Of a DNA stretch of 64,000 nt, positions 1 to 64,000 are shown piece by piece (positions within the stretch are counted from its first letter, which is position 1; every line of letters starts with the position of its first letter). A program made the position numbers and the translations under genes. The stretch is from Bacteroidota bacterium (GTDB taxonomy: Bacteria; Bacteroidota; Bacteroidia; Bacteroidales; Lentimicrobiaceae), in contig WSXU01000009.1 of assembly GCA_009773455.1 (NCBI GenBank), positions 62,001 to 126,000 of the forward strand, given 5' to 3'. The notes beneath the pieces are model-generated. The model worked only from the letters and a program-made list of their open reading frames with translations. It searched no databases and was not told the DNA's origin.

Positions 1-565
1 CAGAACCGGAACTGTCCTCACCGAAGCTTTCATCGATTCGCTCAAAACTGTTCCCGAGAAGGAAGCCGCACATGCCCTTAACCGACGCACAGAGTTCAGG
101 GTACTGAGCAAGGATTTTGTACCCAAGCCCAAAAACCAGCAGGTTGACCAAAAAGTTGAGATCCGCATCAACCCTGAAGAAAACATAGTAACACTTGAAA
201 CCGGCAAGGGTAATTCCACTATGATTCCATGTATCATGAATGGTTACACAGTGAAGGTGATGTATGACAGGAATGACCGGGGACTTATCTTCTCCCTGGC
301 CGAAGCCCAGCGACTGCTTCAGGCCGGTGCCATCACCAAGGATGACTTTATCGGAGATGCCAGTGTGGTTCTTGCAGAGGGGTCGATCGCCGACAAGGCG
401 GTATTCAGGATCAGGGAGATGAGGATCGGGCAACGGACCGCCACCAATGTGGAAGCAACAGTATCGCACAAGATCACCGAAGGGGCAATCATGGGTGAAA
501 GCACCATCAGCATGCTGGGCCGCTTCAAACTTGATGAAAACAACAAGAAGTTAATATTCAACTAG
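1..565 (+). CDS. OmpA-family protein, C-terminal part, with degenerate retropepsin-like domain (5'-truncated by window)
   Basis: The reading frame is open from base 2 to the stop at 563-565, so the window holds only the C-terminal ~187 residues. The first part ends in the NRRTEFRV signature that closes an OmpA/MotB peptidoglycan-binding domain. A linker follows, then a ~110-residue segment that resembles clan AA (retropepsin-like) aspartyl proteases of bacteria: a leading IPC.MNG strand, a YDR segment, SLAEAQ, DASVVLAEGS and a closing MGESTISMLGRF. Where an active enzyme has D-T/S-G, this protein reads D-R-N, so only the Asp is kept and proteolytic activity is doubtful. Location is probably outer membrane/periplasm. 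The upstream domains and true start lie outside the window. Confidence 0.72.
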   Translation, partial: RTGTVLTEAFIDSLKTVPEKEAAHALNRRTEFRVLSKDFVPKPKNQQVDQKVEIRINPEENIVTLETGKGNSTMIPCIMNGYTVKVMYDRNDRGLIFSLAEAQRLLQAGAITKDDFIGDASVVLAEGSIADKAVFRIREMRIGQRTATNVEATVSHKITEGAIMGESTISMLGRFKLDENNKKLIFN

Positions 566-574
566 ATACCTGAT

Positions 575-603
575 GTCGGCTGCCTGGGCAGCCGACTCTT
601 TTT
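575..603 (+). terminator. Rho-independent terminator after the OmpA-type gene
   Basis: A GTCGGCTGC / GCAGCCGAC stem with a four-base loop is followed by TCTTTTTT, ten bases after the OmpA-type stop codon and before purM. Confidence 0.85.
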
Positions 604-630
604 TATCCATACAGCAAATAAAAGATCACC

Positions 631-1803
631 ATGCCGCAGGAATCAAGGTACATCCGCCGGGGCGTTTCAGCAGGAAAAGAAGATGTGCACAAGGCCATCA
701 GCCGGATCGACAAAGGGTTGTTCCCAAAAGCCTTCTGCAAAATCGTTCCCGATCTTCTGGGTGGTGACCCCGATTGGTGCAACATCATGCATGCCGACGG
801 AGCGGGTACAAAATCGTCGCTCGCCTACCTCTACTGGAAAGAAACCGGCGACCTCAGTGTATGGAAAGGCATAGCGCAGGATGCCATCGTGATGAATACT
901 GACGACCTTCTCTGTGTCGGAATTACCGACAATATCCTGATATCCTCCACCATAGGCAGGAACAAGAACCTTATCCCGGGGGAGGTGATCTCAGAAATCA
1001 TCAGCGGCACCGAGGAGTTTCTTGAAGAAATGCGGTCGTATGGCATCGGAATATACTCCACCGGTGGCGAAACAGCCGATGTGGGCGACCTGGTGCGCAC
1101 CATCATTGTCGATTCCACTGTAGCCGCTCGTATCCACCGCGAACGGGTGATCTCAAACCACAATATCCGGGTGGGGGATGTCATTGTAGGGCTTGCCTCT
1201 TTCGGGCAGTCGAAATACGAAAAATTTTACAACGGGGGCATGGGAAGCAATGGCCTGACTTCAGCCAGGCACGATGTGTTTGCCAACCTTTACGCATCAG
1301 CCTATCCTGAAAGTCTTGACCCGTCAATGCCTACCGACCTTGCCTACAGCGGTAAACTCAGACTCACCGACCCTTCACCTGTTGATGGCGTGGATACCGG
1401 TAAGCTGGTGCTCTCCCCTACCCGCACCTACGCCCCGGTAATCAAACAGATTCTTGAAAATTACCGTGACCACATCCACGGCATGGTGCACTGCTCCGGC
1501 GGCGCCCAGACCAAGGTGCTGCATTTTGTTGATAACCTGCACATCATCAAGGACAACCTGTTTGAAACTCCTCCCCTTTTCCGGATGATACAGGAACAAT
1601 CCGGCACTTCATGGGAAGAGATGTATAAGGTATTCAATATGGGTCACCGGATGGAGTTGTATGTACCCGAAGGCGTCGCCGGTGAGCTGATTTCAATTTC
1701 CGAAAACTTTGGGATTGAAGCCCGTGTGGTGGGGCGCTGTTTGCCATGTGAACAGAAAAGGCTCACCATTGTTTCCCCTGCCGGGACGTTTGAATATCGG
1801 TAG
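631..1803 (+). CDS. purM: Phosphoribosylformylglycinamidine cyclo-ligase (AIR synthase)
   Basis: PurM closes the imidazole ring, converting FGAM plus ATP to AIR in cytosolic purine synthesis. The 390-residue product has the family features: an N-terminal DADGAGTKS-type substrate segment (HADGAGTKSSLAY near residue 52), a QDAIVMNTDDLLCVG metal/ATP region, GGETADVGDLV near residue 150, and the SARHDV and HCSGGAQTK segments in the second half. The length fits the long PurM form usual in Bacteroidota (close to 390) rather than the ~345 residues of enterobacteria. The start at 631 follows a terminator, so the gene is probably transcribed alone. It is followed by a long gene-free stretch. Function is confident from motifs. 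Confidence 0.93.
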   Translation: MPQESRYIRRGVSAGKEDVHKAISRIDKGLFPKAFCKIVPDLLGGDPDWCNIMHADGAGTKSSLAYLYWKETGDLSVWKGIAQDAIVMNTDDLLCVGITDNILISSTIGRNKNLIPGEVISEIISGTEEFLEEMRSYGIGIYSTGGETADVGDLVRTIIVDSTVAARIHRERVISNHNIRVGDVIVGLASFGQSKYEKFYNGGMGSNGLTSARHDVFANLYASAYPESLDPSMPTDLAYSGKLRLTDPSPVDGVDTGKLVLSPTRTYAPVIKQILENYRDHIHGMVHCSGGAQTKVLHFVDNLHIIKDNLFETPPLFRMIQEQSGTSWEEMYKVFNMGHRMELYVPEGVAGELISISENFGIEARVVGRCLPCEQKRLTIVSPAGTFEYR

Positions 1804-2372
1804 CCGCTCCAATACCGGGCAAACCTTCTCATGGCTGCAGCAGTATATGGATAAACGCTATCGGACACATTGTTAAAAGGAGAAAGATTGTACATTTATT
1901 AAAATTGTGCTGACCGAAAAGAGATATTTTCAAAAGTGCCTGCCAGCCCCAGCCTCCACCGCTAGACACAACAAATAGTGAATAGTTTAATTAAAAAGCA
2001 CCAAATCACAACTAAAAAATGGGCTGCACTTAACAAGGGCAGCCGCAGCACAACCCTGCCAATAGTTTGAAAAGCAGAACGCAGGTTTGAGAATATACTC
2101 TTTTAGGTTCAAAGGATCATCCCATACAAAGCCCGGATTGCATTAAAAAGGGCCTTAAATGGTATATTTTTATGATTGGAGAGCGATTTGGCATGAATTC
2201 GCGCCTTTGTGATTTTTTTCATTTCTGTTTTGTTTTGTATTTTTATCACAGATATACATAAATAGTTTTTCTTGCTTTTCTGGAACAATTTCCGGGTGAT
2301 TTCACTATACAGAGAACGGTTAAATAAATTGCAGATCGCGGCATTTGAAGTATCATAAATAAATCAAACACC
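1804..2372. other. Intergenic stretch without recognisable gene
   Basis: AT-rich sequence between purM and the small lipoprotein gene. Reading frames here are short and show no family motif. I see no strong terminator behind purM, no tRNA and no tandem repeat. It presumably contains the promoter of the lipoprotein gene, but no clear TTG...TAnnTTTG pair stands out. Confidence 0.5.
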
Positions 2373-2765
2373 ATGAAAAACCTCAAAGTTTTTACTTTCC
2401 TGCTTATTGTTATGATTTACTTACCATCCTGTTTGGGCCTGGATGAAGTTGTTTACAAACAAAGTGTGCGGGTAAGATTGAAAAACAACACCAACAACAC
2501 AATCAATCTCTGGGTTGAAGGCGAATCAATGAACGCCGCAAATCTGGTTGAACCACAGGCAATTCGCGAAAGTGTTATCACTATTTCATTTAATGTTACA
2601 AATGATGAATTTGCCAATCCTGCAAGATTTTCAGTTAATGCAGGATTTAACGGTGAAGCGATTCAATCCACCATCTGCACTATTGATTACGACCCTACTT
2701 ATAATAAACAGGAAAGAATTTATCCTGTTCAGTTCAACTCAGACGGGGCATTCTCGGGGTTTTGA
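2373..2765 (+). CDS. Small lipoprotein of unknown function
   Basis: The 130-residue product starts with MKNLK and a hydrophobic stretch ending in YLPSC, a lipobox with Cys20 as the expected lipidated residue, so it is most likely exported and anchored in a membrane. The mature part is rich in Asn/Thr and predicted beta structure (VRVRLKNNTNNTINLWVEG), without a family I recognise. The start ATG at 2373 is the only one giving a complete signal sequence. It stands alone between two gene-free stretches. No function can be given. Confidence 0.65.
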   Translation: MKNLKVFTFLLIVMIYLPSCLGLDEVVYKQSVRVRLKNNTNNTINLWVEGESMNAANLVEPQAIRESVITISFNVTNDEFANPARFSVNAGFNGEAIQSTICTIDYDPTYNKQERIYPVQFNSDGAFSGF

Positions 2766-3683
2766 TCTTCAGGCATAGTCTCTGAAAGCATATAGTCACC
2801 TATTTTGAAGTCCGGAATTCCGGCTTTAGTGCGTCAGTCATGCAAAAAGGTGCGATATTATGATTGCATCGACACGATAAAATTCGAAGATAAAGGCAAT
2901 ATTGAAATTAGCTTGCCCCGGGAATTCTATTTTACGAAAGTGGCCGGGTGTCGGAGATCGGAGAACAGAATTCAGAGAAATTATGTAAGATGTTAAAATG
3001 CACCATGTTAAAAATGACAAGTAAGTTGGTCATCCCTTATCCCTGATCCCCTGACCAATCCGAAATGTTGTAATCCATCAGAAATCAGAAGCCGGAAGTC
3101 AAAATTCACCGGTAAGATGTTGGAAGCAGGAGGTAATCCAGAACCTGAGCGAAGATGGGCCCGCAAAAGGTAAATCTGCTGTACTGCATGTCTGACAGGC
3201 CTAATACATTTGACCGATAAATATCGTTTGCTGGTCAGGCGGGCAAATCCGCTGAACTGTCAATCTAATGATCTGCTGATCCGGAACCATGACTGCCCGC
3301 CTAGATATCACAGCAGGCTATGCCTGGTCTCAATGCCATAGTACCTGTTCATCCATTCACATTTACAGGTGTGTGCCAACCGGTACCGTTAACCTTAAAC
3401 ACAATTTCCGCATTTGATCTGTATATCCGGGTGACTAAATTGTCCAGATCAAATCTATGATTACCCTAAGGTTTCATGATATTCTGCGAAGCCAGGCTAA
3501 AGCTATTTACAAAGGTGTTCGCCGCAAAACACAGAGCCAGCTTAATTTCTCTTCTTTGACCCGGAAGTGTAGCCAGACAAAATTACCGGGAATCTATTCA
3601 TTTCAATCTTTGCGGCTTTGCGCGAAAACATAAACACCAACCTCTACATTTATCTTCAGGCCATTGTCAAGTTCGTGAAGGTT
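2766..3683. other. Gene-free region of about 0.9 kb with decayed-looking sequence
   Basis: No open frame here is convincing; a 63-codon frame at 2805-2996 has no motif. Two segments, near 3516-3530 (TTCGCCGCAAAACAC) and 3608-3629 (TTTGCGGCTTTGCGCGAAAA), are in rough inverted orientation to each other and look like parts of an intergenic repeat. Mixed composition and lack of frames suggest decayed sequence. The stretch ends in a heptamer array. Confidence 0.45.
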
Positions 3684-3735
3684 AATCCAAAATCAAAAAT
3701 CGGAAATCCGAAATCTGAATTCCGAAATCCGAAAT
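3684..3735. repeat. Degenerate heptanucleotide tandem repeat, AATCCGA type
   Basis: Seven consecutive 7-base units are in register: AATCCAA, AATCAAA, AATCGGA, AATCCGA, AATCTGA, ATTCCGA, AATCCGA. The array ends four bases before the prfA -7 box, so it occupies the place of the -33 region. Confidence 0.85.
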
Positions 3736-3739
3736 ATCT

Positions 3740-3747
3740 TACCTTTG
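3740..3747 (+). promoter_or_regulatory. Bacteroidota -7 promoter box for prfA
   Basis: TACCTTTG fits the TAnnTTTG consensus and lies 20 bases before the prfA start. The expected -33 TTTG is not present; that position falls inside the heptamer array. Confidence 0.6.
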
Positions 3748-3767
3748 CACCCTCTAAATAAATAAAC

Positions 3768-4808
3768 ATGCTCGATAAGCTTGAAGCCATATATCAACGA
3801 TACCTGGATATTGAAAAACAGATGAACGACCCGTCGGTAATGGCCGACATGAAGTCATACATCAAACTCAGCAAGGACTACAAGGAGCTGCAACCCATCA
3901 TTGCGGCCTACAAGGAATATGAAACGGTGGTTAAAAACATTGAATCGGCGAAAGACATTCTTTATCAGGAAAAAGACGAGGACTTCAGGGCAATGGCCAA
4001 AGAAGAACTGACCCAGCTCACCGAAACACGCGAAAAAATGGAAGAAGACATCAGGTTGATGCTGATTCCGGCTGATCCGCAGGACGGCAAGAATGCGGTG
4101 GTGGAGATCAGGGCTGGTTCAGGAGGCGACGAGGCAAGTATCTTCGCCGGAGACCTTTACCGGATGTACACCAAATACTGTGAAACCAAGGGATGGAAGA
4201 TCGACCTGGTCGATTTTACAGAGGGAACCGTGGGCGGTTACAAGGAAATTATTATCAACATATCGGGTGAAAATGTTTACGGTTTACGTGTCCCCCAGAC
4301 AGAAACCCAGGGCCGTGTACACACCTCTGCCGCCTCGGTGGTGGTGCTGCCCGAAGCCGATGAATTCGACATTGACCTGAAACAGAGTGATATCCGCAAA
4401 GACACTTACTGCTCTTCTGGACCAGGCGGGCAATCGGTAAATACCACCTATTCTGCCGTTAGGCTTACGCACATACCCACAGGAATTACAGTAGCCATGC
4501 AGGATCAGAAGTCACAGATGAAAAACTTCGATAAGGCCATGACCATCCTGCGTACCAGACTGTTTGAACTTGAATATCAGAAATACCTCGATGATATTTC
4601 AAAGAAACGAAAGACAATGGTTTCAACCGGTGACCGGTCAGCCAAGATACGCACGTACAATTACCCTCAGAGCCGGATTACCGATCACAGAATCAACATG
4701 ACAGTCTACAACCTTCAGGTATTTATGGATGGTGACATTCAGGATATGATTGATGCCCTGCAGCTTGCCGAAAACGCCGAAAGGCTGAAGGAAGCCGTTA
4801 GTTATTGA
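3768..4808 (+). CDS. prfA: Peptide chain release factor 1, with an apparent 11-residue internal deletion
   Basis: RF1 recognises UAA and UAG stop codons on the ribosome and triggers release of the finished protein. The product has 346 residues. The catalytic GGQ is intact in SSGPGGQSVNTTYSAVRLTH, and the codon-recognition PxT tripeptide is read as PQT in RVPQTETQGRVHTSAAS. Just before it, however, the near-invariant block xLKxESGxHRVQ that normally joins VYG to RVP is missing: the protein runs ENVYG-L-RVPQT. Restoring 11 residues would give ~357, the usual length. The gap is in frame. An error in the assembled sequence and a true deletion cannot be told apart here. Its promoter box is at 3740; pyrF follows after 64 bases on the same strand. 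Confidence 0.9.
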   Translation: MLDKLEAIYQRYLDIEKQMNDPSVMADMKSYIKLSKDYKELQPIIAAYKEYETVVKNIESAKDILYQEKDEDFRAMAKEELTQLTETREKMEEDIRLMLIPADPQDGKNAVVEIRAGSGGDEASIFAGDLYRMYTKYCETKGWKIDLVDFTEGTVGGYKEIIINISGENVYGLRVPQTETQGRVHTSAASVVVLPEADEFDIDLKQSDIRKDTYCSSGPGGQSVNTTYSAVRLTHIPTGITVAMQDQKSQMKNFDKAMTILRTRLFELEYQKYLDDISKKRKTMVSTGDRSAKIRTYNYPQSRITDHRINMTVYNLQVFMDGDIQDMIDALQLAENAERLKEAVSY

Positions 4809-4872
4809 TTTCAATACTCAGGGCTTATAATTTCTGATGGACTGTTTAAGAAACAAGTAATTTTCAATTCGG

Positions 4873-5715
4873 ATGAACAGGGAACAACTCACAGGATTAA
4901 TCAGGCAGAAACGCTCTTTCCTCTGCGTAGGGCTCGACAGCGACATTAGCAAAATACCCGCGCATTTACTTGAGTCAGACGACCCGGTGTTTGAGTTCAA
5001 CCGGCAGATCATTGATGCTACACTGGATTTCACAGTAGCCTACAAACCCAACCTTGCCTTTTATGAATCGCGCGGACTGGAGGGTATGCAAAGCCTTTAC
5101 CGGACCATGCAATACCTTTCGGAATTCCGGGATCAGGCATTTACCATCGCCGATGCAAAACGCGGAGATATCGGAAACACTTCTACCCAGTATGCCCGGT
5201 CATTCTTTGATGAGACTTCATCGGGTTTCAGCTTCGACGCGGTGACTGTCGCGCCTTATATGGGAGAGGATTCAGTTGGTCCCTTTCTGAAATTTGAAGA
5301 CAAATGGGTAATATTGCTCGCGCTCACATCAAACAAGGGCGCATTTGATTTTCAGCTGACTGAAGACAGCAATGGCACACCATTGTATGCCAGGGTCCTT
5401 GAAACTTCAATGCAATGGGGAAATACCGGCAACCTGATGTATGTTGTTGGTGCAACCAGGGCCGATATGCTTGCCGGTGTCAGAAAAATCATTCCGGACC
5501 ACTTTCTGCTTGTTCCGGGCGTTGGAGCACAGGGAGGCAGCCTGAAGGAAGTGGCGCACTATGGTATGAACTCCGGTTGTGGATTGCTGGTAAACGCCTC
5601 ACGCAGTATTATTTTTGCATCTGCCGGAAAAGATTTTGCTGAAAAAGCCCGGGCAGAAGCAAAGCTGATGCAGACTGAGATGGAAATGCTTATGAAAGAA
5701 AAAGGGATCATTTGA
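4873..5715 (+). CDS. pyrF: Orotidine 5'-phosphate decarboxylase
   Basis: PyrF decarboxylates OMP to UMP, the last step of de novo pyrimidine synthesis. The 280-residue product belongs to the long (type 2) form: FLCVGLDSD at the N-terminus, [10 protein letters not shown], the catalytic [10 protein letters not shown] near residue 98, [10 protein letters not shown], and the phosphate-binding PGVGAQGG near residue 216. The start at 4873 places residues MNREQL directly before the conserved core. It lies 64 bases behind prfA and may share its transcript. A strong hairpin terminator follows within 20 bases. Function is confident. Confidence 0.93.
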
Positions 5716-5730
5716 TTCTGTGACACTTCA

Positions 5731-5768
5731 AAAAGGAAAAGGTTGCCTTTGGGCAACCTTTTCCTTTT
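5731..5768. terminator. Bidirectional terminator between pyrF and ilvE
   Basis: AAAAGGAAAAGGTTGCC pairs perfectly with GGCAACCTTTTCCTTTT around a TTTG-type loop. With A-rich and T-rich flanks it can end transcription from both converging genes. Confidence 0.88.
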
Positions 5769-5782
5769 ATGTCCGTGAAGAA

Positions 5783-6802
5783 TTATTCAATGATATGGTT
5801 CCAGTTGAACACATCCGGTTCATCGCCAAACTGTATGGCCTGAAGTCTTTTGTACAACTTTGTGGAAACAGGCCCGGCTGATCCGTCTTTACAGTAACTG
5901 TAGACTTCTCCGGTAACATGATCAACGATCTTGCATATAGGAGAAATTACAGCGGCTGTACCACAGGCTCCTGCTTCATCAAACTCGGCAAGCTCTTCGA
6001 CCGGAACAGGCCTTACCTCAACTTCCATGCCCATTTCTCGGGCCAGATCCATCAGACTCTTGTTGGTAATGGATGGCAGAATGGAATCAGATTTTGGGGT
6101 GATGTATTTATTGCCTTTAATCCCAAAGAAATTGGCAGGACCGGCTTCATCGATATACTTCTTTTCTTTCGCATCGAGAAAGATGGCCGCAGCAAAACCA
6201 TTGGCGTGGGCTTCTTCGCCAGCACTCAGACTGGCAGCATAGTTACCGCCGACTTTAAACCTGCCGGTACCGTTGGGAGCTGCCCTGTCGTGATCGCGGG
6301 CAATCTGCATGGCAACAGGCTTGAAACCCTCTTTAAAGTAAGGGCCAACCGGTGTAACAAATACCATAAACAGGTATTCATCCGAAGGTTTGACACCAAC
6401 CCTTGCCCCACTTCCGATTAGCAAAGGCCTAAGATACAGGGATGCCCCGGTACCATAAGGCGGAATGTAACTTTCGTTCATTTTGACAGCGGTGACGATC
6501 GCCTTAAGAAACAGTTCATGAGGCACAACGGCCATCATAACACCATTGGCAGAACTCTCCATTCGTTTGGCGTTCTCTTCCCAGCGGAAAACCCTGATTT
6601 TTCCATCCCTGCCCCTGAAAGCCTTCATTCCTTCAAAGGCTTCCTGCCCGTAATGAAGTGAAGATGCAGCCATATGCAGGCTGATGTACTCGGAGGAAGA
6701 AATTTCGAGTTCCCCCCATTTGCCATCCCTGTAGTAACACCTGACATTGTAGTCAGTCTTCACGTACCCGAAAGGTAAGTGGCTCCAGTCAAGATTCAAC
6801 AT
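5783..6802 (-). CDS. ilvE: Branched-chain amino acid aminotransferase
   Basis: This PLP enzyme of fold type IV transfers the amino group between glutamate and the keto acids of leucine, isoleucine and valine. The 339-residue product has the BCAT features in order: SLHYGQEAFEGMKAFRG near residue 50, the segment with two arginines in LRPLLIGSGARVGV, the PLP lysine in GRFKVGGNYAASL near residue 184, and EAGPANFFG followed by the GTAAVISPI loop near the C-terminus. The start at 6802 gives the usual N-terminal MLNLDWSHLPFGYVKTDYN. It converges on pyrF and shares the terminator between them. No other branched-chain biosynthesis gene is nearby, so it is probably transcribed alone. Confidence 0.92.
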   Translation of the reverse strand: MLNLDWSHLPFGYVKTDYNVRCYYRDGKWGELEISSSEYISLHMAASSLHYGQEAFEGMKAFRGRDGKIRVFRWEENAKRMESSANGVMMAVVPHELFLKAIVTAVKMNESYIPPYGTGASLYLRPLLIGSGARVGVKPSDEYLFMVFVTPVGPYFKEGFKPVAMQIARDHDRAAPNGTGRFKVGGNYAASLSAGEEAHANGFAAAIFLDAKEKKYIDEAGPANFFGIKGNKYITPKSDSILPSITNKSLMDLAREMGMEVEVRPVPVEELAEFDEAGACGTAAVISPICKIVDHVTGEVYSYCKDGSAGPVSTKLYKRLQAIQFGDEPDVFNWNHIIE

Positions 6803-7271
6803 ATCAATATATTTTAAGCGGTTCGTAAATGCACCCTTATAGGGGGCTAAAATAGAAATATTCCCAAAATTGGCAATGAAAAAACAAAATAATAAAAAGC
6901 AGATAAAAGTATATATACCCCTCTGATATACAGATATTTAGATATATAAAACATTCTATCAATCCTGAGGCTCCCTGCCTTTCAGGGAGAATGCCGGCCA
7001 TTGAGCCCGGATTATAAGATGAAACTGTTTTATAAGGCTGATGTATGTATCCGGTAATGAGAATTCACGCGACCTGGTTCAGGGCAAAACCATTCCCTGC
7101 ACCCATGTGAATACAATACGGCAACACAGACTGAAAATCTTCTCTATAACCAGAATTGAAATAAAAATTCATTATCTTTAATCAGTTAATTCTGCTTCTA
7201 TTACCCCTTACTGTTTACAGATAGAATAAATTAGTTTAACCGTTTAAAATCCAACCACACAGGTCACATTT
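6803..7271. other. Intergenic region between divergent ilvE and hybrid kinase
   Basis: About 470 bases hold the promoters of two divergent genes. I see no leader peptide, no T-box and no clear riboswitch in front of ilvE. A small stem around GGCTCCCTGCC / CAGGGA near 6970-6990 is too weak to interpret. Confidence 0.4.
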
Positions 7272-9752
7272 ATGTCTGTATTCAGAAAGCTGCAAAACTA
7301 CTTCCTTTCGGGGGCGGATGAAAGACCAACCGAAACAAGAAAAAAAATGGAATATCTGCTCCGGTTTAATCTGTTTGGACTGGGGTTGTTTTTGCTGCTG
7401 ATGATCCTGAGAGCCTTCGGGTCTTCAAACATTTACCTGCTTGCAGGAGATTTCAACCTGCTTCTGATCCTGATATTCTCTATGCTCATGATCAGAAAAA
7501 AGAAATTCCTTATGGCTTCCGGAAGTATCTTCCTTCTCCCGGTTTCAATATTATTCTATCACGTTTTTGAGAATCATTTTGCCGGAATAATTATTACAGC
7601 AGACAGTCTTTTTGCCACGCTGGCCTTCCTGATTTTCGGAATCATGTTCATCGGTGCTTTTGCAATAAGGATAGGTCAGATCTATCTGTTTGGCCTCATC
7701 AGCATTTTTACGATTCTTGTTCATTTCACCGTAATGGTTTCGTCGCCCTATGGCACACCTCCTGATAAAGAAAGTTATACTTTACTCTTTGCAGCTCTGA
7801 TCATTGTCCTGGCAGCCATTCTGGCAGCCATCCTTACCCGCAGAATCTCTACCGACCTGATCCTTGTTTCGGAAAATTCACACAAAAAGACGGAAGACAA
7901 ATACCTCTCTCTGTTTTCGAACATGATGGACGGATTTTCATTGCAGAAGATCATTCTGAATGAAAAAGGTGAGCCTGTAAACACCGTTTTTGTTGAAGTC
8001 AATGGAGCTTTTGAGCGGTTTGTAGGCCTTTCAAGGAATGAAATCATCGGCAGGTATGCATCCGACATTATCCCGGGCATTACTTCCTCAGCAGCCAAAT
8101 GGTTTAAAACACTTTCAGACGTTGCGCTTACCGGGAAAGAGGCAAGAATTGAGGATTATTCGCGGCATTTCAGGCGTTGGCTTGATGTTTATGCCTTTTC
8201 ACCCGAGCAGGGTTATTTTGTAACCCTGGTCAGAGACATAACTCAAACCATGGAAACTGCCAATGCCCTCAGGATAAGTGAAAGAAAAAACAAAGCCATG
8301 ATCGGGGCATTGCCTGATGATGTTTTCATCATCGATGAACAGGGCAATATGCCGGAGGTACTCACCGACAATGATCTGCCCGGAGAGAACCGCGATTCGG
8401 GGAATATGCTGAATATCCATGATCTCAGCTATCCGGAAGAAACCATCAGCAGGATTCTTGCTTCGGCCAGGCTGGCATTATCGGCAGGCACACTGCAGAC
8501 AATAGAATATGAAACAGACCACAACGGTGAAACTTCCTATTTCGAAGCCAGGCTCATGGGGCTCAATGCAACAGAGGTTATGGTGATCAACCGGAATATT
8601 ACAGACAGGAAATTGTCAGAAATAAAACTTAGGAGAGCCAAAGAAAAGGCAGAAGAATCTGACCTTCTGAAAACTGCTTTCCTTGCAAATATGAGCCATG
8701 AAGTGCTTACGCCGATGAATGCCATTATGGGTTTTTCTCAGATACTGAATGAAGAAATAATCACAGATGATGAAAGGATCGAATATGCGCGATTGATCAG
8801 AAACAGCGGACAGTCGCTTATCGGACTGATCAATGATATTATGGACCTGGCTAAAATTGAAGCCGGAGAGTTATTTGAAGAATTGTTGAGCACCTACCGC
8901 CTTGAACTCCGGAATTCAGGAAAGCAGGATATTGAAATCTCCTATGAAATTTCCGAATCGGCCAGCATACTTGATATCGAATGCGATCATGAACGACTCA
9001 AGCAACTGCTCAGCAATCTGCTCGACAATGCAGTTAAATTTACCCATAAAGGAAAAATCAGCTTCGGATGTTCTGAGATCAGACCCGGAACATTCCGGTT
9101 TTTTGTCAGGGATACCGGAATCGGTATTCCTGCAGACAAACAAAAAATTATCTTTGAGCGCTTCAGACAGGTTGAAGAAAACTACAACCGCACCTACGGA
9201 GGTACAGGTATCGGACTTGCACTCGTAAAAAAACTGGTTGAACTGATGGGCGGAAAAATCAGCCTGATTTCCGAAAACGGAGAAGGATCTGAATTCAGCT
9301 TTACCATTAAAAACAGCCGGTTGACTGACATTCCGAAATATATACAGCCGGCTGCAGAAACTCCTGTGACCCGGGCATACGACTGGTCGGGCAAGACCAT
9401 CATGGTTACCGAAGACATTCACACCAATTTTATCTTCCTGCATCGGCTGATCAACAACCTGAAAGCAGAAGTGCTCCATGCCAGGAACGGGAAAGAAGCC
9501 GTCGAACTGGCTACTTCCGGAAAACACATTGATTTGATCCTAATGGATTTACAGATGCCGGAAATGAACGGTATTGAGGCTTTCAGGGAAATCAGGAAAC
9601 AAAGTCCGGAAATCAAAGTAATTCTTCAGACTGCCTACGCTAACAAAGATGAAAACAATACCTATTCAAAGATGGGATTCAATGGATTCATTACCAAACC
9701 CATTAGAGTTGAAACGCTGTTAACGTTGGTTGACAACGTGCTCTTCAGTTAA
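7272..9752 (+). CDS. Hybrid sensor histidine kinase with N-terminal membrane domain, PAS domains and receiver
   Basis: The 826-residue protein begins with about six membrane helices (residues ~28-200), followed by two PAS-like regions (~225-330 and ~345-450), a HisKA domain with phospho-acceptor His476 in FLANMSHEVLTPMNAIMG, an ATPase domain with N586 (DNAVKF), D614 (DTGIGIP) and GGTGIGLALVKKL, and a receiver domain starting near residue 708 with phospho-acceptor Asp759 (LMDLQMPEMNG) and a KPI lysine near the end. It should sense an unknown signal at the inner membrane. The stretch between DLAKIEAGEL and FEELLSTYR lacks roughly a dozen residues that usually separate the HisKA helix from the ATPase domain. 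No response regulator with a DNA-binding domain is adjacent. Confidence 0.9.
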   Translation: MSVFRKLQNYFLSGADERPTETRKKMEYLLRFNLFGLGLFLLLMILRAFGSSNIYLLAGDFNLLLILIFSMLMIRKKKFLMASGSIFLLPVSILFYHVFENHFAGIIITADSLFATLAFLIFGIMFIGAFAIRIGQIYLFGLISIFTILVHFTVMVSSPYGTPPDKESYTLLFAALIIVLAAILAAILTRRISTDLILVSENSHKKTEDKYLSLFSNMMDGFSLQKIILNEKGEPVNTVFVEVNGAFERFVGLSRNEIIGRYASDIIPGITSSAAKWFKTLSDVALTGKEARIEDYSRHFRRWLDVYAFSPEQGYFVTLVRDITQTMETANALRISERKNKAMIGALPDDVFIIDEQGNMPEVLTDNDLPGENRDSGNMLNIHDLSYPEETISRILASARLALSAGTLQTIEYETDHNGETSYFEARLMGLNATEVMVINRNITDRKLSEIKLRRAKEKAEESDLLKTAFLANMSHEVLTPMNAIMGFSQILNEEIITDDERIEYARLIRNSGQSLIGLINDIMDLAKIEAGELFEELLSTYRLELRNSGKQDIEISYEISESASILDIECDHERLKQLLSNLLDNAVKFTHKGKISFGCSEIRPGTFRFFVRDTGIGIPADKQKIIFERFRQVEENYNRTYGGTGIGLALVKKLVELMGGKISLISENGEGSEFSFTIKNSRLTDIPKYIQPAAETPVTRAYDWSGKTIMVTEDIHTNFIFLHRLINNLKAEVLHARNGKEAVELATSGKHIDLILMDLQMPEMNGIEAFREIRKQSPEIKVILQTAYANKDENNTYSKMGFNGFITKPIRVETLLTLVDNVLFS

Positions 9753-9782
9753 TTTCCGGCCAATGGAGTCGAATACCATAAA

Positions 9783-10301
9783 ATGAAATTCAAAACAACA
9801 GGGACAAATGGGCCTGAAACAATAACCTGTGAAAGGACAACATACCTGCTGGCGGTTGATGCCGGGGTTAAAACAGGGCTGGCACTATACAACAACAAAG
9901 GGTGCTTGTGCTGGTATCGCTCGCACAATATGGGCTCTGTTGCATCGCTCCGCATGGCAGCATACCACCTCCTGAATTCAATAGAAAACCTCTCCTGGGT
10001 TGTAATTGAAGGAGGCGGACCTGTTGCACAGGCCTGGATAAAGGAAGCTACGCGAAAAAATCTGAACATCATCAGGACCGATGCCGGCGAATGGAGGAAA
10101 GTCATACTCCACCCAAGGGAGTTCAGGAATTCGGCAATCGCCAAACAATCTGCAATCACACTTTCGAAACAAATCATCGAATCATCATATGCGCCATCAG
10201 CAAACCGTCCTGACCATGATGCTGCAGAAGCCATACTGATAGGATTGTGGGGTTGCAGGGAAGCCGGTTTCAGGGCGGAACCCTTTATATTTAAACGGTA
10301 A
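9783..10301 (+). CDS. RuvC/RNase H-fold protein of unknown role
   Basis: The 172-residue product has the outline of a RuvC-like resolvase fold: a first strand with LLAVDAGVKTGLALY (Asp23 region), a central VVIEGGG strand bringing a glutamate, and a C-terminal NRPDHDAAEAILIGLWG helix with acidic residues. These match the D/E/D-type acidic positions of RNase H-fold nucleases. Overall similarity to canonical RuvC is low and the usual Holliday-junction gene neighbours (ruvA, ruvB) are absent. It starts 30 bases behind the hybrid kinase and could be cotranscribed with it. Nuclease activity is an inference. Confidence 0.6.
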   Translation: MKFKTTGTNGPETITCERTTYLLAVDAGVKTGLALYNNKGCLCWYRSHNMGSVASLRMAAYHLLNSIENLSWVVIEGGGPVAQAWIKEATRKNLNIIRTDAGEWRKVILHPREFRNSAIAKQSAITLSKQIIESSYAPSANRPDHDAAEAILIGLWGCREAGFRAEPFIFKR

Positions 10302-10470
10302 TATGGTTATTTAGAGATGCAAAAAAAATATGCAGATGACGTTATCATAATTATCTGTATTACATCTATATATAACAATATGAGATTACATTTCATTCTA
10401 AATTGGATTAATGAGTGCGTTGCTGGATAAAAATATTTTACTTTTACGCATTCAAAGCTGACTTAATTCT

Positions 10471-11601
10471 ATGAGCCAACTTCAGACTTTTCAGGTTTCC
10501 TCAGGCCGAAGCAGCCGCAAAGAACTGATTGATGACTTTCACCTGATCAGTTCAAATCAGGTTGCTGTTTCAATCCTTGACCGGATACCTACCCTGGTTC
10601 TGATCCTGAATCAGAAACGCGAGATCGTATTCAGCAATAAGGCTTTTCAGGCATTATTGGAGAGTGAAAGTATCGAATCCATTCTGGGCATGAAGCCGGG
10701 CGATGTACTGGGATGCTCAATGTCGCAGGCAGGACCTGACGGATGCGGGACTGCGAAAGGCTGCAGGACATGTGGCGCCCTGAAATCTGTGAAAATCGCA
10801 TTAGAGGGAGATACCGGATCTGAGGAATGTACGATCAAAGCGGGGCCGACATCTATGATGCACCTTAAAGTCACTTCTGAGATGATTCAGCTTGGTGATA
10901 AGGACTTTATCCTTTACAGCATGCAGGATATCAGCCAGGAAAAGAAAAAAGCACTCCTTGAACGCATTTTCTACCACGATATCCTCAATTCGGCGCACAA
11001 TATCAACAGCATGGCTGAATTGATTTCGGACAATGAAGCTATCGGCAACAGAGAAGAATACCTTGGCCTGCTGACAAAATCGACCAATGAACTGATTGAT
11101 GAAATCAACACCCAGCGGATTCTTTCAAACGGCAACAATGCAAACTATATCAGCAATCCTGTCAGCATTAATTCTTTCCATTTTTATAAGGACCTGAAAT
11201 CGGAGTTTGAATCACTGGCCGATGGCGGTTTAATCATCTCTCTGGATAAACGCAGTGAGAATTTCAATTTCTCTGCGGATAAAGTACTTTTGAAAAGAGT
11301 GGTTGCCAATATGATGAAGAATGCGATTGAGGCGGAGCAATATCGTGGAAAAATCACCATCGGCATGATGAGCCTCAATGAAAAAGGTGCCATGCTCTGG
11401 GTGCACAATCAGTTATACATGTCAGAAGAGGTGCAGTCACAGATATTCAACCGTTCATTCTCGACCAAAGGCACAGACCGGGGACTTGGCACCTATAGCA
11501 TGAAAATTCTTACCGAGCGGTTTATGAAAGGGAAGATATCCTTTACCAGTTCGGTAAACAACGGCACAACCTTTATCATCGAAATTCCTTCGAGAGACTA
11601 A
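10471..11601 (+). CDS. Soluble PAS histidine kinase with a four-cysteine motif
   Basis: The 376-residue protein has no membrane segment. Residues ~30-165 form a PAS-like sensor domain that carries four cysteines (Cys82, Cys92, Cys98, Cys101) in the pattern G-C-x9-C-G-x4-C-R-x-C-G, suggesting metal, Fe-S or redox binding. The dimerisation helix has the atypical H-box FYHDILNSAHNIN with His169, followed by an ATPase domain (NMMKNAIEAE, then FSTKGTDRGLGTYSMKIL near the C-terminus). The class is an HDxxN-type kinase. It has no adjacent response regulator, so it is an orphan. It follows the RuvC-like gene by 169 bases and is likely transcribed on its own. Confidence 0.85.
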   Translation: MSQLQTFQVSSGRSSRKELIDDFHLISSNQVAVSILDRIPTLVLILNQKREIVFSNKAFQALLESESIESILGMKPGDVLGCSMSQAGPDGCGTAKGCRTCGALKSVKIALEGDTGSEECTIKAGPTSMMHLKVTSEMIQLGDKDFILYSMQDISQEKKKALLERIFYHDILNSAHNINSMAELISDNEAIGNREEYLGLLTKSTNELIDEINTQRILSNGNNANYISNPVSINSFHFYKDLKSEFESLADGGLIISLDKRSENFNFSADKVLLKRVVANMMKNAIEAEQYRGKITIGMMSLNEKGAMLWVHNQLYMSEEVQSQIFNRSFSTKGTDRGLGTYSMKILTERFMKGKISFTSSVNNGTTFIIEIPSRD

Positions 11602-11921
11602 AAAAAACCCATATATCTTATTTCGATTCCGCCCCTGCTGCCGGGATTACGGATTGAATGGATTTTTACAACCTTTTCCCGACCCTTCCTGTTCCGGATC
11701 AAATCTCAGGCAACAGAAGAAAATGCCTGCTTTTCAATACCAGGCAGGTCAGCTGAAAACTGTCGGTTCCGGATGATGCGCCACCACATTTCTCTCAGTT
11801 AAACACTCCCCGGCATATACCCGTGCTGTATCACCGATGACAGACATTTTGTCAGCCTTTCTGCTGTGGCACATGCTTTGAGCAATCAGGCAGAACAAAC
11901 CAAAACCAAAATATCATAACT
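11602..11921. other. Intergenic region before htpG
   Basis: About 320 bases without a recognisable frame. It must hold the htpG promoter, but I could not pick out a clear heat-shock element (no CIRCE inverted repeat TTAGCACTC...GAGTGCTAA). Confidence 0.4.
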
Positions 11922-13823
11922 ATGCAGACGGGAAAAATCAATGTACAAACGGAAAATATTTTTCCGATCATTAAAAAATTCCTGTATTCGGATCATGAAA
12001 TATTCCTGAGGGAATTGATTTCCAATGCGGTAGATGCTACACAAAAGCTTAAAGCCCTTTCATCTATGGGCAATGTTAAGGATGAGTTGGGTGACCTGAC
12101 CATTGAAGTGATCGCCGACAAGGAAAAAGGTACACTTACTGTCAGAGACAATGGCATCGGAATGACAGCCGAAGAGGTTGACAAATACATTAACCAGATT
12201 GCCTTTTCAGGGGCTGAAGAATTTGTAAAGAAATACAAGGGTAAGAGCGAAGCCGATGCTGCCCAGCTTATCGGCCACTTCGGACTTGGGTTTTATTCTT
12301 CATTCATGGTTTCGAAGAAAGTAGAGATCCTGACAAAAACCTATAAAAAAGGTCCCGGCTCAAAAGCTGTAAAATGGGAATGCGATGGCAGCCCGGAATA
12401 CACCCTTACCGAAGCAGAAAAGGCGTCGCGCGGAACAGAGATCATCCTTCATATAGCAGATGATTCCAAAGAATTTCTTGAAGAACACCGTATTGTTGAT
12501 TTGCTGAAAAAGTATTGCAAGTTTCTTCCTGTACCCATCCGTTTTGGCAATGAAAAGACATGGGAAAAAGTGGAAGGCGAGAAAGATGATAAAGGCAACG
12601 ACAAATATGACGAAATTGAAAAACCACGCATAATCAATAACATCAATCCGGCATGGAAACGCAAACCTGCCGATCTGACCGATGAAGATTACAACAATTT
12701 CTACAGGGAGCTCTATCCTTCCCTTTTTGAGAATCCATTGTTCAATATTCACCTGAATGTTGATTATCCGTTCAACCTTACCGGAATCCTTTATTTCCCG
12801 AAAGTGAAACGGAATTTTGAAGTACAGAAGGAAAAAATCCAGCTTTATTCAAATCAGGTATTTGTGACCGATTCGGTTGAAGGCATTGTTCCCGACTTCC
12901 TCACACTGATGCACGGAGTGCTTGATTCTCCCGACATTCCGCTGAATGTTTCCCGTTCATACCTGCAAAGCGACTCTAACGTTAAAAAGATCTCGAACCA
13001 CATCATGAAGAAAGTGGCCGACAAACTGGAGGAGATCTTTAAGAACAACCGGGAGGACTTTGAGAAAAAATGGGATGATATCCGGATCTTTATTGAGTAT
13101 GGAATCATTTCGGAGCCGAAGTTCTATGAAAGAGCTGAGAAGTTCTGCCTGTTGAAAGACACCGCCGGCAAATACATGACATTTGAGGAGTATAAAAATT
13201 CAATCAAAGACAATCAGACCGATAAGGACAAAAAACTGGTTTACCTGTATACAACCGATACGGTTGAACAGCATGGTTTTATTGAAACTGCCACTGAGCG
13301 CGGCTACAATGTGCTGGTTATGGATGGACCCATAGACAACCACTTTATCAATACCCTGGAGCAGAAGTTTGAAAACACCTCCTTTGTGCGTGTGGATGCC
13401 GATGTGATCGACAAGCTCATCAGGAAAGAAGAGCCAATGCCTTCGAAACTCAGCGATGAGGATCGCGAAAAGCTGAAACCCGTTTTTGAGGAAGTTGCAG
13501 GCAGGGAACATTACACTGTGATGTTTGAGAGTCTGAGTGAAACAGAACTTCCGGTGCAGATAACCCGACCGGAGTTTATGCGCAGGATGAAGGACATGTC
13601 GATGCTCGGGGGAGCCTCCTATATGGGCAGCCTGCCCGATTCCTACAATCTTGTGGTCAATGGCAACCATCCGCTGATTTCAAAGATGAACGACGAAAAG
13701 GACGAGGAATCAAAAAAAGTCCTTGCCAAACAGCTTGTTGACCTGGCCAAACTATCACAGAACCTGCTGAAAGGCGAAGAGCTTACCGGCTTTATCAAAC
13801 GCAGCATCAGCATCATTAAGTAA
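11922..13823 (+). CDS. htpG: Molecular chaperone HtpG (bacterial Hsp90)
   Basis: HtpG is a cytosolic ATP-dependent dimeric chaperone. The 633-residue product shows the GHKL ATPase N-domain: FLRELISNAVDATQKLK (ATP-contacting Asn near residue 37), DNGIGMTAEEV near residue 82 and the GHFGLGFYSSFMV lid segment near residue 122. The middle domain carries VDYPFNLTGILYFP and the catalytic-loop segment DIPLNVSRSYLQSDSNVKKI near residue 345. The C-terminal dimerisation domain ends with LVDLAKLSQNLLKGEELTGF. The Val in SNAVDA instead of the enterobacterial Ser is usual for this phylum. It stands alone. Length and motifs leave no doubt. Confidence 0.96.
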   Translation: MQTGKINVQTENIFPIIKKFLYSDHEIFLRELISNAVDATQKLKALSSMGNVKDELGDLTIEVIADKEKGTLTVRDNGIGMTAEEVDKYINQIAFSGAEEFVKKYKGKSEADAAQLIGHFGLGFYSSFMVSKKVEILTKTYKKGPGSKAVKWECDGSPEYTLTEAEKASRGTEIILHIADDSKEFLEEHRIVDLLKKYCKFLPVPIRFGNEKTWEKVEGEKDDKGNDKYDEIEKPRIINNINPAWKRKPADLTDEDYNNFYRELYPSLFENPLFNIHLNVDYPFNLTGILYFPKVKRNFEVQKEKIQLYSNQVFVTDSVEGIVPDFLTLMHGVLDSPDIPLNVSRSYLQSDSNVKKISNHIMKKVADKLEEIFKNNREDFEKKWDDIRIFIEYGIISEPKFYERAEKFCLLKDTAGKYMTFEEYKNSIKDNQTDKDKKLVYLYTTDTVEQHGFIETATERGYNVLVMDGPIDNHFINTLEQKFENTSFVRVDADVIDKLIRKEEPMPSKLSDEDREKLKPVFEEVAGREHYTVMFESLSETELPVQITRPEFMRRMKDMSMLGGASYMGSLPDSYNLVVNGNHPLISKMNDEKDEESKKVLAKQLVDLAKLSQNLLKGEELTGFIKRSISIIK

Positions 13824-13917
13824 TTAAACATTTAAATCCTTTGCTTAAGGATAAAAAATCAGTTCACAATTTAATTTTAAAAACAAGTACCTTTACTAAA
13901 ACCAAATATCAACACCG

Positions 13918-14508
13918 ATGAAAAAATCACTGATTATCATAATTGCAGTTGTAGGATTTATCCTGATCCTTGTGATGTGGGGCAGCAGTCGCTACAACAG
14001 CCTTGTCACCAAGGAAGAAGGTGTTGCTGCAGCATGGTCGCAGGTTGAAAATGTTTATCAGCGCCGTGCCGACCTTATTCCGAATCTCGTCAATACCGTC
14101 AAAGGGTATGCTGATTTTGAGAAGAGTACATTAACAGGAGTCATTGAAGCCCGTTCGAAGGCTACCAGCGTTACCATCGACCCGACCAACCTGAATGAAG
14201 CGAGTATACAGCAGTTTCAAAAGGCACAGGATGGGCTGAGTTCAGCACTTTCACGACTCATGGTCGTGGTTGAGCGTTATCCCGACCTGAAAGCCAACCA
14301 GAATTTCATGGATCTTCAGGCCCAACTCGAAGGCACAGAGAACAGAATTGCAACAGAAAGACGCAACTTCAACCAGGCAGCGCAGGACTACAACACCCAG
14401 ATAAGACGATTCCCAAGCAATTTATTTGCAGGAATATTCGGGTTTGACAAAAAAGCCTATTTCCAGGCTGATGAGGGAGCCGAAAAGGCGCCTGAAGTTA
14501 AATTCTGA
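13918..14508 (+). CDS. lemA: LemA family membrane protein
   Basis: The 196-residue product has one N-terminal membrane helix (residues ~4-24), then the LemA helical domain: YNSLVTKEEGVAAAWSQVENVYQRRADLIPNLVNTVKG, and NRIATERRNFNQAAQDYNTQIRRFP near the C-terminus, ending in PEVKF, typical of the family. The N-terminus is thought to be short and outside, with the helical bundle in the cytoplasm or periplasm depending on species; function is not settled. The following two TPM-domain genes on the same strand make the common lemA-TPM cluster, so these proteins probably act together at the envelope. Confidence 0.93.
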   Translation: MKKSLIIIIAVVGFILILVMWGSSRYNSLVTKEEGVAAAWSQVENVYQRRADLIPNLVNTVKGYADFEKSTLTGVIEARSKATSVTIDPTNLNEASIQQFQKAQDGLSSALSRLMVVVERYPDLKANQNFMDLQAQLEGTENRIATERRNFNQAAQDYNTQIRRFPSNLFAGIFGFDKKAYFQADEGAEKAPEVKF

Positions 14509-14537
14509 TAACATACCGGACTACTTATTGAAGCCAG

Positions 14538-14567
14538 AAATTCCGGTGGTGGTTACCACCGGAATTT
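14538..14567 (+). terminator. Perfect 13-bp hairpin behind lemA
   Basis: AAATTCCGGTGGT pairs exactly with ACCACCGGAATTT around a GGTT loop. It lies in the 104-base gap between lemA and the first TPM gene and lacks a long T-run, so it may attenuate rather than end transcription, or stabilise the lemA end. Confidence 0.6.
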
Positions 14568-14612
14568 AATGAATTTAATCAGCATTCACTTTATCATATT
14601 AAAACCGGCTCC

Positions 14613-15059
14613 ATGCCCACAACTGCCAAAAACTTCTTTACAGCCGAACAGCAGGAGGAAATCCTGCAGGCCGTCCGCAATGCCGAACTTGATACTTCCG
14701 GTGAAATCCGGGTACACATCGAAACAAAAAGTAAAGGTGATATCCTGGATAACGCTGCTTTCATATTCAAGAAGCTCGGTATGCATAAGACAGCGTTGCG
14801 AAATGGTGTATTGATCTATCTATCGATTCAGAACAGGTCGTTCGCCATCATTGGCGACAGCGGCATCAATGCCGTGGTTCCAGACAATTTCTGGGAAAGC
14901 ACAAAACTACTTATGATCAATCAGTTCCGCGAAGGAAGATTTTGCGAAGGGCTGATCGAGGGCATAACCCAGGCCGGCCTTCAGCTGAAAAAGCACTTTC
15001 CGCATCAGGCTGCGGACAAGAACGAACTTTCCGATGAACTTTCATTTGGTAATAATTAA
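14613..15059 (+). CDS. TPM-domain protein (YgcG/Psb32 fold), no signal peptide
   Basis: The 148-residue product is almost entirely a TPM domain: FFTAEQQEEILQAVRNAELDTSGEIRVHIE, then a helix, a strand with NGVLIYLSIQNRSFAIIGDSGIN, and a C-terminal helix. It lacks a signal sequence or membrane helix, unlike its downstream neighbour, so it probably acts in the cytoplasm or on the inner face of the membrane. Such short TPM proteins follow lemA in many Bacteroidota. The next gene starts 12 bases later. The biochemical activity of TPM domains is not firmly known. Confidence 0.85.
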   Translation: MPTTAKNFFTAEQQEEILQAVRNAELDTSGEIRVHIETKSKGDILDNAAFIFKKLGMHKTALRNGVLIYLSIQNRSFAIIGDSGINAVVPDNFWESTKLLMINQFREGRFCEGLIEGITQAGLQLKKHFPHQAADKNELSDELSFGNN

Positions 15060-15071
15060 ACTCGCATCCGG

Positions 15072-15866
15072 ATGAAAACAACGGTAAAATCATTGCTGAT
15101 ATTTGGGATCCTGATCTTTGCAGAACCCTTTTTCCTGAATGCTGGTGTGCCTCCTAAACCAAATCCGCCAAGACTGGTGAACGACTTCGCCGGCATGCTT
15201 TCGCAGGAAGAGGTTTCGATGCTGGAGCAGAAACTTGTTGCCTTCAACGATACAACATCAACACAAATCACTGTGGTGACCCTTTCAACTCTTGATGGTT
15301 ACGACATTGATGACCTGGCTCAACGCATTGGACAGGAATGGAAAGTCGGCCAGAAGGAATTTGATAATGGAATTGTTATACTGATCAAGCCTAAATCAGG
15401 CAATGAGAAAGGGCTGGCTGCCATCTCAACAGGCTATGGTATGGAGGAGATCATTCCAGATGCGATAGCCCGCAGGATCGTGGACAATGAAATGATTCCC
15501 TTCTTCAAGCAGAATCAGAATTATGCCGGTATCGATGCCGGGGTAAATGTCATCATGGATCTCGCTTCGGGTAAGTACAAAGCAGCAGGTTATGGAAAGA
15601 AAAAAGGAGGACCGCTCGGCTTGATTGTTCCCATCATAATTATAATAATCATCGCATTGCTTTTCGGACGGAACAGCAATAACCGGCACCACAACATCGG
15701 CCGCAACAGTGGACTCCCCTTCTGGTTGCTGCTCAGTATGATGGGTAATTCCGGACGTGGCTCAGGTGGTGACTGGGGAGGTTTCTCCGGTGGTGGCGGC
15801 GGCGGCGGTTTCGGTGGCTTCGGCGGTGGCGGCTTTGGTGGCGGCGGAGCCAGCGGAAGCTGGTGA
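15072..15866 (+). CDS. TPM-domain membrane protein with glycine-rich tail
   Basis: The 264-residue product has a signal sequence (residues ~1-25, ending around LNAGVPP), a TPM domain (residues ~30-165: PRLVNDFAGMLSQEEVSMLEQKL, TQITVVTLSTLDG, DNGIVILIKP, STGYGMEEIIPDAIARRIV), one membrane helix (~185-200, LIVPIIIIIIIALLFG) and a C-terminal tail almost wholly of Gly, Phe and Ser that ends SGSW. This is the YgcG-type architecture: a periplasmic TPM domain tethered to the inner membrane. It closes the lemA-TPM-TPM cluster and is followed by heptamer repeats and a strong terminator. Confidence 0.92.
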   Translation: MKTTVKSLLIFGILIFAEPFFLNAGVPPKPNPPRLVNDFAGMLSQEEVSMLEQKLVAFNDTTSTQITVVTLSTLDGYDIDDLAQRIGQEWKVGQKEFDNGIVILIKPKSGNEKGLAAISTGYGMEEIIPDAIARRIVDNEMIPFFKQNQNYAGIDAGVNVIMDLASGKYKAAGYGKKKGGPLGLIVPIIIIIIIALLFGRNSNNRHHNIGRNSGLPFWLLLSMMGNSGRGSGGDWGGFSGGGGGGGFGGFGGGGFGGGGASGSW

Positions 15867-15869
15867 AGA

Positions 15870-15911
15870 CAGTTAACAGTTAACAGTTAACAGTTAAGAG
15901 TTAACAGATAA
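15870..15911. repeat. Heptanucleotide tandem repeat, CAGTTAA type
   Basis: Four exact CAGTTAA units are followed by GAGTTAA and CAGATAA in the same register, directly after the TPM gene stop. Confidence 0.88.
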
Positions 15912-15974
15912 TAGTTTAAATCTAAAAAATGGGATGATTTAATACGAGGCAAGGATTACACAAAAATCATATTT

Positions 15975-16015
15975 AAAGAACACCGGTATGGAAACTGACC
16001 GGTGTTCTTTTTTTT
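15975..16015 (+). terminator. Terminator of the lemA-TPM cluster
   Basis: AAAGAACACCGGT pairs exactly with ACCGGTGTTCTTT across a ten-base loop and is followed by a T-run. It lies 109 bases behind the last TPM gene. Confidence 0.87.
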
Positions 16016-16264
16016 AAAGTTTTGCGCTCAATCACGCTCCAGCCATCATTAAGCGGCAATAGCTTCATCCTTTTAATCCTGCCAAAGTCCAATCTCCATA
16101 TATACTCATACATATTTAATTTATTGTCAATTAAATAGTTATGTGTACATTTGTTGAGAACATGAAAGTGTAAACGGCAGCATTGATTGTTTATTCAGAA
16201 ACCTTCTGCCGGTTACACAAATAAGCCCTGAACAGCCTTTCAGGACGAATTTCAGAAACATCAG

Positions 16265-17236
16265 ATGAACAAACAATTCAGAGTAAAAGTAATTGGCCTG
16301 TCAATCATGATTGTATTGATGGCAGCTACCGGATGTAAAAAAGAGGATGCTACTGTAAAAAGAATCCCGGTTATTACCTGGGAGAATCCTGCAGATATTT
16401 ATTCCGGGACACTGCTCAGCAGCACGCAATTAAACGCATTGTCCGATATTACGGGAACTTTTGTTTATTCACCGGGGGTGGGGACAAGACTCAATGCCGG
16501 AAACAATCAGCAGCTCAAAGTTGTGTTTACACCGGACGATATATCCACCTGTGAAAATGCTGAAAAAACGGTTCTGATCAATATTCTGCCCGATGGAGTA
16601 AGTAATGCCCTGTTCAATCCGGCGTTGGTTTATGGTTCAATGACCGATAATGATGGCACCAGCTATAAAACCATAGTCATTGGCACACACACATGGATGG
16701 CTGAAAATCTGCGGACGGTCAGCTTCAGGAACGGTGATTCCATTCCTGAAGTGACCAGCAATACAGAATGGAAAAGCCTGACCTCTGCCGCATTTTGCAA
16801 CTACGAAAACACCACCAACAGGGACGATATAGCCACAACAGGAAGATTATACAACTGGTTCGCTGTATCCGACAGCCGGAACCTCGCTCCTGAAGGCTGG
16901 CATGTAGCAACAGATGCCGACTGGCTGGAATTGACTTCCTTTCTTGGAAATGAAGATATCGCAGGAGGAAAATTGAAGGAAACATCAATGCTCCACTGGT
17001 TAAACCCGAATACCGGTGCAACAAATCTGAGCGGATTCACCGCCTTACCAGGAGGCAGGCGAGAATATACCGACGGATCATTCATCAACAAGGGTACCGA
17101 TGGCTTCTGGTGGACCGGTTCAGCCTACAATCCGGACTATTCATGGTACCGGTACCTGCATTTCGATGTCACCGATTGTTACCGCGCCAACTTTCACAAG
17201 CAGTATGGTTTTTCGGTGCGATGCGTAAAGAATTGA
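16265..17236 (+). CDS. Lipoprotein with FISUMP (Fibrobacter major paralogous) domain
   Basis: The 323-residue product starts with a signal sequence and lipobox (MAATGC, Cys near residue 24). An N-terminal Ig-like part (ITWENPADIYSGTLLSSTQLNA) precedes a FISUMP domain (residues ~135-323): IGTHTWMAENLRT, ATTGRLYNWFAV, PEGWHVATDADWLEL, GFTALPGGRRE, GFWWTGS and the closing GFSVRCVKN. Such proteins are surface-exposed in Bacteroidota and Fibrobacter; their binding partners are mostly unknown. The gene stands alone, between a terminator and the convergent toxin gene. Confidence 0.87.
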   Translation: MNKQFRVKVIGLSIMIVLMAATGCKKEDATVKRIPVITWENPADIYSGTLLSSTQLNALSDITGTFVYSPGVGTRLNAGNNQQLKVVFTPDDISTCENAEKTVLINILPDGVSNALFNPALVYGSMTDNDGTSYKTIVIGTHTWMAENLRTVSFRNGDSIPEVTSNTEWKSLTSAAFCNYENTTNRDDIATTGRLYNWFAVSDSRNLAPEGWHVATDADWLELTSFLGNEDIAGGKLKETSMLHWLNPNTGATNLSGFTALPGGRREYTDGSFINKGTDGFWWTGSAYNPDYSWYRYLHFDVTDCYRANFHKQYGFSVRCVKN

Positions 17237-17347
17237 CACAGCATCACTTGAAAAGCAATTATAATGAGGGAGGCAGGATTCAATAGCCTGATAAAATGAC
17301 CTTTGGTGGAATTCGCATTACTTGTTAACCTGCTAACAGGGATTCGA

Positions 17348-17806
17348 CTATCTGAACAATCGTCTGTCCAGGATAAAATCACAGGCATCAACAATCCGGA
17401 TCCCTTTAAAATCCGAATGGGAGGGGTTTATCAGATAATTATTATCCCCCTTTACGACAGCAGAGGGGACTTTCATTACACATACCTCTTTCTTAAGTAA
17501 AAAGTCGCGGCCGAAAAGCTGTGATGCTTCATTGTATGGGAATTCATCCCACCCGGAGGGTAATAATGCGATTTCGGGCTGATAAACTATCAACTGCTCA
17601 GGTATATCAACAGTTACCATCAGATAATCAGCCGGAACCATGGCAACACTCAGATGTACTGCAATTTCAGCGAGTGCCAGTGCCCTGCTTTCCGAAGTAT
17701 ATACCATCTCAAAACCCTTGGGGTTCCAGCGGGCCCCGTACATAGATGCACCAACGCCAGAAAGGTGGTTCGGAAATTTCCTGCGTGAGAGTCTGAAAAC
17801 GATCAT
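17348..17806 (-). CDS. RES-domain toxin of a type II toxin-antitoxin pair
   Basis: The 152-residue product is a complete RES domain: MIVFRLSRRKF with the conserved arginine near the N-terminus, GARWNPKGFEMVYTSESRALALAE containing the RW, Y-T-S/E and alanine-rich helix features, and LFGRDFLLKKEVCVMKVPSAV then NYLINPSHSDF near the end. Characterised RES toxins have ADP-ribosyltransferase-like folds and deplete NAD+ or modify a metabolic enzyme. Its start overlaps the stop of the upstream antitoxin gene by one base (TAATG), which signals translational coupling. Assignment is confident; the exact target is unknown. Confidence 0.9.
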   Translation of the reverse strand: MIVFRLSRRKFPNHLSGVGASMYGARWNPKGFEMVYTSESRALALAEIAVHLSVAMVPADYLMVTVDIPEQLIVYQPEIALLPSGWDEFPYNEASQLFGRDFLLKKEVCVMKVPSAVVKGDNNYLINPSHSDFKGIRIVDACDFILDRRLFR

Positions 17807-18300
17807 TATGCAAAAATTCCGTAATCAATCCGGTGAAGCTCACCCATAACCAGTTCTTTGCCATATGAGTCGCTGATAAGATCCAGTGGGGTGAGATTTC
17901 CCAGGGCAAAAACGGGCGATCTGAGCCACATCAGGAACCTGGCTTCATCATCAAAAACAGAACGACCCTTTTCAATCACTTCAGCGATTTCAAGTATTTT
18001 CTCAGAGTGAATTGGCCTGAACCTGAAATTCACGGCACTCTTATACCTCTGAAGGGATTTCATTGAAATACCAAGGAAACCTGCCCATTCTTCATCAGAA
18101 AAAGGTGAATTTCTGCTGATCAGTGAAAAAATGTTAAAAGGAAGACCTGCCCGGATGGCCTGTATCAGCAGCATACGGTCTGAAAGAAAATCACCATAGG
18201 AGAAGTTTTTACGAATCGCTCCCGGTTGTCTAAAAGCAGAAACATAGGCAACGATCGCTTCGTTCATGTCTATGGATGAATTGTATTCCTGTTTATACAT
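17806..18300 (-). CDS. Xre/MbcA/ParS-type antitoxin (DUF2384-like) of the RES toxin
   Basis: The 164-residue product pairs with the RES toxin downstream. It has an N-terminal helical part with FNIFSLISRNSPFSDEEWAGFLGISMKSLQRYK, the helix-turn-helix-like Xre segment, and a C-terminal DUF2384-type part: RSVFDDEARFLMWLRSPVFALGNLTPLDLISDSYGKELVMGEL, with the small LTPLDLI loop that contacts the toxin active site in this family. It is expected to bind and repress its own promoter, located above 18300 on the minus strand, and to block the toxin. The ATG at 18300 gives the full N-terminal region. Confidence 0.9.
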   Translation of the reverse strand: MYKQEYNSSIDMNEAIVAYVSAFRQPGAIRKNFSYGDFLSDRMLLIQAIRAGLPFNIFSLISRNSPFSDEEWAGFLGISMKSLQRYKSAVNFRFRPIHSEKILEIAEVIEKGRSVFDDEARFLMWLRSPVFALGNLTPLDLISDSYGKELVMGELHRIDYGIFA

Positions 18301-18611
18301 TGCTTAGACTATTTGTCCACAAATATAAGACATTTGTCCCGGATTTCCAAATTCACCCACAATTTTACATTAGCAAAATGAAACAGCAGGTGAGATTATA
18401 CAATGACAGCAGGTTTACCTTCAGAAACACAGATGGATTAATATTGGTCATCCATTCTTCCTGATGTATAAAACAGATAACATCTTAAGTAATTCAATAT
18501 CAGGTCATAAACTTTGTAACCCTCTGATCTCAAACCACCTGGCAATTCTTTTAAACCATTTCATTTTTTACCTGTCTGCCAATTTACCCGCCTTCATCTG
18601 GCAGGCATGTT
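18301..18611. other. Gene-free region upstream of the toxin-antitoxin pair
   Basis: It holds the antitoxin promoter (minus strand) but no convincing gene. The palindromic-looking CCTGTCTGCCAATTTACCCGCCTTCATCTGGCAGG near its end (18570-18606) has CTGCC/GGCAG arms like inserts seen at 31350 and 42585, next to heptamer arrays. Confidence 0.4.
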
Positions 18612-18718
18612 TTTCACTTTTTACTTTTTACTTTTTACTTTTTACTTTAGACTTTTTACTTTAGACTTTTTACTTTAGACTTTTTACTTTAGACTTTAGA
18701 CTTTAGACTTTAGACTTG
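18612..18718. repeat. Heptanucleotide tandem repeat, ACTTTTT / AGACTTT types
   Basis: About fifteen 7-base units alternate between TTTTTAC and TTTAGAC forms, ending in a run of TTTAGAC units. The period of seven is kept throughout despite unit variation. Confidence 0.88.
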
Positions 18719-18734
18719 GAACTTGTCTAACCTG

Positions 18735-18828
18735 GGTGATCCCCGGGGAGGGGGCTTCAGGCAATCCTGTCATCAGCCTCTGCCTGATGATTTCATTACA
18801 GAGAAACCCGTGTTCAGACAAGTCTGAC
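18735..18828. repeat. Half copy of the cloverleaf element (94-bp direct repeat)
   Basis: These 94 bases match 18886-18979 with only scattered differences. They contain the 5' base-stem arm, the left lateral hairpin and the 5' strand of the central stem, then stop at GTCTGAC, exactly at the apex of the complete element. The 3' half is absent. Confidence 0.85.
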
Positions 18829-18908
18829 TTTATAATTAATTTTCACTCTCATCAATAGCTCAGATGGGCTTCGGGGATTACCTGCGGTGATCCCTGGGGA
18901 GGGGGCTT

Positions 18909-19033
18909 CAGACAATCCTGTCATCAGGCTCGGCCTGATGATTTCATTACAAAGAAACCCGTGTTCAGACAAGTCTGACACGGGTTTCTTTGTAATGAAA
19001 ATGCCCCGCGTTGCGGGGCATCAGGATTGTCTG
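18909..19033. repeat. 125-bp cloverleaf-shaped palindromic element abutting tRNA-Ser
   Basis: Every segment pairs. The base stem is CAGACAATCCTG (18909-18920) with CAGGATTGTCTG (19022-19033). A left 9-bp hairpin with a TCG loop lies at 18921-18941. A central stem of 22-23 perfect pairs joins 18942-18964 and 18978-19000, with a small apical hairpin between. A right 9-bp hairpin with a GTT loop lies at 19001-19021. No base is left between segments. The last two bases overlap the encoded CCA end of the tRNA-Ser gene. It may also act as the terminator or processing site for that tRNA. Confidence 0.88.
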
Positions 19034-19119
19034 GCGGAAAGAGAGGGATTCGAACCCCCGGACCCTTGCAGGTCAACGGTTTTCAAGACCGCCGCAATCG
19101 ACCACTCTGCCATCTTTCC
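19032..19119 (-). tRNA. tRNA-Ser (anticodon TGA), CCA encoded
   Basis: On the minus strand the sequence starts GGAAAGATGGCAGAG, has the anticodon stem-loop CGGTCTTGAAAACCG with anticodon TGA, a long variable arm (TTGACCTGCAAGGGTC region) and a GGGGGTTCGAATCCCTC T-arm. The acceptor stem GGAAAGA / TCTTTCC is perfect and is followed by G and CCA. The long variable arm and anticodon identify serine. Confidence 0.95.
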
Positions 19120-19319
19120 GGGGGCAAAATTACAACATTTTTTGAATCGGCAAAAAAAACTTTATCATGCAGGGCAGGGCTCTCCGGATGTTCAGTATTT
19201 TATTGAATCTGATTTCAAAAAACTTTATCTTTGTAATGATGCTGCAGATACTGAGAGAGACCAAAGCAGGCTTAAATGACTAATTAACATTCAACTGGTT
19301 AACAAAAACTTACCAAGTC

Positions 19320-20825
19320 ATGAAAAAACACATCATTTTCATTTGCACCCTGATGCTGGTCTCACTCGCAGGCAGTGCTGCACCCCGGGGATTGGGAGCT
19401 TACCTTTCTCATGCGTCTTTCAACATTCCGGGCGAGGGTCCTTACCTTGAAACCTATCTCGAAGTATTGGGGAACACCATCGTTTATAAACAAAATGCTT
19501 CTGGCCGGTTCCAGGGAAGCATCCAGGTTACCATGATCATCAGGCAGGATACCATCATCAGGGATTTCCGCAAATATGAGCTTTTCAGCCCTGAGGTTGA
19601 TGATACCACAGCAGTTGGAATCAACTTCATTGATCAGCAACGTTTCACTTTGCCTGATGGAAATTATACCCTCGACCTCTCCATAGCCGATATGAATGTT
19701 GAAAAAAAGCCGGTTGTCATTTCATATCCTGTTAGTATTGATTTCCCCTCCGATAACTTCTCAATGTCCGGTATTCAGCTGATAAACGCCTACACCAGAA
19801 CCACCAATCCGAATCCTTTGAGCAAAAGCGGTTATGACTTTGTTCCGTTTGTCGACAACTTCTTCCCCTCTGATAAAGACGTATTGACCTTCTATACTGA
19901 AATCTACAATCCACTGCACAAAGAAGGCAATGAAGAAAAGTTTCTGATTTCAGCATATATCGAATCCTTCGAGTCGAGGAAAATGCTGAATGAATATATT
20001 ATGATCAGAAAAGAGCCTTCCAGACCGGTAACGGTGTTACTGAGTGAGTTTGATATTTCAAAACTGCCCTCGGGCAACTATAACCTTATCATCAGCCTCA
20101 GAAATAAAGAAAATAAAGTTGTAACGCAGAATGTCACTTTCTTCCAGCGGTCCAATCCCGGTGTTGGTGGCCCTGCACTTGACCTTGCATCGGTAAGTTT
20201 CACAAATACTTTTGCCGATAAAATTACTGTTGCTGACACACTCCGGGAATATATCAGGTCTATGCAACCACTGGCAACTGAACTAGAGTCGATGTTTATT
20301 AAATCACAGGTTGAAACTGCTTCTCTTGACATTCTTAAGCAGTTCTTTCTGAACTTCTGGCAAACCAGGAATGAGCTTAACCCTGAAAAAGCCTGGGAAG
20401 ATTACAAATTTGAAGTCAAAAAAGTCAATGTTGCCTACAGCACACAAATTAAAAAAGGATACAGCACAGATATGGGCAGGGTTTATCTTCGTTATGGCCC
20501 TCCAAACACGGTTTCAGACACTCCTTTCGAAACAGCCGGATATGTTTACTCAGGTGCTTCAGGTAATGTCGGCTCTGTTCCCTATCAGATCTGGCACTAT
20601 TACAGCCTGAACGACAATCGGGAGCGGAACAGAAAATTTGTTTTTATTGCTTCGGAACTGGGTGTTAAAGATTATACACTGGTGCATTCAGACGCTTCAG
20701 GCGAAATCCAGAACTACAACTGGCAAAACCTGCTGTTCAGGCGTGAAGGCGGCAGCGACCTTGATGCCGACCAGATTAAACGTGACAGGAGCAACGCCGC
20801 CTTCAGGTACAACAATCCCTATTAA
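19320..20825 (+). CDS. GWxTD-domain secreted protein
   Basis: The 501-residue product has a signal peptide (MKKHIIFICTLMLVSLAGSAA) and probably acts outside the cytoplasm. Residues ~22-300 are beta-rich without a named family. The C-terminal ~130 residues form a GWxTD domain: WEDYKFEVKKVNVAYSTQIKKG, then GYSTDMGRVYLRYGPPNTV with the name-giving motif as G-Y-S-T-D, and a YQIWHYY strand. Such proteins are widespread in Bacteroidota; their function is unknown. The gene starts 200 bases from tRNA-Ser and is followed by a glycosyltransferase gene after 153 bases. Confidence 0.88.
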   Translation: MKKHIIFICTLMLVSLAGSAAPRGLGAYLSHASFNIPGEGPYLETYLEVLGNTIVYKQNASGRFQGSIQVTMIIRQDTIIRDFRKYELFSPEVDDTTAVGINFIDQQRFTLPDGNYTLDLSIADMNVEKKPVVISYPVSIDFPSDNFSMSGIQLINAYTRTTNPNPLSKSGYDFVPFVDNFFPSDKDVLTFYTEIYNPLHKEGNEEKFLISAYIESFESRKMLNEYIMIRKEPSRPVTVLLSEFDISKLPSGNYNLIISLRNKENKVVTQNVTFFQRSNPGVGGPALDLASVSFTNTFADKITVADTLREYIRSMQPLATELESMFIKSQVETASLDILKQFFLNFWQTRNELNPEKAWEDYKFEVKKVNVAYSTQIKKGYSTDMGRVYLRYGPPNTVSDTPFETAGYVYSGASGNVGSVPYQIWHYYSLNDNRERNRKFVFIASELGVKDYTLVHSDASGEIQNYNWQNLLFRREGGSDLDADQIKRDRSNAAFRYNNPY

Positions 20826-20978
20826 TTTCAACCAGCGAACATACATTTGCCTGTACTCAATTTCTTCATTAAAAAAAGTGAGGCCATTACAAATAGGCAA
20901 ACCCATTTATAAATATCGTATGTTTGTATTCTGATATAAGCCACAGGCTTTAATTGCAACACTAAGCTGATTCATACT

Positions 20979-22001
20979 TTGGCAAAAACAGCGGTCGTCA
21001 TTCTCAACTGGAACGGTAAGGATTTCCTTGATAAATTTCTGCCTTCCGTTATTCAGTATAGCCGTGGTTATGCCGACATCATAGTCGCCGATAATGCTTC
21101 TACCGATGGCTCAGTTGAGTTCCTGAAGAAATCATTTCCGGAAGTAAGCGTTATCCGGAACCAGTTGAACGGAGGCTTTGCCAAAGGATACAACGATGCC
21201 CTGGCGGAAGTAGATGCCGAGTTTTTTGTACTCCTGAATTCCGACATCAAGGTCACGGAAAACTGGATTCAACCTGTGATCACTCTGATGGAAAATGATC
21301 CACAGGTTGCAGCCTGTCAGCCGGCAATCCGCTCATTCCATCATCCCGAAAAATTTGAATATGCCGGTGCTGCCGGAGGATTTATCGATGCTTTCGGTTA
21401 TCCTTTCTGCCGTGGCAGAATCTTTCAGCACCTGGAAGTTGACCACGGACAGTACGATGATCCCATTGAAGTCTTCTGGGCAACCGGCGCCTGTATGTTT
21501 GTCAGGGCTGATATTTTCAGGGAATTCGGCGGATTCGATGCAGACTTTTTTGCCCATATGGAAGAAATTGATTTCTGCTGGCGCGTAAAACATGCAGGAT
21601 ATAAAATAATGGTCTGTCCTGAATCGAAAGTTTTTCATGTCGGAGGTGGCACCCTGCCCAAGCGGTCATCGTTTAAAACCTATCTCAATATGCGCAACAA
21701 CATCTCGTTGTTGTACAAAAACCTCCCTTCCGACAGATTGCTTCCGGTATTTGTTACAAGACTGATTCTGGATGGTGTGGCGGCATTCAAATTCCTGGTG
21801 GATGGAGGCTTCGCCGATTTCTGGGCAGTGGTGAGGGCCCATATGAGTTTCTACCGCAACTTCAACAAACACAGAAAAAAACGACACAACATCAGTCACC
21901 AGAAGGTAAGCCAGATTTACCAGGGAAATATTGTTGTCGATCATTTTCTGAGGAGAAAAAACAAATACACCGATCTTCATCCGAATAAATTCAGCAGGTA
22001 A
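20979..22001 (+). CDS. Family 2 glycosyltransferase
   Basis: The 340-residue product is a GT-A fold enzyme of the rhamnosyltransferase/WbbL-like branch: TAVVILNWNGKDFLDKFLPS at the start, IIVADNASTDGS near residue 35, GGFAKGYNDAL, the metal-binding region LLNSDIKVTENW, then ATGACMFVRADIF and GGFDADFFAHMEEIDFCWRV near residue 190. It probably adds a sugar to a cell-surface polysaccharide or lipid. The start is a TTG codon at 20979, since it is the codon directly before the conserved N-terminal strand and no ATG fits. The stop overlaps the next gene start (TAATG), so the two are translationally coupled. Confidence 0.88.
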   Translation: MAKTAVVILNWNGKDFLDKFLPSVIQYSRGYADIIVADNASTDGSVEFLKKSFPEVSVIRNQLNGGFAKGYNDALAEVDAEFFVLLNSDIKVTENWIQPVITLMENDPQVAACQPAIRSFHHPEKFEYAGAAGGFIDAFGYPFCRGRIFQHLEVDHGQYDDPIEVFWATGACMFVRADIFREFGGFDADFFAHMEEIDFCWRVKHAGYKIMVCPESKVFHVGGGTLPKRSSFKTYLNMRNNISLLYKNLPSDRLLPVFVTRLILDGVAAFKFLVDGGFADFWAVVRAHMSFYRNFNKHRKKRHNISHQKVSQIYQGNIVVDHFLRRKNKYTDLHPNKFSR

Positions 22002-22402
22002 TGGCCTGGATCATACTGATTGTTGCCGGACTGTTTGAAACAGTATGGGCTGTGTCAATGAAGTATTCAGAAGGTTTCACCCGACTATGGCCATCTGTTA
22101 TAACTGCAGTTGCAATGGTTATCAGCCTATACCTCCTTGCAGTGGCTTTGAGGACGCTCCCCCTCGGAACTGCTTACACAGTCTGGACAGGAATCGGAGC
22201 ACTGGGAACTGTAATTTACGGGATAGCCGTCTTCGGCGAATCGAAAGATCTGCTGAAAATGGTATTCGTGATGATGATCCTGGGTGGAATCGTAGGATTA
22301 AAGATCGTGTCAGACAAGGAATCAGCCCGCAGTAAAACTGAGCAGGGCAAGACGGTACGAACCGAGTCCGAAACCGGCAATAACACCCCTCGCCGCCCCT
22401 GA
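22001..22402 (+). CDS. sugE: Small multidrug resistance family transporter, SugE/Gdx type
   Basis: The 133-residue product has four membrane helices: MAWIILIVAGLFETVWAVSMKYS with the essential Glu13, WPSVITAVAMVISLYLLAVAL, LPLGTAYTVWTGIGALGTVI and LLKMVFVMMILGGIVGLKI. The WAVSMKYSEGFTR and VWTGIGALG signatures place it with the SugE/Gdx branch, whose characterised members export guanidinium. A ~25-residue polar C-terminal tail is not usual for the family, and its codons overlap the end of aroQ on the other strand by 81 bases. It overlaps the glycosyltransferase gene by one base. No guanidine riboswitch is seen. Confidence 0.87.
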   Translation: MAWIILIVAGLFETVWAVSMKYSEGFTRLWPSVITAVAMVISLYLLAVALRTLPLGTAYTVWTGIGALGTVIYGIAVFGESKDLLKMVFVMMILGGIVGLKIVSDKESARSKTEQGKTVRTESETGNNTPRRP

Positions 22403-22741
22403 TATGTAGGATTTGTGCCTGAAATCTTCCCGCGCCCAGATGTTGCTCATATGAACCTCAATAACCGGTGCGCTAATTGCTTTGATGGCATCTCCTATGG
22501 CCACTGAGGTATGCGTATACCCCCCGGCATTAAGGATTATACCGTCATAATCAAAACCTGCCCGATGCAGCTGATTGATGAGTTCCCCTTCCACATTGCT
22601 CTGAAAATAATCGATTTCAACCATTGGGAATTCCAGTTTCAAGGAAGGAATAAACTGTTCGAAGCCCACCTGTCCATAGGTTTCGGGCTCACGTTTCCCG
22701 GTAAGGTTAAGGTTTGGGCCGTTTATAATGCAGATCTTCAT
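22322..22741 (-). CDS. aroQ: 3-dehydroquinate dehydratase, type II
   Basis: AroQ dehydrates 3-dehydroquinate to 3-dehydroshikimate in the shikimate pathway. The 139-residue product has KICIINGPNLNLTGKREPETYG with the catalytic tyrosine and the loop arginine, then FFQSN-type YFQSNVEGELI, ILNAGGYTHTSVAIGDAI, VIEVHMSNIWAREDFRHKS with the catalytic histidine, and a C-terminal GVIAGFGLGSYRLAL. Length is normal for this dodecameric enzyme. It converges on sugE and its last 81 bases overlap that gene's tail. No other aromatic-pathway gene is close. Confidence 0.94.
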   Translation of the reverse strand: MKICIINGPNLNLTGKREPETYGQVGFEQFIPSLKLEFPMVEIDYFQSNVEGELINQLHRAGFDYDGIILNAGGYTHTSVAIGDAIKAISAPVIEVHMSNIWAREDFRHKSYISGAARGVIAGFGLGSYRLALLSFTAG

Positions 22742-22878
22742 AATGACAAATGACGTATTTCAGAATCCAAATATACTCAATCCTGTCATCTGATCACAAT
22801 CCAAACTTCAGGGCCGCCAGCATATTTCTTTTGCTAAAGTCGTCCACTCCATCTGGATCGCTTCATCTCCCCTTTCAG

Positions 22879-23253
22879 CTATTTCCTCTTAAACACCATC
22901 TCAGTTGATTCTGCCGGAAGGGAAGGAAAAAGATCAGAGATTGTCAGCTCCTTTTTCTTTTGTGAATAGCCCAATTTATGGTACGTCCGGGTTCCATCGG
23001 GGTACCCGGAGGGTTGAAATAATTGCAGTTCATCCGTTTTATCAAGTTTGTACCGGAGCGTGTCGACCGGTTGATGTGAGCCTGATTTAAGAAATACACG
23101 GTTACCACTCCTGAACTCAATTTCAACTTTACTGGTATCCGATGTTTGCTCAATCCAGGCGCCAATGATCGAAAACTCATCGGGGAACTCATCCTTGTTG
23201 CAGGCAACCACCAGCATCAGGATCAGGAAAGAAGGTATTAAAAGTCTTTTCAT
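22879..23253 (-). CDS. Small lipoprotein, lipocalin-like
   Basis: The 124-residue product has a signal sequence with lipobox (LMLVVACNKDEF, Cys18). The mature domain alternates short strands (IIGAWIEQTSDTSKVEIEF, NRVFLKSG, TLRYKLDKTDELQLF, KELTISDLFPS, EMVFKRK), a pattern seen in lipocalin-like lipoproteins of Bacteroidota that contain a GxW motif near the start of the barrel. No ligand can be inferred. It is divergent from the TPP-controlled receptor gene and separated from aroQ by 137 bases. Confidence 0.7.
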   Translation of the reverse strand: MKRLLIPSFLILMLVVACNKDEFPDEFSIIGAWIEQTSDTSKVEIEFRSGNRVFLKSGSHQPVDTLRYKLDKTDELQLFQPSGYPDGTRTYHKLGYSQKKKELTISDLFPSLPAESTEMVFKRK

Positions 23254-23499
23254 TTTTCAGAAATACAGTAAATAAGCGAAAAAAGCGCAGCATTATTGTC
23301 CGGTAATCAGGTGCAAAGATAAATATCCAATCATTCGGGAAGCAACAGAATGAATGGCAGAGTAATGAACATTTCGGTCCTGAACGGCCGGTACGTTATT
23401 AAAATAATCAGCTCCGGTAAAAATAACAGTTTGTCAATTAAAAATTAAGCTATAATGCATCCCGGTCAAAACATATTGCATTAACTTTGCACCGATTTC

Positions 23500-23592
23500 C
23501 GATTGGGGTGCCCTAAAACTACGGGCTGAGATCATACTCATAGAACCTGCTCCGGGTAATGCCGGCGAAGGGATGTTAGAGAAAACTTGATT
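23500..23592 (+). promoter_or_regulatory. TPP riboswitch (THI element)
   Basis: The conserved blocks appear in order: GGGGTGCCC (23505-23513), CGGGCTGAGAT (23522-23532), GAACCTGCTCCGGGTAATGCCGGCGAAGGGA (in two blocks, 23543-23573). These are the TPP-binding core. It lies ~60 bases upstream of a TonB-dependent receptor start. A following GGAGGGTT / AACCTTCC pairing (23596-23624) could hold or release the ribosome-binding region. A TAACTTTG -7-like box at 23482-23489 precedes it. Confidence 0.93.
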
Positions 23593-23650
23593 GCGGAGGG
23601 TTAAAGACCCGATTCAACCTTCCAGGGTTTAATCTGAAAGAATCAACATT

Positions 23651-26065
23651 ATGAAATTACGCATTATGCTGGCATTGCTGGCTTTGCTGCCATTTTTATC
23701 AATGGCGCAGTTTACCATCAGGGGTCGTGTGATTGACGCACAAACCGGGGCATCACTTCAGGGTGCTCATCTGAATCTGAATAACCGCCTTGTCAGGGTT
23801 GCCACTGACGAAAAGGGCATGTTCGAAATCACCGGACTGAAACCCGGAGATTTCAGGTTAAAAGTTACCTATATAGGATACCATCCCTGGGAAAGCCTCT
23901 TTAACATTGCAGAAAACAAGACCATGTTGATCTCAATGGAGCAGTCGCCTGTGCTGACTGAAGAGACCATCATTACGGCAACCCGCGCCAGTGACAAAAC
24001 ACCGGTGGCCCACCAGAATCTTTCCGCTGAAGAAATAAACCGTAACAATCAGGGCCGGGATATACCGTTCCTGCTGGAGCAGATGCCGGCTACTGTAGTC
24101 ACTTCTGACGCAGGATCGGGCGTGGGTTATACCGGATTCCGAATCCGGGGAACCGACATGAACCGCATCAACATCACCGTGAACGGAATCCCGCTGAACG
24201 ATGCCGAATCGCACAGTGTGTTCTGGGTAAATATGCCCGACTTCGCCTCCTCGGTCGGCAGCCTGCAGGTTCAACGGGGTGTCGGCACCTCCACCAACGG
24301 AGCTGCTGCTTTCGGGGCAAGCATCAATCTTCAGACCTCTGCTCCTTCGCGGGAAGCCTATGCTACAATAACCAATGCAGCCGGTACATTTAACACTTGG
24401 AAACATACCTTCTCGGCGGGAACCGGACTGATCAAAGGCAAATGGGCTGCCGATGCACGCCTGTCGAAACTCAGCTCTGACGGTTTCATCGACAGGGCTG
24501 CTTCAGATCTCAAATCATTCTATATTTCTGGTGGATATTATGGCAATACTACCATTGCCAAAGTAAATGTGTTCTCCGGGAAAGAGGTCACATACCAGGC
24601 CTGGGACGGTGTCCCTTCCGATATTCTGAAAACCGACCGCACCTATAATGGGATTGGCAGTTATACCGATCCCGATGGAAATCAGAGATTTTATGAGAAT
24701 GAAACAGACAACTATCAGCAGGACCACTACCAGCTCATGCTTTCGCAGCGTCTGGCCAGCCATCTGACAGGTAACCTGGCACTTCATTACACCAGGGGAT
24801 ATGGCTATTACGAACAATATAAAGATGGTGAATATCTTGAAGATTACCTGATCGGACCGGTAAGTATCCCCGGAAACGATTCACTCACCATCACCCAAAG
24901 CGACCTGATCCGCCGCAAACTACTTGACAATAATTTTTATGGGTTTACCTGGTCGCTGAATTATGAGCGTAACAAACTCAACCTGATGGCCGGTGGTTCA
25001 GGCAACCGCTACGACGGTTTGCATTTCGGCGAAGTAATCTGGGCTGAATTCGCCCAGACTGCAGGGTACAGACATCGCTGGTACGAAGGGACCGGTGATA
25101 AACGGGACCTGAATCTGTATGCCAAAGCACTTTATGAGGCCGGCAGGAAACTGAGTCTCTACGCCGATCTGCAAATCAGAAGCATCAGTTACAGATTGAC
25201 CGGGAGGGACGATGACCAGCGCGATATTTCAGGGAATCACGACTTCCTGTTCTTCAATCCGAAAGCGGGGATATATTATGCAATTGATCCCGCCAACAGT
25301 GTTTACCTCAGTTTTGCTATTGCCAACCGTGAACCTAACCGCGACAATTACACCGACGCCGACCCGGGTAAACCAGCCCCGGTTGCTGAAACATTGTTCG
25401 ATTATGAAGCAGGTTATCAATACAGCAACGAATGGCTGAAAGCCACTGCCAACATCTATCATATGTATTACCGCAACCAGCTGGTGCTGACCGGAGCGAT
25501 TAACGATGTGGGCGCAGCCATAATGACAAATGTACCGGCATCCTTCCGTTCAGGCCTCGAAATCAGCGGAAAGATCAGCATTTCGGAAAAGGTGAGGTTA
25601 GCGGGTAACTTTACCATCAGCAGAAACAAGATCAGGGATTTTACTGAATTTGTCGACGATTGGGACAACTGGGGCACCCAGGTGGAAAACAAACTCGGGA
25701 ATACCAATCTGGCATTTTCACCTGAAATGGTGTGCGGAGCAGAACTTTCCTGGTCCATTTATAGGGGTGTTGAATTTTTAATGAATTCCAGGTATGTTTC
25801 AAGGCAGTACATCGACAATACCTCCTCCGGCGACCGGGTGCTGGAGCCGTATTTTGTCAGTAACCTCAGGCTGGGCTGGAATATTGAACCGGACTTCATC
25901 CGTGGACTTGAGGTGAGCCTTAATGTCAATAACCTGTTCAACCATGAGTACGAAACGAATGCCTGGGTTTACCGCTACTTCAGCGAAGGCAGCTACGCAA
26001 AGCTGGACGGCTACTTCCCACAGGCAGGGATTAACTTTATGGCCGGGCTGACAGTGAAACTATAA
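23651..26065 (+). CDS. TonB-dependent outer-membrane receptor, probably for thiamine
   Basis: The 804-residue product has a signal peptide (ending LSMAQ, residue ~20), a CarboxypepD_reg-like domain (~22-105: FTIRGRVIDAQTGASLQGAHL), a plug domain (~115-225: RDIPFLLEQMPATVVTSDAG, GTDMNRINITVNGIPLNDAES) and a 22-strand-type barrel ending in INFMAGLTVKL. It sits behind a TPP riboswitch, so it should be expressed when thiamine pyrophosphate is low; thiamine or a relative is the likely substrate. THI-element-linked receptors of this kind are known in Bacteroidota. No thiamine permease or kinase gene is adjacent in this window, so the inner-membrane partner lies elsewhere. Confidence 0.92.
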   Translation: MKLRIMLALLALLPFLSMAQFTIRGRVIDAQTGASLQGAHLNLNNRLVRVATDEKGMFEITGLKPGDFRLKVTYIGYHPWESLFNIAENKTMLISMEQSPVLTEETIITATRASDKTPVAHQNLSAEEINRNNQGRDIPFLLEQMPATVVTSDAGSGVGYTGFRIRGTDMNRINITVNGIPLNDAESHSVFWVNMPDFASSVGSLQVQRGVGTSTNGAAAFGASINLQTSAPSREAYATITNAAGTFNTWKHTFSAGTGLIKGKWAADARLSKLSSDGFIDRAASDLKSFYISGGYYGNTTIAKVNVFSGKEVTYQAWDGVPSDILKTDRTYNGIGSYTDPDGNQRFYENETDNYQQDHYQLMLSQRLASHLTGNLALHYTRGYGYYEQYKDGEYLEDYLIGPVSIPGNDSLTITQSDLIRRKLLDNNFYGFTWSLNYERNKLNLMAGGSGNRYDGLHFGEVIWAEFAQTAGYRHRWYEGTGDKRDLNLYAKALYEAGRKLSLYADLQIRSISYRLTGRDDDQRDISGNHDFLFFNPKAGIYYAIDPANSVYLSFAIANREPNRDNYTDADPGKPAPVAETLFDYEAGYQYSNEWLKATANIYHMYYRNQLVLTGAINDVGAAIMTNVPASFRSGLEISGKISISEKVRLAGNFTISRNKIRDFTEFVDDWDNWGTQVENKLGNTNLAFSPEMVCGAELSWSIYRGVEFLMNSRYVSRQYIDNTSSGDRVLEPYFVSNLRLGWNIEPDFIRGLEVSLNVNNLFNHEYETNAWVYRYFSEGSYAKLDGYFPQAGINFMAGLTVKL

Positions 26066-26107
26066 TATATTTCCTGAAGTAATGAAGGTCTTTCAGTAAA
26101 GCAATTG

Positions 26108-27676
26108 TCAGTAAATGACAACCTTTCTGGTACAGGCTGACCCATTATTCAGGTCGGTTAGTGTGTAAACACCTGCTGACATTTTACTGACGTCTATCCG
26201 GGTATGACCAGAATTTCCGGAAACGTGTAAAACCTCTTTCCCCTCCGAACTCCTTAGAATAAAAGTGTGTTCACCTGCGATGTTTGTTTCAATTTCCATG
26301 TAGTCACAGGCAGGATTCGGATATACTGTGAACTGATCTAGCTGAAAACGGTGAGCGACACCGGTACTCAGACTGGTATTGAATTTTGCCAGAAAGGGAT
26401 AATAGTAAGAGATACCTGTATAGGAACAGGTATCAAATTGAATGGTTCCATTACAGATTCCTGTAATATAGAAATTCCCTTCTTCATCTCCTTCAATGGC
26501 CACCACCTGGTTATACCTGCCAGCCAATCCTGTTTTTGACCAGTCTGGCTGAGCTACAGATGAAATATTCAACAACATTGATTGATTGCTTAAATCTTCG
26601 GTTGATGTAACTACACCATTTCCCCAATCGACTATCCCCCGGGTAGACCCTGCAATTGAAATGGAATTGTCAGGCAAAACACAAATTGGTTTGAATTTGC
26701 CCGAATTTGCATTTCCGGTTAAAACCTGGGGCACCTCGAAACCCCATTGAACCTGACCCTCAGCATTGAATGCCGTTACAAAAAAGTCAGAACCCCACGA
26801 AGGCCCCAGTAAGGTCAGCGTATCAAATATTGCCTCTGTCAACAATGGCCCTGTCCAGATAATCCTGCCAATCTTGTCGACTGTAACTTTACTTTTTGTA
26901 CAGGTTATATCCTCTGCAAACTTTACCCATTGCGGAAAACCCTGCTGATTATACTTTACCAGATACATACTATATGGAAGTGTAGTAGGAAAAGGCACCC
27001 CACCAAAAACACCCTGGGTGTCAGAGCATGAGCCGCATGCATATATGTTACCTTCCGGATCCAACGCAACACCTGAAGCCAATGGCACATCCATCTGCTG
27101 AATGGTTCTGACCACATTGCCATCCGCATCAAATTCAGTAATATTGGATTCCGACCATTCGGAATGTGACAGATAAACATGGCCCTGATAAATGGTAAGA
27201 TCTTCAGGAACTGCATTGGTGAAGAAAGAAGATAAATTGACTGCCCAGTCAATAGTTCCGGTTGAAGAAACCTTAATCAGAAATCCTTCGATGAAGTTAT
27301 TATTGTAGTTTAACTGAGATCCATCCCAGAAATGGAGTGTATTCAATGTTTGGCCGGTTACGTAAAGATTTCCTTCTGAGTCTGTGACCATTCCATTTAA
27401 AGAAGCGCTCCCGGTGATTTCATAATCATGCAGAAGATTGCCGTTGCCGTCATATTGAGCAAGGAACAGGTTTCCCATAGCTTCAATGTAAAACTCAACC
27501 AGGTTCCTTAACCCTCCGTGCCACACTTTCCCACCAGGGGCAGTACAAACATTGTAACTAAGCATGTCAGGATTCATCTCATAATTTGTTTCGTGTCCCC
27601 TGATCCATTCACAGGTCTGGGAGTTTGCTGAATTAAGCAGAAATATGAATAAAATCAGGGTAAAAATCGTTTTCAT
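26108..27676 (-). CDS. Secreted beta-propeller-like protein with type IX secretion sorting domain
   Basis: The 522-residue product has a signal peptide (MKTIFTLILFIFLLNSANSQ), a long repeat region (~40-430) with recurring units such as DSEGNLYVTGQTLN, DPEGNIYACGSC and DEEGNFYITGICN, typical of SBBP/NHL-like propeller repeats, and a C-terminal T9SS type A sorting domain (~440-522: FTVYPNPACDYMEIET, GVYTLTDLNNG, RKVVIY). It is expected to cross the outer membrane by the type IX system and stay on the surface or be released. Cysteines are frequent in the repeats. Function is unknown. It is convergent with the TPP-controlled receptor gene. Confidence 0.9.
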   Translation of the reverse strand: MKTIFTLILFIFLLNSANSQTCEWIRGHETNYEMNPDMLSYNVCTAPGGKVWHGGLRNLVEFYIEAMGNLFLAQYDGNGNLLHDYEITGSASLNGMVTDSEGNLYVTGQTLNTLHFWDGSQLNYNNNFIEGFLIKVSSTGTIDWAVNLSSFFTNAVPEDLTIYQGHVYLSHSEWSESNITEFDADGNVVRTIQQMDVPLASGVALDPEGNIYACGSCSDTQGVFGGVPFPTTLPYSMYLVKYNQQGFPQWVKFAEDITCTKSKVTVDKIGRIIWTGPLLTEAIFDTLTLLGPSWGSDFFVTAFNAEGQVQWGFEVPQVLTGNANSGKFKPICVLPDNSISIAGSTRGIVDWGNGVVTSTEDLSNQSMLLNISSVAQPDWSKTGLAGRYNQVVAIEGDEEGNFYITGICNGTIQFDTCSYTGISYYYPFLAKFNTSLSTGVAHRFQLDQFTVYPNPACDYMEIETNIAGEHTFILRSSEGKEVLHVSGNSGHTRIDVSKMSAGVYTLTDLNNGSACTRKVVIY

Positions 27677-27943
27677 AGCATCCGGGTTTTATAGGAAGAA
27701 ACCAACTCCTGTCATCTGATCGATTGGTAAAAAACAGATTATATATGTAACAATCTATATGTATTTTTGTTGGGATTGAGTAGCATATCAATCAGCTTCA
27801 GCACCAGAATCTCACATCCGGCTTATTGCAAGCAACCAATGCGGGGTTGTCGTTATACTACTTCCCTGGATCCTTATACCTGACCATCAACTAAAGTCCT
27901 GCAAGGTCCAACACAGCCGTAAGCTGACCCCACACCTGCCGGA

Positions 27944-27972
27944 TTGCCGGAATCAAAAAATCCCTACCTTTG
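27944..27972 (+). promoter_or_regulatory. Promoter of smpB
   Basis: TTG (27944-27946) and TACCTTTG (27965-27972) with 18 bases between match the Bacteroidota -33/-7 pattern and precede the smpB start at 27990. The rest of 27677-27989 holds no gene; the minus-strand promoter of the T9SS protein should also lie there. Confidence 0.75.
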
Positions 27973-27989
27973 CATCCCTTTAAACTAAC

Positions 27990-28439
27990 ATGGCTGCAGG
28001 CATCGCAATAAAGAACAAGAGAGCTGGTTTTGAATACTTCCTTACCGAAGAGTTCACTGCCGGAATCATACTTACCGGAACAGAGATAAAGTCGGTTCGT
28101 GAGGGAAAAGCCAACCTCACCGATGCCTTTTGTGCGTTCGAAGGAAACGAGTTGTATGTAAAGAATATGCACATCAGCGAGTATAAATTCGGCACCTATT
28201 CAAACCACGAACCAAAGCGTGACCGGAAATTGCTGCTCAACCGCCGCGAACTCAGGAAAATCCTGACGAAAACCAGCGAAAAAGGTCTTACCATCATCCC
28301 TACCCTACTCTTCATCAATGAAAAGGGGCTGGCTAAGATCAACATCGCCATTGCCAAGGGTAAAAAGCTTTACGACAAGCGCGAAACCCTCAAAACAAAG
28401 GATACCCGTCGTGAAATTGAACGGCACCGGGAAGATTAA
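27990..28439 (+). CDS. smpB: SsrA-binding protein
   Basis: SmpB binds tmRNA and brings it to stalled ribosomes for trans-translation. The 149-residue product has [35 protein letters not shown] at the start, the family hallmark, [13 protein letters not shown], and the C-terminal basic tail [24 protein letters not shown] that enters the mRNA channel. Length is normal. The only ATG that fits lies at 27990, 17 bases after a clear -7 box. It is transcribed alone; tmRNA is not in this window. Confidence 0.96.
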
Positions 28440-28514
28440 AAGCCTGCTAACCAGGTTTCCGGCTTGCCGAAGTAACCCCTCGAATTGTTTTAAAGACTGT
28501 TATCAACAGTGCAA

Positions 28515-28641
28515 CTCCCTACTCATTACTCCCTACTCCTTACTTTTTAGGGACGGGGGATGGGGTCTAAACTCATAACTCAAAGCTCCCTACTCCTTAC
28601 TCCTTACTCCTTACTCCTTACTCCTTACTCCCTACTCCTAA
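28515..28641. repeat. Heptanucleotide tandem repeats, CTCCTTA type, interrupted once
   Basis: CTCCCTA, CTCATTA, CTCCCTA, CTCCTTA, CTTTTTA at 28515-28549 are followed by a G-rich interruption (GGGACGGGGGATGGGGTC), then ten more units from CTCATAA at 28572 to CTCCTAA at 28641, including five exact CTCCTTA. Confidence 0.9.
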
Positions 28642-28679
28642 CACCCTGCATTGGCATCACAAGTTCCAGCTGCGCAGGA

Positions 28680-28711
28680 TTTGTCTGTGACCATCAAATC
28701 CATTATCTTTG
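28680..28711 (+). promoter_or_regulatory. Promoter of the thioredoxin-like gene
   Basis: TTTG (28680-28683) and TATCTTTG (28704-28711) are separated by 20 bases and lie 25 bases before the start codon at 28737, right behind the heptamer array. Confidence 0.7.
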
Positions 28712-28736
28712 ACATCAGATATTAAAACTGACAACC

Positions 28737-29300
28737 ATGCACCTGACAAAACAAGGAATTATAACAATGACTTTGCTTACTCTGCTGATATCGCTCCCGG
28801 ATCTTTTATCTGCCCAGAAAAACACGGAAGAAAAAAAGAAAGGAGAAACCATTAAATGGATGACTTTTGAGGAAGCCCTGATTCAAAACAAGAAGAAACC
28901 GAAAATGATTTTTGTTGATGTATATACCGACTGGTGTGGCTGGTGCAAAAAGATGGATGCTGAAACCTTTACCGATCCTGAAGTGGTGAAATACATCAAT
29001 AAAAAATATTATGCAGTGAAGTTCAATGCCGAACAGAAAGAGCCGGTTACCTTCAAGGAACAGGAATTTGTAAACCCGAATCCCGAAAAGTCAAAATCGA
29101 CTCATAAACTTGCACTGGCCCTGCTGAAAAACGAAAAGCTTTACCCTTCTTATGTCATACTCGACAAGGCAAGCGACTGGATTTACAAAATGAAAGGCTA
29201 TCAGACACCCGATGAACTTATTCCTTTGCTGACCTATTACGGGGACGAACACTACCTGAAAATGAGCTGGTCTGAATATACCGCCCAGCAGTCCAGATAA
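28737..29300 (+). CDS. Exported thioredoxin-fold protein with WCGWC motif
   Basis: The 187-residue product has an N-terminal signal sequence (residues ~1-27, ending LLSAQ) and a thioredoxin-like domain with VDVYTDWCGWCKKMD, where Cys67 and Cys70 form the redox pair. It continues with AETFTDPEVVKYINKKYYAVKFNAE and a LYPSYVILDK strand carrying the cis-proline region. This layout matches the thioredoxin_7/DUF255-like family of periplasmic disulfide reductases. A partner is not evident; the neighbours are smpB and an oxidoreductase gene, not cytochrome c maturation genes. Confidence 0.88.
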   Translation: MHLTKQGIITMTLLTLLISLPDLLSAQKNTEEKKKGETIKWMTFEEALIQNKKKPKMIFVDVYTDWCGWCKKMDAETFTDPEVVKYINKKYYAVKFNAEQKEPVTFKEQEFVNPNPEKSKSTHKLALALLKNEKLYPSYVILDKASDWIYKMKGYQTPDELIPLLTYYGDEHYLKMSWSEYTAQQSR

Positions 29301-29322
29301 AATCGATGCCTTGTTATCCTGC

Positions 29323-29353
29323 AAAAGGATTGGCATTTCGAAATGAACCTTTT
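29323..29353 (+). terminator. Candidate terminator behind the thioredoxin-like gene
   Basis: AAAAGG and CCTTTT flank an inner CATTTCGAAATG palindrome and are followed by TGTTTTC. The stem has internal mismatches, so strength is uncertain. Confidence 0.5.
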
Positions 29354-29519
29354 TGTTTTCATCCCATACTGTGGTGCAAACATGAGGCTATTTTGAGCTA
29401 CAGGAAACTGAATCATTCAATTCCAGAATGCAGTGATGTAGTTATAAGGTAACCTTCTGATACGCATCTGTTAGTTTTGCGAAATTGTTACATCCATTCA
29501 TCCCTTTACAATTGAAGTT

Positions 29520-30521
29520 ATGATCCCGGAAACATACAGGGCCCTGGTGGCAGAAGAAACTGACGGTAACAAAATCAGACCACAGGTCAGGGAAAAGGAA
29601 TTTACTTCACTTCCGGCAGGTGAGGTGCTGATCAGGGTTCATTACTCATCGCTCAATTACAAGGATGCCCTTTCTGCTAATGGAAACCGGGGCATCACCC
29701 GCAATTACCCGCACACTCCCGGAATTGACGCCTGTGGCACCGTGATCTATTCGGCTGAACAATCCGTACACAAGGGAGACCAGGTGCTTGTATGCGGATA
29801 TGACCTTGGCATGAACACTCCCGGCGGATTTGGTCAATACATTCAGGTTCCGGCAGCATGGGTCATGCCCTTGCCCGACGGGCTTGGCTTCAGGGAAAGC
29901 ATGATGCTGGGAACCGCAGGATTTACAGCTGCGCTGGCCATCTTTCAGATGGAACTGAACGGTCAGAAACCAGGGAATGGTCCGGTGCTGGTAACTGGTG
30001 CCGGCGGGGGGCTGGGTAGTCTGGCCATCAATATTCTCGCACAACAGGGATATAAAGTAATTGCAGCGACCGGAAAAACAAGCGAAACCGCCTATTTCAG
30101 CAGGTTAGGAGCAAGTGAAACAGTTTCACGCGAAGATGTGGATGACAAAAGCGGAAAGCTGCTGTTGAGGCCAAGGTGGGCCGGTGCCATCGACACGGTA
30201 GGCGGCAACATCCTTTCCACTGCGATCAGGGCATGCAGCAGACATGGAAACATCGCAGTTTGCGGAAACGCAAATTCACATGAATTTAACACAACTGTCT
30301 ACCCTTTCATTCTGAACGGGGTTAACCTGCTTGGCATCGACTCAGCCACCTGCCCCATGGAACTTCGCAGGCTGGTCTGGGATAAACTTTCCGATGACTG
30401 GCGTCCACCACTACTGAAAGAAATCAGTCGCGAAATCAGTCTCTTGGATTTACCGGAGCACATTGATCTTATGCTGAATGGAAAAATCCGTGGTCGCGTT
30501 TTTGTGAATATGGAAGCCTGA
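29520..30521 (+). CDS. Zinc-independent MDR oxidoreductase, YhdH/YhfP family
   Basis: The 333-residue product is a medium-chain dehydrogenase/reductase: a GroES-like N-domain (LIRVHYSSLNYKDALSANGNRGI, HTPGIDACGTV) and a Rossmann C-domain with GAGGGLGSLAINILAQQGYKVIAATGK, where the NADP(H)-binding glycine-rich turn lies near residue 161. YNYKDAL and CPMELRRLVWDKL are typical of the YhdH/YhfP group, which includes acrylyl-CoA reductase (AcuI). Catalytic zinc ligands are absent. A -7-like TAGTTTTG box lies at 29472-29479. The substrate is not defined by the neighbours. Confidence 0.88.
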   Translation: MIPETYRALVAEETDGNKIRPQVREKEFTSLPAGEVLIRVHYSSLNYKDALSANGNRGITRNYPHTPGIDACGTVIYSAEQSVHKGDQVLVCGYDLGMNTPGGFGQYIQVPAAWVMPLPDGLGFRESMMLGTAGFTAALAIFQMELNGQKPGNGPVLVTGAGGGLGSLAINILAQQGYKVIAATGKTSETAYFSRLGASETVSREDVDDKSGKLLLRPRWAGAIDTVGGNILSTAIRACSRHGNIAVCGNANSHEFNTTVYPFILNGVNLLGIDSATCPMELRRLVWDKLSDDWRPPLLKEISREISLLDLPEHIDLMLNGKIRGRVFVNMEA

Positions 30522-30685
30522 TTGTAATTCCTGATTCAAATGCACTACCCCATAATCTCAGATATCTCAGGCCTTGTTTCCGGAATGATATAATTCCTTC
30601 GTTTCAGTTGCTTTCTTTCTGAAAAAATCTTACCTTGCTCTTTGTTTATCCTGAATTAGGTATCCATCTCTTAATCTCTCCCGCA

Positions 30686-31171
30686 ATGAAAAGAGCACTC
30701 CTGATTTCAATGGTATTGATGCTGGTTTTATCAGCATGTAAACAGGAAGAAAAAACGGTTTGTGATCCTGCAGCCGAAAAGGAAGCCATCAGGCTGGTCC
30801 TTCAGAAATACATCATTGCAAACGAGGCCAGGAACATTTCAATGATCGGGGATTTATGGGCAAACGACACCATGGTACTCAGCCTTGGGACAGACAGGCA
30901 CGACGTATTCAAAGGATTCGAAGCGGTTAAACAAAAATTTACAGAGCAGTTTGAACGATTCGAGAATACTTTTATTTCAGCGCGTGACATTGAGATTTAT
31001 GTACATCCGGAGTGCCGCACAGGATGGTTCTCAGAGGTACTCCAGTATAATTACACGCATGGTGACAAAGCCGTGGAGTACCCCGATCTTCGGTTTACCG
31101 GGTTCCTCGAAAAAAGAGCGGATAAATGGGTCATCTTACAGACCCACCTTTCAGCACCGGCCGACAGATAA
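30686..31171 (+). CDS. Lipoprotein with SnoaL/DUF4440-type (NTF2-like) domain
   Basis: The frame opens at 30635 but the signal sequence begins at the ATG at 30686: MKRALLISMVLMLVLSAC with lipobox Cys18, so I place the start there. The ~143-residue mature part has the NTF2-like pattern: EKEAIRLVLQKYIIANEARNISMIGDLWANDTMVLSLG, then FKGFEAVKQKF and a WVILQTHLSAP closing strand. Such domains often bind or isomerise small hydrophobic molecules, but many have no known activity. It is followed by heptamer repeats. Confidence 0.82.
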   Translation: MKRALLISMVLMLVLSACKQEEKTVCDPAAEKEAIRLVLQKYIIANEARNISMIGDLWANDTMVLSLGTDRHDVFKGFEAVKQKFTEQFERFENTFISARDIEIYVHPECRTGWFSEVLQYNYTHGDKAVEYPDLRFTGFLEKRADKWVILQTHLSAPADR

Positions 31172-31179
31172 GTGAATAA

Positions 31180-31214
31180 CTAACAACTAACAACTAACAG
31201 ATAACAGTTAACAG
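31180..31214. repeat. Heptanucleotide tandem repeat, CTAACAA type
   Basis: Units CTAACAA, CTAACAA, CTAACAG, ATAACAG, TTAACAG follow in register just after the lipoprotein stop. Confidence 0.85.
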
Positions 31215-31412
31215 ATTGTTTGTGTTTTCAGCGAATTGCATTGAGACAGTCACAGCAACCTGGTTCAGATTCCGGATACAAAACACCCTGTTCTGTTGGA
31301 GCTTTGAAAATTCTTTCCTTTTATAGGGATCAGGAAGAAGGGTCAAAACTCCTTACCCGCCATAGGCGGGCAGCCTGCCTGCCCTCTTCCGGCGGGTAAA
31401 CCGCAGGCAGGG

Positions 31413-31461
31413 CTCCTTACTCCTTACTCCTTACTCCTTACTCCTTACTCCTTACTCCTTA
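31413..31461. repeat. Heptanucleotide tandem repeat, seven exact CTCCTTA units
   Basis: Seven CTCCTTA units run without a mismatch. They are preceded (31350-31412) by nested inverted repeats with CCCGCC/GGCGGG and CCTGC/GCAGG arms inserted in the same type of sequence. The whole 31172-31531 stretch has no gene. Confidence 0.9.
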
Positions 31462-31531
31462 CTTTTCCGGGGACGAGGGACGAGGGTCGGGGGGCGAAAT
31501 TCCCTACTCCCTACTCACAAAACATCCCGCC

Positions 31532-31903
31532 TTAATGATTGTGCCCTGAATGATCGGACTGCCTGTCCTCCGGCTTCTTGCAGCAATCTGACAGATTTTT
31601 GTAGGCTGTTGGGTCAGCCTTTACCTCATCGGCATCATAGCCGGCTTCCGATACAGCCCTGCGAATGGCTTCCGGCGTAGTTTTCGCTGGTCTATAAGTA
31701 ACCTTAAGAATTTTTGTTTCAACAACCAGTTCTGATTTCACCACCCCTTTTTCAAAAGCCATGGCTTTTTCAATCGTCTCCTTGCACATGCCGCACTGAG
31801 CGGATGTCTTTATCTCAAGATCGACGGTTTTTGGTGTCTGGGCATTGAGGCTGCATATGACCAGCGCAAAGAAAGCGGTCAGTATAATTTTGTATTTTTT
31901 CAT
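31532..31903 (-). CDS. Exported heavy-metal-associated (HMA) domain protein
   Basis: The 123-residue product has a signal peptide (residues ~1-22, ending LNAQ) and an HMA domain with the metal site SAQCGMCKETIEKAM (Cys37, Cys40), followed by the betaalpha pattern KGVVKSELVVETKILKVTY and TPEAIRRAVSEAGYDADEV. The C-terminal tail has a CC pair and a His-rich end (DHSGHNH) that could bind more metal. Such proteins bind Cu(I) or similar ions in the periplasm. No copper ATPase or regulator is adjacent. Confidence 0.88.
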   Translation of the reverse strand: MKKYKIILTAFFALVICSLNAQTPKTVDLEIKTSAQCGMCKETIEKAMAFEKGVVKSELVVETKILKVTYRPAKTTPEAIRRAVSEAGYDADEVKADPTAYKNLSDCCKKPEDRQSDHSGHNH

Positions 31904-32366
31904 AATTTTCCGTGTTTAATAAAGATTTTATCCGCTTCTTCTGATTCCGGAAGCAGGAATATACGGCTGTAAAATTAGTTGATTTTCCCTTTCCATAAAT
32001 GCAAAGCCTAAATGGCAATGATTTCGTAAATTATAACAGATGCCGGATACACAAAAAGCTCTATTGAAAAACAGGGTTAAATTCTCACAGCCGGATTATT
32101 ATTCCTGATAGTTACCATTGAAAAACAGATTCACATTACCTTCCGAGTGAAATAAATCACCATGAAAGCTTATTATTGTCACCTCCCCTTATTTATTCCA
32201 TCCTAAAAATGCAATACATTTGGCCCCGGTTAATACGTTAAAGGATCAAATTCATTATTTTGATCCATTCTAAATTAAACACACTTTTAACAATTATTTA
32301 AAAACCTATACAACAATTCCTACTTTTGCCACTTCGACAAATGTAGATACCTAAATATCATAAAGC
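31904..32366. promoter_or_regulatory. Intergenic region with nuo operon promoter
   Basis: About 460 AT-rich bases with no gene. A TACTTTTG -7 box lies at 32321-32328, 38 bases before the nuoA start, preceded by a weak TTTA where -33 TTTG would be. No other regulatory site is clear. Confidence 0.55.
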
Positions 32367-32717
32367 ATGGACAGTCAGTCACTTGTGTTGTTTTTCATTG
32401 TTGGAGTTGTGCTGGTTGGAGGAGCATTGCTTTTCTCAACCTTCATTCCGCCAACATCGTCCAATCCGGCAAAATTCGAACCCTATGAGTGTGGAATCGA
32501 AACCATAGGCGGATCATGGTTGCAGTATACGGTAGGTTACTACCTGTTTGCCATCCTTTTCCTGATTTTCGATGTGGAAACAGTCTTTGTTTTCCCCTGG
32601 GCCACCGTTATGGCTGAAACAGGGGTAACTGCCTTTGTCGAAATCGTCATCTTCTTCTTCATTCTGGGACTTGGCCTGCTCTATGGCTGGAAAAAACATG
32701 CACTAAAATGGGAATAA
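32367..32717 (+). CDS. nuoA: NADH-quinone oxidoreductase-type subunit A
   Basis: NuoA is a small membrane subunit at the junction of the peripheral and membrane arms of complex I. The 116-residue product has three membrane helices and the conserved loop [13 protein letters not shown], with the conserved cysteine, followed by [21 protein letters not shown]. Its last bases overlap nuoB (start 32708) by ten bases. It opens an eleven-gene operon. Confidence 0.95.
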
Positions 32718-33250
32718 TCAAAAAGAAACAGGATATAGAAATCAATGATTACCCGATCATTGAATCACACGAAGGAGGTAGTATCATTCTAGCCAAACTC
32801 GACGATCTGGTCAATTGGGCGAGGTCGAATTCATTGTGGCCGCTTACCTTCGGAACGCGTTGTTGCGCCATTGAATTCATGGCAGTAGGTGCTTCCAGGC
32901 ACGATATGGCCCGCTTCGGATTCGAGGTAGCACGTGCCACACCCCGGCAGGCCGATATGATCATCATCAGCGGGTCCATTAACTATAAGATGGCTCCAGT
33001 ACTCAAGCGACTGTACGATCAGATGGCAGACCCGAAATATGTGATCGCCATGGGCGCCTGTGCCGTTTCGGGAGGACCTTTTTACTATAACAGTTACGCC
33101 ATTGTCAAAGGTGCCGACCATGTTATTCCGGTAGATGTATACATTCCCGGCTGCCCCCCACGCCCTGAAGCTTTGCTTTACGGCATGATGCAGCTGCAGA
33201 AAAAGATCCGGCGTGAACGGAATTTCAACAGTAAGAAAAAAGACAAATAA
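32708..33250 (+). CDS. nuoB: Complex I subunit B, N2 cluster protein
   Basis: NuoB carries the terminal 4Fe-4S cluster N2 that passes electrons to quinone. In the 180-residue product the four ligands are Cys52 and Cys53 ([11 protein letters not shown]), Cys118 ([10 protein letters not shown]) and Cys149 ([10 protein letters not shown]). SRHDMARFG and [10 protein letters not shown] are conserved neighbours. It overlaps nuoA and is 38 bases before nuoC. All ligands are present, so the subunit looks functional. Confidence 0.96.
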
Positions 33251-33288
33251 ACCGACTCATCAGGGATCTTTCCCGAAACCGATATACC

Positions 33289-33744
33289 ATGACAAACGAG
33301 GCATTAATAGCTGCAATCGATAAGATCGGAGCTGAAGCCGAAACCAGGCAGGGGGCTCAGTATGTAGAGACCTTTGTTCCATTTGCGAAGATGCACGGTT
33401 TTATGAAGCATCTCAAAGAGGATGACAACCTGGCTTTTGATTACCTGATCTGCGTTTCAGGCGTTGACCATGCCGATCACATGCAGATGGTTTACCACCT
33501 TGAATCAACAAAACACAACCACATGATGGTGGTAAAGGTGAAAACCGATGGCCGCGAAACTCCGGCTGTTGATTCAGTAACCGACCTCTGGCCAACGGCC
33601 GAATTCCACGAAAGGGAAGCATTTGACCTGCTGGGTATCCATTTTAACAACCACCCCGATCTTCGCAGGATGTTCCTCGACGATAACTGGGGTTACCCAC
33701 TCCGAAAAGATTATAAAGACGACATTCACATCGTATCGCGATAG
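33289..33744 (+). CDS. nuoC: Complex I subunit C (30 kDa-type)
   Basis: The 151-residue product has the NuoC signature HEREAFDLLGIHFNNHPDLRRMFLDDNWGYPLRKDY near its C-terminus, with the N-terminal alpha/beta domain before it. It is a separate protein, not fused to NuoD as in enterobacteria. It belongs to the peripheral arm and pairs with NuoD. The nuoD start is two bases behind its stop. Confidence 0.94.
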   Translation: MTNEALIAAIDKIGAEAETRQGAQYVETFVPFAKMHGFMKHLKEDDNLAFDYLICVSGVDHADHMQMVYHLESTKHNHMMVVKVKTDGRETPAVDSVTDLWPTAEFHEREAFDLLGIHFNNHPDLRRMFLDDNWGYPLRKDYKDDIHIVSR

Positions 33745-33746
33745 CC

Positions 33747-34880
33747 ATGGATGAGCTCAGAGAAATCATGATTACCACCGATGAGATAAAAACCGACGAG
33801 TATCTCATCAATATGGGCCCTCAGCATCCGAGTACTCACGGAGTACTTCGACTGCTGGTTCAGCTTGAGGGCGAAATCGTTCACAATGTTCAGCCGCATG
33901 TCGGATACATCCACAGTGGCATTGAAAAGATGGCCGAATCACTCTCCTACCCTCAGATCGGCCACCTAACCGACCGTATGGACTATCTTTCGGCCCATCA
34001 GAACAACGAAGCCGTTGCACTGTGCGTTGAAAACGCACTTCAGGTTGAAGTCCCCGAAAGGGTTAAATACATCCGTACCATCATGTCAGAACTTTCACGT
34101 CTGGCTTCCCACCAATTGTGGTGGTGTGTGATGGGTATGGACATGGGTGCGCTTACTACCTTCTTTTACGGCCTGCGCGACCGTGAAGACATCCTCGACA
34201 TCTTTGAGGAAACCTGCGGCGCACGCCTCACTGTGAATTACAGCATCCCCGGTGGTCTCATGTTCGATATACATCCCAATTTCCAGCGCGATGTAAAGGC
34301 TTTTATTAAGAAATTCAAGACAAAACTCCCTGAATACGACCGACTGCTTTCAGGCAATGTCATCTTTACCGAGCGTACAAAGGGAGTCGGGTTTCTTTCA
34401 AAAGAAGATGCCATAGCCTATGGGGTTACCGGTCCAACCGGCCGTGCTTCGGGTTTCTCCTGCGACCTGCGTAAACACAGGCCTTACAGTGCCTATGACA
34501 AGGTGAATTTTAAGGAAATCCTGAGCGATGTTGGTGATACCTATGCCCGATACCAGGTGCGTATGGCAGAAATGTGGGAATCGATGAGTATCATTGAGCA
34601 ACTGATCGACAATATTCCTGAAGGCGATTATGCAGTAAAAATGAAAGGCGTTGTCAAACTTCCTGAAGGCGAATTTTACCAGCGCGTTGAAACTGCCCGT
34701 GGTGAATTCGGCGTGTTCATCGTTTCCGATGGCAAGAAGAATCCCTACAGGGTTAAATTCCGTTCACCCGGTTTCTCGAACCTGTTTGCGATCAATCACA
34801 TAGCAAAAGGCTGGAAGATCGCCGACCTTGTAGCCATTATGTCGACTTTCGACCTGGTAATTCCCGACATTGACCGATAA
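33747..34880 (+). CDS. nuoD: Complex I subunit D (49 kDa-type)
   Basis: NuoD forms the quinone-binding pocket with NuoB. The 377-residue product has MGPQHPSTHGVLRLLVQLEGE near residue 28 with the conserved histidine pair, VGYIHSGIEKMAE, RVKYIRTIMSELSRLASH, GPTGRASG, and the C-terminal segment SNLFAINHIAKGWKIADLVAIMSTFDLVIPDIDR, in which the end is intact. The start at 33747 sits two bases after nuoC; a later ATG at 33768 would shorten it by seven residues and is possible. Confidence 0.95.
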   Translation: MDELREIMITTDEIKTDEYLINMGPQHPSTHGVLRLLVQLEGEIVHNVQPHVGYIHSGIEKMAESLSYPQIGHLTDRMDYLSAHQNNEAVALCVENALQVEVPERVKYIRTIMSELSRLASHQLWWCVMGMDMGALTTFFYGLRDREDILDIFEETCGARLTVNYSIPGGLMFDIHPNFQRDVKAFIKKFKTKLPEYDRLLSGNVIFTERTKGVGFLSKEDAIAYGVTGPTGRASGFSCDLRKHRPYSAYDKVNFKEILSDVGDTYARYQVRMAEMWESMSIIEQLIDNIPEGDYAVKMKGVVKLPEGEFYQRVETARGEFGVFIVSDGKKNPYRVKFRSPGFSNLFAINHIAKGWKIADLVAIMSTFDLVIPDIDR

Positions 34881-34911
34881 AAATCTGAAGAAAACATCGA
34901 ACTTATAAAAG

Positions 34912-36000
34912 ATGGCATTCAATATCTACGATTTCACGACACTGACAAAATCCATTCACGAGGGACTGTCATCACAGTTTTCCCCGACGGCCACCCTGGC
35001 CATTGAATGGACCATTGTTGGTCTGGCCTACCTGCTTTTTGTAGCACTGTTCGGCCTCTTCCTGGTTTATGCAGAACGCAAAGTTTGTGCAGCCTTCCAG
35101 CAACGTATGGGCCCCATGAGGGTTGGACCCTGGGGTCTGCTTCAGACAATCGCCGACTTTATCAAGCTGCTGATGAAGGAGCTGATTATGCCGAAAAATG
35201 CCGATAAGTTCCTTTACAACCTGGCACCATTTATTGTTATTATAGTCACTTTTATGGTTATCTCGGTGATTCCCTTTGCACCGGGACTGGCTACCTTCGA
35301 TTTTGACATTGGCGTGTTCTTCGTCACTGCTGTTTCATCGGTCGGTGTAATTGGTATCCTTCTGGCCGGTTGGAGTTCGAACAACAAATACTCCCTTATC
35401 GGAGCTATGCGTTCAGGTGCACAGATTGTCAGCTACGAACTCTCTGTCGGATTATCGCTGATCACCATGATTATCCTGGCCGGAACCATGCAGATTTCAG
35501 GCATTGTTGAAGGGCAGCGCGACATGTGGTTCATTTTTAAAGGACATGTGCCCGCCGTCATCGCTTTCTTTGTTTTTGTTATAGCCGGCACTGCCGAAAC
35601 AAACCGTGGACCGTTCGACCTTGCTGAAGCAGAATCGGAACTTACGGCCGGTTTCCACACCGAATATTCGGGAATCAAGTTTGCCTTTTTCTTCCTGGCC
35701 GAATACATCAACCTTTTCATTGTCGCCGCCATGGCAACCACAGTTTTCCTGGGAGGCTGGATGCCGCTGCACTTCGGTGATTTTGACAGTTTCAACCAGA
35801 TCATGGACCTGATGCCTGGCCTATTCTGGTTCTTCTTCAAGGTACTCGGGGTTATGTTCCTGATGATGTGGTTCAAATGGACTTTCCCGCGTCTCCGCGT
35901 TGACCAGATCCTGAACCTGGAATGGAAATACCTGCTGCCGATCAACCTGTTCAACATTTTACTGATGGCTGCCGTGGTACTCTTCGGGCTGCATTTTTAA
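34912..36000 (+). CDS. nuoH: Complex I subunit H
   Basis: NuoH is the membrane subunit that borders the quinone tunnel. The 362-residue product has eight or so membrane helices and the family signatures VYAERKVCAAFQQRMGP, GLLQTIADFIKLLMKE near residue 78, ELSVGLSLI, and the acidic loop ETNRGPFDLAEAESELTAGFHTEYSG near residue 228. The C-terminal helix pair FKWTFPRLRVDQ is present. It follows nuoD by 31 bases. Confidence 0.95.
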   Translation: MAFNIYDFTTLTKSIHEGLSSQFSPTATLAIEWTIVGLAYLLFVALFGLFLVYAERKVCAAFQQRMGPMRVGPWGLLQTIADFIKLLMKELIMPKNADKFLYNLAPFIVIIVTFMVISVIPFAPGLATFDFDIGVFFVTAVSSVGVIGILLAGWSSNNKYSLIGAMRSGAQIVSYELSVGLSLITMIILAGTMQISGIVEGQRDMWFIFKGHVPAVIAFFVFVIAGTAETNRGPFDLAEAESELTAGFHTEYSGIKFAFFFLAEYINLFIVAAMATTVFLGGWMPLHFGDFDSFNQIMDLMPGLFWFFFKVLGVMFLMMWFKWTFPRLRVDQILNLEWKYLLPINLFNILLMAAVVLFGLHF

Positions 36001-36017
36001 TCTCTGAAACCTGAACC

Positions 36018-36500
36018 ATGAAATCGATAATCGCCTATATCACCGAAATATTAAAGGGTATCTGGACCCTGCTCACCGGAATGAAAGTCACTGCAAAGTA
36101 CTTCTTCACACCCTGGAAGCATGTTACCCAGCAGTATCCTGAAAACAGAAAAACCCTGAAAATTGCAGAGCGTTTCCGGGGGGAAGTTATTATGCCCCAC
36201 AACGAAAACAACGAGCACAAATGCACCGGTTGTGGCATCTGCGAAATCAACTGTCCCAACGGTTCTATTGAAATTATTACCAAATCGCTGATACTGGAAG
36301 ATGGCAAAAAGAAACGAGCCATCGATCAGCATATTTATCACCTTGGCATGTGCACATTCTGCAACCTGTGTGTGAAGGCCTGCCCGACCGGCGCCATCGT
36401 GATGGGTCAGAATTTTGAACATGCGGTTTGGGACCGTTCTACACTGACCAAAGTGCTGAATCAACCGGGTTCAAAAATAATGGAAGGCGTGAAGGATTAA
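36018..36500 (+). CDS. nuoI: Complex I subunit I, two 4Fe-4S ferredoxin-type subunit
   Basis: NuoI carries clusters N6a and N6b. The 160-residue product has both motifs complete: Cys69, 72, 75, 79 (CTGCGICEINCPNGSIEI) and Cys112, 115, 118, 122 (CTFCNLCVKACPTGAI). The N-terminal region is amphipathic, as in other NuoI. In a complex without NuoEFG this subunit is the likely entry point for electrons from a ferredoxin or similar donor. Confidence 0.95.
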   Translation: MKSIIAYITEILKGIWTLLTGMKVTAKYFFTPWKHVTQQYPENRKTLKIAERFRGEVIMPHNENNEHKCTGCGICEINCPNGSIEIITKSLILEDGKKKRAIDQHIYHLGMCTFCNLCVKACPTGAIVMGQNFEHAVWDRSTLTKVLNQPGSKIMEGVKD

Positions 36501-36548
36501 TCCTGTAAGGCCATAACCTGATAAAGACAACCGACTGACAAACATATT

Positions 36549-37076
36549 ATGAACAGCGAAATCTTATTTTTTCTGCTTTCGGCGATGATCATCGTTTTCT
36601 CGATTCTCACCGTCACCAGCCGCAGGATTCTACGGGCTGCCGTTTACCTGCTATTTGTACTCGTCAGCACCGCCGGGCTCTACTTCATGCTCAATTACAA
36701 CTTCCTGGCGGCCGTTCAGCTTACTGTGTATGCCGGTGGCATCATTGTGCTGATCATTTTCTCAATCCTGCTCACCAGCCACATCAGCGAAAGGGCCCAG
36801 ATGGCCGGTCGGTTCCAGGGACTCATGTCGGCACTGGCTGTAGTAGCCGGGGCTACCCTTACCCTGATCACCATCATCAGTTATTCATTCCCTGCAAAGT
36901 CGGTGATTGAATCTCCTTCCGATGTTAAAGCCATAGGTCGGGCGCTGGTATCATACAACGAAAACGGTTACGCTCTTCCGTTTGAAGTCGTATCCATATT
37001 GCTGCTGGCAGCTATGATCGGGGCCATTATCGTTGCCCGTAAGGAAAACAAGGCAGTTAAAGGCTTAAAAAAATAA
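36549..37076 (+). CDS. nuoJ: Complex I subunit J
   Basis: The 175-residue product has five hydrophobic helices with the family segments ILRAAVYLLFVLVSTAGLYFMLNYNFLAAVQLTVYAGGIIVLIIF, including the VYAGGI pi-bulge helix of TM3 that takes part in proton transfer. Length is somewhat short compared with enterobacteria (~185) but normal for this phylum. Position between nuoI and nuoK is the standard order. Confidence 0.94.
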   Translation: MNSEILFFLLSAMIIVFSILTVTSRRILRAAVYLLFVLVSTAGLYFMLNYNFLAAVQLTVYAGGIIVLIIFSILLTSHISERAQMAGRFQGLMSALAVVAGATLTLITIISYSFPAKSVIESPSDVKAIGRALVSYNENGYALPFEVVSILLLAAMIGAIIVARKENKAVKGLKK

Positions 37077-37099
37077 TCAAGAGATAATCCCAGTATACT

Positions 37100-37417
37100 A
37101 TGACCGGAACCATTCCTCTACAGTATTTTCTGATAATCAGCACCCTGATGTTCTTTACGGGCATCTATGGTTTCCTGACCCGCAAGAATCTGATTACCAT
37201 GCTGATGTCGATTGAACTCATACTCAATTCGGTAAACATCAATTTTGTGGCTTTCAACAGGTATCTCTATCCCGAAAACCTGCATGGTCATTTTTTCAGC
37301 CTGATTGTCATCGCCGTCGCTGCTGCTGAAGCCGCTGTGGCCATTGCCATCATCATCAATATCTACCGCAATTTCAGATCAATCGATGTGGATAAGGTAG
37401 ACGAAATGAAATTCTAA
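37100..37417 (+). CDS. nuoK: Complex I subunit K
   Basis: The 105-residue product is a three-helix MrpC-like protein with the two membrane glutamates of the proton path in LMSIELILNSVNINFVAF and AVAAAEAAVAIAI. Length is close to the usual 100. It lies 23 bases behind nuoJ and 43 before nuoL. Confidence 0.95.
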   Translation: MTGTIPLQYFLIISTLMFFTGIYGFLTRKNLITMLMSIELILNSVNINFVAFNRYLYPENLHGHFFSLIVIAVAAAEAAVAIAIIINIYRNFRSIDVDKVDEMKF

Positions 37418-37460
37418 CAATTGTGAGTTATTTATTCGAAAACCGAAAGGACAAAAGCAA

Positions 37461-39377
37461 ATGATTGACTACACCTACACATTGCTTATCCCGCTGATTC
37501 CACTGGCAGTTTTCCTGTTTACCGGGCTGGCCGGAAGCAAGCTGAAACCGCAGGTTTCCGGGCTGATCGGAACCACCGGGCTGTTCGCTGTGACCATACT
37601 ATCGTATCTTACTGCAATACGGTACTTCTGGACCGATCATGTCGCAGGGACGGGTTATGCTTCCATGAAGGCATTTGAAATCCAGTGGCTACATCTCACA
37701 GAGAAACTGACCATTAACCTTGGTATCCTGCTCGACCCCATCGCCGTGATGATGCTGGTGGTCGTCAGTACAGTGTCGTTTATGGTGCATATTTACAGTC
37801 TGGGCTATATGAAAGGTGAAAAAGGGTTTGCCCGTTTCTATACCTTCCTTTCATTGTTTACCTTCTCGATGCTTGGCCTTGTGCTGGCAACCAACATTTT
37901 CCAGATGTATATTTTCTGGGAACTTGTAGGGGTTTCATCCTTCCTGCTGATCGGATTTTACTATGAAAAACCAAGCGCTGTCTCAGCATCGAAAAAAGCA
38001 TTCATTGTTACCCGGTTTGCCGATCTTGGTTTCCTCATCGGTATCCTGATGCTGTCGTTTATGACAGAGACCTTCGATTTCAGGACTCTGGTCAGCCCGA
38101 CCGGCCCCGCTATGGCACAAGCCGGTGGTGCCACTTTCCTGGGCCTCAGTGCCATCACCTGGGCGCTCATCTTTGTTTTTATGGGAGGTGCCGGTAAATC
38201 GGCCATGTTCCCGCTACACATCTGGCTACCCGATGCCATGGAAGGCCCCACTCCTGTTTCGGCCCTCATCCATGCCGCAACCATGGTGGTTGCCGGTGTT
38301 TACCTTGTCGCACGTCTGTTCCCAGTATATTCACTGGTGGCACCCGATGCTTTGCATGTTGTTGCCTGGGTGGGCGGCATCAGTTCACTCTTTGCCGCTA
38401 TAATCGCCTGTACCCAAACCGATATCAAACGTGTTCTGGCCTACTCAACCATGTCACAGATCGGCTACATGATGCTTGCGCTGGGCGTTTCTGGCTACGG
38501 TGGTCACGATGGCCTCGGATTTATGGCCGGTAATTTCCACCTTTTCACCCATGCCATGTTCAAAGCCCTGCTTTTCCTGGGAGCCGGTGCCATCATCCAT
38601 GCCGTTCACAGCAACGATATGCGCGATATGGGCGGACTCAGAAAATACCTGCCCATCACCCACATTACCTTCTTGATTGCCTGTCTTACCATTGCCGGAA
38701 TCCCGCCGCTGTCAGGATTTTTCAGTAAGGACGAAATACTGGTGGCCGCCTTCCATCACAATATGCCGCTGTTTATCATTGAATTTGCTGTTGCCGGCCT
38801 CACCGCATTCTATATGTTCCGTCTGTATTACAGCATCTTCTGGGGAAAAGAAACCCATTACCACCACACCCCACACGAAGCACCGGCTACCATGACCATC
38901 CCGTTGCTTGTACTTGCCTTCGGTTCTGTGTTTTCAGGCTTCCTCCCGTTCCACAACCTGGTAACCAGCGACGGACAGCCATTTGAAACACACATCGATT
39001 ACATGGTGGCTGTTCCCTCTGTGTTGATCGGCATCCTGGGTATTGTTGTCGCAACCATTATGTACCGCAAGGTTTCCGGTGCCCCGCTGAAAGTTTCAAC
39101 CGGCTTCGGAAATTTCTATACATGGGCATACCACAAGTTTTACATGGATGAGGTTTACCTCTTCGTGACCAAGAAAATACTGTTCAATCTTGTTTCACGT
39201 CCGGTAGCCTGGTTCGACCGCCACATCGTGGATGGTTTTATGAACTTAATTGCCCGGGTTATCGAACGCTCAGCCTACCTTATCAAAGGTTTCCAGAGCG
39301 GGCGTATACAGCAGTACGGCTATGTGTTTGTCTCGGGCACCATTGTCCTTGTAATAATTTTCATCTATATCTGGTAA
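37461..39377 (+). CDS. nuoL: Complex I subunit L, proton-pumping antiporter-like
   Basis: NuoL is the distal MrpA/D-like pump with a long lateral helix at its C-terminus. In the 638 residues I see IFWELVGVSSFLLIGFYYEKPSA with the key glutamate, GAGKSAMFPLHIWLPDAMEGPTPVSALIHAATMV, KRVLAYSTMSQIGYMMLALG with the central lysine, and HLFTHAMFKALLFLGAGAIIHA. A late hydrophilic-then-hydrophobic tail fits the HL helix and TM16. Complete and intact. Confidence 0.96.
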   Translation: MIDYTYTLLIPLIPLAVFLFTGLAGSKLKPQVSGLIGTTGLFAVTILSYLTAIRYFWTDHVAGTGYASMKAFEIQWLHLTEKLTINLGILLDPIAVMMLVVVSTVSFMVHIYSLGYMKGEKGFARFYTFLSLFTFSMLGLVLATNIFQMYIFWELVGVSSFLLIGFYYEKPSAVSASKKAFIVTRFADLGFLIGILMLSFMTETFDFRTLVSPTGPAMAQAGGATFLGLSAITWALIFVFMGGAGKSAMFPLHIWLPDAMEGPTPVSALIHAATMVVAGVYLVARLFPVYSLVAPDALHVVAWVGGISSLFAAIIACTQTDIKRVLAYSTMSQIGYMMLALGVSGYGGHDGLGFMAGNFHLFTHAMFKALLFLGAGAIIHAVHSNDMRDMGGLRKYLPITHITFLIACLTIAGIPPLSGFFSKDEILVAAFHHNMPLFIIEFAVAGLTAFYMFRLYYSIFWGKETHYHHTPHEAPATMTIPLLVLAFGSVFSGFLPFHNLVTSDGQPFETHIDYMVAVPSVLIGILGIVVATIMYRKVSGAPLKVSTGFGNFYTWAYHKFYMDEVYLFVTKKILFNLVSRPVAWFDRHIVDGFMNLIARVIERSAYLIKGFQSGRIQQYGYVFVSGTIVLVIIFIYIW

Positions 39378-39393
39378 AGCAAAGGATCGCAAT

Positions 39394-40914
39394 ATGAATA
39401 TACTCAGTTTATTTGTCCTTATTCCGGTTTTAACCTGTGTTGGCATCGTGTTCACTAAGAACATGAAACAGACCAGGCTTGTTTCGGCAGTCGGTATGAG
39501 CATTCAGCTTATCCTGTCAGGCATTCTGGTCTATCTCTACCTTACAGAACGCCAGGCGGGCAATATGGCCGAAATGCTCTTCACTTATGATGCGCTCTGG
39601 TTTCCGACACTGAATATCCACTACACCGTTGGTGTTGACGGCATTTCGGTGGCCATGATTGCACTGACCGGAATCGTGGTCTTTGCCGGAATATTCGCAT
39701 CCTGGAAAATGGAATTCCTTTCCAGGGAGTTTTTCATCTCTCTGATTCTTCTTGCTACCGGTGTTTTCGGTTTCTTCATTTCGCTCGACCTCTTCACAAT
39801 GTTTCTCTTTTATGAGATTGCCGTAATCCCGATGTACCTGCTGATCGGTATCTGGGGATCCGGACCGAAGGAGTATTCAGCCATGAAACTTACCCTCATG
39901 CTGATGGGCGGATCTGCCCTGCTTATGGTGGGACTGCTTGGAATTTACTTTTACTCTGCCCCTGCCGGCGGACAACTCACCTGGAACCTTCTGGAGATTT
40001 CGAAGATCAACATCCCCATTGAAATGCAGCGCTTTCTATTCCCCTTTACCTTCATTGGTTTTGGTATCCTTGGCGCGCTTTTCCCGTTCCACACCTGGTC
40101 GCCCGACGGTCATGCCTCGGCCCCTACAGCCGTTTCAATGCTGCATGCCGGTGTGCTGATGAAACTCGGAGGTTACGGCGCTTTCCGCGTCGCCATCTTC
40201 CTGATGCCCGAAGCTGCCCAGGAGCAGGCATGGATTTTCCTGATCCTTACCTCCATCAGTGTCGTTTACGGAGCCTTTGGCGCCATTTGGCAGAAAGACC
40301 TTAAATACATCAATGCCTATTCCTCGGTAAGTCATTGCGGCCTTGTATTGTTTGCCGTACTGATGATGAACCAGACTGCCTTCAACGGCGCCATCATCCA
40401 GATGATCTCCCATGGTCTGATGACAGCCCTCTTCTTTGCCCTGATCGGCATGATCTACGGAAGGACCCATACCCGGATGATCAACGAAATGGGTGGTCTG
40501 ATGAAGGTAATGCCCTTCCTTGGTGTTGTTTACGTTATTGCCGGTCTGGCTTCACTGGGCCTTCCGGGATTAAGCGGTTTCGTTGCTGAAATGACCATCT
40601 TCTTTGGCGCCTACCAACACACCGATACTTTCCACCGCATTCTGACCATCATGGCTACCACCAGCATCGTGGTAACTGCTGTTTACATCCTGCGCGTGGT
40701 GGGTATTCTGCTGCTCGGTCCGATCAAAAACGATCATTTCCTGCATCTTGATGATGCCAAATGGTACGAAAGGCTTTCAACCATTACCCTGGTGCTCGCC
40801 ATTGCTGCCATCGGTATCGCCCCGTTGTGGCTTTCCGATATGATCAACGTTAGCCTCGCACCCATCGTTAACAAGATTACAATGGCAGGCTTTGAATTTA
40901 CAAGCCTGTTTTAA
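39394..40914 (+). CDS. nuoM: Complex I subunit M, proton-pumping antiporter-like
   Basis: The 506-residue product has the NuoM signatures: FYEIAVIPMYLLIGIWG with the key glutamate, FIGFGILGALFPFHTWSPDGHASAPTAVSMLHAGVLMKLGGYG, KDLKYINAYSSVSHCGLVLF and the SHGLMTALFFALIGMIYGRTHTR segment. About fourteen membrane helices are expected. It starts 16 bases behind nuoL. Confidence 0.96.
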   Translation: MNILSLFVLIPVLTCVGIVFTKNMKQTRLVSAVGMSIQLILSGILVYLYLTERQAGNMAEMLFTYDALWFPTLNIHYTVGVDGISVAMIALTGIVVFAGIFASWKMEFLSREFFISLILLATGVFGFFISLDLFTMFLFYEIAVIPMYLLIGIWGSGPKEYSAMKLTLMLMGGSALLMVGLLGIYFYSAPAGGQLTWNLLEISKINIPIEMQRFLFPFTFIGFGILGALFPFHTWSPDGHASAPTAVSMLHAGVLMKLGGYGAFRVAIFLMPEAAQEQAWIFLILTSISVVYGAFGAIWQKDLKYINAYSSVSHCGLVLFAVLMMNQTAFNGAIIQMISHGLMTALFFALIGMIYGRTHTRMINEMGGLMKVMPFLGVVYVIAGLASLGLPGLSGFVAEMTIFFGAYQHTDTFHRILTIMATTSIVVTAVYILRVVGILLLGPIKNDHFLHLDDAKWYERLSTITLVLAIAAIGIAPLWLSDMINVSLAPIVNKITMAGFEFTSLF

Positions 40915-40986
40915 ATGCATATGCTGAAACCTCATGGAACTCATCCGGAAAGTTTCACCAAATAAAAAACTTTTAGATTCGGTAGT

Positions 40987-42411
40987 ATGACAATAAACGA
41001 CTTCTTACTCATGCGGCATGAATTGTCGCTGGTGGCAATAGCACTCATTCTGCTGGTGACAGACCTTATGCTGAAACCGTCGCAAAAACCGCGCATCATA
41101 CCGGTAGCCGTTGTCCTGTTCAGCATTCATACCATCCTTGGTTTCCTCCCTGCATGCGAAGGCATTCTCTTTGGCGGCATGTTCAGGGCGACCGCACTGA
41201 TCGGAATGATGAAAAACGTGCTGAACGTGGGTGTGCTGATCATCCTGCTCCAGTCGTACACCTGGATCATGAAAGAAGAGAACCGCGACAAGATGAGTGA
41301 GTATTTCATCCTGATGTTCTCAACCCTGACCGGGATGTACTTCATGATCTCATCCGGTGATTTCCTGATGTTTTACCTCGGGCTGGAAACAGCCACGATC
41401 CCGATGGCAGCATTGGCAGCCTATACCCACCACCAGACCAAATCAGCAGAAGCCGGTGTTAAACTGATTCTGTCTTCAGCACTTTCATCAGGCATCCTGC
41501 TTTTCGGCCTGTCGCTCATTTACGGCTCAACAGGAAGCATCTATTTCAGTGATGTCGCTCAGTTATACAGCAATGCCCCGATGCAGGTGCTGGCCTTCCT
41601 GTTTTTCTTTTCAGGGATGGCTTTCAAGATTTCCCTGGTGCCTTTCCACCTGTGGACAGCAGATGTTTACGAAGGATCGCCCATCAACGTCACCTCTTAC
41701 TTTTCAGTCATCTCTAAAGGGGCAGCATCCTTTATCCTGGTACTTATCCTTTATAAGGTATTCTTCCAGCTTGTGTATGTCTGGCAGGACCTCCTTTACA
41801 TCATTTCAGTGCTCACCATGGTGGTAGGTAACCTTTTTGCGCTGAGGCAGAAAAATATGAAAAGGTTCCTTGCCTTCTCATCCATTGCCCAGGCGGGTTT
41901 CATCCTGCTCGGGATGATTGCCGGAAGCCAGATGGGTATGACATCGGTCATCTATTTTGTACTGGTCTATATCTTTTCGAATCTCGGCGCCTTTGGTGTT
42001 GTTTCTGCCATTGAAGCCTCGACCGGCAAAATCAATATGGGCGATTACGATGGCCTCTACCACACCAACCCGAAACTCAGTCTGCTGATGATGCTGTCCA
42101 TGTTTTCACTGGCAGGCATTCCACCGGTAGCCGGATTCTTCGGCAAGTTTTTCCTGTTTACTTCAGCTGCTTCGGCCGGCTATTACTGGCTGGTTTTTAT
42201 CGCGGTTCTCAATGCAACCATTTCACTTTACTACTATCTGATGGTGGTAAAGGCTATGTTTATCAACAAGACAGATACCCCGATTGCAAAATTCCGCAGC
42301 GACAATATGACCCGTGCAGGCCTTATCCTCAGCGGACTGGGCATCCTTGTGGTTGGATTCTGGGCCCAGGTATATGAGTTTATCTTTAACCTAAGCGTCG
42401 GACTTTTTTAA
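40987..42411 (+). CDS. nuoN: Complex I subunit N, proton-pumping antiporter-like
   Basis: The 474-residue product closes the operon. It shows FLMFYLGLETATIPMAALAAY with the key glutamate, GMAFKISLVPFHLWTADVYEGSPINVTSYFSVISKGAASF, KNMKRFLAFSSIAQAGFILLGMIAG and FSLAGIPPVAGFFGKFFLF. It is preceded by a 72-base gap, somewhat larger than others in the operon. No nuoE, nuoF or nuoG lies nearby in either direction. Confidence 0.95.
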   Translation: MTINDFLLMRHELSLVAIALILLVTDLMLKPSQKPRIIPVAVVLFSIHTILGFLPACEGILFGGMFRATALIGMMKNVLNVGVLIILLQSYTWIMKEENRDKMSEYFILMFSTLTGMYFMISSGDFLMFYLGLETATIPMAALAAYTHHQTKSAEAGVKLILSSALSSGILLFGLSLIYGSTGSIYFSDVAQLYSNAPMQVLAFLFFFSGMAFKISLVPFHLWTADVYEGSPINVTSYFSVISKGAASFILVLILYKVFFQLVYVWQDLLYIISVLTMVVGNLFALRQKNMKRFLAFSSIAQAGFILLGMIAGSQMGMTSVIYFVLVYIFSNLGAFGVVSAIEASTGKINMGDYDGLYHTNPKLSLLMMLSMFSLAGIPPVAGFFGKFFLFTSAASAGYYWLVFIAVLNATISLYYYLMVVKAMFINKTDTPIAKFRSDNMTRAGLILSGLGILVVGFWAQVYEFIFNLSVGLF

Positions 42412-42469
42412 TGACGATTCGGGAATTAATAATGAAGAATCAGCTAATCTTCTAATCAAAAAACGTAAG

Positions 42470-42649
42470 CCACTTTACTTTTTACTTTCTTTACCGACTA
42501 CAAACTGCCAACTGCCAACTTTTTAACCTTTGAACCATTGAACTCACAGCATTGAACTTTTGAGCTTTAAAATTTGAGGCTGTCTGCCGATAGGCAGGCT
42601 TTGAGTTTTACTTTTTACTTTAGACTTTTTACTTTTTACTTTTTACTTC
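42470..42649. repeat. Heptamer-type repeat region behind nuoN
   Basis: ACTTTTT-type units (42472-42490), ACTGCCA units (42504-42519), and ACTTTTT/AGACTTT units (42608-42649) flank a small inverted repeat, TGTCTGCCGATAGGCAGGC (42582-42600). The last unit ends seven bases before the next start codon. Confidence 0.8.
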
Positions 42650-42655
42650 ACCACC

Positions 42656-43024
42656 ATGCCACTACAAGCCAAACACATCGTCGAGGAGATCAGCGGAACC
42701 CACTGCACCATTGTTGAGAAAGGCGCCACCGCACAACGGGTGGAATTCCTCAAAAAACTGCTCACCTTCAACGGTTTTGAAGTGATTTCCGCTGAAGATA
42801 AGAAAGAAGATGAATCAGCCCCGGTAACCTTTACCATTGGTGTAACCGACCTGGTATTTAATCCGGTAATATCTGTGTATGAGATGAGCCTGAAAACGCC
42901 CTCCGGCGAACGAGTCTCACCAGCGTACTGGGATCAGCTGAAAACTGAAATCGTTGACCAGTACTGGGTACGCGACGAAGAAATCATAGATGGGACATCG
43001 GCCTGGCACCGACGCTTTGAATAA
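42656..43024 (+). CDS. Conserved-looking small protein of unknown function
   Basis: The 122-residue product has no signal sequence and no membrane segment. It is balanced alpha/beta (VEFLKKLLTFNGFEVISAEDKKE, VTFTIGVTDLVFNPVISVYEMSLK, SPAYWDQLKTEIVDQYWVRDEEI). I do not recognise the family. It seems real because it has consistent codon use, fills the space up to a strong terminator and starts just after a repeat array. It could be a late member of the nuo transcript but has no obvious link to complex I. Confidence 0.68.
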   Translation: MPLQAKHIVEEISGTHCTIVEKGATAQRVEFLKKLLTFNGFEVISAEDKKEDESAPVTFTIGVTDLVFNPVISVYEMSLKTPSGERVSPAYWDQLKTEIVDQYWVRDEEIIDGTSAWHRRFE

Positions 43025-43046
43025 TACTTTTCCTGATAACCTCAAA

Positions 43047-43079
43047 ATTTCCCTGGCAATAGCCGGGGATTTTTTTGTT
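43047..43079 (+). terminator. Terminator behind the 122-residue protein gene
   Basis: CCCTGGC pairs with GCCGGGG (one T-G pair) around AATA and is followed by ATTTTTTTG. Confidence 0.82.
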
Positions 43080-43488
43080 TTATACCTAAGATTCTGTGCA
43101 ATTAAAAACAGTTTTGGCAAACTATGAACAAAATGGAACCAGAACCATCTTATTGGCGCATGTTATATCCCTCCTTTTATTCGGAAAGCAAGACTTCTAA
43201 AACGTGTTCCAACTATAAATCATAACAACATTTCATGCAAAAAGGCTATATCATACCCTGACTTATTGATGGATCCTTTATAGATCAGTCAATTGTAACA
43301 GTCTTTTTTAAGTTTCAATTCAATCTTATTTGCATAATTCCAGTTAAAGAAATCGGAACCGGACTTCCGTCTGACAGGGTTAATTGCTTAAAAATAACAG
43401 GAGTGAAGCAAAGCTGATTCTTCTCAGCTTTTAGTTCAGCAGCCAGGGCTGGATGAAATGCAGATGACTTCAGTACCTTCAAATAAAT
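43080..43488. other. Gene-free region before the catabolic operon
   Basis: About 400 AT-rich bases hold no convincing frame. A short hairpin, AAAGCTGA / TCAGCTTT (43410-43431) followed by T-residues, could end stray transcription before the operon promoter. Confidence 0.45.
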
Positions 43489-43540
43489 TTTGAAGTCAGA
43501 TTAAATTATATTTACTTTGCGAAGTGAAATTTACTATTTC
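43489..43540 (+). promoter_or_regulatory. Putative promoter and operator of the XRE-led operon
   Basis: TTTG (43489-43492) and TTACTTTG (43512-43519) are 19 bases apart, close to the Bacteroidota pattern. Just downstream, GTGAAAT-TTACT-ATTTC (43524-43540) is an inverted repeat at the expected transcription start, and is a plausible site for the XRE-cupin regulator encoded next. Confidence 0.55.
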
Positions 43541-43559
43541 CCACTTATCGTGTTGCTAA

Positions 43560-44111
43560 ATGCAAAGACTTGGCGAACGCATCAGAAACAGAAGAGAAAG
43601 TCTTAATATTCAGATCAATAATTTAGCCGTTGCGATTGGTGTGACGCCAAGTCTGATATCGCAGATAGAAAGGGCTAAGGCATTTCCATCCATCATTACG
43701 CTTAAAAAGATTGCAGATGCCCTACAGACTACAGTCGGTAACCTGATAGGGGAAAATGAAACCTACTCCCGGAATCCTGTGGTGAAATTCTCTGAAAAGA
43801 GGATTGTTCAGACCAATAACCAGGGTGCTACACTGTACCTTCTTTCCAACCACGATCAACAAAAACTCATGGAGCCATACCTGTTTGTTTTTCCTCCTGA
43901 GTCCGGCTCCGATAATCTCAGTAGCCTGATGCCGGGGCAGAGTTTCTATTATGTTTTAAAAGGAATTGTTCGAATTGAAACTGAATTTCAGGAATTCAAA
44001 CTGACAGATGGCGATGGTTTTTACTTTAATTCAGGTCACAAACACACCATTTTTAATTCAGGGCCGAAAGAGGCAATGTTATTATGGATTTCAACAAATC
44101 CGATTTTATAA
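43560..44111 (+). CDS. XRE-family transcription regulator with C-terminal cupin sensor
   Basis: The 183-residue product has an HTH_3 domain (residues ~5-60: LGERIRNRRESLNIQINNLAVAIGVTPSLISQIERAKAFPSIITLKKIADAL) and a cupin_2 domain (~105-180: ESGSDNLSSLMPGQSFYYVLKGIVRIE, GDGFYFNSGHKHTIFNSG). This architecture is typical of regulators that sense an amino acid or related small molecule through the cupin barrel and control an adjacent catabolic operon. It is the first gene of a seven-gene run on one strand, 20 bases before the next start. An inverted repeat in its promoter could be its own operator. Confidence 0.9.
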   Translation: MQRLGERIRNRRESLNIQINNLAVAIGVTPSLISQIERAKAFPSIITLKKIADALQTTVGNLIGENETYSRNPVVKFSEKRIVQTNNQGATLYLLSNHDQQKLMEPYLFVFPPESGSDNLSSLMPGQSFYYVLKGIVRIETEFQEFKLTDGDGFYFNSGHKHTIFNSGPKEAMLLWISTNPIL

Positions 44112-44131
44112 CCAAAAAAAAATCAGCAAAT

Positions 44132-44611
44132 ATGAAAAATAAAGTAGTTATCATTATGGGTTCAAAGGCCGACCTTGAACAGGCTGAAAAAATTGCATCA
44201 ACCCTGAAACGGTTTAAAACCGAAACGATCCTCAGAATTGCTTCGGCACACAAAGTACCTTTAAAATGCTACAACCTCATTAAAGAGTACGAGAAAGAAA
44301 ATGTAGTCTTTGTTACAATTGCAGGCATGAGTAATGCTCTCAGTGGTTTTACCGATGCCCAGACACATTGCCCGGTAATCGCCTGCCCGCCTTACAGCGA
44401 CAAATTTGGTGGGGCAGATCTGTTTTCAAGTATACGTATGCCTTCCGGCGTGGCTCCTTTAATGGTTTTAAGCCCTGAAAATGCTGCATTGGCTGCTGCA
44501 AAGATTATCGGCTTAAGCAACCCTGAGGTTCAGGAACAGGTGATTGCATTTCAAAACAACAAAAGAGAAGAGCTTGAAGCAGCCGACAATGAATTACAAA
44601 AACATCGTTAA
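44132..44611 (+). CDS. purE: Class II PurE-like protein (AIR carboxylase family)
   Basis: I place the start at the ATG at 44132, since the frame open from 44084 overlaps the previous gene and adds a non-family prefix. The ~159-residue product matches class II PurE (the CO2-using type of treponemes and animal PAICS): MGSKADLEQAEKIAS, IASAHKVPLKCYNLIKEYE, TIAGMSNALSGFTDA, IACPPYSDKFGGADLFSSIRMPSGVAPLMVLSPENAALAAAKI. The SAH histidine is kept. Two places differ from what I recall in class II enzymes: GS.SD reads GSKAD, and AGRSN reads AGMSN. It may be the true purine enzyme or a relative used by the surrounding catabolic operon. Confidence 0.78.
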   Translation: MKNKVVIIMGSKADLEQAEKIASTLKRFKTETILRIASAHKVPLKCYNLIKEYEKENVVFVTIAGMSNALSGFTDAQTHCPVIACPPYSDKFGGADLFSSIRMPSGVAPLMVLSPENAALAAAKIIGLSNPEVQEQVIAFQNNKREELEAADNELQKHR

Positions 44612-44622
44612 TAAGAACAACT

Positions 44623-46182
44623 ATGACAACTCAGAATTTTGAGCTTAACAGTATGCTCACCCGTTACCACTGTTCGGATGAATCGGTTGAAATCATTAAA
44701 AATGAAAATCTGCTGCCTCTGGGTCTGCTGAAAAGGCTACATCACTGTTATCCGCAACATTCCGGCTTTTTCAGGACAGATACTGCATATTTTACCGACA
44801 AGACCTACTATTCAGGATTGAGCGGTTTCAGAGAAATCATCGAAAAACTCAGGAAAAACGGAATCGAAATCGGGCACATTAAGGAACGGGAGTTTTTTAT
44901 CGAAGTTTATAGGTTTTTGGCTACAAAACACACACTGAATAGCATTAACTGGAATAATTACGAGAACGATTCAATGTATAACCTGATTTTTCCTCAGCCA
45001 GGAATGATAGCTGCAGATGAAGTGAAAAAATACATTGACGCAGACACAGATCAACTCAGGCAAAGTGTGGTGGATGATTATCAAAAAAAAACCAATCCAC
45101 ATGATGGAAAGCAAAAACTCAATAAACCCTGGTTCATAAACGATGAAGGGCAGTTGGAAATTTTACAGGGGTGCCAGCACAAATACCCCCCTGTGAAACT
45201 AATATTTGACAAAACCACACAGAATTGTTTTGCATTTTGTACCTATTGTTTCCGCCACGCCCAGGTCAGAGGTGATGAAGATATGTTTGTGCAGGTTGAA
45301 GTCAGTCAGGTTCACAACTATCTGAGAAAGCACAAAGAAATCAGTGATATACTGATCACCGGAGGTGATGGGGGTTTCATTACTTACGAGCGTCTTGCAG
45401 AATATGTTGAACCATTGATGGAAGACCCTGAACTTATGCACATAAAAACGGTCCGGTTTGGTTCCAGGGCTATTACTTTTCATCCCGGATTACTCCTGAC
45501 AAATAAGTTCAGCTCAATACTTGAACTGTGGAAGAAGGTAATTGACAGCGGAATTCAGGTGGTATGGGTGGCTCATTTATCTACGCCACGTGATATACTG
45601 AATCCCGGAACAATTGCAGCCATCCGCAGACTTAAAAGCTATGGTATTACCATCAAAAGCCAGAGCCCGATAATGAATCATATCAGTCTTTTTACTGATG
45701 AAAAAGGGAATATTGATATTGATAAATCAGCACAGAACTGGATTGATCTCGGAAATATCCTGGCGATGGTTGGTGTCGGATTTCATTCAATGTACTGTGC
45801 AAGGCCGACAGGTGAACATCATTATTTTACCGCACCCCTTGCTGATATCAGCAAGATATTCAATAAAATATATAAAGAATTGGCGTCAATAAACCGTCCT
45901 TCAAGGTATATAACCATGACATCATCCTCCGGAAAAATTTCACTTCTGGGCACTGCTGAAATCAATGGCGAAAAGGTTTTTGCCTTAAAGTTCAATGAGG
46001 GACGTAATATGGACTGGATGGACAGGGTATATTTTGCAAAATATGATGAAGTGGAAAACACCATCGAAAAGCTAAAACCCTATGGAGCCGACAAACATTT
46101 CTACGAGGATGAATTGATTGAAATTGAGACCAGACTCGAGGAAGCATTGCAAAAGGAATTAATTAAATCAGAACAGCAATGA
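44623..46182 (+). CDS. Lysine-2,3-aminomutase-like radical SAM/PLP enzyme with altered substrate pocket
   Basis: KamA-type enzymes move an alpha-amino group to the beta carbon using S-adenosylmethionine, a 4Fe-4S cluster and PLP. In this 519-residue protein the cluster ligands are Cys202, Cys206 and Cys209 (CFAFCTYCFRH), the carboxylate-binding Arg is Arg211 (equivalent to Arg134 of the clostridial enzyme), and the PLP lysine is Lys438 in SSSGK. The two aspartates that hold the lysine side-chain amine (Asp293 and Asp330 in Clostridium) are replaced by Ala393 and Thr431 by my hand alignment, so lysine is an unlikely substrate. A ~150-residue N-terminal helical region precedes the barrel. Its stop overlaps the CoA-transferase start (ATGA). 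Confidence 0.85.
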   Translation: MTTQNFELNSMLTRYHCSDESVEIIKNENLLPLGLLKRLHHCYPQHSGFFRTDTAYFTDKTYYSGLSGFREIIEKLRKNGIEIGHIKEREFFIEVYRFLATKHTLNSINWNNYENDSMYNLIFPQPGMIAADEVKKYIDADTDQLRQSVVDDYQKKTNPHDGKQKLNKPWFINDEGQLEILQGCQHKYPPVKLIFDKTTQNCFAFCTYCFRHAQVRGDEDMFVQVEVSQVHNYLRKHKEISDILITGGDGGFITYERLAEYVEPLMEDPELMHIKTVRFGSRAITFHPGLLLTNKFSSILELWKKVIDSGIQVVWVAHLSTPRDILNPGTIAAIRRLKSYGITIKSQSPIMNHISLFTDEKGNIDIDKSAQNWIDLGNILAMVGVGFHSMYCARPTGEHHYFTAPLADISKIFNKIYKELASINRPSRYITMTSSSGKISLLGTAEINGEKVFALKFNEGRNMDWMDRVYFAKYDEVENTIEKLKPYGADKHFYEDELIEIETRLEEALQKELIKSEQQ

Positions 46183-46895
46183 TAAATAAAATCGCTCATT
46201 CGGCCGGAGAAGCTGTTGCTGAAATCTTTGACGGGGCTACCATTCTGATCAGTGGTTTCGGTGAAGCCGGAAGCCCGATCGAACTTATTCATGCTTTGGT
46301 GGATCAAGGTACCGGAAACCTTACGATCGTAAGCAACAATGCCGGAAGTGGCCATGTTGGCCTCGCTGCGCTTATTGAAAACAGGCAGGTAAAAAAAATC
46401 ATCTGTTCTTTTCCAAGAACCGCCATTTCAGTTGTTTTTCCTGAAATGTACAGGAAAGGGGAAATAGAACTGGAATTGGTGCCACAAGGCACACTCGCCG
46501 AAAGAATCAGGGCTGCAGGTGCCGGCATTCCTGCATTTTATACGCCAACTTCAGTAAATACAACACTTGCGAAAGGCAAGGAGACAAAAGTTTTCAACGG
46601 CAAGACATACGTGCTTGAACACGCGCTGAGTGCTGATTTCTCTCTGGTCAAATGCCACGCTGCAGACAAATACGGCAATCTGACCTATAACAAAACTGCA
46701 AGAAATTTCGGCCCTGTCATGTGCATGGCTGCTAAAACCACCATTGTCCAGGCAAAGAAAATTCTTGAATTGGGACAGATTGATCCTGAGTGTGTCATTA
46801 CACCGGGCATCTTTGTTAAAAAGGTTGTTGAAATATCTGATCCTGCCGACGAATCATTGTTGGTTGCAGAAAACAGGAGGTACCCATGGATTTAA
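46179..46895 (+). CDS. 3-oxoacid CoA-transferase subunit A, PcaI-like
   Basis: The 238-residue alpha subunit has the CoA-binding GFGEAGSPIELIHAL segment near residue 25, LTIVSNNAGSGHVGLAALIE, SFPRTA, VPQGTLAERIRAAGAGIPAFYTPT, and NLTYNKTARNFGPVMCMAAKTTIVQ. This closely follows subunit A of 3-oxoadipate:succinyl-CoA transferase (PcaI) in my recollection, more than acetoacetate-type AtoD. It works with the next gene product and overlaps it by ten bases. In this operon it probably activates a beta-keto acid for thiolysis. Confidence 0.88.
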   Translation: MINKIAHSAGEAVAEIFDGATILISGFGEAGSPIELIHALVDQGTGNLTIVSNNAGSGHVGLAALIENRQVKKIICSFPRTAISVVFPEMYRKGEIELELVPQGTLAERIRAAGAGIPAFYTPTSVNTTLAKGKETKVFNGKTYVLEHALSADFSLVKCHAADKYGNLTYNKTARNFGPVMCMAAKTTIVQAKKILELGQIDPECVITPGIFVKKVVEISDPADESLLVAENRRYPWI

Positions 46896-47548
46896 GAGAG
46901 AACATTGGATGGCCCGTCAGTGAGATGGCCCGTAAAGTAGCTATGGATATAAACGATGGGGCCTATGTTAATCTGGGCATAGGCATTCCGGAAATGGTTG
47001 CCGGTTATATCCCCGAAGGTCGTGAAGTTATTTACCATACTGAAAACGGCTTGCTGGGTATGGGCAAGGTTGCTGAAAAAGGAACCGAAGATTTTGAGCT
47101 TGTCAATGCCGGGAAAAAATATGTAACAGCAATTCCCGGTGCAGCCTTTTTTCATCATGCCGACAGTTTTGCCATGATCCGCGGCGGACATATTGACATT
47201 TGTGTGCTTGGAGCTTATCAGGTTTCGCAGGAAGGGGATCTGGCCAACTGGTCAACAGGTGATCCCAATGATGTGCCAGCCGTTGGCGGAGCCATGGATC
47301 TGGTAGCAGGAGTTAAGACCATTTATGTCATTACCCAGCACAGTACGAAAAGCGGTGAATCAAAAATTGTAAAAGAGTGCACCTATCCGTTGACCGGCAA
47401 AAAAGTAGTAAGCAGAATTTATACGAATCTGGCGGTCATTGATGTTACAGAAAACGGACTTTATGTCAGGGAACTTGCTCCGGACTTAACATTTGAATAT
47501 CTGCAGAAGCATACAGATGCCGCTTTATCACAATACAATGCGAAATAA
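46886..47548 (+). CDS. 3-oxoacid CoA-transferase subunit B, PcaJ-like
   Basis: The 220-residue beta subunit carries the catalytic glutamate Glu53 in YHTENGLLGMG, followed by INAGKKYVTAIPGAAFFHHADSFAMIRGGHIDICVLGAYQVSQEGDLANW and GAMDLVAGVKTIYVITQH. The pattern is that of PcaJ/ScoB; details such as SFAMIRGGHIDICVLG and SRIYTNLAVIDVT fit PcaJ well. It forms a heterodimer with the preceding protein. The following aminotransferase starts 15 bases downstream. Confidence 0.9.
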   Translation: MDLRENIGWPVSEMARKVAMDINDGAYVNLGIGIPEMVAGYIPEGREVIYHTENGLLGMGKVAEKGTEDFELVNAGKKYVTAIPGAAFFHHADSFAMIRGGHIDICVLGAYQVSQEGDLANWSTGDPNDVPAVGGAMDLVAGVKTIYVITQHSTKSGESKIVKECTYPLTGKKVVSRIYTNLAVIDVTENGLYVRELAPDLTFEYLQKHTDAALSQYNAK

Positions 47549-47563
47549 CAGGCCGTTTAACCT

Positions 47564-48922
47564 ATGGAAAGCATGAACACAACTGAAATAAATCATCCGG
47601 AAACAAACAGCGGGGAATTGTATAATAAGGCCTGCGGATTTCTGCCCGGAGGCATCAGCCGGAATACTGTCTTCCGACTGCCACACCCATACTACTTAAA
47701 AAGCGCCTCAGGCTGTTACCTGAAAGATATCGACGGGAACGAGTACATTGATTTTGCCAATAACATGGCAGCTCTTATCCATGGACATGCCCACCCGGCA
47801 ATAGAGGCTGCTGTGATTGAACAGCTGAAAAGAGGCACAGCATGTACTTTTGCAACAGAAGCAGAATTTAAACTGGCTGAATTGCTCTGCAACAGGGTTG
47901 AAGGATTTGAGAAAATCCGTTTTGTAAATTCCGGAACAGAAGCAGTGATGGCCATGATTAAAGCGGCAAGGGCTTTTACCGGTCGTCCTAAAATGGCAAA
48001 AGCGGAAGGCGCCTATCATGGTACGTATGATTTTGCCGAAGTCAGTCAGACATCAAACCCATCAAACTGGGGCAGCATCGACAGCCCGCAAAGCAATCCC
48101 CAGGTTTTTGGCACACCCGCCGGAGTGACAGACAATGTTGTCGTGTTTCCATTTAACGATATAGAGAAAACCATTGCTATCCTGGATAAACATGCCGGGC
48201 AGATCGCCTGTGTTGTTGTTGATCCGATCCCACACCGTGTCGGACTGGTTGAAGCAACGCCTGAATTTATTGAAGCCATTTATCAGTGGACCAGAAAGAA
48301 CAATGCATTAATGGTATTTGATGAAGTTGTTACATTCCGGACCAATTATGGCGGAGCCCAGCAAAACTATTCCTGCAAACCGGATCTGACGGCTTTGGGG
48401 AAAATCATCGGAGGAGGTTTCCCTGTGGGGGCTGTCACAGGAAGGTCTGACATTATGAAAATAATGGACCCGAGAGAACCAAAAGTACTTTTTCCGTTAT
48501 CGGGCACATTTTCTGCAAACCCCATGACCATGACTGCCGGAAGGGTTGCTATGGAATTATTTGATAATGAAACTGTTGTGAAATTAAATCACCTTACTCA
48601 AAAGGCAATAGAACAGATTAAAGAGGCCGTAAGAGTTGCCGATGTTCCCGTTTCAATTACCGGAGCAGGATCCATGTTTCGTATTCATCTGAGACAAAAT
48701 CCTCCGGCAACCTACAGGGAAGCCTATCAGAGCAAAGAAATCACCAGGTTGATTGACCAACTGCTTGACTATTTGCTGATCAATGAAAAGATAATCATGG
48801 TGAACACCTGCTCCTGCATGTTTTCAACAGCAATTACTATGAAAGAAGTTGACCGGCTTACACAGGGGCTGCTGAACGGATTTAAAATCATTAAGCCAGA
48901 ACTCGAAAAAATGTTAAAGTAA
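47564..48922 (+). CDS. Class III aminotransferase of the glutamate-semialdehyde-aminomutase type
   Basis: The 452-residue fold-type-I PLP enzyme has LPGGISRNTVFRLPHPYYLKSASGCYLKDIDGNEYIDF at the start, VNSGTEAVMAMIKAARAFTGRPK near residue 125, the PLP-contacting FDEVVTFRTNYGGAQ, and the Schiff-base lysine Lys280 in LTALGKIIGGGFPVGAV. It belongs with HemL-like and beta-amino-acid transaminases rather than ornithine aminotransferases. No heme genes surround it. Next to an aminomutase and a keto-acid CoA-transferase, transamination of a beta-amino acid is the most likely role. The start could also be at 47573. Confidence 0.85.
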   Translation: MESMNTTEINHPETNSGELYNKACGFLPGGISRNTVFRLPHPYYLKSASGCYLKDIDGNEYIDFANNMAALIHGHAHPAIEAAVIEQLKRGTACTFATEAEFKLAELLCNRVEGFEKIRFVNSGTEAVMAMIKAARAFTGRPKMAKAEGAYHGTYDFAEVSQTSNPSNWGSIDSPQSNPQVFGTPAGVTDNVVVFPFNDIEKTIAILDKHAGQIACVVVDPIPHRVGLVEATPEFIEAIYQWTRKNNALMVFDEVVTFRTNYGGAQQNYSCKPDLTALGKIIGGGFPVGAVTGRSDIMKIMDPREPKVLFPLSGTFSANPMTMTAGRVAMELFDNETVVKLNHLTQKAIEQIKEAVRVADVPVSITGAGSMFRIHLRQNPPATYREAYQSKEITRLIDQLLDYLLINEKIIMVNTCSCMFSTAITMKEVDRLTQGLLNGFKIIKPELEKMLK

Positions 48923-48928
48923 TTAGCC

Positions 48929-50131
48929 ATGAACGAAGTTTATATTTGTGATGCCATAAGGACACCCATCGGGAAATACGGTGGTGCACTTTCATCCGTC
49001 AGAACAGACGATCTTGCAGCGATCCCATTAAAAGCTTTAATGCAGAGAAATCCGGGTATTGATTGGCTTGAAATTGACGATGTTATTATAGGATGCGCCA
49101 ATCAGGCCGGAGAAGACAACAGAAATGTTGCCCGTATGGCGCTTTTGCTGGCAGGTTATTCTGAGACCATTTCAGGCGCAACGGTCAACCGTTTGTGCGG
49201 TTCAGGAATGGATGCCATTGGCATAGCAGCCAGGGCCATCAGGTCAGGTGAAGCAAACCTGATCATTGCCGGTGGTGTTGAAAGCATGTCGAGGGCTCCC
49301 TTTGTTATGGCAAAGGCAACAGAAGCTTTCTCCAGGTCAGCTGAGATATTTGATACAACCATCGGATGGCGGTTTATTAACAAAGAGTTTAAGAAAAGAT
49401 TCGGCACCGATTCAATGATTGAAACTGCTGAAAACATTGCATCTCAGTATAAAATAAGCCGGGAGGACCAGGATATTTTCTCGCAGGCCAGCCAGGAGAA
49501 AACTGCCAGTGCACAGCAGAAGGGATATTTTTCTGACGAAATCATACCCGTTGAAGTCCCTGTGAAAAAAGGGGAAAACAGTATCTTCAGCAAAGATGAA
49601 CATCCGAAATTAACATCACTTGAGAAGTTATCTGCCCTGAAGCCTGTTGTGAATGAAAATGGCTCCGTTACCGCGGGCAACTCTTCAGGCATTAATGATG
49701 GATCCGCTGCTTTGATTATTGCTTCAGCTGATGCCGTTAAAAAATTTAATCTTCAACCCAAAGTCAGAATCCTTGGAATCCAGACAGCCGGGGTACTACC
49801 GCGCATCATGGGTATGGGGCCTGTTCCGGCTACAAGCCTATTGCTTCGCCGGTTGGGTATAGCGCTCAACGATATCGACATTATTGAACTGAATGAAGCT
49901 TTTGCCGCTCAATCGTTGGGCTGTATGCGTGAACTGGGTCTGGAGATCAATGACCCGCGTGTAAACCCGCAGGGAGGAGCCATTGCCATTGGTCACCCGC
50001 TGGGCATGTCCGGTGCAAGAATCGTAATGACGGCCTTTTATCAGTTACAACGTTCATCCGCCCGGAAAGCACTTTGTACGATGTGTATCGGCGTTGGCCA
50101 GGGCATTTCAATCGTTCTGGAAAAGGTTTGA
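48929..50131 (+). CDS. Thiolase, PcaF (3-oxoadipyl-CoA thiolase)-like
   Basis: The 400-residue enzyme cleaves a 3-oxoacyl-CoA with CoA. Catalytic residues are Cys90 ([10 protein letters not shown]), His356 ([10 protein letters not shown]) and Cys386 ([11 protein letters not shown]). The N-terminus [56 protein letters not shown] and [10 protein letters not shown] resemble PcaF/PaaJ rather than short-chain acetoacetyl-CoA thiolase. With the PcaIJ-like transferase this favours 3-oxoadipyl-CoA as substrate, giving acetyl-CoA and succinyl-CoA. It ends the operon; a terminator follows 114 bases later. Confidence 0.9.
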
Positions 50132-50244
50132 TTCTCAAAGGCCCCGGATATACAGAATTGATTACAACAACTAATATTTTAGCAGAAATATTTCTGACTT
50201 TATACTGATTCGGGTTATCAGGAAAGCAGGAGAGAAAAGTGCAT

Positions 50245-50274
50245 AAAAAAAAGCCGGTAAAAACCGGCTTTTTT
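50245..50274. terminator. Bidirectional terminator between thiolase and tRNA-His
   Basis: AAAAAAAAGCCGGT and ACCGGCTTTTTT form a strong stem with A- and T-runs on its two sides, serving the catabolic operon (plus) and tRNA-His (minus). Confidence 0.87.
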
Positions 50275-50275
50275 G

Positions 50276-50350
50276 GGTGGAATATGGGGCTCGAACCCAC
50301 GACCTTCTGAACCACAATCAGACGCTCTAACCAACTGAGCTAAAACCACC
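50276..50350 (-). tRNA. tRNA-His (anticodon GTG) with acceptor-stem mismatches
   Basis: On the minus strand the sequence runs GGTGGTTTTAGCTCAGTTGG, with the extra G at position -1, anticodon arm CTGATTGTGGTTCAG (anticodon GTG) and T-arm GTGGGTTCGAGCCCCAT. The acceptor stem is GTGGTTT opposite ATTCCAC: pairs 1-4 and 7 are good but positions 5:68 and 6:67 are T opposite T. CCA is not encoded. It is clearly tRNA-His by anticodon and G-1. Confidence 0.9.
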
Positions 50351-50526
50351 ATGTCTCTTAGGAGCGGCAAAAATAATACATTTTGCCTGAATAATAAAAC
50401 TTTTTTCACAGGTTTTTTTTCTTCAGCCACTGCTCCCCGGCATAAAGACAAAACCAGGGAAATCGGGACATTCTCAGCGATTCTTCTTAAATTTGCTTTA
50501 CTAAATTATGAAAAACCTCCAAAACA

Positions 50527-51288
50527 ATGGCAGATATCATTGATTACAAGATTTTCGGCGACGATATGCAACTGGTTGAAGTTGAACTTGATCCATCCGA
50601 AGGTGTACGTGCCGAAGTAGGCGCCATGATGTATATGGACGATGGCATCGAAATGCAGACCAGTACCGGTGGTGGCCTTTTTAAAGGCTTTAAGCGCATG
50701 CTGACCGGCGACGGGTTCTTTATCACTACGTTTCTCAACACGGCTCAGAACAAGCGCAGGGTAGCATTCGGGGCACCCTATCCCGGAAAGATCATCCCAC
50801 TTGAACTCGACAAACTGGGTGGCGAATTTCTCTGTCAGAAAGACTCCTTCCTGTGTGCAGCCAACGGCATCGATATTGACATTGCCTTTACGAAAAAGAT
50901 CGGCGCAGGACTATTCGGCGGTGAGGGCTTCATACTTCAGCGGCTTTCGGGCCACGGGCTGGCCTTTGTACAGGCCGGTGGAGCCATTGTTCAGCGTAAC
51001 CTGCAACCCGGAGAGGTGCTTCATGTCGATACCGGTTGCCTCGTTGCATTTCACCCTTCAGTCGATTATGACATCCGCTTTATCGGTGGATTCAAAAATG
51101 CCCTGTTTGGTGGTGAAGGGCTCTTTCTGGTCAAGTTAACCGGGCCCGGTCCGGTTTACCTCCAGAGCCTCCCCTTCTCTCGCCTGGCCGACAGGATCAT
51201 TTCCGCATCCCGCTCGAACCGTGAAGAAAGCAAAGGCATCGGAGGCGGCATCCTCGGTGGCATACTTGGCGGAGACAAATCTTATTAA
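50527..51288 (+). CDS. TIGR00266/AIM24 family protein
   Basis: The 253-residue product is a beta-rich protein without signal peptide. It shows the family features: an N-terminal DYKIFGDDMQLVEVELDPSEGVRAEVGAMMYMDDGIEMQT, GGLFKGFKRMLTGDGFFITTF, FGAPYPGKIIPLEL, GEGFILQRLSGHGLAFVQAGGAI and LQPGEVLHVDTGCLVAFHPSVDYDI. Members are widespread and fold as a trimeric double-stranded barrel; their function is unknown in bacteria. A TAAATTTG -7-like box is at 50488-50495. The gene is transcribed on its own. Confidence 0.9.
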   Translation: MADIIDYKIFGDDMQLVEVELDPSEGVRAEVGAMMYMDDGIEMQTSTGGGLFKGFKRMLTGDGFFITTFLNTAQNKRRVAFGAPYPGKIIPLELDKLGGEFLCQKDSFLCAANGIDIDIAFTKKIGAGLFGGEGFILQRLSGHGLAFVQAGGAIVQRNLQPGEVLHVDTGCLVAFHPSVDYDIRFIGGFKNALFGGEGLFLVKLTGPGPVYLQSLPFSRLADRIISASRSNREESKGIGGGILGGILGGDKSY

Positions 51289-51356
51289 CTAACAGGTAAT
51301 AACTAACAGTTAAAGTTGGTTTACCTACTGCCAACTGCTTACTGTCAACTGCTTTC
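51284..51356. repeat. Heptamer-type repeat region, CTAACAG and CAACTGC types
   Basis: CTAACAG, GTAATAA, CTAACAG units (51289-51309) are followed after a short gap by CTACTGC, CAACTGC, TTACTGT, CAACTGC (51325-51352), all in seven-base register. Confidence 0.8.
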
Positions 51357-51396
51357 TACATGAACAAGCACCCGAACTAACTTAAAAGCGTACGAA

Positions 51397-52626
51397 TTGT
51401 TTTTCAAGAAAAAAATCCTTCCCGAAGGAAGCCTGTCGGCAAAATCATGGTTAAAGCTGCGTAGGAACAAGACGGCTGTTTTTTCTATGCTGGTTATCAT
51501 ATTCTCTGCCCTGGTTTCCATACTCGGTTATCTGATTACACCCGACAGCACGCCGTTTGCCAACGATCAGCATCTTGAAACCGCTGCATGTAAGCCGGGT
51601 TTCAGGGTTCAACAGCTGCTGGTCAGAAACAATGAACCTGCCCGGGAATGCAATTTACTTAAAAAGCTTGCCTACGGGTGTCCTTCAGATTACACCACCA
51701 TTCCAATCAGTAATTATCTCTTCAGGGCAGATGAAATCGTACTGACTCCTTACGATAAAGCCGGATATATCGGCGACTCCTCACTCACCCTCGTCTTTAA
51801 ACTCAGGGATGTGATTTATGCACTTGCCGATACATCTGAACGGGCAACTGGAACTGGTCAGCTGAACGATCTGGACGGAGTGCCTGTTTCAGGAGATATC
51901 AGAGAGATGCAACAGATGATTTTAAAAGATCACCTGGTCAAAAAAACCTATCTGCTGGGTACCGACAGGTTTGGCCGGGATGTCCTGAGCCAGCTTATGA
52001 TCGGAACCAGGGTCAGCCTTTCGGTCGGATTTATTTCTGTCATTATTTCCCTGGTCCTTGGCATCCTGCTCGGTTCCCTGGCAGGTTTTTTCCGTGGCCA
52101 CACCGATGACCTGATCATCTGGTTTATCAACGTCATATGGTCAATCCCTACCCTGCTGCTGGTCATTGCCATTACCTTTGCACTGGGCAAAGGATTCTGG
52201 CAGGTTTTCATCGCTGTTGGCCTTACCATGTGGGTTGAGGTGGCCAGGGTGGTCAGGGGACAAATCCTGAGCATAAGGGAAAAAGAATTCGTGGAAGCTG
52301 CCAGAGCGCTGGGTTATAAAAACAGCCGGATTATCCTGAGGCACATCCTGCCCAACACCATGGGTCCGGTGATTGTAATCTCCGCAGCCAATTTCGCTTC
52401 TGCCATCCTCATTGAGGCAGGACTCAGCTTCCTGGGCATCGGTGTGCAACCACCCATGCCTTCGTGGGGTACCATGGTAAAGGAAAATTACGCCTACATC
52501 ATTCTTGACAACCCCTGGCTGGCCATTCTTCCGGGCCTGTGCATTATGATCCTCGTACTGGCCTTTATGCTGATCGGCAACGGGCTCCGCGATGCACTCG
52601 ACGTTAAGGCCGGACCAGTTAACTGA
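51397..52626 (+). CDS. ABC transporter permease, OppC/DppC type
   Basis: The 409-residue product is the inner-membrane permease of a peptide/nickel-type ABC importer. An N-terminal helix (~residues 28-48) is followed by a ~140-residue periplasmic insert with several cysteines, then LGTDRFGRDVLSQLMIGTRVSLSVGF and five membrane helices. The ATPase-contact EAA loop is EFVEAARALGYKNSRIILRHILPNTMGPV. The start is a TTG codon at 51397, directly before FFKKKILPEGS. The other permease, ATPases and binding protein are not in this window, so it is an orphan subunit here. The large insert is usual in Bacteroidota OppC. Confidence 0.87.
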   Translation: MFFKKKILPEGSLSAKSWLKLRRNKTAVFSMLVIIFSALVSILGYLITPDSTPFANDQHLETAACKPGFRVQQLLVRNNEPARECNLLKKLAYGCPSDYTTIPISNYLFRADEIVLTPYDKAGYIGDSSLTLVFKLRDVIYALADTSERATGTGQLNDLDGVPVSGDIREMQQMILKDHLVKKTYLLGTDRFGRDVLSQLMIGTRVSLSVGFISVIISLVLGILLGSLAGFFRGHTDDLIIWFINVIWSIPTLLLVIAITFALGKGFWQVFIAVGLTMWVEVARVVRGQILSIREKEFVEAARALGYKNSRIILRHILPNTMGPVIVISAANFASAILIEAGLSFLGIGVQPPMPSWGTMVKENYAYIILDNPWLAILPGLCIMILVLAFMLIGNGLRDALDVKAGPVN

Positions 52627-53015
52627 TTGTCATTTCTCCGGCATAAACACATTTCAGCCAAAGACCATCACGATATGCCTGTTTTCTCAAAAGGACAGTA
52701 ATCCAGTCTGAAATGCTGCAATAAGTTCAATTCTTTTGATATGTATTTCATTTTCCGATAATGAAATCATATCAGCCTGTCATACTCCTGATAATTTTAT
52801 GCGTTGCATTATAAATGTTCACAACCATGATCTTCAGATATCTAGTTTGCTGAAAATAAATAACTTATCAAATCAACCCGATGTGTTGATAATAAGTCTT
52901 CTGATGTAAGTGATTCAGGGGCATGCTGCCTTAAATTTGTAATAACACATCAACACAAAGGGAGTAATCCGAAAATCCCTAAACAGAGTAGGTTCACGTT
53001 AACAAATAAGAAATT
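52627..53015. other. Intergenic region before an outer-membrane protein gene
   Basis: About 390 AT-rich bases without a gene. A TAAATTTG -7-like box at 52932-52939 precedes the next start by 77 bases. Confidence 0.45.
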
Positions 53016-53657
53016 ATGAAAAAGGCACTGATCTTAAGCACAACATTGCTGGTTTTCCTGGCGTTGGGTGTGAAAGCACAATTTTTCATCGGTGGGGGAC
53101 TGGGAGTATACTCCTCAAGTTCTGCAACAACATTTGGATCAACTACGTACGATGATTCAAAGTCATTCTCTCTGGATTTTTATCCGAAGGTTGGTTACTT
53201 TATGACCAAGAAGTTTGCATTGGGTCTGGGACTTGGTATTGGCACATCTAAATATACTCAATTCAGCAGTAATGGTGATGAAACCATCACAAAAAGCAAT
53301 TACTGGGACGTAGCTCCCTTTGCACGCTTCTATTTTAAGAAGATCGGGGATTTTTCATTTTTCGGGGAAGGTGAGTTGAGTTTCGGCAACAGCAAAGTAA
53401 AACATGAATACCCGGGAGGATATTCCAACAATGAAGATAAATCCTTTAATATCTCTGAAAGAATATCTCCGGGCATCTCCTACAGCCTGACCGAAAAAAT
53501 TGAACTGGAAGCCATCCTGGGAGCCATCCATTCTACCACTTCGATTAATACATATCCTGCAGCAGAAACAAACGAAGACAACAAAGATGTCAGCACCAGT
53601 TTCGGACTGGACTTCGGACTCGATGATCTCTATTTCGGAATCATCGTCAAACTCTGA
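53016..53657 (+). CDS. Outer-membrane beta-barrel protein
   Basis: The 213-residue product has a signal peptide (residues ~1-21, ending GVKAQ) and then alternating strands ending in aromatic residues: FFIGGGLGVYSS, SFSLDFYPKVGYFMTKKFALGLGLGIGTS, VAPFARFYFKKIGDFSFFGEGELSFGNS and a C-terminal LYFGIIVKL typical of the last barrel strand. Eight to ten strands are expected, as in OmpX/OmpW-like or PorT-family barrels. Function is unknown. A strong terminator follows. Confidence 0.85.
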   Translation: MKKALILSTTLLVFLALGVKAQFFIGGGLGVYSSSSATTFGSTTYDDSKSFSLDFYPKVGYFMTKKFALGLGLGIGTSKYTQFSSNGDETITKSNYWDVAPFARFYFKKIGDFSFFGEGELSFGNSKVKHEYPGGYSNNEDKSFNISERISPGISYSLTEKIELEAILGAIHSTTSINTYPAAETNEDNKDVSTSFGLDFGLDDLYFGIIVKL

Positions 53658-53678
53658 TTTAACAAAGAATATGATATA

Positions 53679-53714
53679 AAGAAGGCTGCCGGGTGATACC
53701 CGGCAGCCTTCTTT
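53679..53714 (+). terminator. Terminator behind the outer-membrane barrel gene
   Basis: AAAGAAGGCTGCCGGG pairs exactly with CCCGGCAGCCTTCTTT around TGATA; a T-rich stretch follows. Confidence 0.9.
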
Positions 53715-53931
53715 ATATTCCTTTTTTTCCGTCTTTCTCTATCAGGTTAAAAAGGAAATATCAATTTTATCACTGACATAAGTATGAATAGAGAAACCCT
53801 AAGAAGAAATGGCCGGTAAATCCCTATAATCAGGATCGTTATTCCATAAGCAATTCCGGCAGAGTGGTCAGAAAAAATTCCCCGATGCAATTCAGTTACA
53901 AGGATAGAACCCTGAATAACTTAAGACCTAC

Positions 53932-55419
53932 CTAGTACTTTTGTTTATACTCCAGGTTTCCGCAACCGAACCTTTTGTCAAAATTCCGGCACTCCCCTTT
54001 CAGGAAAGTGAATTTGAGCATAACATAAAAGTCCATACCATAGAAGTTACTCATTCCAAAGAATCCGCCCAATTTATCTGTACCAATGACAAGTTTGTGG
54101 AACCGTACGCTCAATCCAAGCCGTGGATGGACATAATCATAAAGAATAAAGGGCAACGCCACTTCAAGATGATCACTTTCCCACCGTGGTGTCAGTGATA
54201 ATTGCGGAGGTCTGATGGTTTCGGCCTTGCTCACAATGATGGGATGTATAAGGGTGCCGTTCAGATATACCGCCTTGGTGATCCTGAAATCGGCCTGAAC
54301 GCTGAGCGCCGCTGGTAGCCAGATGGAAAAAGCATTGGCTGTGATCAGTGCAGTAGAATCACCCGAAAACTCGTAACTCACCGTTTTTAAAAGATTATCA
54401 ATGTTTGTGAAGGAATACCGGCTTACATCAGCCCAATAGGTATCCTCATTCTTAAGCTCCATTAACCGTGCATCCTTTTTAAATTTTATCCTTCCCAGAT
54501 CAAGCACCGATACCCCGATTTTATAACGGTATGGCTCATATGGATACTCACATGGCATTGAGTATCCCTTATTGGAATGCCCGGCAACCTTTTTCTGATA
54601 AGTAATTCCTACATCAATGCCCATTCCTTTCCCCCTGAATAGCTTTCCGGGCAATAAAAAATCGTTGTTCGTATAATCAACAGGCAGTGATATCCCCATC
54701 TGAGCATTCGTATTATAAACGATCAGGGTATCCCCGTTGGGGATCATATAATCAATGTTATCAACATAACCGAATGCACCGGCTGTGCCGAATAATCCTT
54801 TCAGGGTAAGGCCTGCTGTCCAGTGATCCCTGTTCTTTTTATAGAGTACCCGTGAATAAGTACCTGCTATTTCAGCATAAGCAAGGGATGCAATCCTGGC
54901 ATCACGCTCATTGATAAAATTGATCCTGTATAAAGGCCAAAAGTCGGTTCCCTCAACAGCAAATTTCGCCATCTCGTAAGGAATGTTCCTACCCGAAACA
55001 ATGGTGCGGAATCCGGTAGAAATCCCGAAAGCCTGATCTTTAAAAGCAAACATGGCAGAAGGTCCGAAAATCCTGATGTCGGTATATGCATTCTTCAGTT
55101 CGGCATTGAAATTATCATAAAAAACCCGGCTGTCTTCACCATGTTCTGGAAACTGAGCGCCGGGCGTGACAAACCGCGAGAATTTGTACTCATCCTTCGC
55201 AAGGAAAATATAGTCATTGTCAAGGTTGAAATGCAACCCAAACGGGGTAATATCCAGATATAATTTGGAATTCAGGATGGAAGTTGGATTGATCAGACTA
55301 CCTGTAATACCGGCATAGTTGCTGTTGACAAACCCGTGCATTTCCTGGGCACTGGTCTCATAGGCTAAAATCCAGAACAAAAAAGCAGCTATAGTGAGTC
55401 TGATACCCGACACAAACAA
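53932..55419 (-). CDS. DUF5723-family outer-membrane protein
   Basis: The 495-residue product has a signal sequence (MFVSGIRLTIAAFLFWILAYETSA) and begins its mature part with QEMHGFVNSNYAGITGSLINPTSILNSKLYLDI, the recognisable start of this Bacteroidota family. Repeated aromatic-ended strands follow and the protein ends with YVMLKFTFLKGECRNF, then a basic tail. A barrel in the outer membrane is likely. Role is unknown, though such proteins are often near gliding or T9SS genes elsewhere. It converges on the barrel gene at 53016. Confidence 0.83.
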   Translation of the reverse strand: MFVSGIRLTIAAFLFWILAYETSAQEMHGFVNSNYAGITGSLINPTSILNSKLYLDITPFGLHFNLDNDYIFLAKDEYKFSRFVTPGAQFPEHGEDSRVFYDNFNAELKNAYTDIRIFGPSAMFAFKDQAFGISTGFRTIVSGRNIPYEMAKFAVEGTDFWPLYRINFINERDARIASLAYAEIAGTYSRVLYKKNRDHWTAGLTLKGLFGTAGAFGYVDNIDYMIPNGDTLIVYNTNAQMGISLPVDYTNNDFLLPGKLFRGKGMGIDVGITYQKKVAGHSNKGYSMPCEYPYEPYRYKIGVSVLDLGRIKFKKDARLMELKNEDTYWADVSRYSFTNIDNLLKTVSYEFSGDSTALITANAFSIWLPAALSVQADFRITKAVYLNGTLIHPIIVSKAETIRPPQLSLTPRWESDHLEVALPFILYDYVHPRLGLSVRFHKLVIGTDKLGGFFGMSNFYGMDFYVMLKFTFLKGECRNFDKRFGCGNLEYKQKY

Positions 55420-55696
55420 AATGAGTTATGTTGTGATTACTGACAATCCCCCTGGCCAGTTTTTTAAAGTGCGTAAAGGTAACAGATTCTTACCTAAACT
55501 ACCCAACGCAATTGTAATTTTATTCTTAACCCCCAATTCTAAACGGACAAAAACAGATCATAGTATATGAATCATAGCCAATATTGCAAAATCAACCCTT
55601 TTGAATCTCCGAAGTCAGGGAATGAGGTGAGTAACCGATCACTCTTTTTATTAATATTGCATTTTGTTTTACCTTAATTCAACGAACAATCAGGGC

Positions 55697-56515
55697 ATGA
55701 AAAATAAGAATCTCTATTTCTGGATTATAACCATTGTTATAACACTCGCTTCGGTTGTATATCAGAGAACAACCGGACCCACCTACCCTTTAAAGGGCAG
55801 AGCAGACATCGGCGGTGAAACCATTAAATTCAAACTTTTGCGTTCGTACGGGGGACCCGACAACGCCGAAATCAGCATTGACGAGCCTTCGGGCAAAATC
55901 AACGGCACATTCACATTCAAACGTTACAAAAGCCACGATGAGTGGACAAGTGTCCCAATGACCCATCAGGGAGGCAAACTGGTTGCTTATATACCTCATC
56001 AGCCTCCTGCAGGAAAGGTCATGTATCTGATTACATTAACCGATGGCCTCAATACAGTAAGAATCACTGAAGAGCCGGTTGTGCTGCGCTACAAGGGCGA
56101 TGTCCCGGCCGGGATACTGATTCCCCATATATTCCTTATGTTCCTGGCCATGCTCTTTTCAACCCGCGCAGGTGTCGAAGCCATTGCCAATGGCTCGGGA
56201 ACGCTGAAACTGGCCTTCCTGACAACTCTCTTCCTGATTGGTGGCGGACTGATCCTCGGCCCCATGGTGCAGAAATATGCCTTCGACGCCTATTGGACCG
56301 GCTGGCCATTCAAGGGGTTGTTTAATTTCGGCGACATGACAGATAATAAGACCGCTGTTGCAGCCCTTGCATGGATTACCGCCGTTATTATGATGCGGAA
56401 GAATCCCGCTTCGAGAGGCTGGGTGATTGCTGCTTCGATCATCATGCTGATGGTGTATTTAATTCCGCACAGCATGTTAGGATCTGAGATTGACCACACA
56501 GCTGTTCCGAAATAA
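55697..56515 (+). CDS. Membrane protein of unknown function
   Basis: I choose the ATG at 55697 rather than the frame start at 55664 because it opens directly into MKNKNLYFWIITIVITLASVVYQ, a membrane anchor. The ~272-residue product then has an extracytoplasmic beta domain (~25-135: YPLKGRADIGGETIKFKLLRSYGGPDNAEISI, an Ig-like pattern) and four more membrane helices to the C-terminus. The adjoining rhomboid protease gene starts eight bases later, so the two are cotranscribed. The family is not one I can name with certainty. Confidence 0.72.
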   Translation: MKNKNLYFWIITIVITLASVVYQRTTGPTYPLKGRADIGGETIKFKLLRSYGGPDNAEISIDEPSGKINGTFTFKRYKSHDEWTSVPMTHQGGKLVAYIPHQPPAGKVMYLITLTDGLNTVRITEEPVVLRYKGDVPAGILIPHIFLMFLAMLFSTRAGVEAIANGSGTLKLAFLTTLFLIGGGLILGPMVQKYAFDAYWTGWPFKGLFNFGDMTDNKTAVAALAWITAVIMMRKNPASRGWVIAASIIMLMVYLIPHSMLGSEIDHTAVPK

Positions 56516-56523
56516 TCCGGCTG

Positions 56524-57147
56524 ATGCTCATCACCTTTGTGATTATAGCGGTAACTTCAGTCACTTCCATACTGGCTCTGAACAACCGCGCCTTGTCCGA
56601 CAAATTGCTTTTCAGCCCTTATATGATCAGCAGTCACAGGCAGGGGTACCGTTTCCTGACCCACGCCCTGGTGCATGGAGACTGGATACATCTGCTGGTA
56701 AACATGTTTGTATTGTTTTCATTCGGGCAGGCAGTTGAAACATATTACAGCCAGTTGTTCCTCATGAAGGGTGCCTATTTTTATACCCTGCTTTATGTAG
56801 GAGGAATAGCCCTTTCATCAACGCCCTCATTTGCCAGATACAAAGCCGATCCCTATTACAGGGCCGTTGGTGCATCCGGAGCTGTTTCTGCCGTGGTTTT
56901 CGCCAGCATCCTGATCGAACCGTTATCCCCCATCAGGTTCGCTTTTTTTCCGGTAGATATTCCTGCTTTTATTTTCGGGGCATTATATCTGGTCTATTCA
57001 GCCTATATGGCCAGAAAAGGCAACGACAACATCGGCCACGATGCCCATTTTTACGGGGCTGTCTTTGGGATTGTATTCACATTAATCCTTAAACCCATTC
57101 TTTTCATGGGTTTTATTCACAAAGTAGGTATCTTTTTTGGCATTTAG
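56524..57147 (+). CDS. Rhomboid-family intramembrane serine protease
   Basis: The 207-residue product has about six membrane helices. The catalytic serine is Ser118 in VGASGAVSA and the catalytic histidine is His175 in GHDAHFYGAVFG, both on membrane helices as required. The upstream HALVHGDWIHLLVNMFVLFSFG has the conserved H-xx-xN loop 1/TM2 region. Rhomboids cut within or near membrane helices of their substrates. The protein encoded just before it is a possible partner or substrate but there is no direct evidence. Its stop overlaps the convergent yqgE stop. Confidence 0.9.
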   Translation: MLITFVIIAVTSVTSILALNNRALSDKLLFSPYMISSHRQGYRFLTHALVHGDWIHLLVNMFVLFSFGQAVETYYSQLFLMKGAYFYTLLYVGGIALSSTPSFARYKADPYYRAVGASGAVSAVVFASILIEPLSPIRFAFFPVDIPAFIFGALYLVYSAYMARKGNDNIGHDAHFYGAVFGIVFTLILKPILFMGFIHKVGIFFGI

Positions 57148-57707
57148 TTCAGGGTGGGATCAGGCGGATAATTTACCCAGAAGGAGTATTCCCTGCCCAG
57201 TTTCTTAAGGGTTTGACCCCAAAGGTCAAGCGGATTGCTTTTTATGACCTGCCTCAGGTCGGTTAATGAAACAACCCATGAATTTTCCTCCAGTTCACGG
57301 TCGAGTTGCTTTGAAGACCACCCGCTGTAACCAACGAAAAACCTGATTTCATCCTTTCCCAACCTGTGCTCCTTAATCAGTTCCCTGACAGTATCAATAT
57401 TCCCACCCCAGTACAATCCTTCAAGGATGGGAACACCTTCATCGATCAGGTCGGGGCGCGTATGTATGAAGAAAAGACTGTCGGTTTTTACCGGCCCGCC
57501 AAGAAAAACAGGCGCCTCAAAACCTTCGAATTCGGTGGCAATGTCACTGAGTTTTACATCGACAGGCTTATTGATAATTAACCCGAACGAACCTTCAGTA
57601 CTGTGGTCGGCAATAAGAACCACCGACTTTTTAAAATAAAAGTCCTGCAGAAATGGCACGGAGATCAAGATCCGTCCGGCAAGGGGTTCAATTCTCAATG
57701 GTTTCAT
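57144..57707 (-). CDS. yqgE: YqgE/AlgH family protein
   Basis: The 187-residue product has AGRILISVPFLQDFYFKKSVVLIADHSTEGSFGLIINKPVD at the start, then FLGGPVKTDSLFFIHTRPDLID, ELIKEHRLGKDEIRFFVGYSGWSSKQLDRELEENSW, which is the family fingerprint. Function is uncertain in this phylum; the name AlgH comes from alginate regulation in Pseudomonas. It converges on the rhomboid gene with a four-base overlap of their ends. Confidence 0.92.
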   Translation of the reverse strand: MKPLRIEPLAGRILISVPFLQDFYFKKSVVLIADHSTEGSFGLIINKPVDVKLSDIATEFEGFEAPVFLGGPVKTDSLFFIHTRPDLIDEGVPILEGLYWGGNIDTVRELIKEHRLGKDEIRFFVGYSGWSSKQLDRELEENSWVVSLTDLRQVIKSNPLDLWGQTLKKLGREYSFWVNYPPDPTLN

Positions 57708-57980
57708 TGTTCAACCTTATGATATCAGTTTGGTATCTGCAAAAACGCCGGTTTACACAAAGTCACTTTCAGTCCGGCTGCTTTTACAAAACTCTCCTAA
57801 AGTAATCATTAATAAATCCGATTTTCACGAAAAAGTCATCGTTTTCCGAACATTATATGACAACCATTCACCGGATCAGGACAGCTGCCTGCACAGAAAT
57901 TCATTTCCTCCGATTTGCCGCCTATTTTCATACTTTTGTACTTCGAATCATTAATTGTATCAAAATTTATACCAACAGGC

Positions 57981-59357
57981 ATGGCAAGATCGCGGAATCA
58001 GGAATTATTTGAACAGCTCAGATTGCAGTACCCCGTTTTTACCTATTCGGGGTACAATATTGCTGTAATTGATGGCGACCTGGTTCTTGAATTCAGTTTT
58101 AATATTAATGAAGAAATCTTTTTCCATCCCCGGGCTGTGATCAAAACCGGAGGTCTTTTCGGCGATTTGTCCGGCAGGGTCGAAAAAAACCGCCCGTTGC
58201 TCATGAACCTGGCTTTCCAGATCGGAATGATCGAACTGATCAGCTATTGGAAAGCAAGCTGCTCTCCTGAACTAAGGATTTTACCGGCCGGCCTTACACC
58301 GGATCAGGTCACCTGGTGGAAAAAGCTCTATTTCCATGGTCTGGGCGAATTTTTCTATCTCAACTCAATTGAAGCGCATTTCGACATCTTCATGAATATC
58401 ACTTCGTCGGGTGCAGGCCCGTTTAAAGCCACACCGCTCAGTCTGTCGGATAATTTCCTGGTTCCTATAGGCGGAGGCAAAGACTCGGCCGTCACCCTGT
58501 CATTGCTTCTGAATCATGAGAAATCAGTTCTACCCCTGATCATGAACCCCAGGGGTGCTACCATCGAAACAATCAGGGCAGCAGGTCATGAGATGAGCCA
58601 GGTTCTTGTCATTGAGCGCACCATCGATCCATCATTGTTAGCCCTGAACGACAAGGGATTCCTGAATGGCCACACACCATTTTCGGCTATGCTCGCATTT
58701 TATACCCTGATGTGTTCGGCAATCACGGGTTATGGGAATATCGCACTTTCCAATGAATCGAGTGCCAACGAATCAACCATTCCGGGAACCACCATCAACC
58801 ACCAGTACTCAAAGTCAGTCGGATTCGAAAAAGACTTCAGGGAATACTACGCTTCCGTTATTTCAAAGGACTTCAACTATTTCAGTCTTCTGAGGCCCTT
58901 GAGCGAGCTGCAGATTGCAAAAATATTCTCATCCCTTACTGCTTACCACGATGTATTCAGAAGCTGCAATGCCGGCAGCAAAACGGATTCATGGTGCGGG
59001 AAGTGCCCGAAATGCCTTTTCACCCACATCATGTTATCGGCATTCCTGGGCATAGTGGAGGCTGACCGTATCATCGGCAAACAAATGCTTGATGACATTG
59101 AAATGACACATACCTTTAACGAATTGGCCGGCTATACTGATATCAAGCCATTTGAATGTGTAGGCACAACCCTGGAAGTGAAACAGGCGCTCAGGATGAT
59201 ATCCCGACGGATGAAAGACGAGCCTCTCCCCTGCCTTCTGGCAGAATTTATCCGGAAAAGTGATGAAAACCTGAGCGAACCAGACTTTCAGGTGATGGAG
59301 GAGCCACATTTTGTTCCTGAAAAACTGATTGAAATATTAAAACTAAACCTGCAATGA
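57981..59357 (+). CDS. murL: MurL-type UDP-MurNAc-L-Ala-L-Glu epimerase
   Basis: MurL epimerises the L-Glu of UDP-MurNAc-L-Ala-L-Glu to D-Glu. I start at the ATG at 57981, 43 bases behind a TACTTTTG -7 box, because the frame upstream to 57915 has no family residues. The ~458-residue product has an N-terminal domain (~1-150), then an ATP-pyrophosphatase-like PP-loop IGGGKDS at 164-169, an ALSNESSANESTIPG segment near residue 265, and a zinc-finger-like Cys339, Cys342, Cys345 (WCGKCPKCLF). The next gene, translationally coupled through ATGA, is a MurD homologue, as expected for the MurD2-MurL pathway known in Xanthomonas. Confidence 0.82.
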   Translation: MARSRNQELFEQLRLQYPVFTYSGYNIAVIDGDLVLEFSFNINEEIFFHPRAVIKTGGLFGDLSGRVEKNRPLLMNLAFQIGMIELISYWKASCSPELRILPAGLTPDQVTWWKKLYFHGLGEFFYLNSIEAHFDIFMNITSSGAGPFKATPLSLSDNFLVPIGGGKDSAVTLSLLLNHEKSVLPLIMNPRGATIETIRAAGHEMSQVLVIERTIDPSLLALNDKGFLNGHTPFSAMLAFYTLMCSAITGYGNIALSNESSANESTIPGTTINHQYSKSVGFEKDFREYYASVISKDFNYFSLLRPLSELQIAKIFSSLTAYHDVFRSCNAGSKTDSWCGKCPKCLFTHIMLSAFLGIVEADRIIGKQMLDDIEMTHTFNELAGYTDIKPFECVGTTLEVKQALRMISRRMKDEPLPCLLAEFIRKSDENLSEPDFQVMEEPHFVPEKLIEILKLNLQ

Positions 59358-60727
59358 GAAGTCTTTTACGATCGGTAACCAATGGCAGAAAGGTGCTGCT
59401 CCTGGGTTATGGCCGTGAAGGACGGTCCAGCCTGAAGCTGCTCCGCGAATCCTGTCAGGGGCTGAAATTAACCGTTGCAGATGCAGATGCTTCCATCGCA
59501 GAGAAGAATCCGGAACTTCATGCTGAAGGCATTTCTGTTGAATGCGGTGCAGGCTACCTGGATAACATCGGCAACTATGACCTCATACTGAAATCACCGG
59601 GCATTTCGTTCAAAAACACTGAAATCAAGATCAACCCGGAAAAAATCAGCTCCCAGACCGATCTCTTTTTAAGGGCCTATCCTGGTCAGATCGCCGGGGT
59701 TACCGGAACCAAAGGTAAGAGTACTACATCAAGCCTTATTTATCACATTGTCAGGTCATATACTTCCAACACCCTGCTGGCCGGGAATATAGGTATTCCT
59801 TTGTTCGACCTTGTTCCTGACATCAATCCTGAAACCCGCATCATCTGTGAATTATCATCACACCAGTTGCAATACATCAGCAAAGGTCCGCACATCGCAG
59901 TCCTGCTGAACCTCTTCCAGGAGCATCTCGACCACTATGGCTCCTTCTACGACTATCAGATGGCCAAATTACAGGCCGGACTCAAGCAATCGGAAAATGA
60001 CTGGTTTATCTGGACTTCAGATGATGTAAACACACGCCTTTTGCTGAAGCAGCATAAACTGAAAAGCCGGCAGCTACCGGTTTACCAGACAGATTTTGAA
60101 GGAAACGGAATCGGATTTTCGGGCGAAAACAGGATACTCAGGGTCTCCGGAAATGAACGTATACTCTTGCCTTCGAATCCTGAAACAATGCTGAAAGGTG
60201 CACACAACCTCATCAATATCAGTGTGGCGGCAGCCACTGCAGCTTTGATGAACATACCGGCTCCTGCCATTCTGGAGGGTATCCACACTTTCAAACCGCT
60301 TGAACACCGCATAGAATATGTCGGAAATTATGGTGGTAAAAGGTTTTACAATGATTCAATTTCAACCATTCCCGAAGCGGCCATTGCAGCAGTGAAAACA
60401 TTGAAGCAGGTTGATACGCTGATACTGGGCGGGTTCGACCGGGGAATAGATTATACAGAGCTGACAGGATTCCTGAAGCAATTCGCCGGCATCAGGGTGG
60501 TATTTACAGGCCCTGCCGGTAAAAGGATGATGGAAGAACTTAATCAGGCCGGAGGCCACAAAAATACACCGGTTTTTATTCCTGATTTCAGGCAGGCAGT
60601 GGCCAGGGCCATTGATATTACACCCCCGGGAGGTACATGCCTTCTTTCTCCGGCAGCTTCTAGTTACGACTGTTTCAATAATTTTGAAGAGCGCGGACGT
60701 TGCTTTAAAGAACTTGTCCGTAAATAA
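59354..60727 (+). CDS. murD2: UDP-MurNAc-L-alanine:glutamate ligase, probably MurD2 type
   Basis: The 457-residue Mur ligase has an N-terminal UDP-binding domain (VLLLGYGREGRSSLKLL), the ATP-binding VTGTKGKSTTSSLIYHI (Lys120/Lys122), the central EHLDHYGSFYDY segment and a C-terminal domain with HRIEYVGNYGGKRFYNDSISTIPEAAIAAVKTL and LILGGFDRGIDY. In place of the canonical MurD stretch with SKATN, the sequence reads NDSISTIPE, which I associate with MurD2-like ligases. Given the coupled murL, it probably adds L-glutamate rather than D-glutamate. Canonical MurD activity is the alternative. Confidence 0.83.
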   Translation: MRSLLRSVTNGRKVLLLGYGREGRSSLKLLRESCQGLKLTVADADASIAEKNPELHAEGISVECGAGYLDNIGNYDLILKSPGISFKNTEIKINPEKISSQTDLFLRAYPGQIAGVTGTKGKSTTSSLIYHIVRSYTSNTLLAGNIGIPLFDLVPDINPETRIICELSSHQLQYISKGPHIAVLLNLFQEHLDHYGSFYDYQMAKLQAGLKQSENDWFIWTSDDVNTRLLLKQHKLKSRQLPVYQTDFEGNGIGFSGENRILRVSGNERILLPSNPETMLKGAHNLINISVAAATAALMNIPAPAILEGIHTFKPLEHRIEYVGNYGGKRFYNDSISTIPEAAIAAVKTLKQVDTLILGGFDRGIDYTELTGFLKQFAGIRVVFTGPAGKRMMEELNQAGGHKNTPVFIPDFRQAVARAIDITPPGGTCLLSPAASSYDCFNNFEERGRCFKELVRK

Positions 60728-60760
60728 AAAAGTCCCTATACATATCGGTATAAGGACTTA
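60727..60760. terminator. Hairpin between murD2 and the THX gene
   Basis: AAGTCCcTATAC and GTATAaGGACTT form a stem with one mismatch; AAAAAA precedes it, so it works best as a terminator for the minus-strand THX gene. Confidence 0.6.
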
Positions 60761-60779
60761 TTGATTCCATTTATCCGGC

Positions 60780-61028
60780 CTAAACCTGTTCTTCACCCTC
60801 AGGCAGCTCAGCTTTTACTTCTGTTTTAGGTTTCTTAACCGTTTTGGGTTTGGGTTCTGCAGCTTTGGCCTCTGCTGGCTTTACTTTAGGTTTAGCAACC
60901 GGTTTTTCAGGCTTTGCTTCCTCAACGACTGCAACGGCCTTTACTGTGCTTTTCCTCCTGGGTCTCCTCACGCCATAGGAACCCATGATGATTTTGCCAT
61001 GTTTCGATTTTTTGTCTCCTTTTCCCAT
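60780..61028 (-). CDS. 30S ribosomal protein THX with long Lys/Pro/Ala tail
   Basis: The first ~26 residues, MGKGDKKSKHGKIIMGSYGVRRP, are the THX (bTHX) ribosomal peptide that sits in the head of the 30S subunit. The remaining ~56 residues are low-complexity repeats of Lys, Pro, Ala, Val and Glu ending in acidic LPEGEEQV. Tails of this kind occur in some Bacteroidota and are probably disordered. It is transcribed on the minus strand, opposite to its neighbours. Confidence 0.88.
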   Translation of the reverse strand: MGKGDKKSKHGKIIMGSYGVRRPRRKSTVKAVAVVEEAKPEKPVAKPKVKPAEAKAAEPKPKTVKKPKTEVKAELPEGEEQV

Positions 61029-61302
61029 ATATTCTGATATTATATTAATTTTCAGATGATGCGTAAAAATAGTAAATAAAATCGAGAAAACGAATATGTT
61101 TTTTCTGAAAACAAAGCAGTTGACTTAAATTGTATGGCCTGATTGGGGCAACTCTGTGGTTGATGCCTGCTATTCGGGAAAAGTACTCAGACCAGGTTTA
61201 GTTTCGAACCCGAACTGCATCATTTCCGTTACCCTGTTCCCTTCAAACTTCAGACCTGGAAAACCGGCATTTTTCAATGAAATGATAGTAAATGACGACT
61301 GC

Positions 61303-61332
61303 TTGCTAAATCAAAAAAAAACCTTACTTTTG
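61303..61332 (+). promoter_or_regulatory. Promoter of the TPR protein gene
   Basis: TTG (61303-61305) and TACTTTTG (61325-61332) are exactly 19 bases apart and precede the ATG at 61354 by 21 bases. The rest of 61029-61302 holds nothing recognisable apart from the THX promoter side. Confidence 0.8.
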
Positions 61333-61353
61333 CGCCACAAAATAAATAAAGCA

Positions 61354-62034
61354 ATGGCAAAGAAGACCGACCACACTGAAGAAAAAATCATGGCCGTTGA
61401 GGAGGCCCTCAGTAAATCTGAAGTTTTCATTGAGAAGAATCAAAAACTCCTGACTATAATACTGGGTTCAATCGCAGTTATTGTGCTTGCATACTTTGGG
61501 TTTCAGCGTTTTTATCTGATGCCGCGTGAGAAGGAAGCCCAGTCACAGATGTTTATGGCAGAGAAATACTTTGAGCAGGACTCTTTGAAACTTGCACTCA
61601 ACGGTGATGGAAACTACGTTGGTTTTCTTCAGATCATTGATGATTACGGTATGACCAAATCGGCAAATCTTGCTCATTACTATGCCGGTATCATTTATCT
61701 GAAGGATGGAAAATTTCAGGAAGCCATCGACCATCTGGAGAAATTTGACATCAAGGATGAACTCGTTTCACCTATGGCAAAAGGAGCCATCGGAGATGCT
61801 TACATGGAACTGGGCAAAGTTGATAAAGCAGCTGAGTATTATCTGGAAGCCGCTGATTTGAGAAAGAACGAATTTACCACACCGGTATTCCTGCAAAAAG
61901 CCGCATGGGCTTACGAAGCCTTGGGTAAAAAGGATGACGCACTCAAATACTATGACCGTATCCGGCTTGAATATCCGCGCAGTGCCGAAGCACGCGATGT
62001 TGACAAGTACATTGCAAGGCTCAAGGGTCAGTAA
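61354..62034 (+). CDS. Tetratricopeptide-repeat membrane-anchored protein
   Basis: The open frame extends up to 61156, but the promoter at 61303-61332 and the start MAKKTDHTEEKIMAVEEAL at 61354 indicate the true start. The ~226-residue product has one membrane helix (~residues 33-52: LLTIILGSIAVIVLAYFGF) and then TPR motifs: ANLAHYYAGIIYLKDGKFQEAIDHLEKF, PMAKGAIGDAYMELGKVDKAAEYYLEAADL and AAWAYEALGKKDDALKYYDRIRLEYPRSAEA. It is probably anchored in the inner membrane with the TPR part outside, like YfgM-type proteins. Partner unknown. Confidence 0.88.
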   Translation: MAKKTDHTEEKIMAVEEALSKSEVFIEKNQKLLTIILGSIAVIVLAYFGFQRFYLMPREKEAQSQMFMAEKYFEQDSLKLALNGDGNYVGFLQIIDDYGMTKSANLAHYYAGIIYLKDGKFQEAIDHLEKFDIKDELVSPMAKGAIGDAYMELGKVDKAAEYYLEAADLRKNEFTTPVFLQKAAWAYEALGKKDDALKYYDRIRLEYPRSAEARDVDKYIARLKGQ

Positions 62035-62056
62035 AATATACAAGTTTTGATAAAAG

Positions 62057-62082
62057 AAACACCTTTCCCGGGTGTTTTTTTT
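62057..62082 (+). terminator. Terminator behind the TPR protein gene
   Basis: AAACACC and GGTGTTT enclose a short CCCG-containing loop and are followed by T-residues. Confidence 0.82.
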
Positions 62083-62151
62083 ATTTGTATATTACCCTTC
62101 GCGAAGCCGTGATTAACGCTTATTTTTACCAGGCAATAATAACATTATCAG

Positions 62152-63114
62152 ATGGAAAAAATCCGGATCGTCTTTATGGGAACCCCTGAATTCGCGGTGG
62201 AATCATTAAGACAATTGATTGAACATCAATTTGACATTGCAGCCGTTGTAACGGTCCCTGATAAACCAGCCGGACGCGGCCTGAAACTCAGGGAATCGGC
62301 TGTTAAAAACTTCGCAATCATTCATAAACTGCCGGTTTTACAACCCGAACGGCTGAAAGACCCGGACTTTATTGCACAACTGGATTCATTTCAGGCCAGT
62401 CTTTTTATCGTCGTTGCATTCCGCAAACTTCCGGATGAAATATGGACCATGCCGCGGCTGGGTACATTTAATCTGCATGCTTCACTGCTGCCCCAATACA
62501 GAGGTGCGGCACCCATCAACCATGCCATCATCAATGGCGAAAGCATTTCAGGTGTTACCACATTTTTCCTCAATTCAGGCATCGACACGGGAAAGATCAT
62601 CATGAGCCGGGCTGTTCCGATTGGTCCGGATGAAACTGCCGGCGATCTGCACGATAAACTGATGGTGGCTGGAAGTTCACTTGTAATTGAAACCGTTGAA
62701 GCCATTGCATCGGGCAATTGTATACTCAAAGATCAGCCGCCGGCTAGATCCGGATTAAGACCAGCCCCGAGGATTTTCAGGGAACAATGCCTCATCGACT
62801 GGTCAAAGCCGGCCCGGGAGGTACACAACCTCATCAGGGGACTAAGCCCCTACCCGGGTGCCTATTCAGTCATAAAGACGGATAAGGGGCTTTCTGAGAT
62901 CAAAATACTCCGTAGCCTGATCGCTGACAACCCTGAAGACAAAATGCCGGGAGAAACCCTTAAAATTAATGGCGACAGATTGCTGGTTTCCTGTGCCGGT
63001 GGATTTATTGAAATATTACAACTGCAGGCCGCAGGAAAAAAAGCAATGTCGGCAGGTGAATTCCTGAGAGGAACCCGGTCGGAAGTCCTTCAATTTACTC
63101 CTGCAATAAGGTAA
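62152..63114 (+). CDS. fmt: Methionyl-tRNA formyltransferase
   Basis: Fmt formylates initiator Met-tRNA. The 320-residue product has RIVFMGTPEFAVESLRQL at the start, the 10-formyl-THF site FNLHASLLPQYRGAAPINHAIINGE near residue 110 with the catalytic Asn-His and SLLP, TTFFLNSGIDTGKII with the conserved Asp, and a C-terminal tRNA-binding domain with IRGLSPYPGAYS. Length is normal. It is transcribed after a terminator, so on its own, and the def gene is not adjacent. Confidence 0.95.
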   Translation: MEKIRIVFMGTPEFAVESLRQLIEHQFDIAAVVTVPDKPAGRGLKLRESAVKNFAIIHKLPVLQPERLKDPDFIAQLDSFQASLFIVVAFRKLPDEIWTMPRLGTFNLHASLLPQYRGAAPINHAIINGESISGVTTFFLNSGIDTGKIIMSRAVPIGPDETAGDLHDKLMVAGSSLVIETVEAIASGNCILKDQPPARSGLRPAPRIFREQCLIDWSKPAREVHNLIRGLSPYPGAYSVIKTDKGLSEIKILRSLIADNPEDKMPGETLKINGDRLLVSCAGGFIEILQLQAAGKKAMSAGEFLRGTRSEVLQFTPAIR

Positions 63115-63215
63115 AATTATTATCCTGATACACCCTGAACACCCCTAAAATAGGCTGAAGTTATTAACAAACTCCCGGTTTTATTAACTTTTTTGATTGT
63201 TTTGCTCTAAAACGC

Positions 63216-63245
63216 TTGATTTCACACAAGAATAGCTTATATTTG
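63216..63245 (+). promoter_or_regulatory. Promoter of the HU gene
   Basis: TTG (63216-63218) and TATATTTG (63238-63245) are 19 bases apart and lie 42 bases before the start codon. Confidence 0.8.
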
Positions 63246-63287
63246 CGTAAGGTTATCCAACAAAGTATTAATTAAAAATCAGGAAAA

Positions 63288-63560
63288 ATGAACAAACAGG
63301 AATTGATCGTTGCTATTGCAGCTGAATCAGGACTTACCAAAGCCGATTCAAAGAAAGCCCTCGATGCTTTTATTTCAGCCACTTCAAAAAGTCTTAAAAA
63401 AGGTGATCGCGTTGCATTGGTAGGTTTCGGATCTTTCTCAGTTTCGAAACGCGCTGCACGTAAAGGACGCAATCCTCAGACCGGCAAAGAAATAAAAATC
63501 GCTGCTAAGAAAGTTGTTAAATTCAAACCAGGTACTGAACTTTCAAAGAACGTAAAGTAA
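63288..63560 (+). CDS. HU-family DNA-binding protein
   Basis: HU is a small dimeric protein that bends and compacts DNA. The 90-residue product is complete: [76 protein letters not shown] in outline, where GFGSF and the arm tip RNPQTG (proline that intercalates in DNA) are diagnostic. Strong promoter and terminator flank it, consistent with an abundant protein. Confidence 0.96.
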
Positions 63561-63579
63561 GCCTGTAACAACGCAACAT

Positions 63580-63616
63580 AAAAATGGCCGGTCTTAAACA
63601 AGTCCGGCCATTTTTA
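63580..63616. terminator. Bidirectional terminator between HU and the glycosylase gene
   Basis: AAAAATGGCCGG pairs exactly with CCGGCCATTTTT; both sides carry A/T runs. The minus-strand glycosylase coding region ends inside it. Confidence 0.88.
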
Positions 63617-64000
63617 TTTCCCTGATAGCAGCGATGTGATCGGCCACAAACCGGTAGGGCAATAAAGCGTCTTCCCCTGCATAGTCAACACCTATCCGCT
63701 TTGTGGTACCGATGATGGATTCGCTGAGTGTAAAAGCCGATTGTTCAATCCATATCAGTCTGTCATTGGTAAGGTCAACGCCGTCATAGCTGCAGTTCAA
63801 TCCCAATAACCGCGTAACTTTTCCCGGCCCTGCACCATCCCTGACCAGATCGGGTTCCCTTCCAATCCGTTCCCTCATATTGGCCAATCCTTCAACAGGA
63901 ACAATTCCCCTGATAAGAATCGCATGAGGCAAACCCTCTTGACCGGTAACCACATTAAAAAGTGAATGTATTCCGTAACAGAGATAAATGTAGGCATGCC
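63594..64000 (-). CDS. 3-methyladenine DNA glycosylase (AAG/MPG family), N-terminal part outside window
   Basis: The frame runs from the window edge to the stop at 63594, so only the C-terminal ~135 residues are present. From the edge it reads HAYIYLCYGIHSLFNVVTGQEG, then AILIRGIVPVEG, DGAGPGKVTRLLGLN and GVDYAGEDALLPYRFV, which are the signature segments of the AAG fold. This enzyme removes alkylated purines such as 3-methyladenine in base-excision repair. A GTG at 63953 is internal and not the start. Confidence 0.9.
   Translation of the reverse strand, partial: HAYIYLCYGIHSLFNVVTGQEGLPHAILIRGIVPVEGLANMRERIGREPDLVRDGAGPGKVTRLLGLNCSYDGVDLTNDRLIWIEQSAFTLSESIIGTTKRIGVDYAGEDALLPYRFVADHIAAIREIKMAGLV

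Follow-up and report, generated by a model that had tools for sequence, protein, structure and literature searches.

Almost all annotated routes of lysine degradation have glutaryl-CoA as their endpoint, according to PMC5653290; another, described in PMC7286885, runs through 2-oxoadipate and HglS to 2-hydroxyglutarate, with loss of CO2. A variant of lysine fermentation present in Cloacamonas and Bacteroidetes employs a HemL-like aminotransferase, Kat (PMC3149608). The operon described here probably codes for the lower half of a pathway for lysine breakdown, with the branch point at 2-aminoadipate. We also think it rather likely that a radical SAM 2-aminoadipate 2,3-aminomutase gives entry to a route from lysine via 3-aminoadipate to succinyl-CoA and acetyl-CoA that conserves carbon, needs neither oxygenase, 2-oxoadipate dehydrogenase nor glutaryl-CoA, and is encoded as one operon across several phyla. 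Literature searches for 3-aminoadipate and aminoadipate aminomutase returned nothing relevant among the papers listed, and these searches turned up no description of the route.

The window, meaning the whole 64-kb stretch of DNA analysed, carries these features:

43500..43535, + strand: predicted operator/promoter element ATTAAAT-N3-ATTTA..TTTG-N8-ATTTA.T ahead of the XRE-cupin gene, from aligned upstream regions
43560..44111, + strand: XRE-cupin (PuuR-like) transcription regulator, 183 aa, with HTH_3 and Cupin_2 domains
about 44132..44611, + strand: PurE-like protein with an AIRC domain, best PDB match 3rg8
44623..46182, + strand: predicted 2-aminoadipate 2,3-aminomutase (remote KamA-family radical SAM/PLP enzyme), 519 aa, from motif and residue alignment
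46179..46895, + strand: 3-oxoacid CoA-transferase subunit A (predicted succinyl-CoA:3-oxoadipate CoA-transferase), TIGR02429 at 357.7 bits, cut-off 128.5
46886..47548, + strand: 3-oxoacid CoA-transferase subunit B, TIGR02428 at 301.2 bits, cut-off 243.55
47564..48922, + strand: class III aminotransferase whose predicted substrate is 3-aminoadipate (or its CoA ester), Aminotran_3, closest structure 6k8h
48929..50131, + strand: predicted 3-oxoadipyl-CoA thiolase (PcaF-type), TIGR02430 at 661.8 bits, cut-off 597

The original prediction of seven same-strand genes with short gaps or overlaps is borne out by coordinates and family scans: ORF and domain/profile scans of the window place all seven on the + strand within 43560-50131, separated by -10 to about +20 bases (the PurE start being taken, for gap computation and protein queries, as 44129, the codon preceding the internal ATG at 44132). 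It also calls kamDE, kdd, kce and kal absent, which is correct for the operon.

The probable starting point lies above 2-aminoadipate, at lysine, which would pass through saccharopine to 2-aminoadipate by the action of lysine-ketoglutarate reductase (LKR), saccharopine dehydrogenase (SDH) and P6C (L-piperidine-6-carboxylate or aminoadipate-semialdehyde) dehydrogenase. The KamA-type radical SAM/PLP enzyme would then shift the C2 amino group to C3, yielding 3-aminoadipate; the class III aminotransferase would remove this group, its substrate being either free 3-aminoadipate or the CoA ester, and leave 3-oxoadipate or the corresponding ester; the SCOT/PcaIJ-type CoA-transferase would supply CoA from succinyl-CoA to form 3-oxoadipyl-CoA; and the PcaF-type thiolase would cleave this to succinyl-CoA and acetyl-CoA. 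Where the XRE-cupin protein is present, it would control the operon from the element at the promoter. The basis of this reading is gene order, linkage, family membership and residue patterns; from these we infer what the substrate is, which way the pathway runs, in what order its middle steps occur and how it is regulated.

Five of the genes make up a conserved core: the KamA-type radical SAM aminomutase, CoA-transferase A and B, the class III aminotransferase and the PcaF-type thiolase. They stand in this order on a single strand in 48 of 51 loci—those of the 70 loci that match the aminomutase and continue for 4.2 kb or more beyond it—and the order is therefore not due to chance; L051, L054 and L064 keep only the first four core genes in order. 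(One comparison of loci left out L069, which contains stops.) Going by the names of the records, core-bearing loci span several phyla, and the cluster is found also in non-MAG records named Draconibacterium, Maribellus and Lutimonas. The order is thus not unique to this contig, an outcome named beforehand as grounds for abandoning the prediction. The expectation that the gene set recurs elsewhere stands for the core but not for the two genes ahead of it: among the 63 loci whose sequence extends 700 bases or more ahead of the aminomutase, an XRE-cupin gene lies upstream in six and PurE in one (L002). PurE therefore falls outside the conserved set, and was set aside as a pathway step. Judging by its nearest structure we take the window PurE to be class II; it scores 144.1 bits with TIGR01162, under the cut-off of 149.6, and is an extra copy, sharing 26% identity with another PurE-like gene of the source genome.

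Loci with the XRE-cupin gene form a subset that has a promoter element in common. Its homologues in L008, L009, L048, L049, L053 and L062 are 51-53% identical to it, and the element was found by aligning the regions upstream of the XRE genes in the window and these six loci. A matrix built from L008, L009, L048 and L049 (L053 and L062 have an extra base in the spacer and were excluded) gives 32.4 bits at 43500-43535; the runner-up in the window has 7.4. The same matrix, applied to the stretches of the source genome that hold its P6C dehydrogenase gene (L086) and its LKR-SDH genes (L087), did not find the element at these genes: the top site in L086, 12.2 bits at position 4663, lies ahead of a different gene, and that in L087 has 3.4 bits. 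An inverted repeat at 43465-43498, TGACTTCA/TGAAGTCA, was rejected as a candidate, none being seen ahead of the six other XRE genes.

Genes for the presumptive upper half are linked to the core in some loci. A P6C dehydrogenase gene directly follows the thiolase gene in 14 of the 45 loci that extend at least 6.2 kb past the aminomutase, and is itself followed by an SDH-family gene in 13 and by an LKR-like gene in L060; a divergent SDH-family gene lies upstream in 11 loci. L058 shows a second arrangement, with P6C dehydrogenase upstream on the same strand, and is the fifteenth linked locus. In a tree of 62 loci, the window and three outgroup rows (L055, L058, L059, L062, L066 and L067, short or in two pieces, were left out, and L069 and L070 not entered) the 14 loci form one clade, Prolixibacteraceae-like, so that with L058 the linkage reflects perhaps two events. 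The operon-linked copies scanned exceed the cut-off of 730 for the P6C dehydrogenase model NF050084 (L007, 800.4; L058, 802.8; L060, 805.4 bits), as does the source genome's copy at 783 bits; in L087 of that genome an LKR-like gene adjoins an SDH-family gene. The LKR-like calls (source genome, L060) derive from AlaDh_PNT domains and the SDH-family calls (source genome, L007) from Sacchrp_dh_NADP and Sacchrp_dh_C. Because no NCBIfam model matched the four proteins scanned at 1e-20, the exact LKR and SDH reactions are those we infer from these Pfam domains; together with P6C dehydrogenase, the enzymes would take lysine to 2-aminoadipate.

The linked aldehyde dehydrogenase suggests oxidation, and therefore bears on a reading in the biosynthetic direction, with succinyl-CoA and acetyl-CoA condensed and carried through 2-aminoadipate to lysine. 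Most steps are reversible in principle, and the lysA model scores under its cut-off in the source genome (220.5 against 297.9 bits); yet lysA is still the best family for that protein, and thiolytic cleavage is the favoured direction of the thiolase reaction. Lysine synthesis by this operon is very improbable.

Genome-wide co-occurrence lends the pathway weak support. P6C dehydrogenase is over the cut-off in 33 of 50 aminomutase-bearing genomes as against 106 of 198 Bacteroidota genomes and one of 14 control genomes; of the 17 aminomutase-bearing genomes without a copy over the cut-off, two have fragments of the gene at the ends of contigs. LKR is without a match in 13 of the 50. The 50 aminomutase-bearing genomes represent that many of the 70 loci; the other 20 are seven that carry P6C dehydrogenase in the locus (L010, L013, L014, L020, L021, L024, L047) and L026, L028, L030, L042, L043, L044, L055, L056, L059, L061, L066, L067 and L070. 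A second set consisted of 60 relatives and G129, 61 genomes altogether, and an aminomutase match with an E-value under 1e-100 is present in 11 of them; P6C dehydrogenase matches occur in 10 of these 11 versus 19 of the 50 others, and LKR in all 11 versus 27 of 50. These genomes are kin, and the set overlaps the loci (G012, G018 and G049 are apparently the genomes of L065, L040 and L032).

At the other end of the pathway, the supposed likeness of transferase and thiolase to PcaIJ and PcaF proved sound, TIGR02429, TIGR02428 and TIGR02430 all being over cut-off, which places the two transferase subunits in the PcaI/ScoA and PcaJ/ScoB families. The closest solved structures to subunit A are succinyl-CoA:3-ketoacid CoA-transferases, and those to the thiolase, 6pca-6pcd, are named beta-ketoadipyl-CoA thiolase. 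All 28 thiolases scanned, out of 47 rows in the residue count (from which L053, L067 and L069 are absent), hit the two curated models for 3-oxoadipyl-CoA thiolase with E-values of 1e-180 or lower.

The aminomutase is more remote from its described relatives. It matches six KamA-type models, all under cut-off (TIGR00238 at 75.9 bits against 199.2), and has no Pfam match in the family scan; the best TIGR00238 E-value among 34 family members is 6.3e-26, and alignment with KamA gives an hhalign probability of 98.6. CxxxCxxC at C202, C206 and C209, together with R211, is present in 64 of 64 rows, and K438 in 63 of 63; by the KamA register we take these to be the cluster motif, the carboxylate contact and the PLP site. 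(Residue counts exclude the short L059, L062, L066 and L067, L069 with its stops, and L058, in two pieces.) KamA Asp293 and Asp330, the residues that bind the epsilon-amine of lysine, align with A393 (alanine in 64/64 rows) and T431 (threonine in 59 and serine in 4 of 63); the adjoining R394 is invariant (64/64). Since a second KamA-like family of unknown substrate also has A393 and R394, these two residues alone cannot name the substrate.

The loss of both aspartates, to A and T/S, counts against lysine itself as substrate, which would go via beta-lysine to 6-amino-3-oxohexanoate, perhaps N-acetylated, then to the CoA ester, and finally to 4-aminobutyryl-CoA and acetyl-CoA. Such a route would suit an enzyme of the KamA family, and resembles the older beta-lysine pathway of Pseudomonas, acetyl-beta-lysine being known to undergo transamination and thiolysis; but the aminomutase falls short of the lysine 2,3-aminomutase model TIGR03820 (56.2 bits, cut-off 525.4), the thiolase is of the 3-oxoadipyl-CoA type, and no acetyltransferase family match appeared among 20 proteins scanned, 18 of them operon neighbours. 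We regard it as very improbable. Glutamate, which would pass through beta-glutamate, 3-oxoglutarate and 3-oxoglutaryl-CoA to acetyl-CoA and malonyl-CoA, involves chemistry identical in kind and, as a dicarboxylic substrate, is also compatible with R394 and the missing aspartates; it is nevertheless improbable, given the linkage of the operon to lysine-to-aminoadipate genes, the type of the 28 thiolases, and a score of 49.8 bits with the glutamate 2,3-aminomutase model TIGR04368, whose cut-off is 650.

With 2-aminoadipate as the preferred substrate, two orders of the middle steps can be envisaged. The aminotransferase fails the HemL model TIGR00713 (341 bits, cut-off 527.3), and its closest solved structure, 6k8h (370 bits), is the Sphaerobacter thermophilus omega-transaminase (StoTA) used for beta-amino acids. 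R36 of StoTA, its proposed carboxylate arginine, aligns with R33, invariant in 52 of 52 rows, and position 38 is R or H in every row (rows exclude L005 and L033, with a stop inside the aligned stretch, the short L018, L028, L031 and L056, and loci lacking exactly one + strand aminotransferase match). A structural relative that acts on free beta-amino acids, with its arginine kept, and a CoA-transferase of 3-oxoacid families both argue against a CoA-first order, in which 3-aminoadipate becomes 3-aminoadipyl-CoA and then 3-oxoadipyl-CoA, the HemL-like aminotransferase acting on the CoA ester as Kat does. That order would bypass the free, unstable beta-keto acid, and the CoA-transferase genes do precede the aminotransferase gene; Kat is described in PMC3149608 as using CoA esters exclusively, and free beta-keto acids in PMC10589169 as unstable in water. 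The lysine-fermentation stretches retrieved for comparison with Kat contained no class III aminotransferase. CoA-first processing is possible, though on the unlikely side.

The route favoured originally, from 2-aminoadipate via 3-aminoadipate and 3-oxoadipate to succinyl-CoA and acetyl-CoA, is thus supported by sequence and linkage, owing to the linked P6C dehydrogenase, SDH-family and LKR-like genes, the 28 of 28 PcaF-type thiolases and the replacement of both KamA aspartates. If true, it would extend known enzymology by one activity, 2-aminoadipate 2,3-aminomutase, and lysine catabolism by a path on which all six carbons are retained and glutaryl-CoA is bypassed; it might account for lysine use without oxygen in many uncultured Bacteroidota and others, and would correct the names such genes likely attract, for example "lysine 2,3-aminomutase" and "HemL".

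The predicted pathway would share its upper half—LKR, SDH and P6C dehydrogenase, leading to 2-aminoadipate—with saccharopine lysine degradation, from which it would differ in shifting the amino group to C3 first, all six carbons then reaching succinyl-CoA and acetyl-CoA. Like clostridial lysine fermentation (KamA, KamDE, Kdd, Kce, Kal or Kat) it would open with a KamA-family radical SAM aminomutase, but the operon lacks 5,6-aminomutase, Kdd and Kce, its aminomutase is remote from KamA and without the lysine-binding aspartates, and its thiolase is PcaF-type. Glutamate 2,3-aminomutase (EAM) resembles the predicted enzyme in its radical SAM/PLP chemistry, a 1,2-amino shift, and in having a dicarboxylic amino acid as substrate; the enzyme here is far below the EAM cut-off, its predicted substrate is one carbon longer, and it sits in a degradation operon. 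With the lower part of the beta-ketoadipate pathway (PcaIJ, PcaF) the operon has CoA-transferase and 3-oxoadipyl-CoA thiolase in common, the predicted source of 3-oxoadipate being an amino acid instead of an aromatic ring.

The seven-gene operon was confirmed as observed, on contig C34 of a 4.81-Mb draft genome (G000):

43560-50131, + strand: seven-gene run with intergenic gaps of -10 to about +20 bases

NCBIfam and Pfam scans bore out the families assigned in the original prediction: an XRE-cupin regulator, a PurE-like protein, a KamA-like radical SAM enzyme (the aminomutase), CoA-transferase subunits A and B, a class III aminotransferase and a thiolase. The KamA-like protein, at 519 aa, matched six KamA-type models, all far under cut-off (best 75.9 vs 199.2 bits), and had no Pfam match at E 0.001. 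Contig C133 of G000 has a second PurE-like gene (26% identity), which makes the PurE of the operon an additional copy. Upstream of the operon's intergenic region lie genes resembling NADH dehydrogenase subunits M and N (39394-42411; named by eye).

An aminomutase profile was aligned to four KamA-like proteins (hhalign probability 98.6, 23% identity); KamA numbering follows PDB 2a5h, to which the first of the four has a 672-bit match. C202, C206 and C209 align with KamA C125, C129 and C132, R211 with R134, and K438 with K337. In the same profile alignment Asp293 of KamA is replaced by A393 and Asp330 by T431. In KamA these two aspartates reportedly bind the lysine epsilon-amine (Lepore 2005); glutamate 2,3-aminomutase has Lys and Asn at the equivalent positions. 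A393 and R394 are invariant in 64 rows, and position 431 is threonine in 59 and serine in 4 of 63. The neutral A393/T431 pair and the neighbouring invariant R394 would fit a carboxylate-ended substrate. A393 and R394 are also found in a second KamA-like family (about 445 aa, 31-32% identity to the window enzyme), common in related genomes and showing no linkage to the operon, whose members in three loci share the same neighbours with one another. A further KamA-type gene, seen in three genomes, adjoins two mutually similar genes of 234 to 332 aa with an ATP-grasp-like appearance.

L089, 7626-8960: second KamA-like family
L090, 7966-9300, - strand: second KamA-like family
L091, 7365-8708: second KamA-like family
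L094, 1818-3176, - strand: further KamA-type gene
L095, 2599-3867: further KamA-type gene
L097, 2949-4232: further KamA-type gene

Both CoA-transferase subunits score over their family cut-offs (PcaI/ScoA for A, PcaJ/ScoB for B), and subunit A is nearest to succinyl-CoA:3-ketoacid CoA-transferases. The thiolase exceeds the PcaF cut-off and its nearest structures are named beta-ketoadipyl-CoA thiolase; every one of the 28 scanned thiolases hits the two models for 3-oxoadipyl-CoA thiolase (E <= 1e-180). Judged by family membership, these enzymes argue for a six-carbon 3-oxo dicarboxylic acid as the predicted intermediate, and against both glutamate and lysine as the aminomutase substrate. The aminotransferase falls under the HemL cut-off (341 vs 527.3 bits); its nearest solved structure, 6k8h (370 bits), is an omega-transaminase of Sphaerobacter thermophilus which, according to PMC10589169, is employed for beta-amino acid production and has R36 proposed as binder of the substrate carboxylate. 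This residue corresponds to R33 of the window enzyme, invariant in 52/52 rows, while position 38, a serine in 6k8h, is arginine in 42 rows and histidine in 10. It is possible that transamination follows CoA loading rather than preceding it, because Kat, a HemL-like aminotransferase of lysine fermenters, is active on CoA esters only, according to PMC3149608.

The gene order is not confined to this contig, a point on which the original prediction depended. Scanning of genome contigs yielded 70 loci, with best-segment identity of at least 56% in 68 of them, 37% in L069 and 23% in L070. By record label they belong to Bacteroidota, Balneolales, Rhodothermaceae, Ignavibacteria, Chlorobi, Acidobacteria, Eisenbacteria, Actinobacteria and one Desulfuromonadales MAG, individual assignments being open to error because the majority are MAGs; carriers in culture include Draconibacterium and Maribellus. 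In tblastn with the window genes, 51 loci have an aminomutase match followed by 4.2 kb or more of sequence, and 48 of them keep the order aminomutase, CoA-transferase A and B, aminotransferase, thiolase, all on one strand; the other three (L051, L054, L064) retain the first four genes, and L051 has a thiolase adjoining them on the opposite strand. The upstream genes are less constant: among the 63 loci whose sequence extends 700 bases or more upstream, the XRE gene occurs in six and PurE in one (L002, 84% identity). A PurE-like gene lies immediately 5' of the aminomutase only at window 44132-44611 and at L002:9416-9907, where it comes after a HydF-like and two radical SAM genes. The aminomutase gene of one MAG locus matches as two separate pieces (L058:5090-6765). 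Seven loci carry a cluster-19 gene after the thiolase (L041, L042, L043, L044, L061 and L069, at about 15.5-16.6 kb; L045, at 8.5-9.2 kb); in L043 this gene has a match to the carbonic anhydrase family Pro_CA of Pfam.

In a broad sample the aminomutase is rare: of 296 Bacteroidota genomes, 2 carry it at E < 1e-100, and 10 of 60 relatives have it, G000 included in both counts. The window copy (44623-46182) is 86% identical to that of L001 and 60-63% identical to those of same-genus genomes (G018, G012, G016, G005), and the aminomutase tree groups it apart from L040 and L065; these relationships suggest that the operon was transferred between lineages.

Neighbour clustering revealed additional genes travelling with the operon. 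Sequence extends 6.2 kb or more beyond the aminomutase in 45 loci, and in 14 of these the thiolase is directly followed by an aldehyde dehydrogenase 69-73% identical to the G000 copy. The cut-off of 730 for NF050084, L-piperidine-6-carboxylate (P6C) dehydrogenase, is exceeded by the operon-linked proteins of L007 (800.4 bits) and L060 (805.4), and by that of L058 (802.8), where the gene lies upstream on the same strand, a second arrangement. Next after the dehydrogenase is a saccharopine-dehydrogenase-family gene in 13 of the 14 loci, whereas the L060 gene at this place carries the AlaDh_PNT domains of lysine-ketoglutarate reductase (LKR); 11 loci have another saccharopine-dehydrogenase-family gene upstream and divergent. 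LKR, saccharopine dehydrogenase (SDH) and P6C dehydrogenase jointly convert lysine to 2-aminoadipate. The linkage in the 14 loci is probably one event, since all fall within a 17-row group of the aminomutase tree (support 94/84) whose remaining contigs (L006, L015, L031) end short of the dehydrogenase position. In G000 these genes are on contigs other than the operon's:

L087, 6538-9243: adjacent LKR-like and SDH-family genes
L086, 8191-9759: P6C dehydrogenase (783 bits)

The P6C dehydrogenase and LKR matches adjoin each other in four aminomutase-bearing genomes (G129, G362, G366, G376); the G366 dehydrogenase and the G362 LKR are partial matches. Co-occurrence is weaker evidence than linkage: P6C dehydrogenase is above cut-off in 33 of 50 aminomutase-bearing genomes vs 106 of 198 Bacteroidota genomes with completeness of 90% or more, and LKR is matched in 37 of the 50. 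Many of the genomes are fragmented MAGs, and the relatives are non-independent. Among 61 relatives, LKR is present in 11/11 genomes with the aminomutase vs 27/50 others, and P6C dehydrogenase in 10/11 vs 19/50.

Alignment of the window with six loci revealed a shared element before the XRE gene, ATTAAAT-N3-ATTTA..TTTG-N8-ATTTA.T. At window 43500-43535 it scores 32.4 bits with a matrix built from four loci, window excluded, the next best score in the 64 kb being 7.4; because three of the loci (L049, L053, L062) are flavobacterial kin by label, the seven sites do not count as fully independent. Near the aminomutase start of loci lacking the XRE gene the best score was 9.9 (full matrix), and in G000 neither the LKR/SDH pair nor the P6C dehydrogenase gene was seen to be preceded by the element. 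It probably serves both as the operator of the regulator itself and as the operon promoter.

The favoured route, from 2-aminoadipate through 3-aminoadipate, 3-oxoadipate and 3-oxoadipyl-CoA to succinyl-CoA and acetyl-CoA, is supported by linkage to lysine-to-aminoadipate genes, by PcaF-type thiolases and by the replacement of the KamA aspartates. The linked genes support extending the predicted pathway back to lysine, which LKR, SDH and P6C dehydrogenase would convert to 2-aminoadipate for the operon's putative 2-aminoadipate 2,3-aminomutase. In open-licence literature we found no description of the route under 3-aminoadipate and its synonyms or aminoadipate aminomutase, nor when these were paired with saccharopine, 3-oxoadipyl-CoA or radical SAM; one paper that came up concerns a meteorite, and another has the term only in a reference title on lysine 6-aminotransferase. 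Neither the aminomutase nor the proposed route is named in the excerpt of PMC8706239. Novelty is provisional, the search having covered open-licence papers only. The operon's components belong to enzyme kinds already known; the new elements are likely to be the predicted aminomutase activity and the carbon-conserving branch. The HglS branch departs from 2-oxoadipate, according to PMC7286885. Nearly all lysine routes as annotated finish at glutaryl-CoA, by the account in PMC5653290, whereas the branch proposed here would be carbon-conserving.
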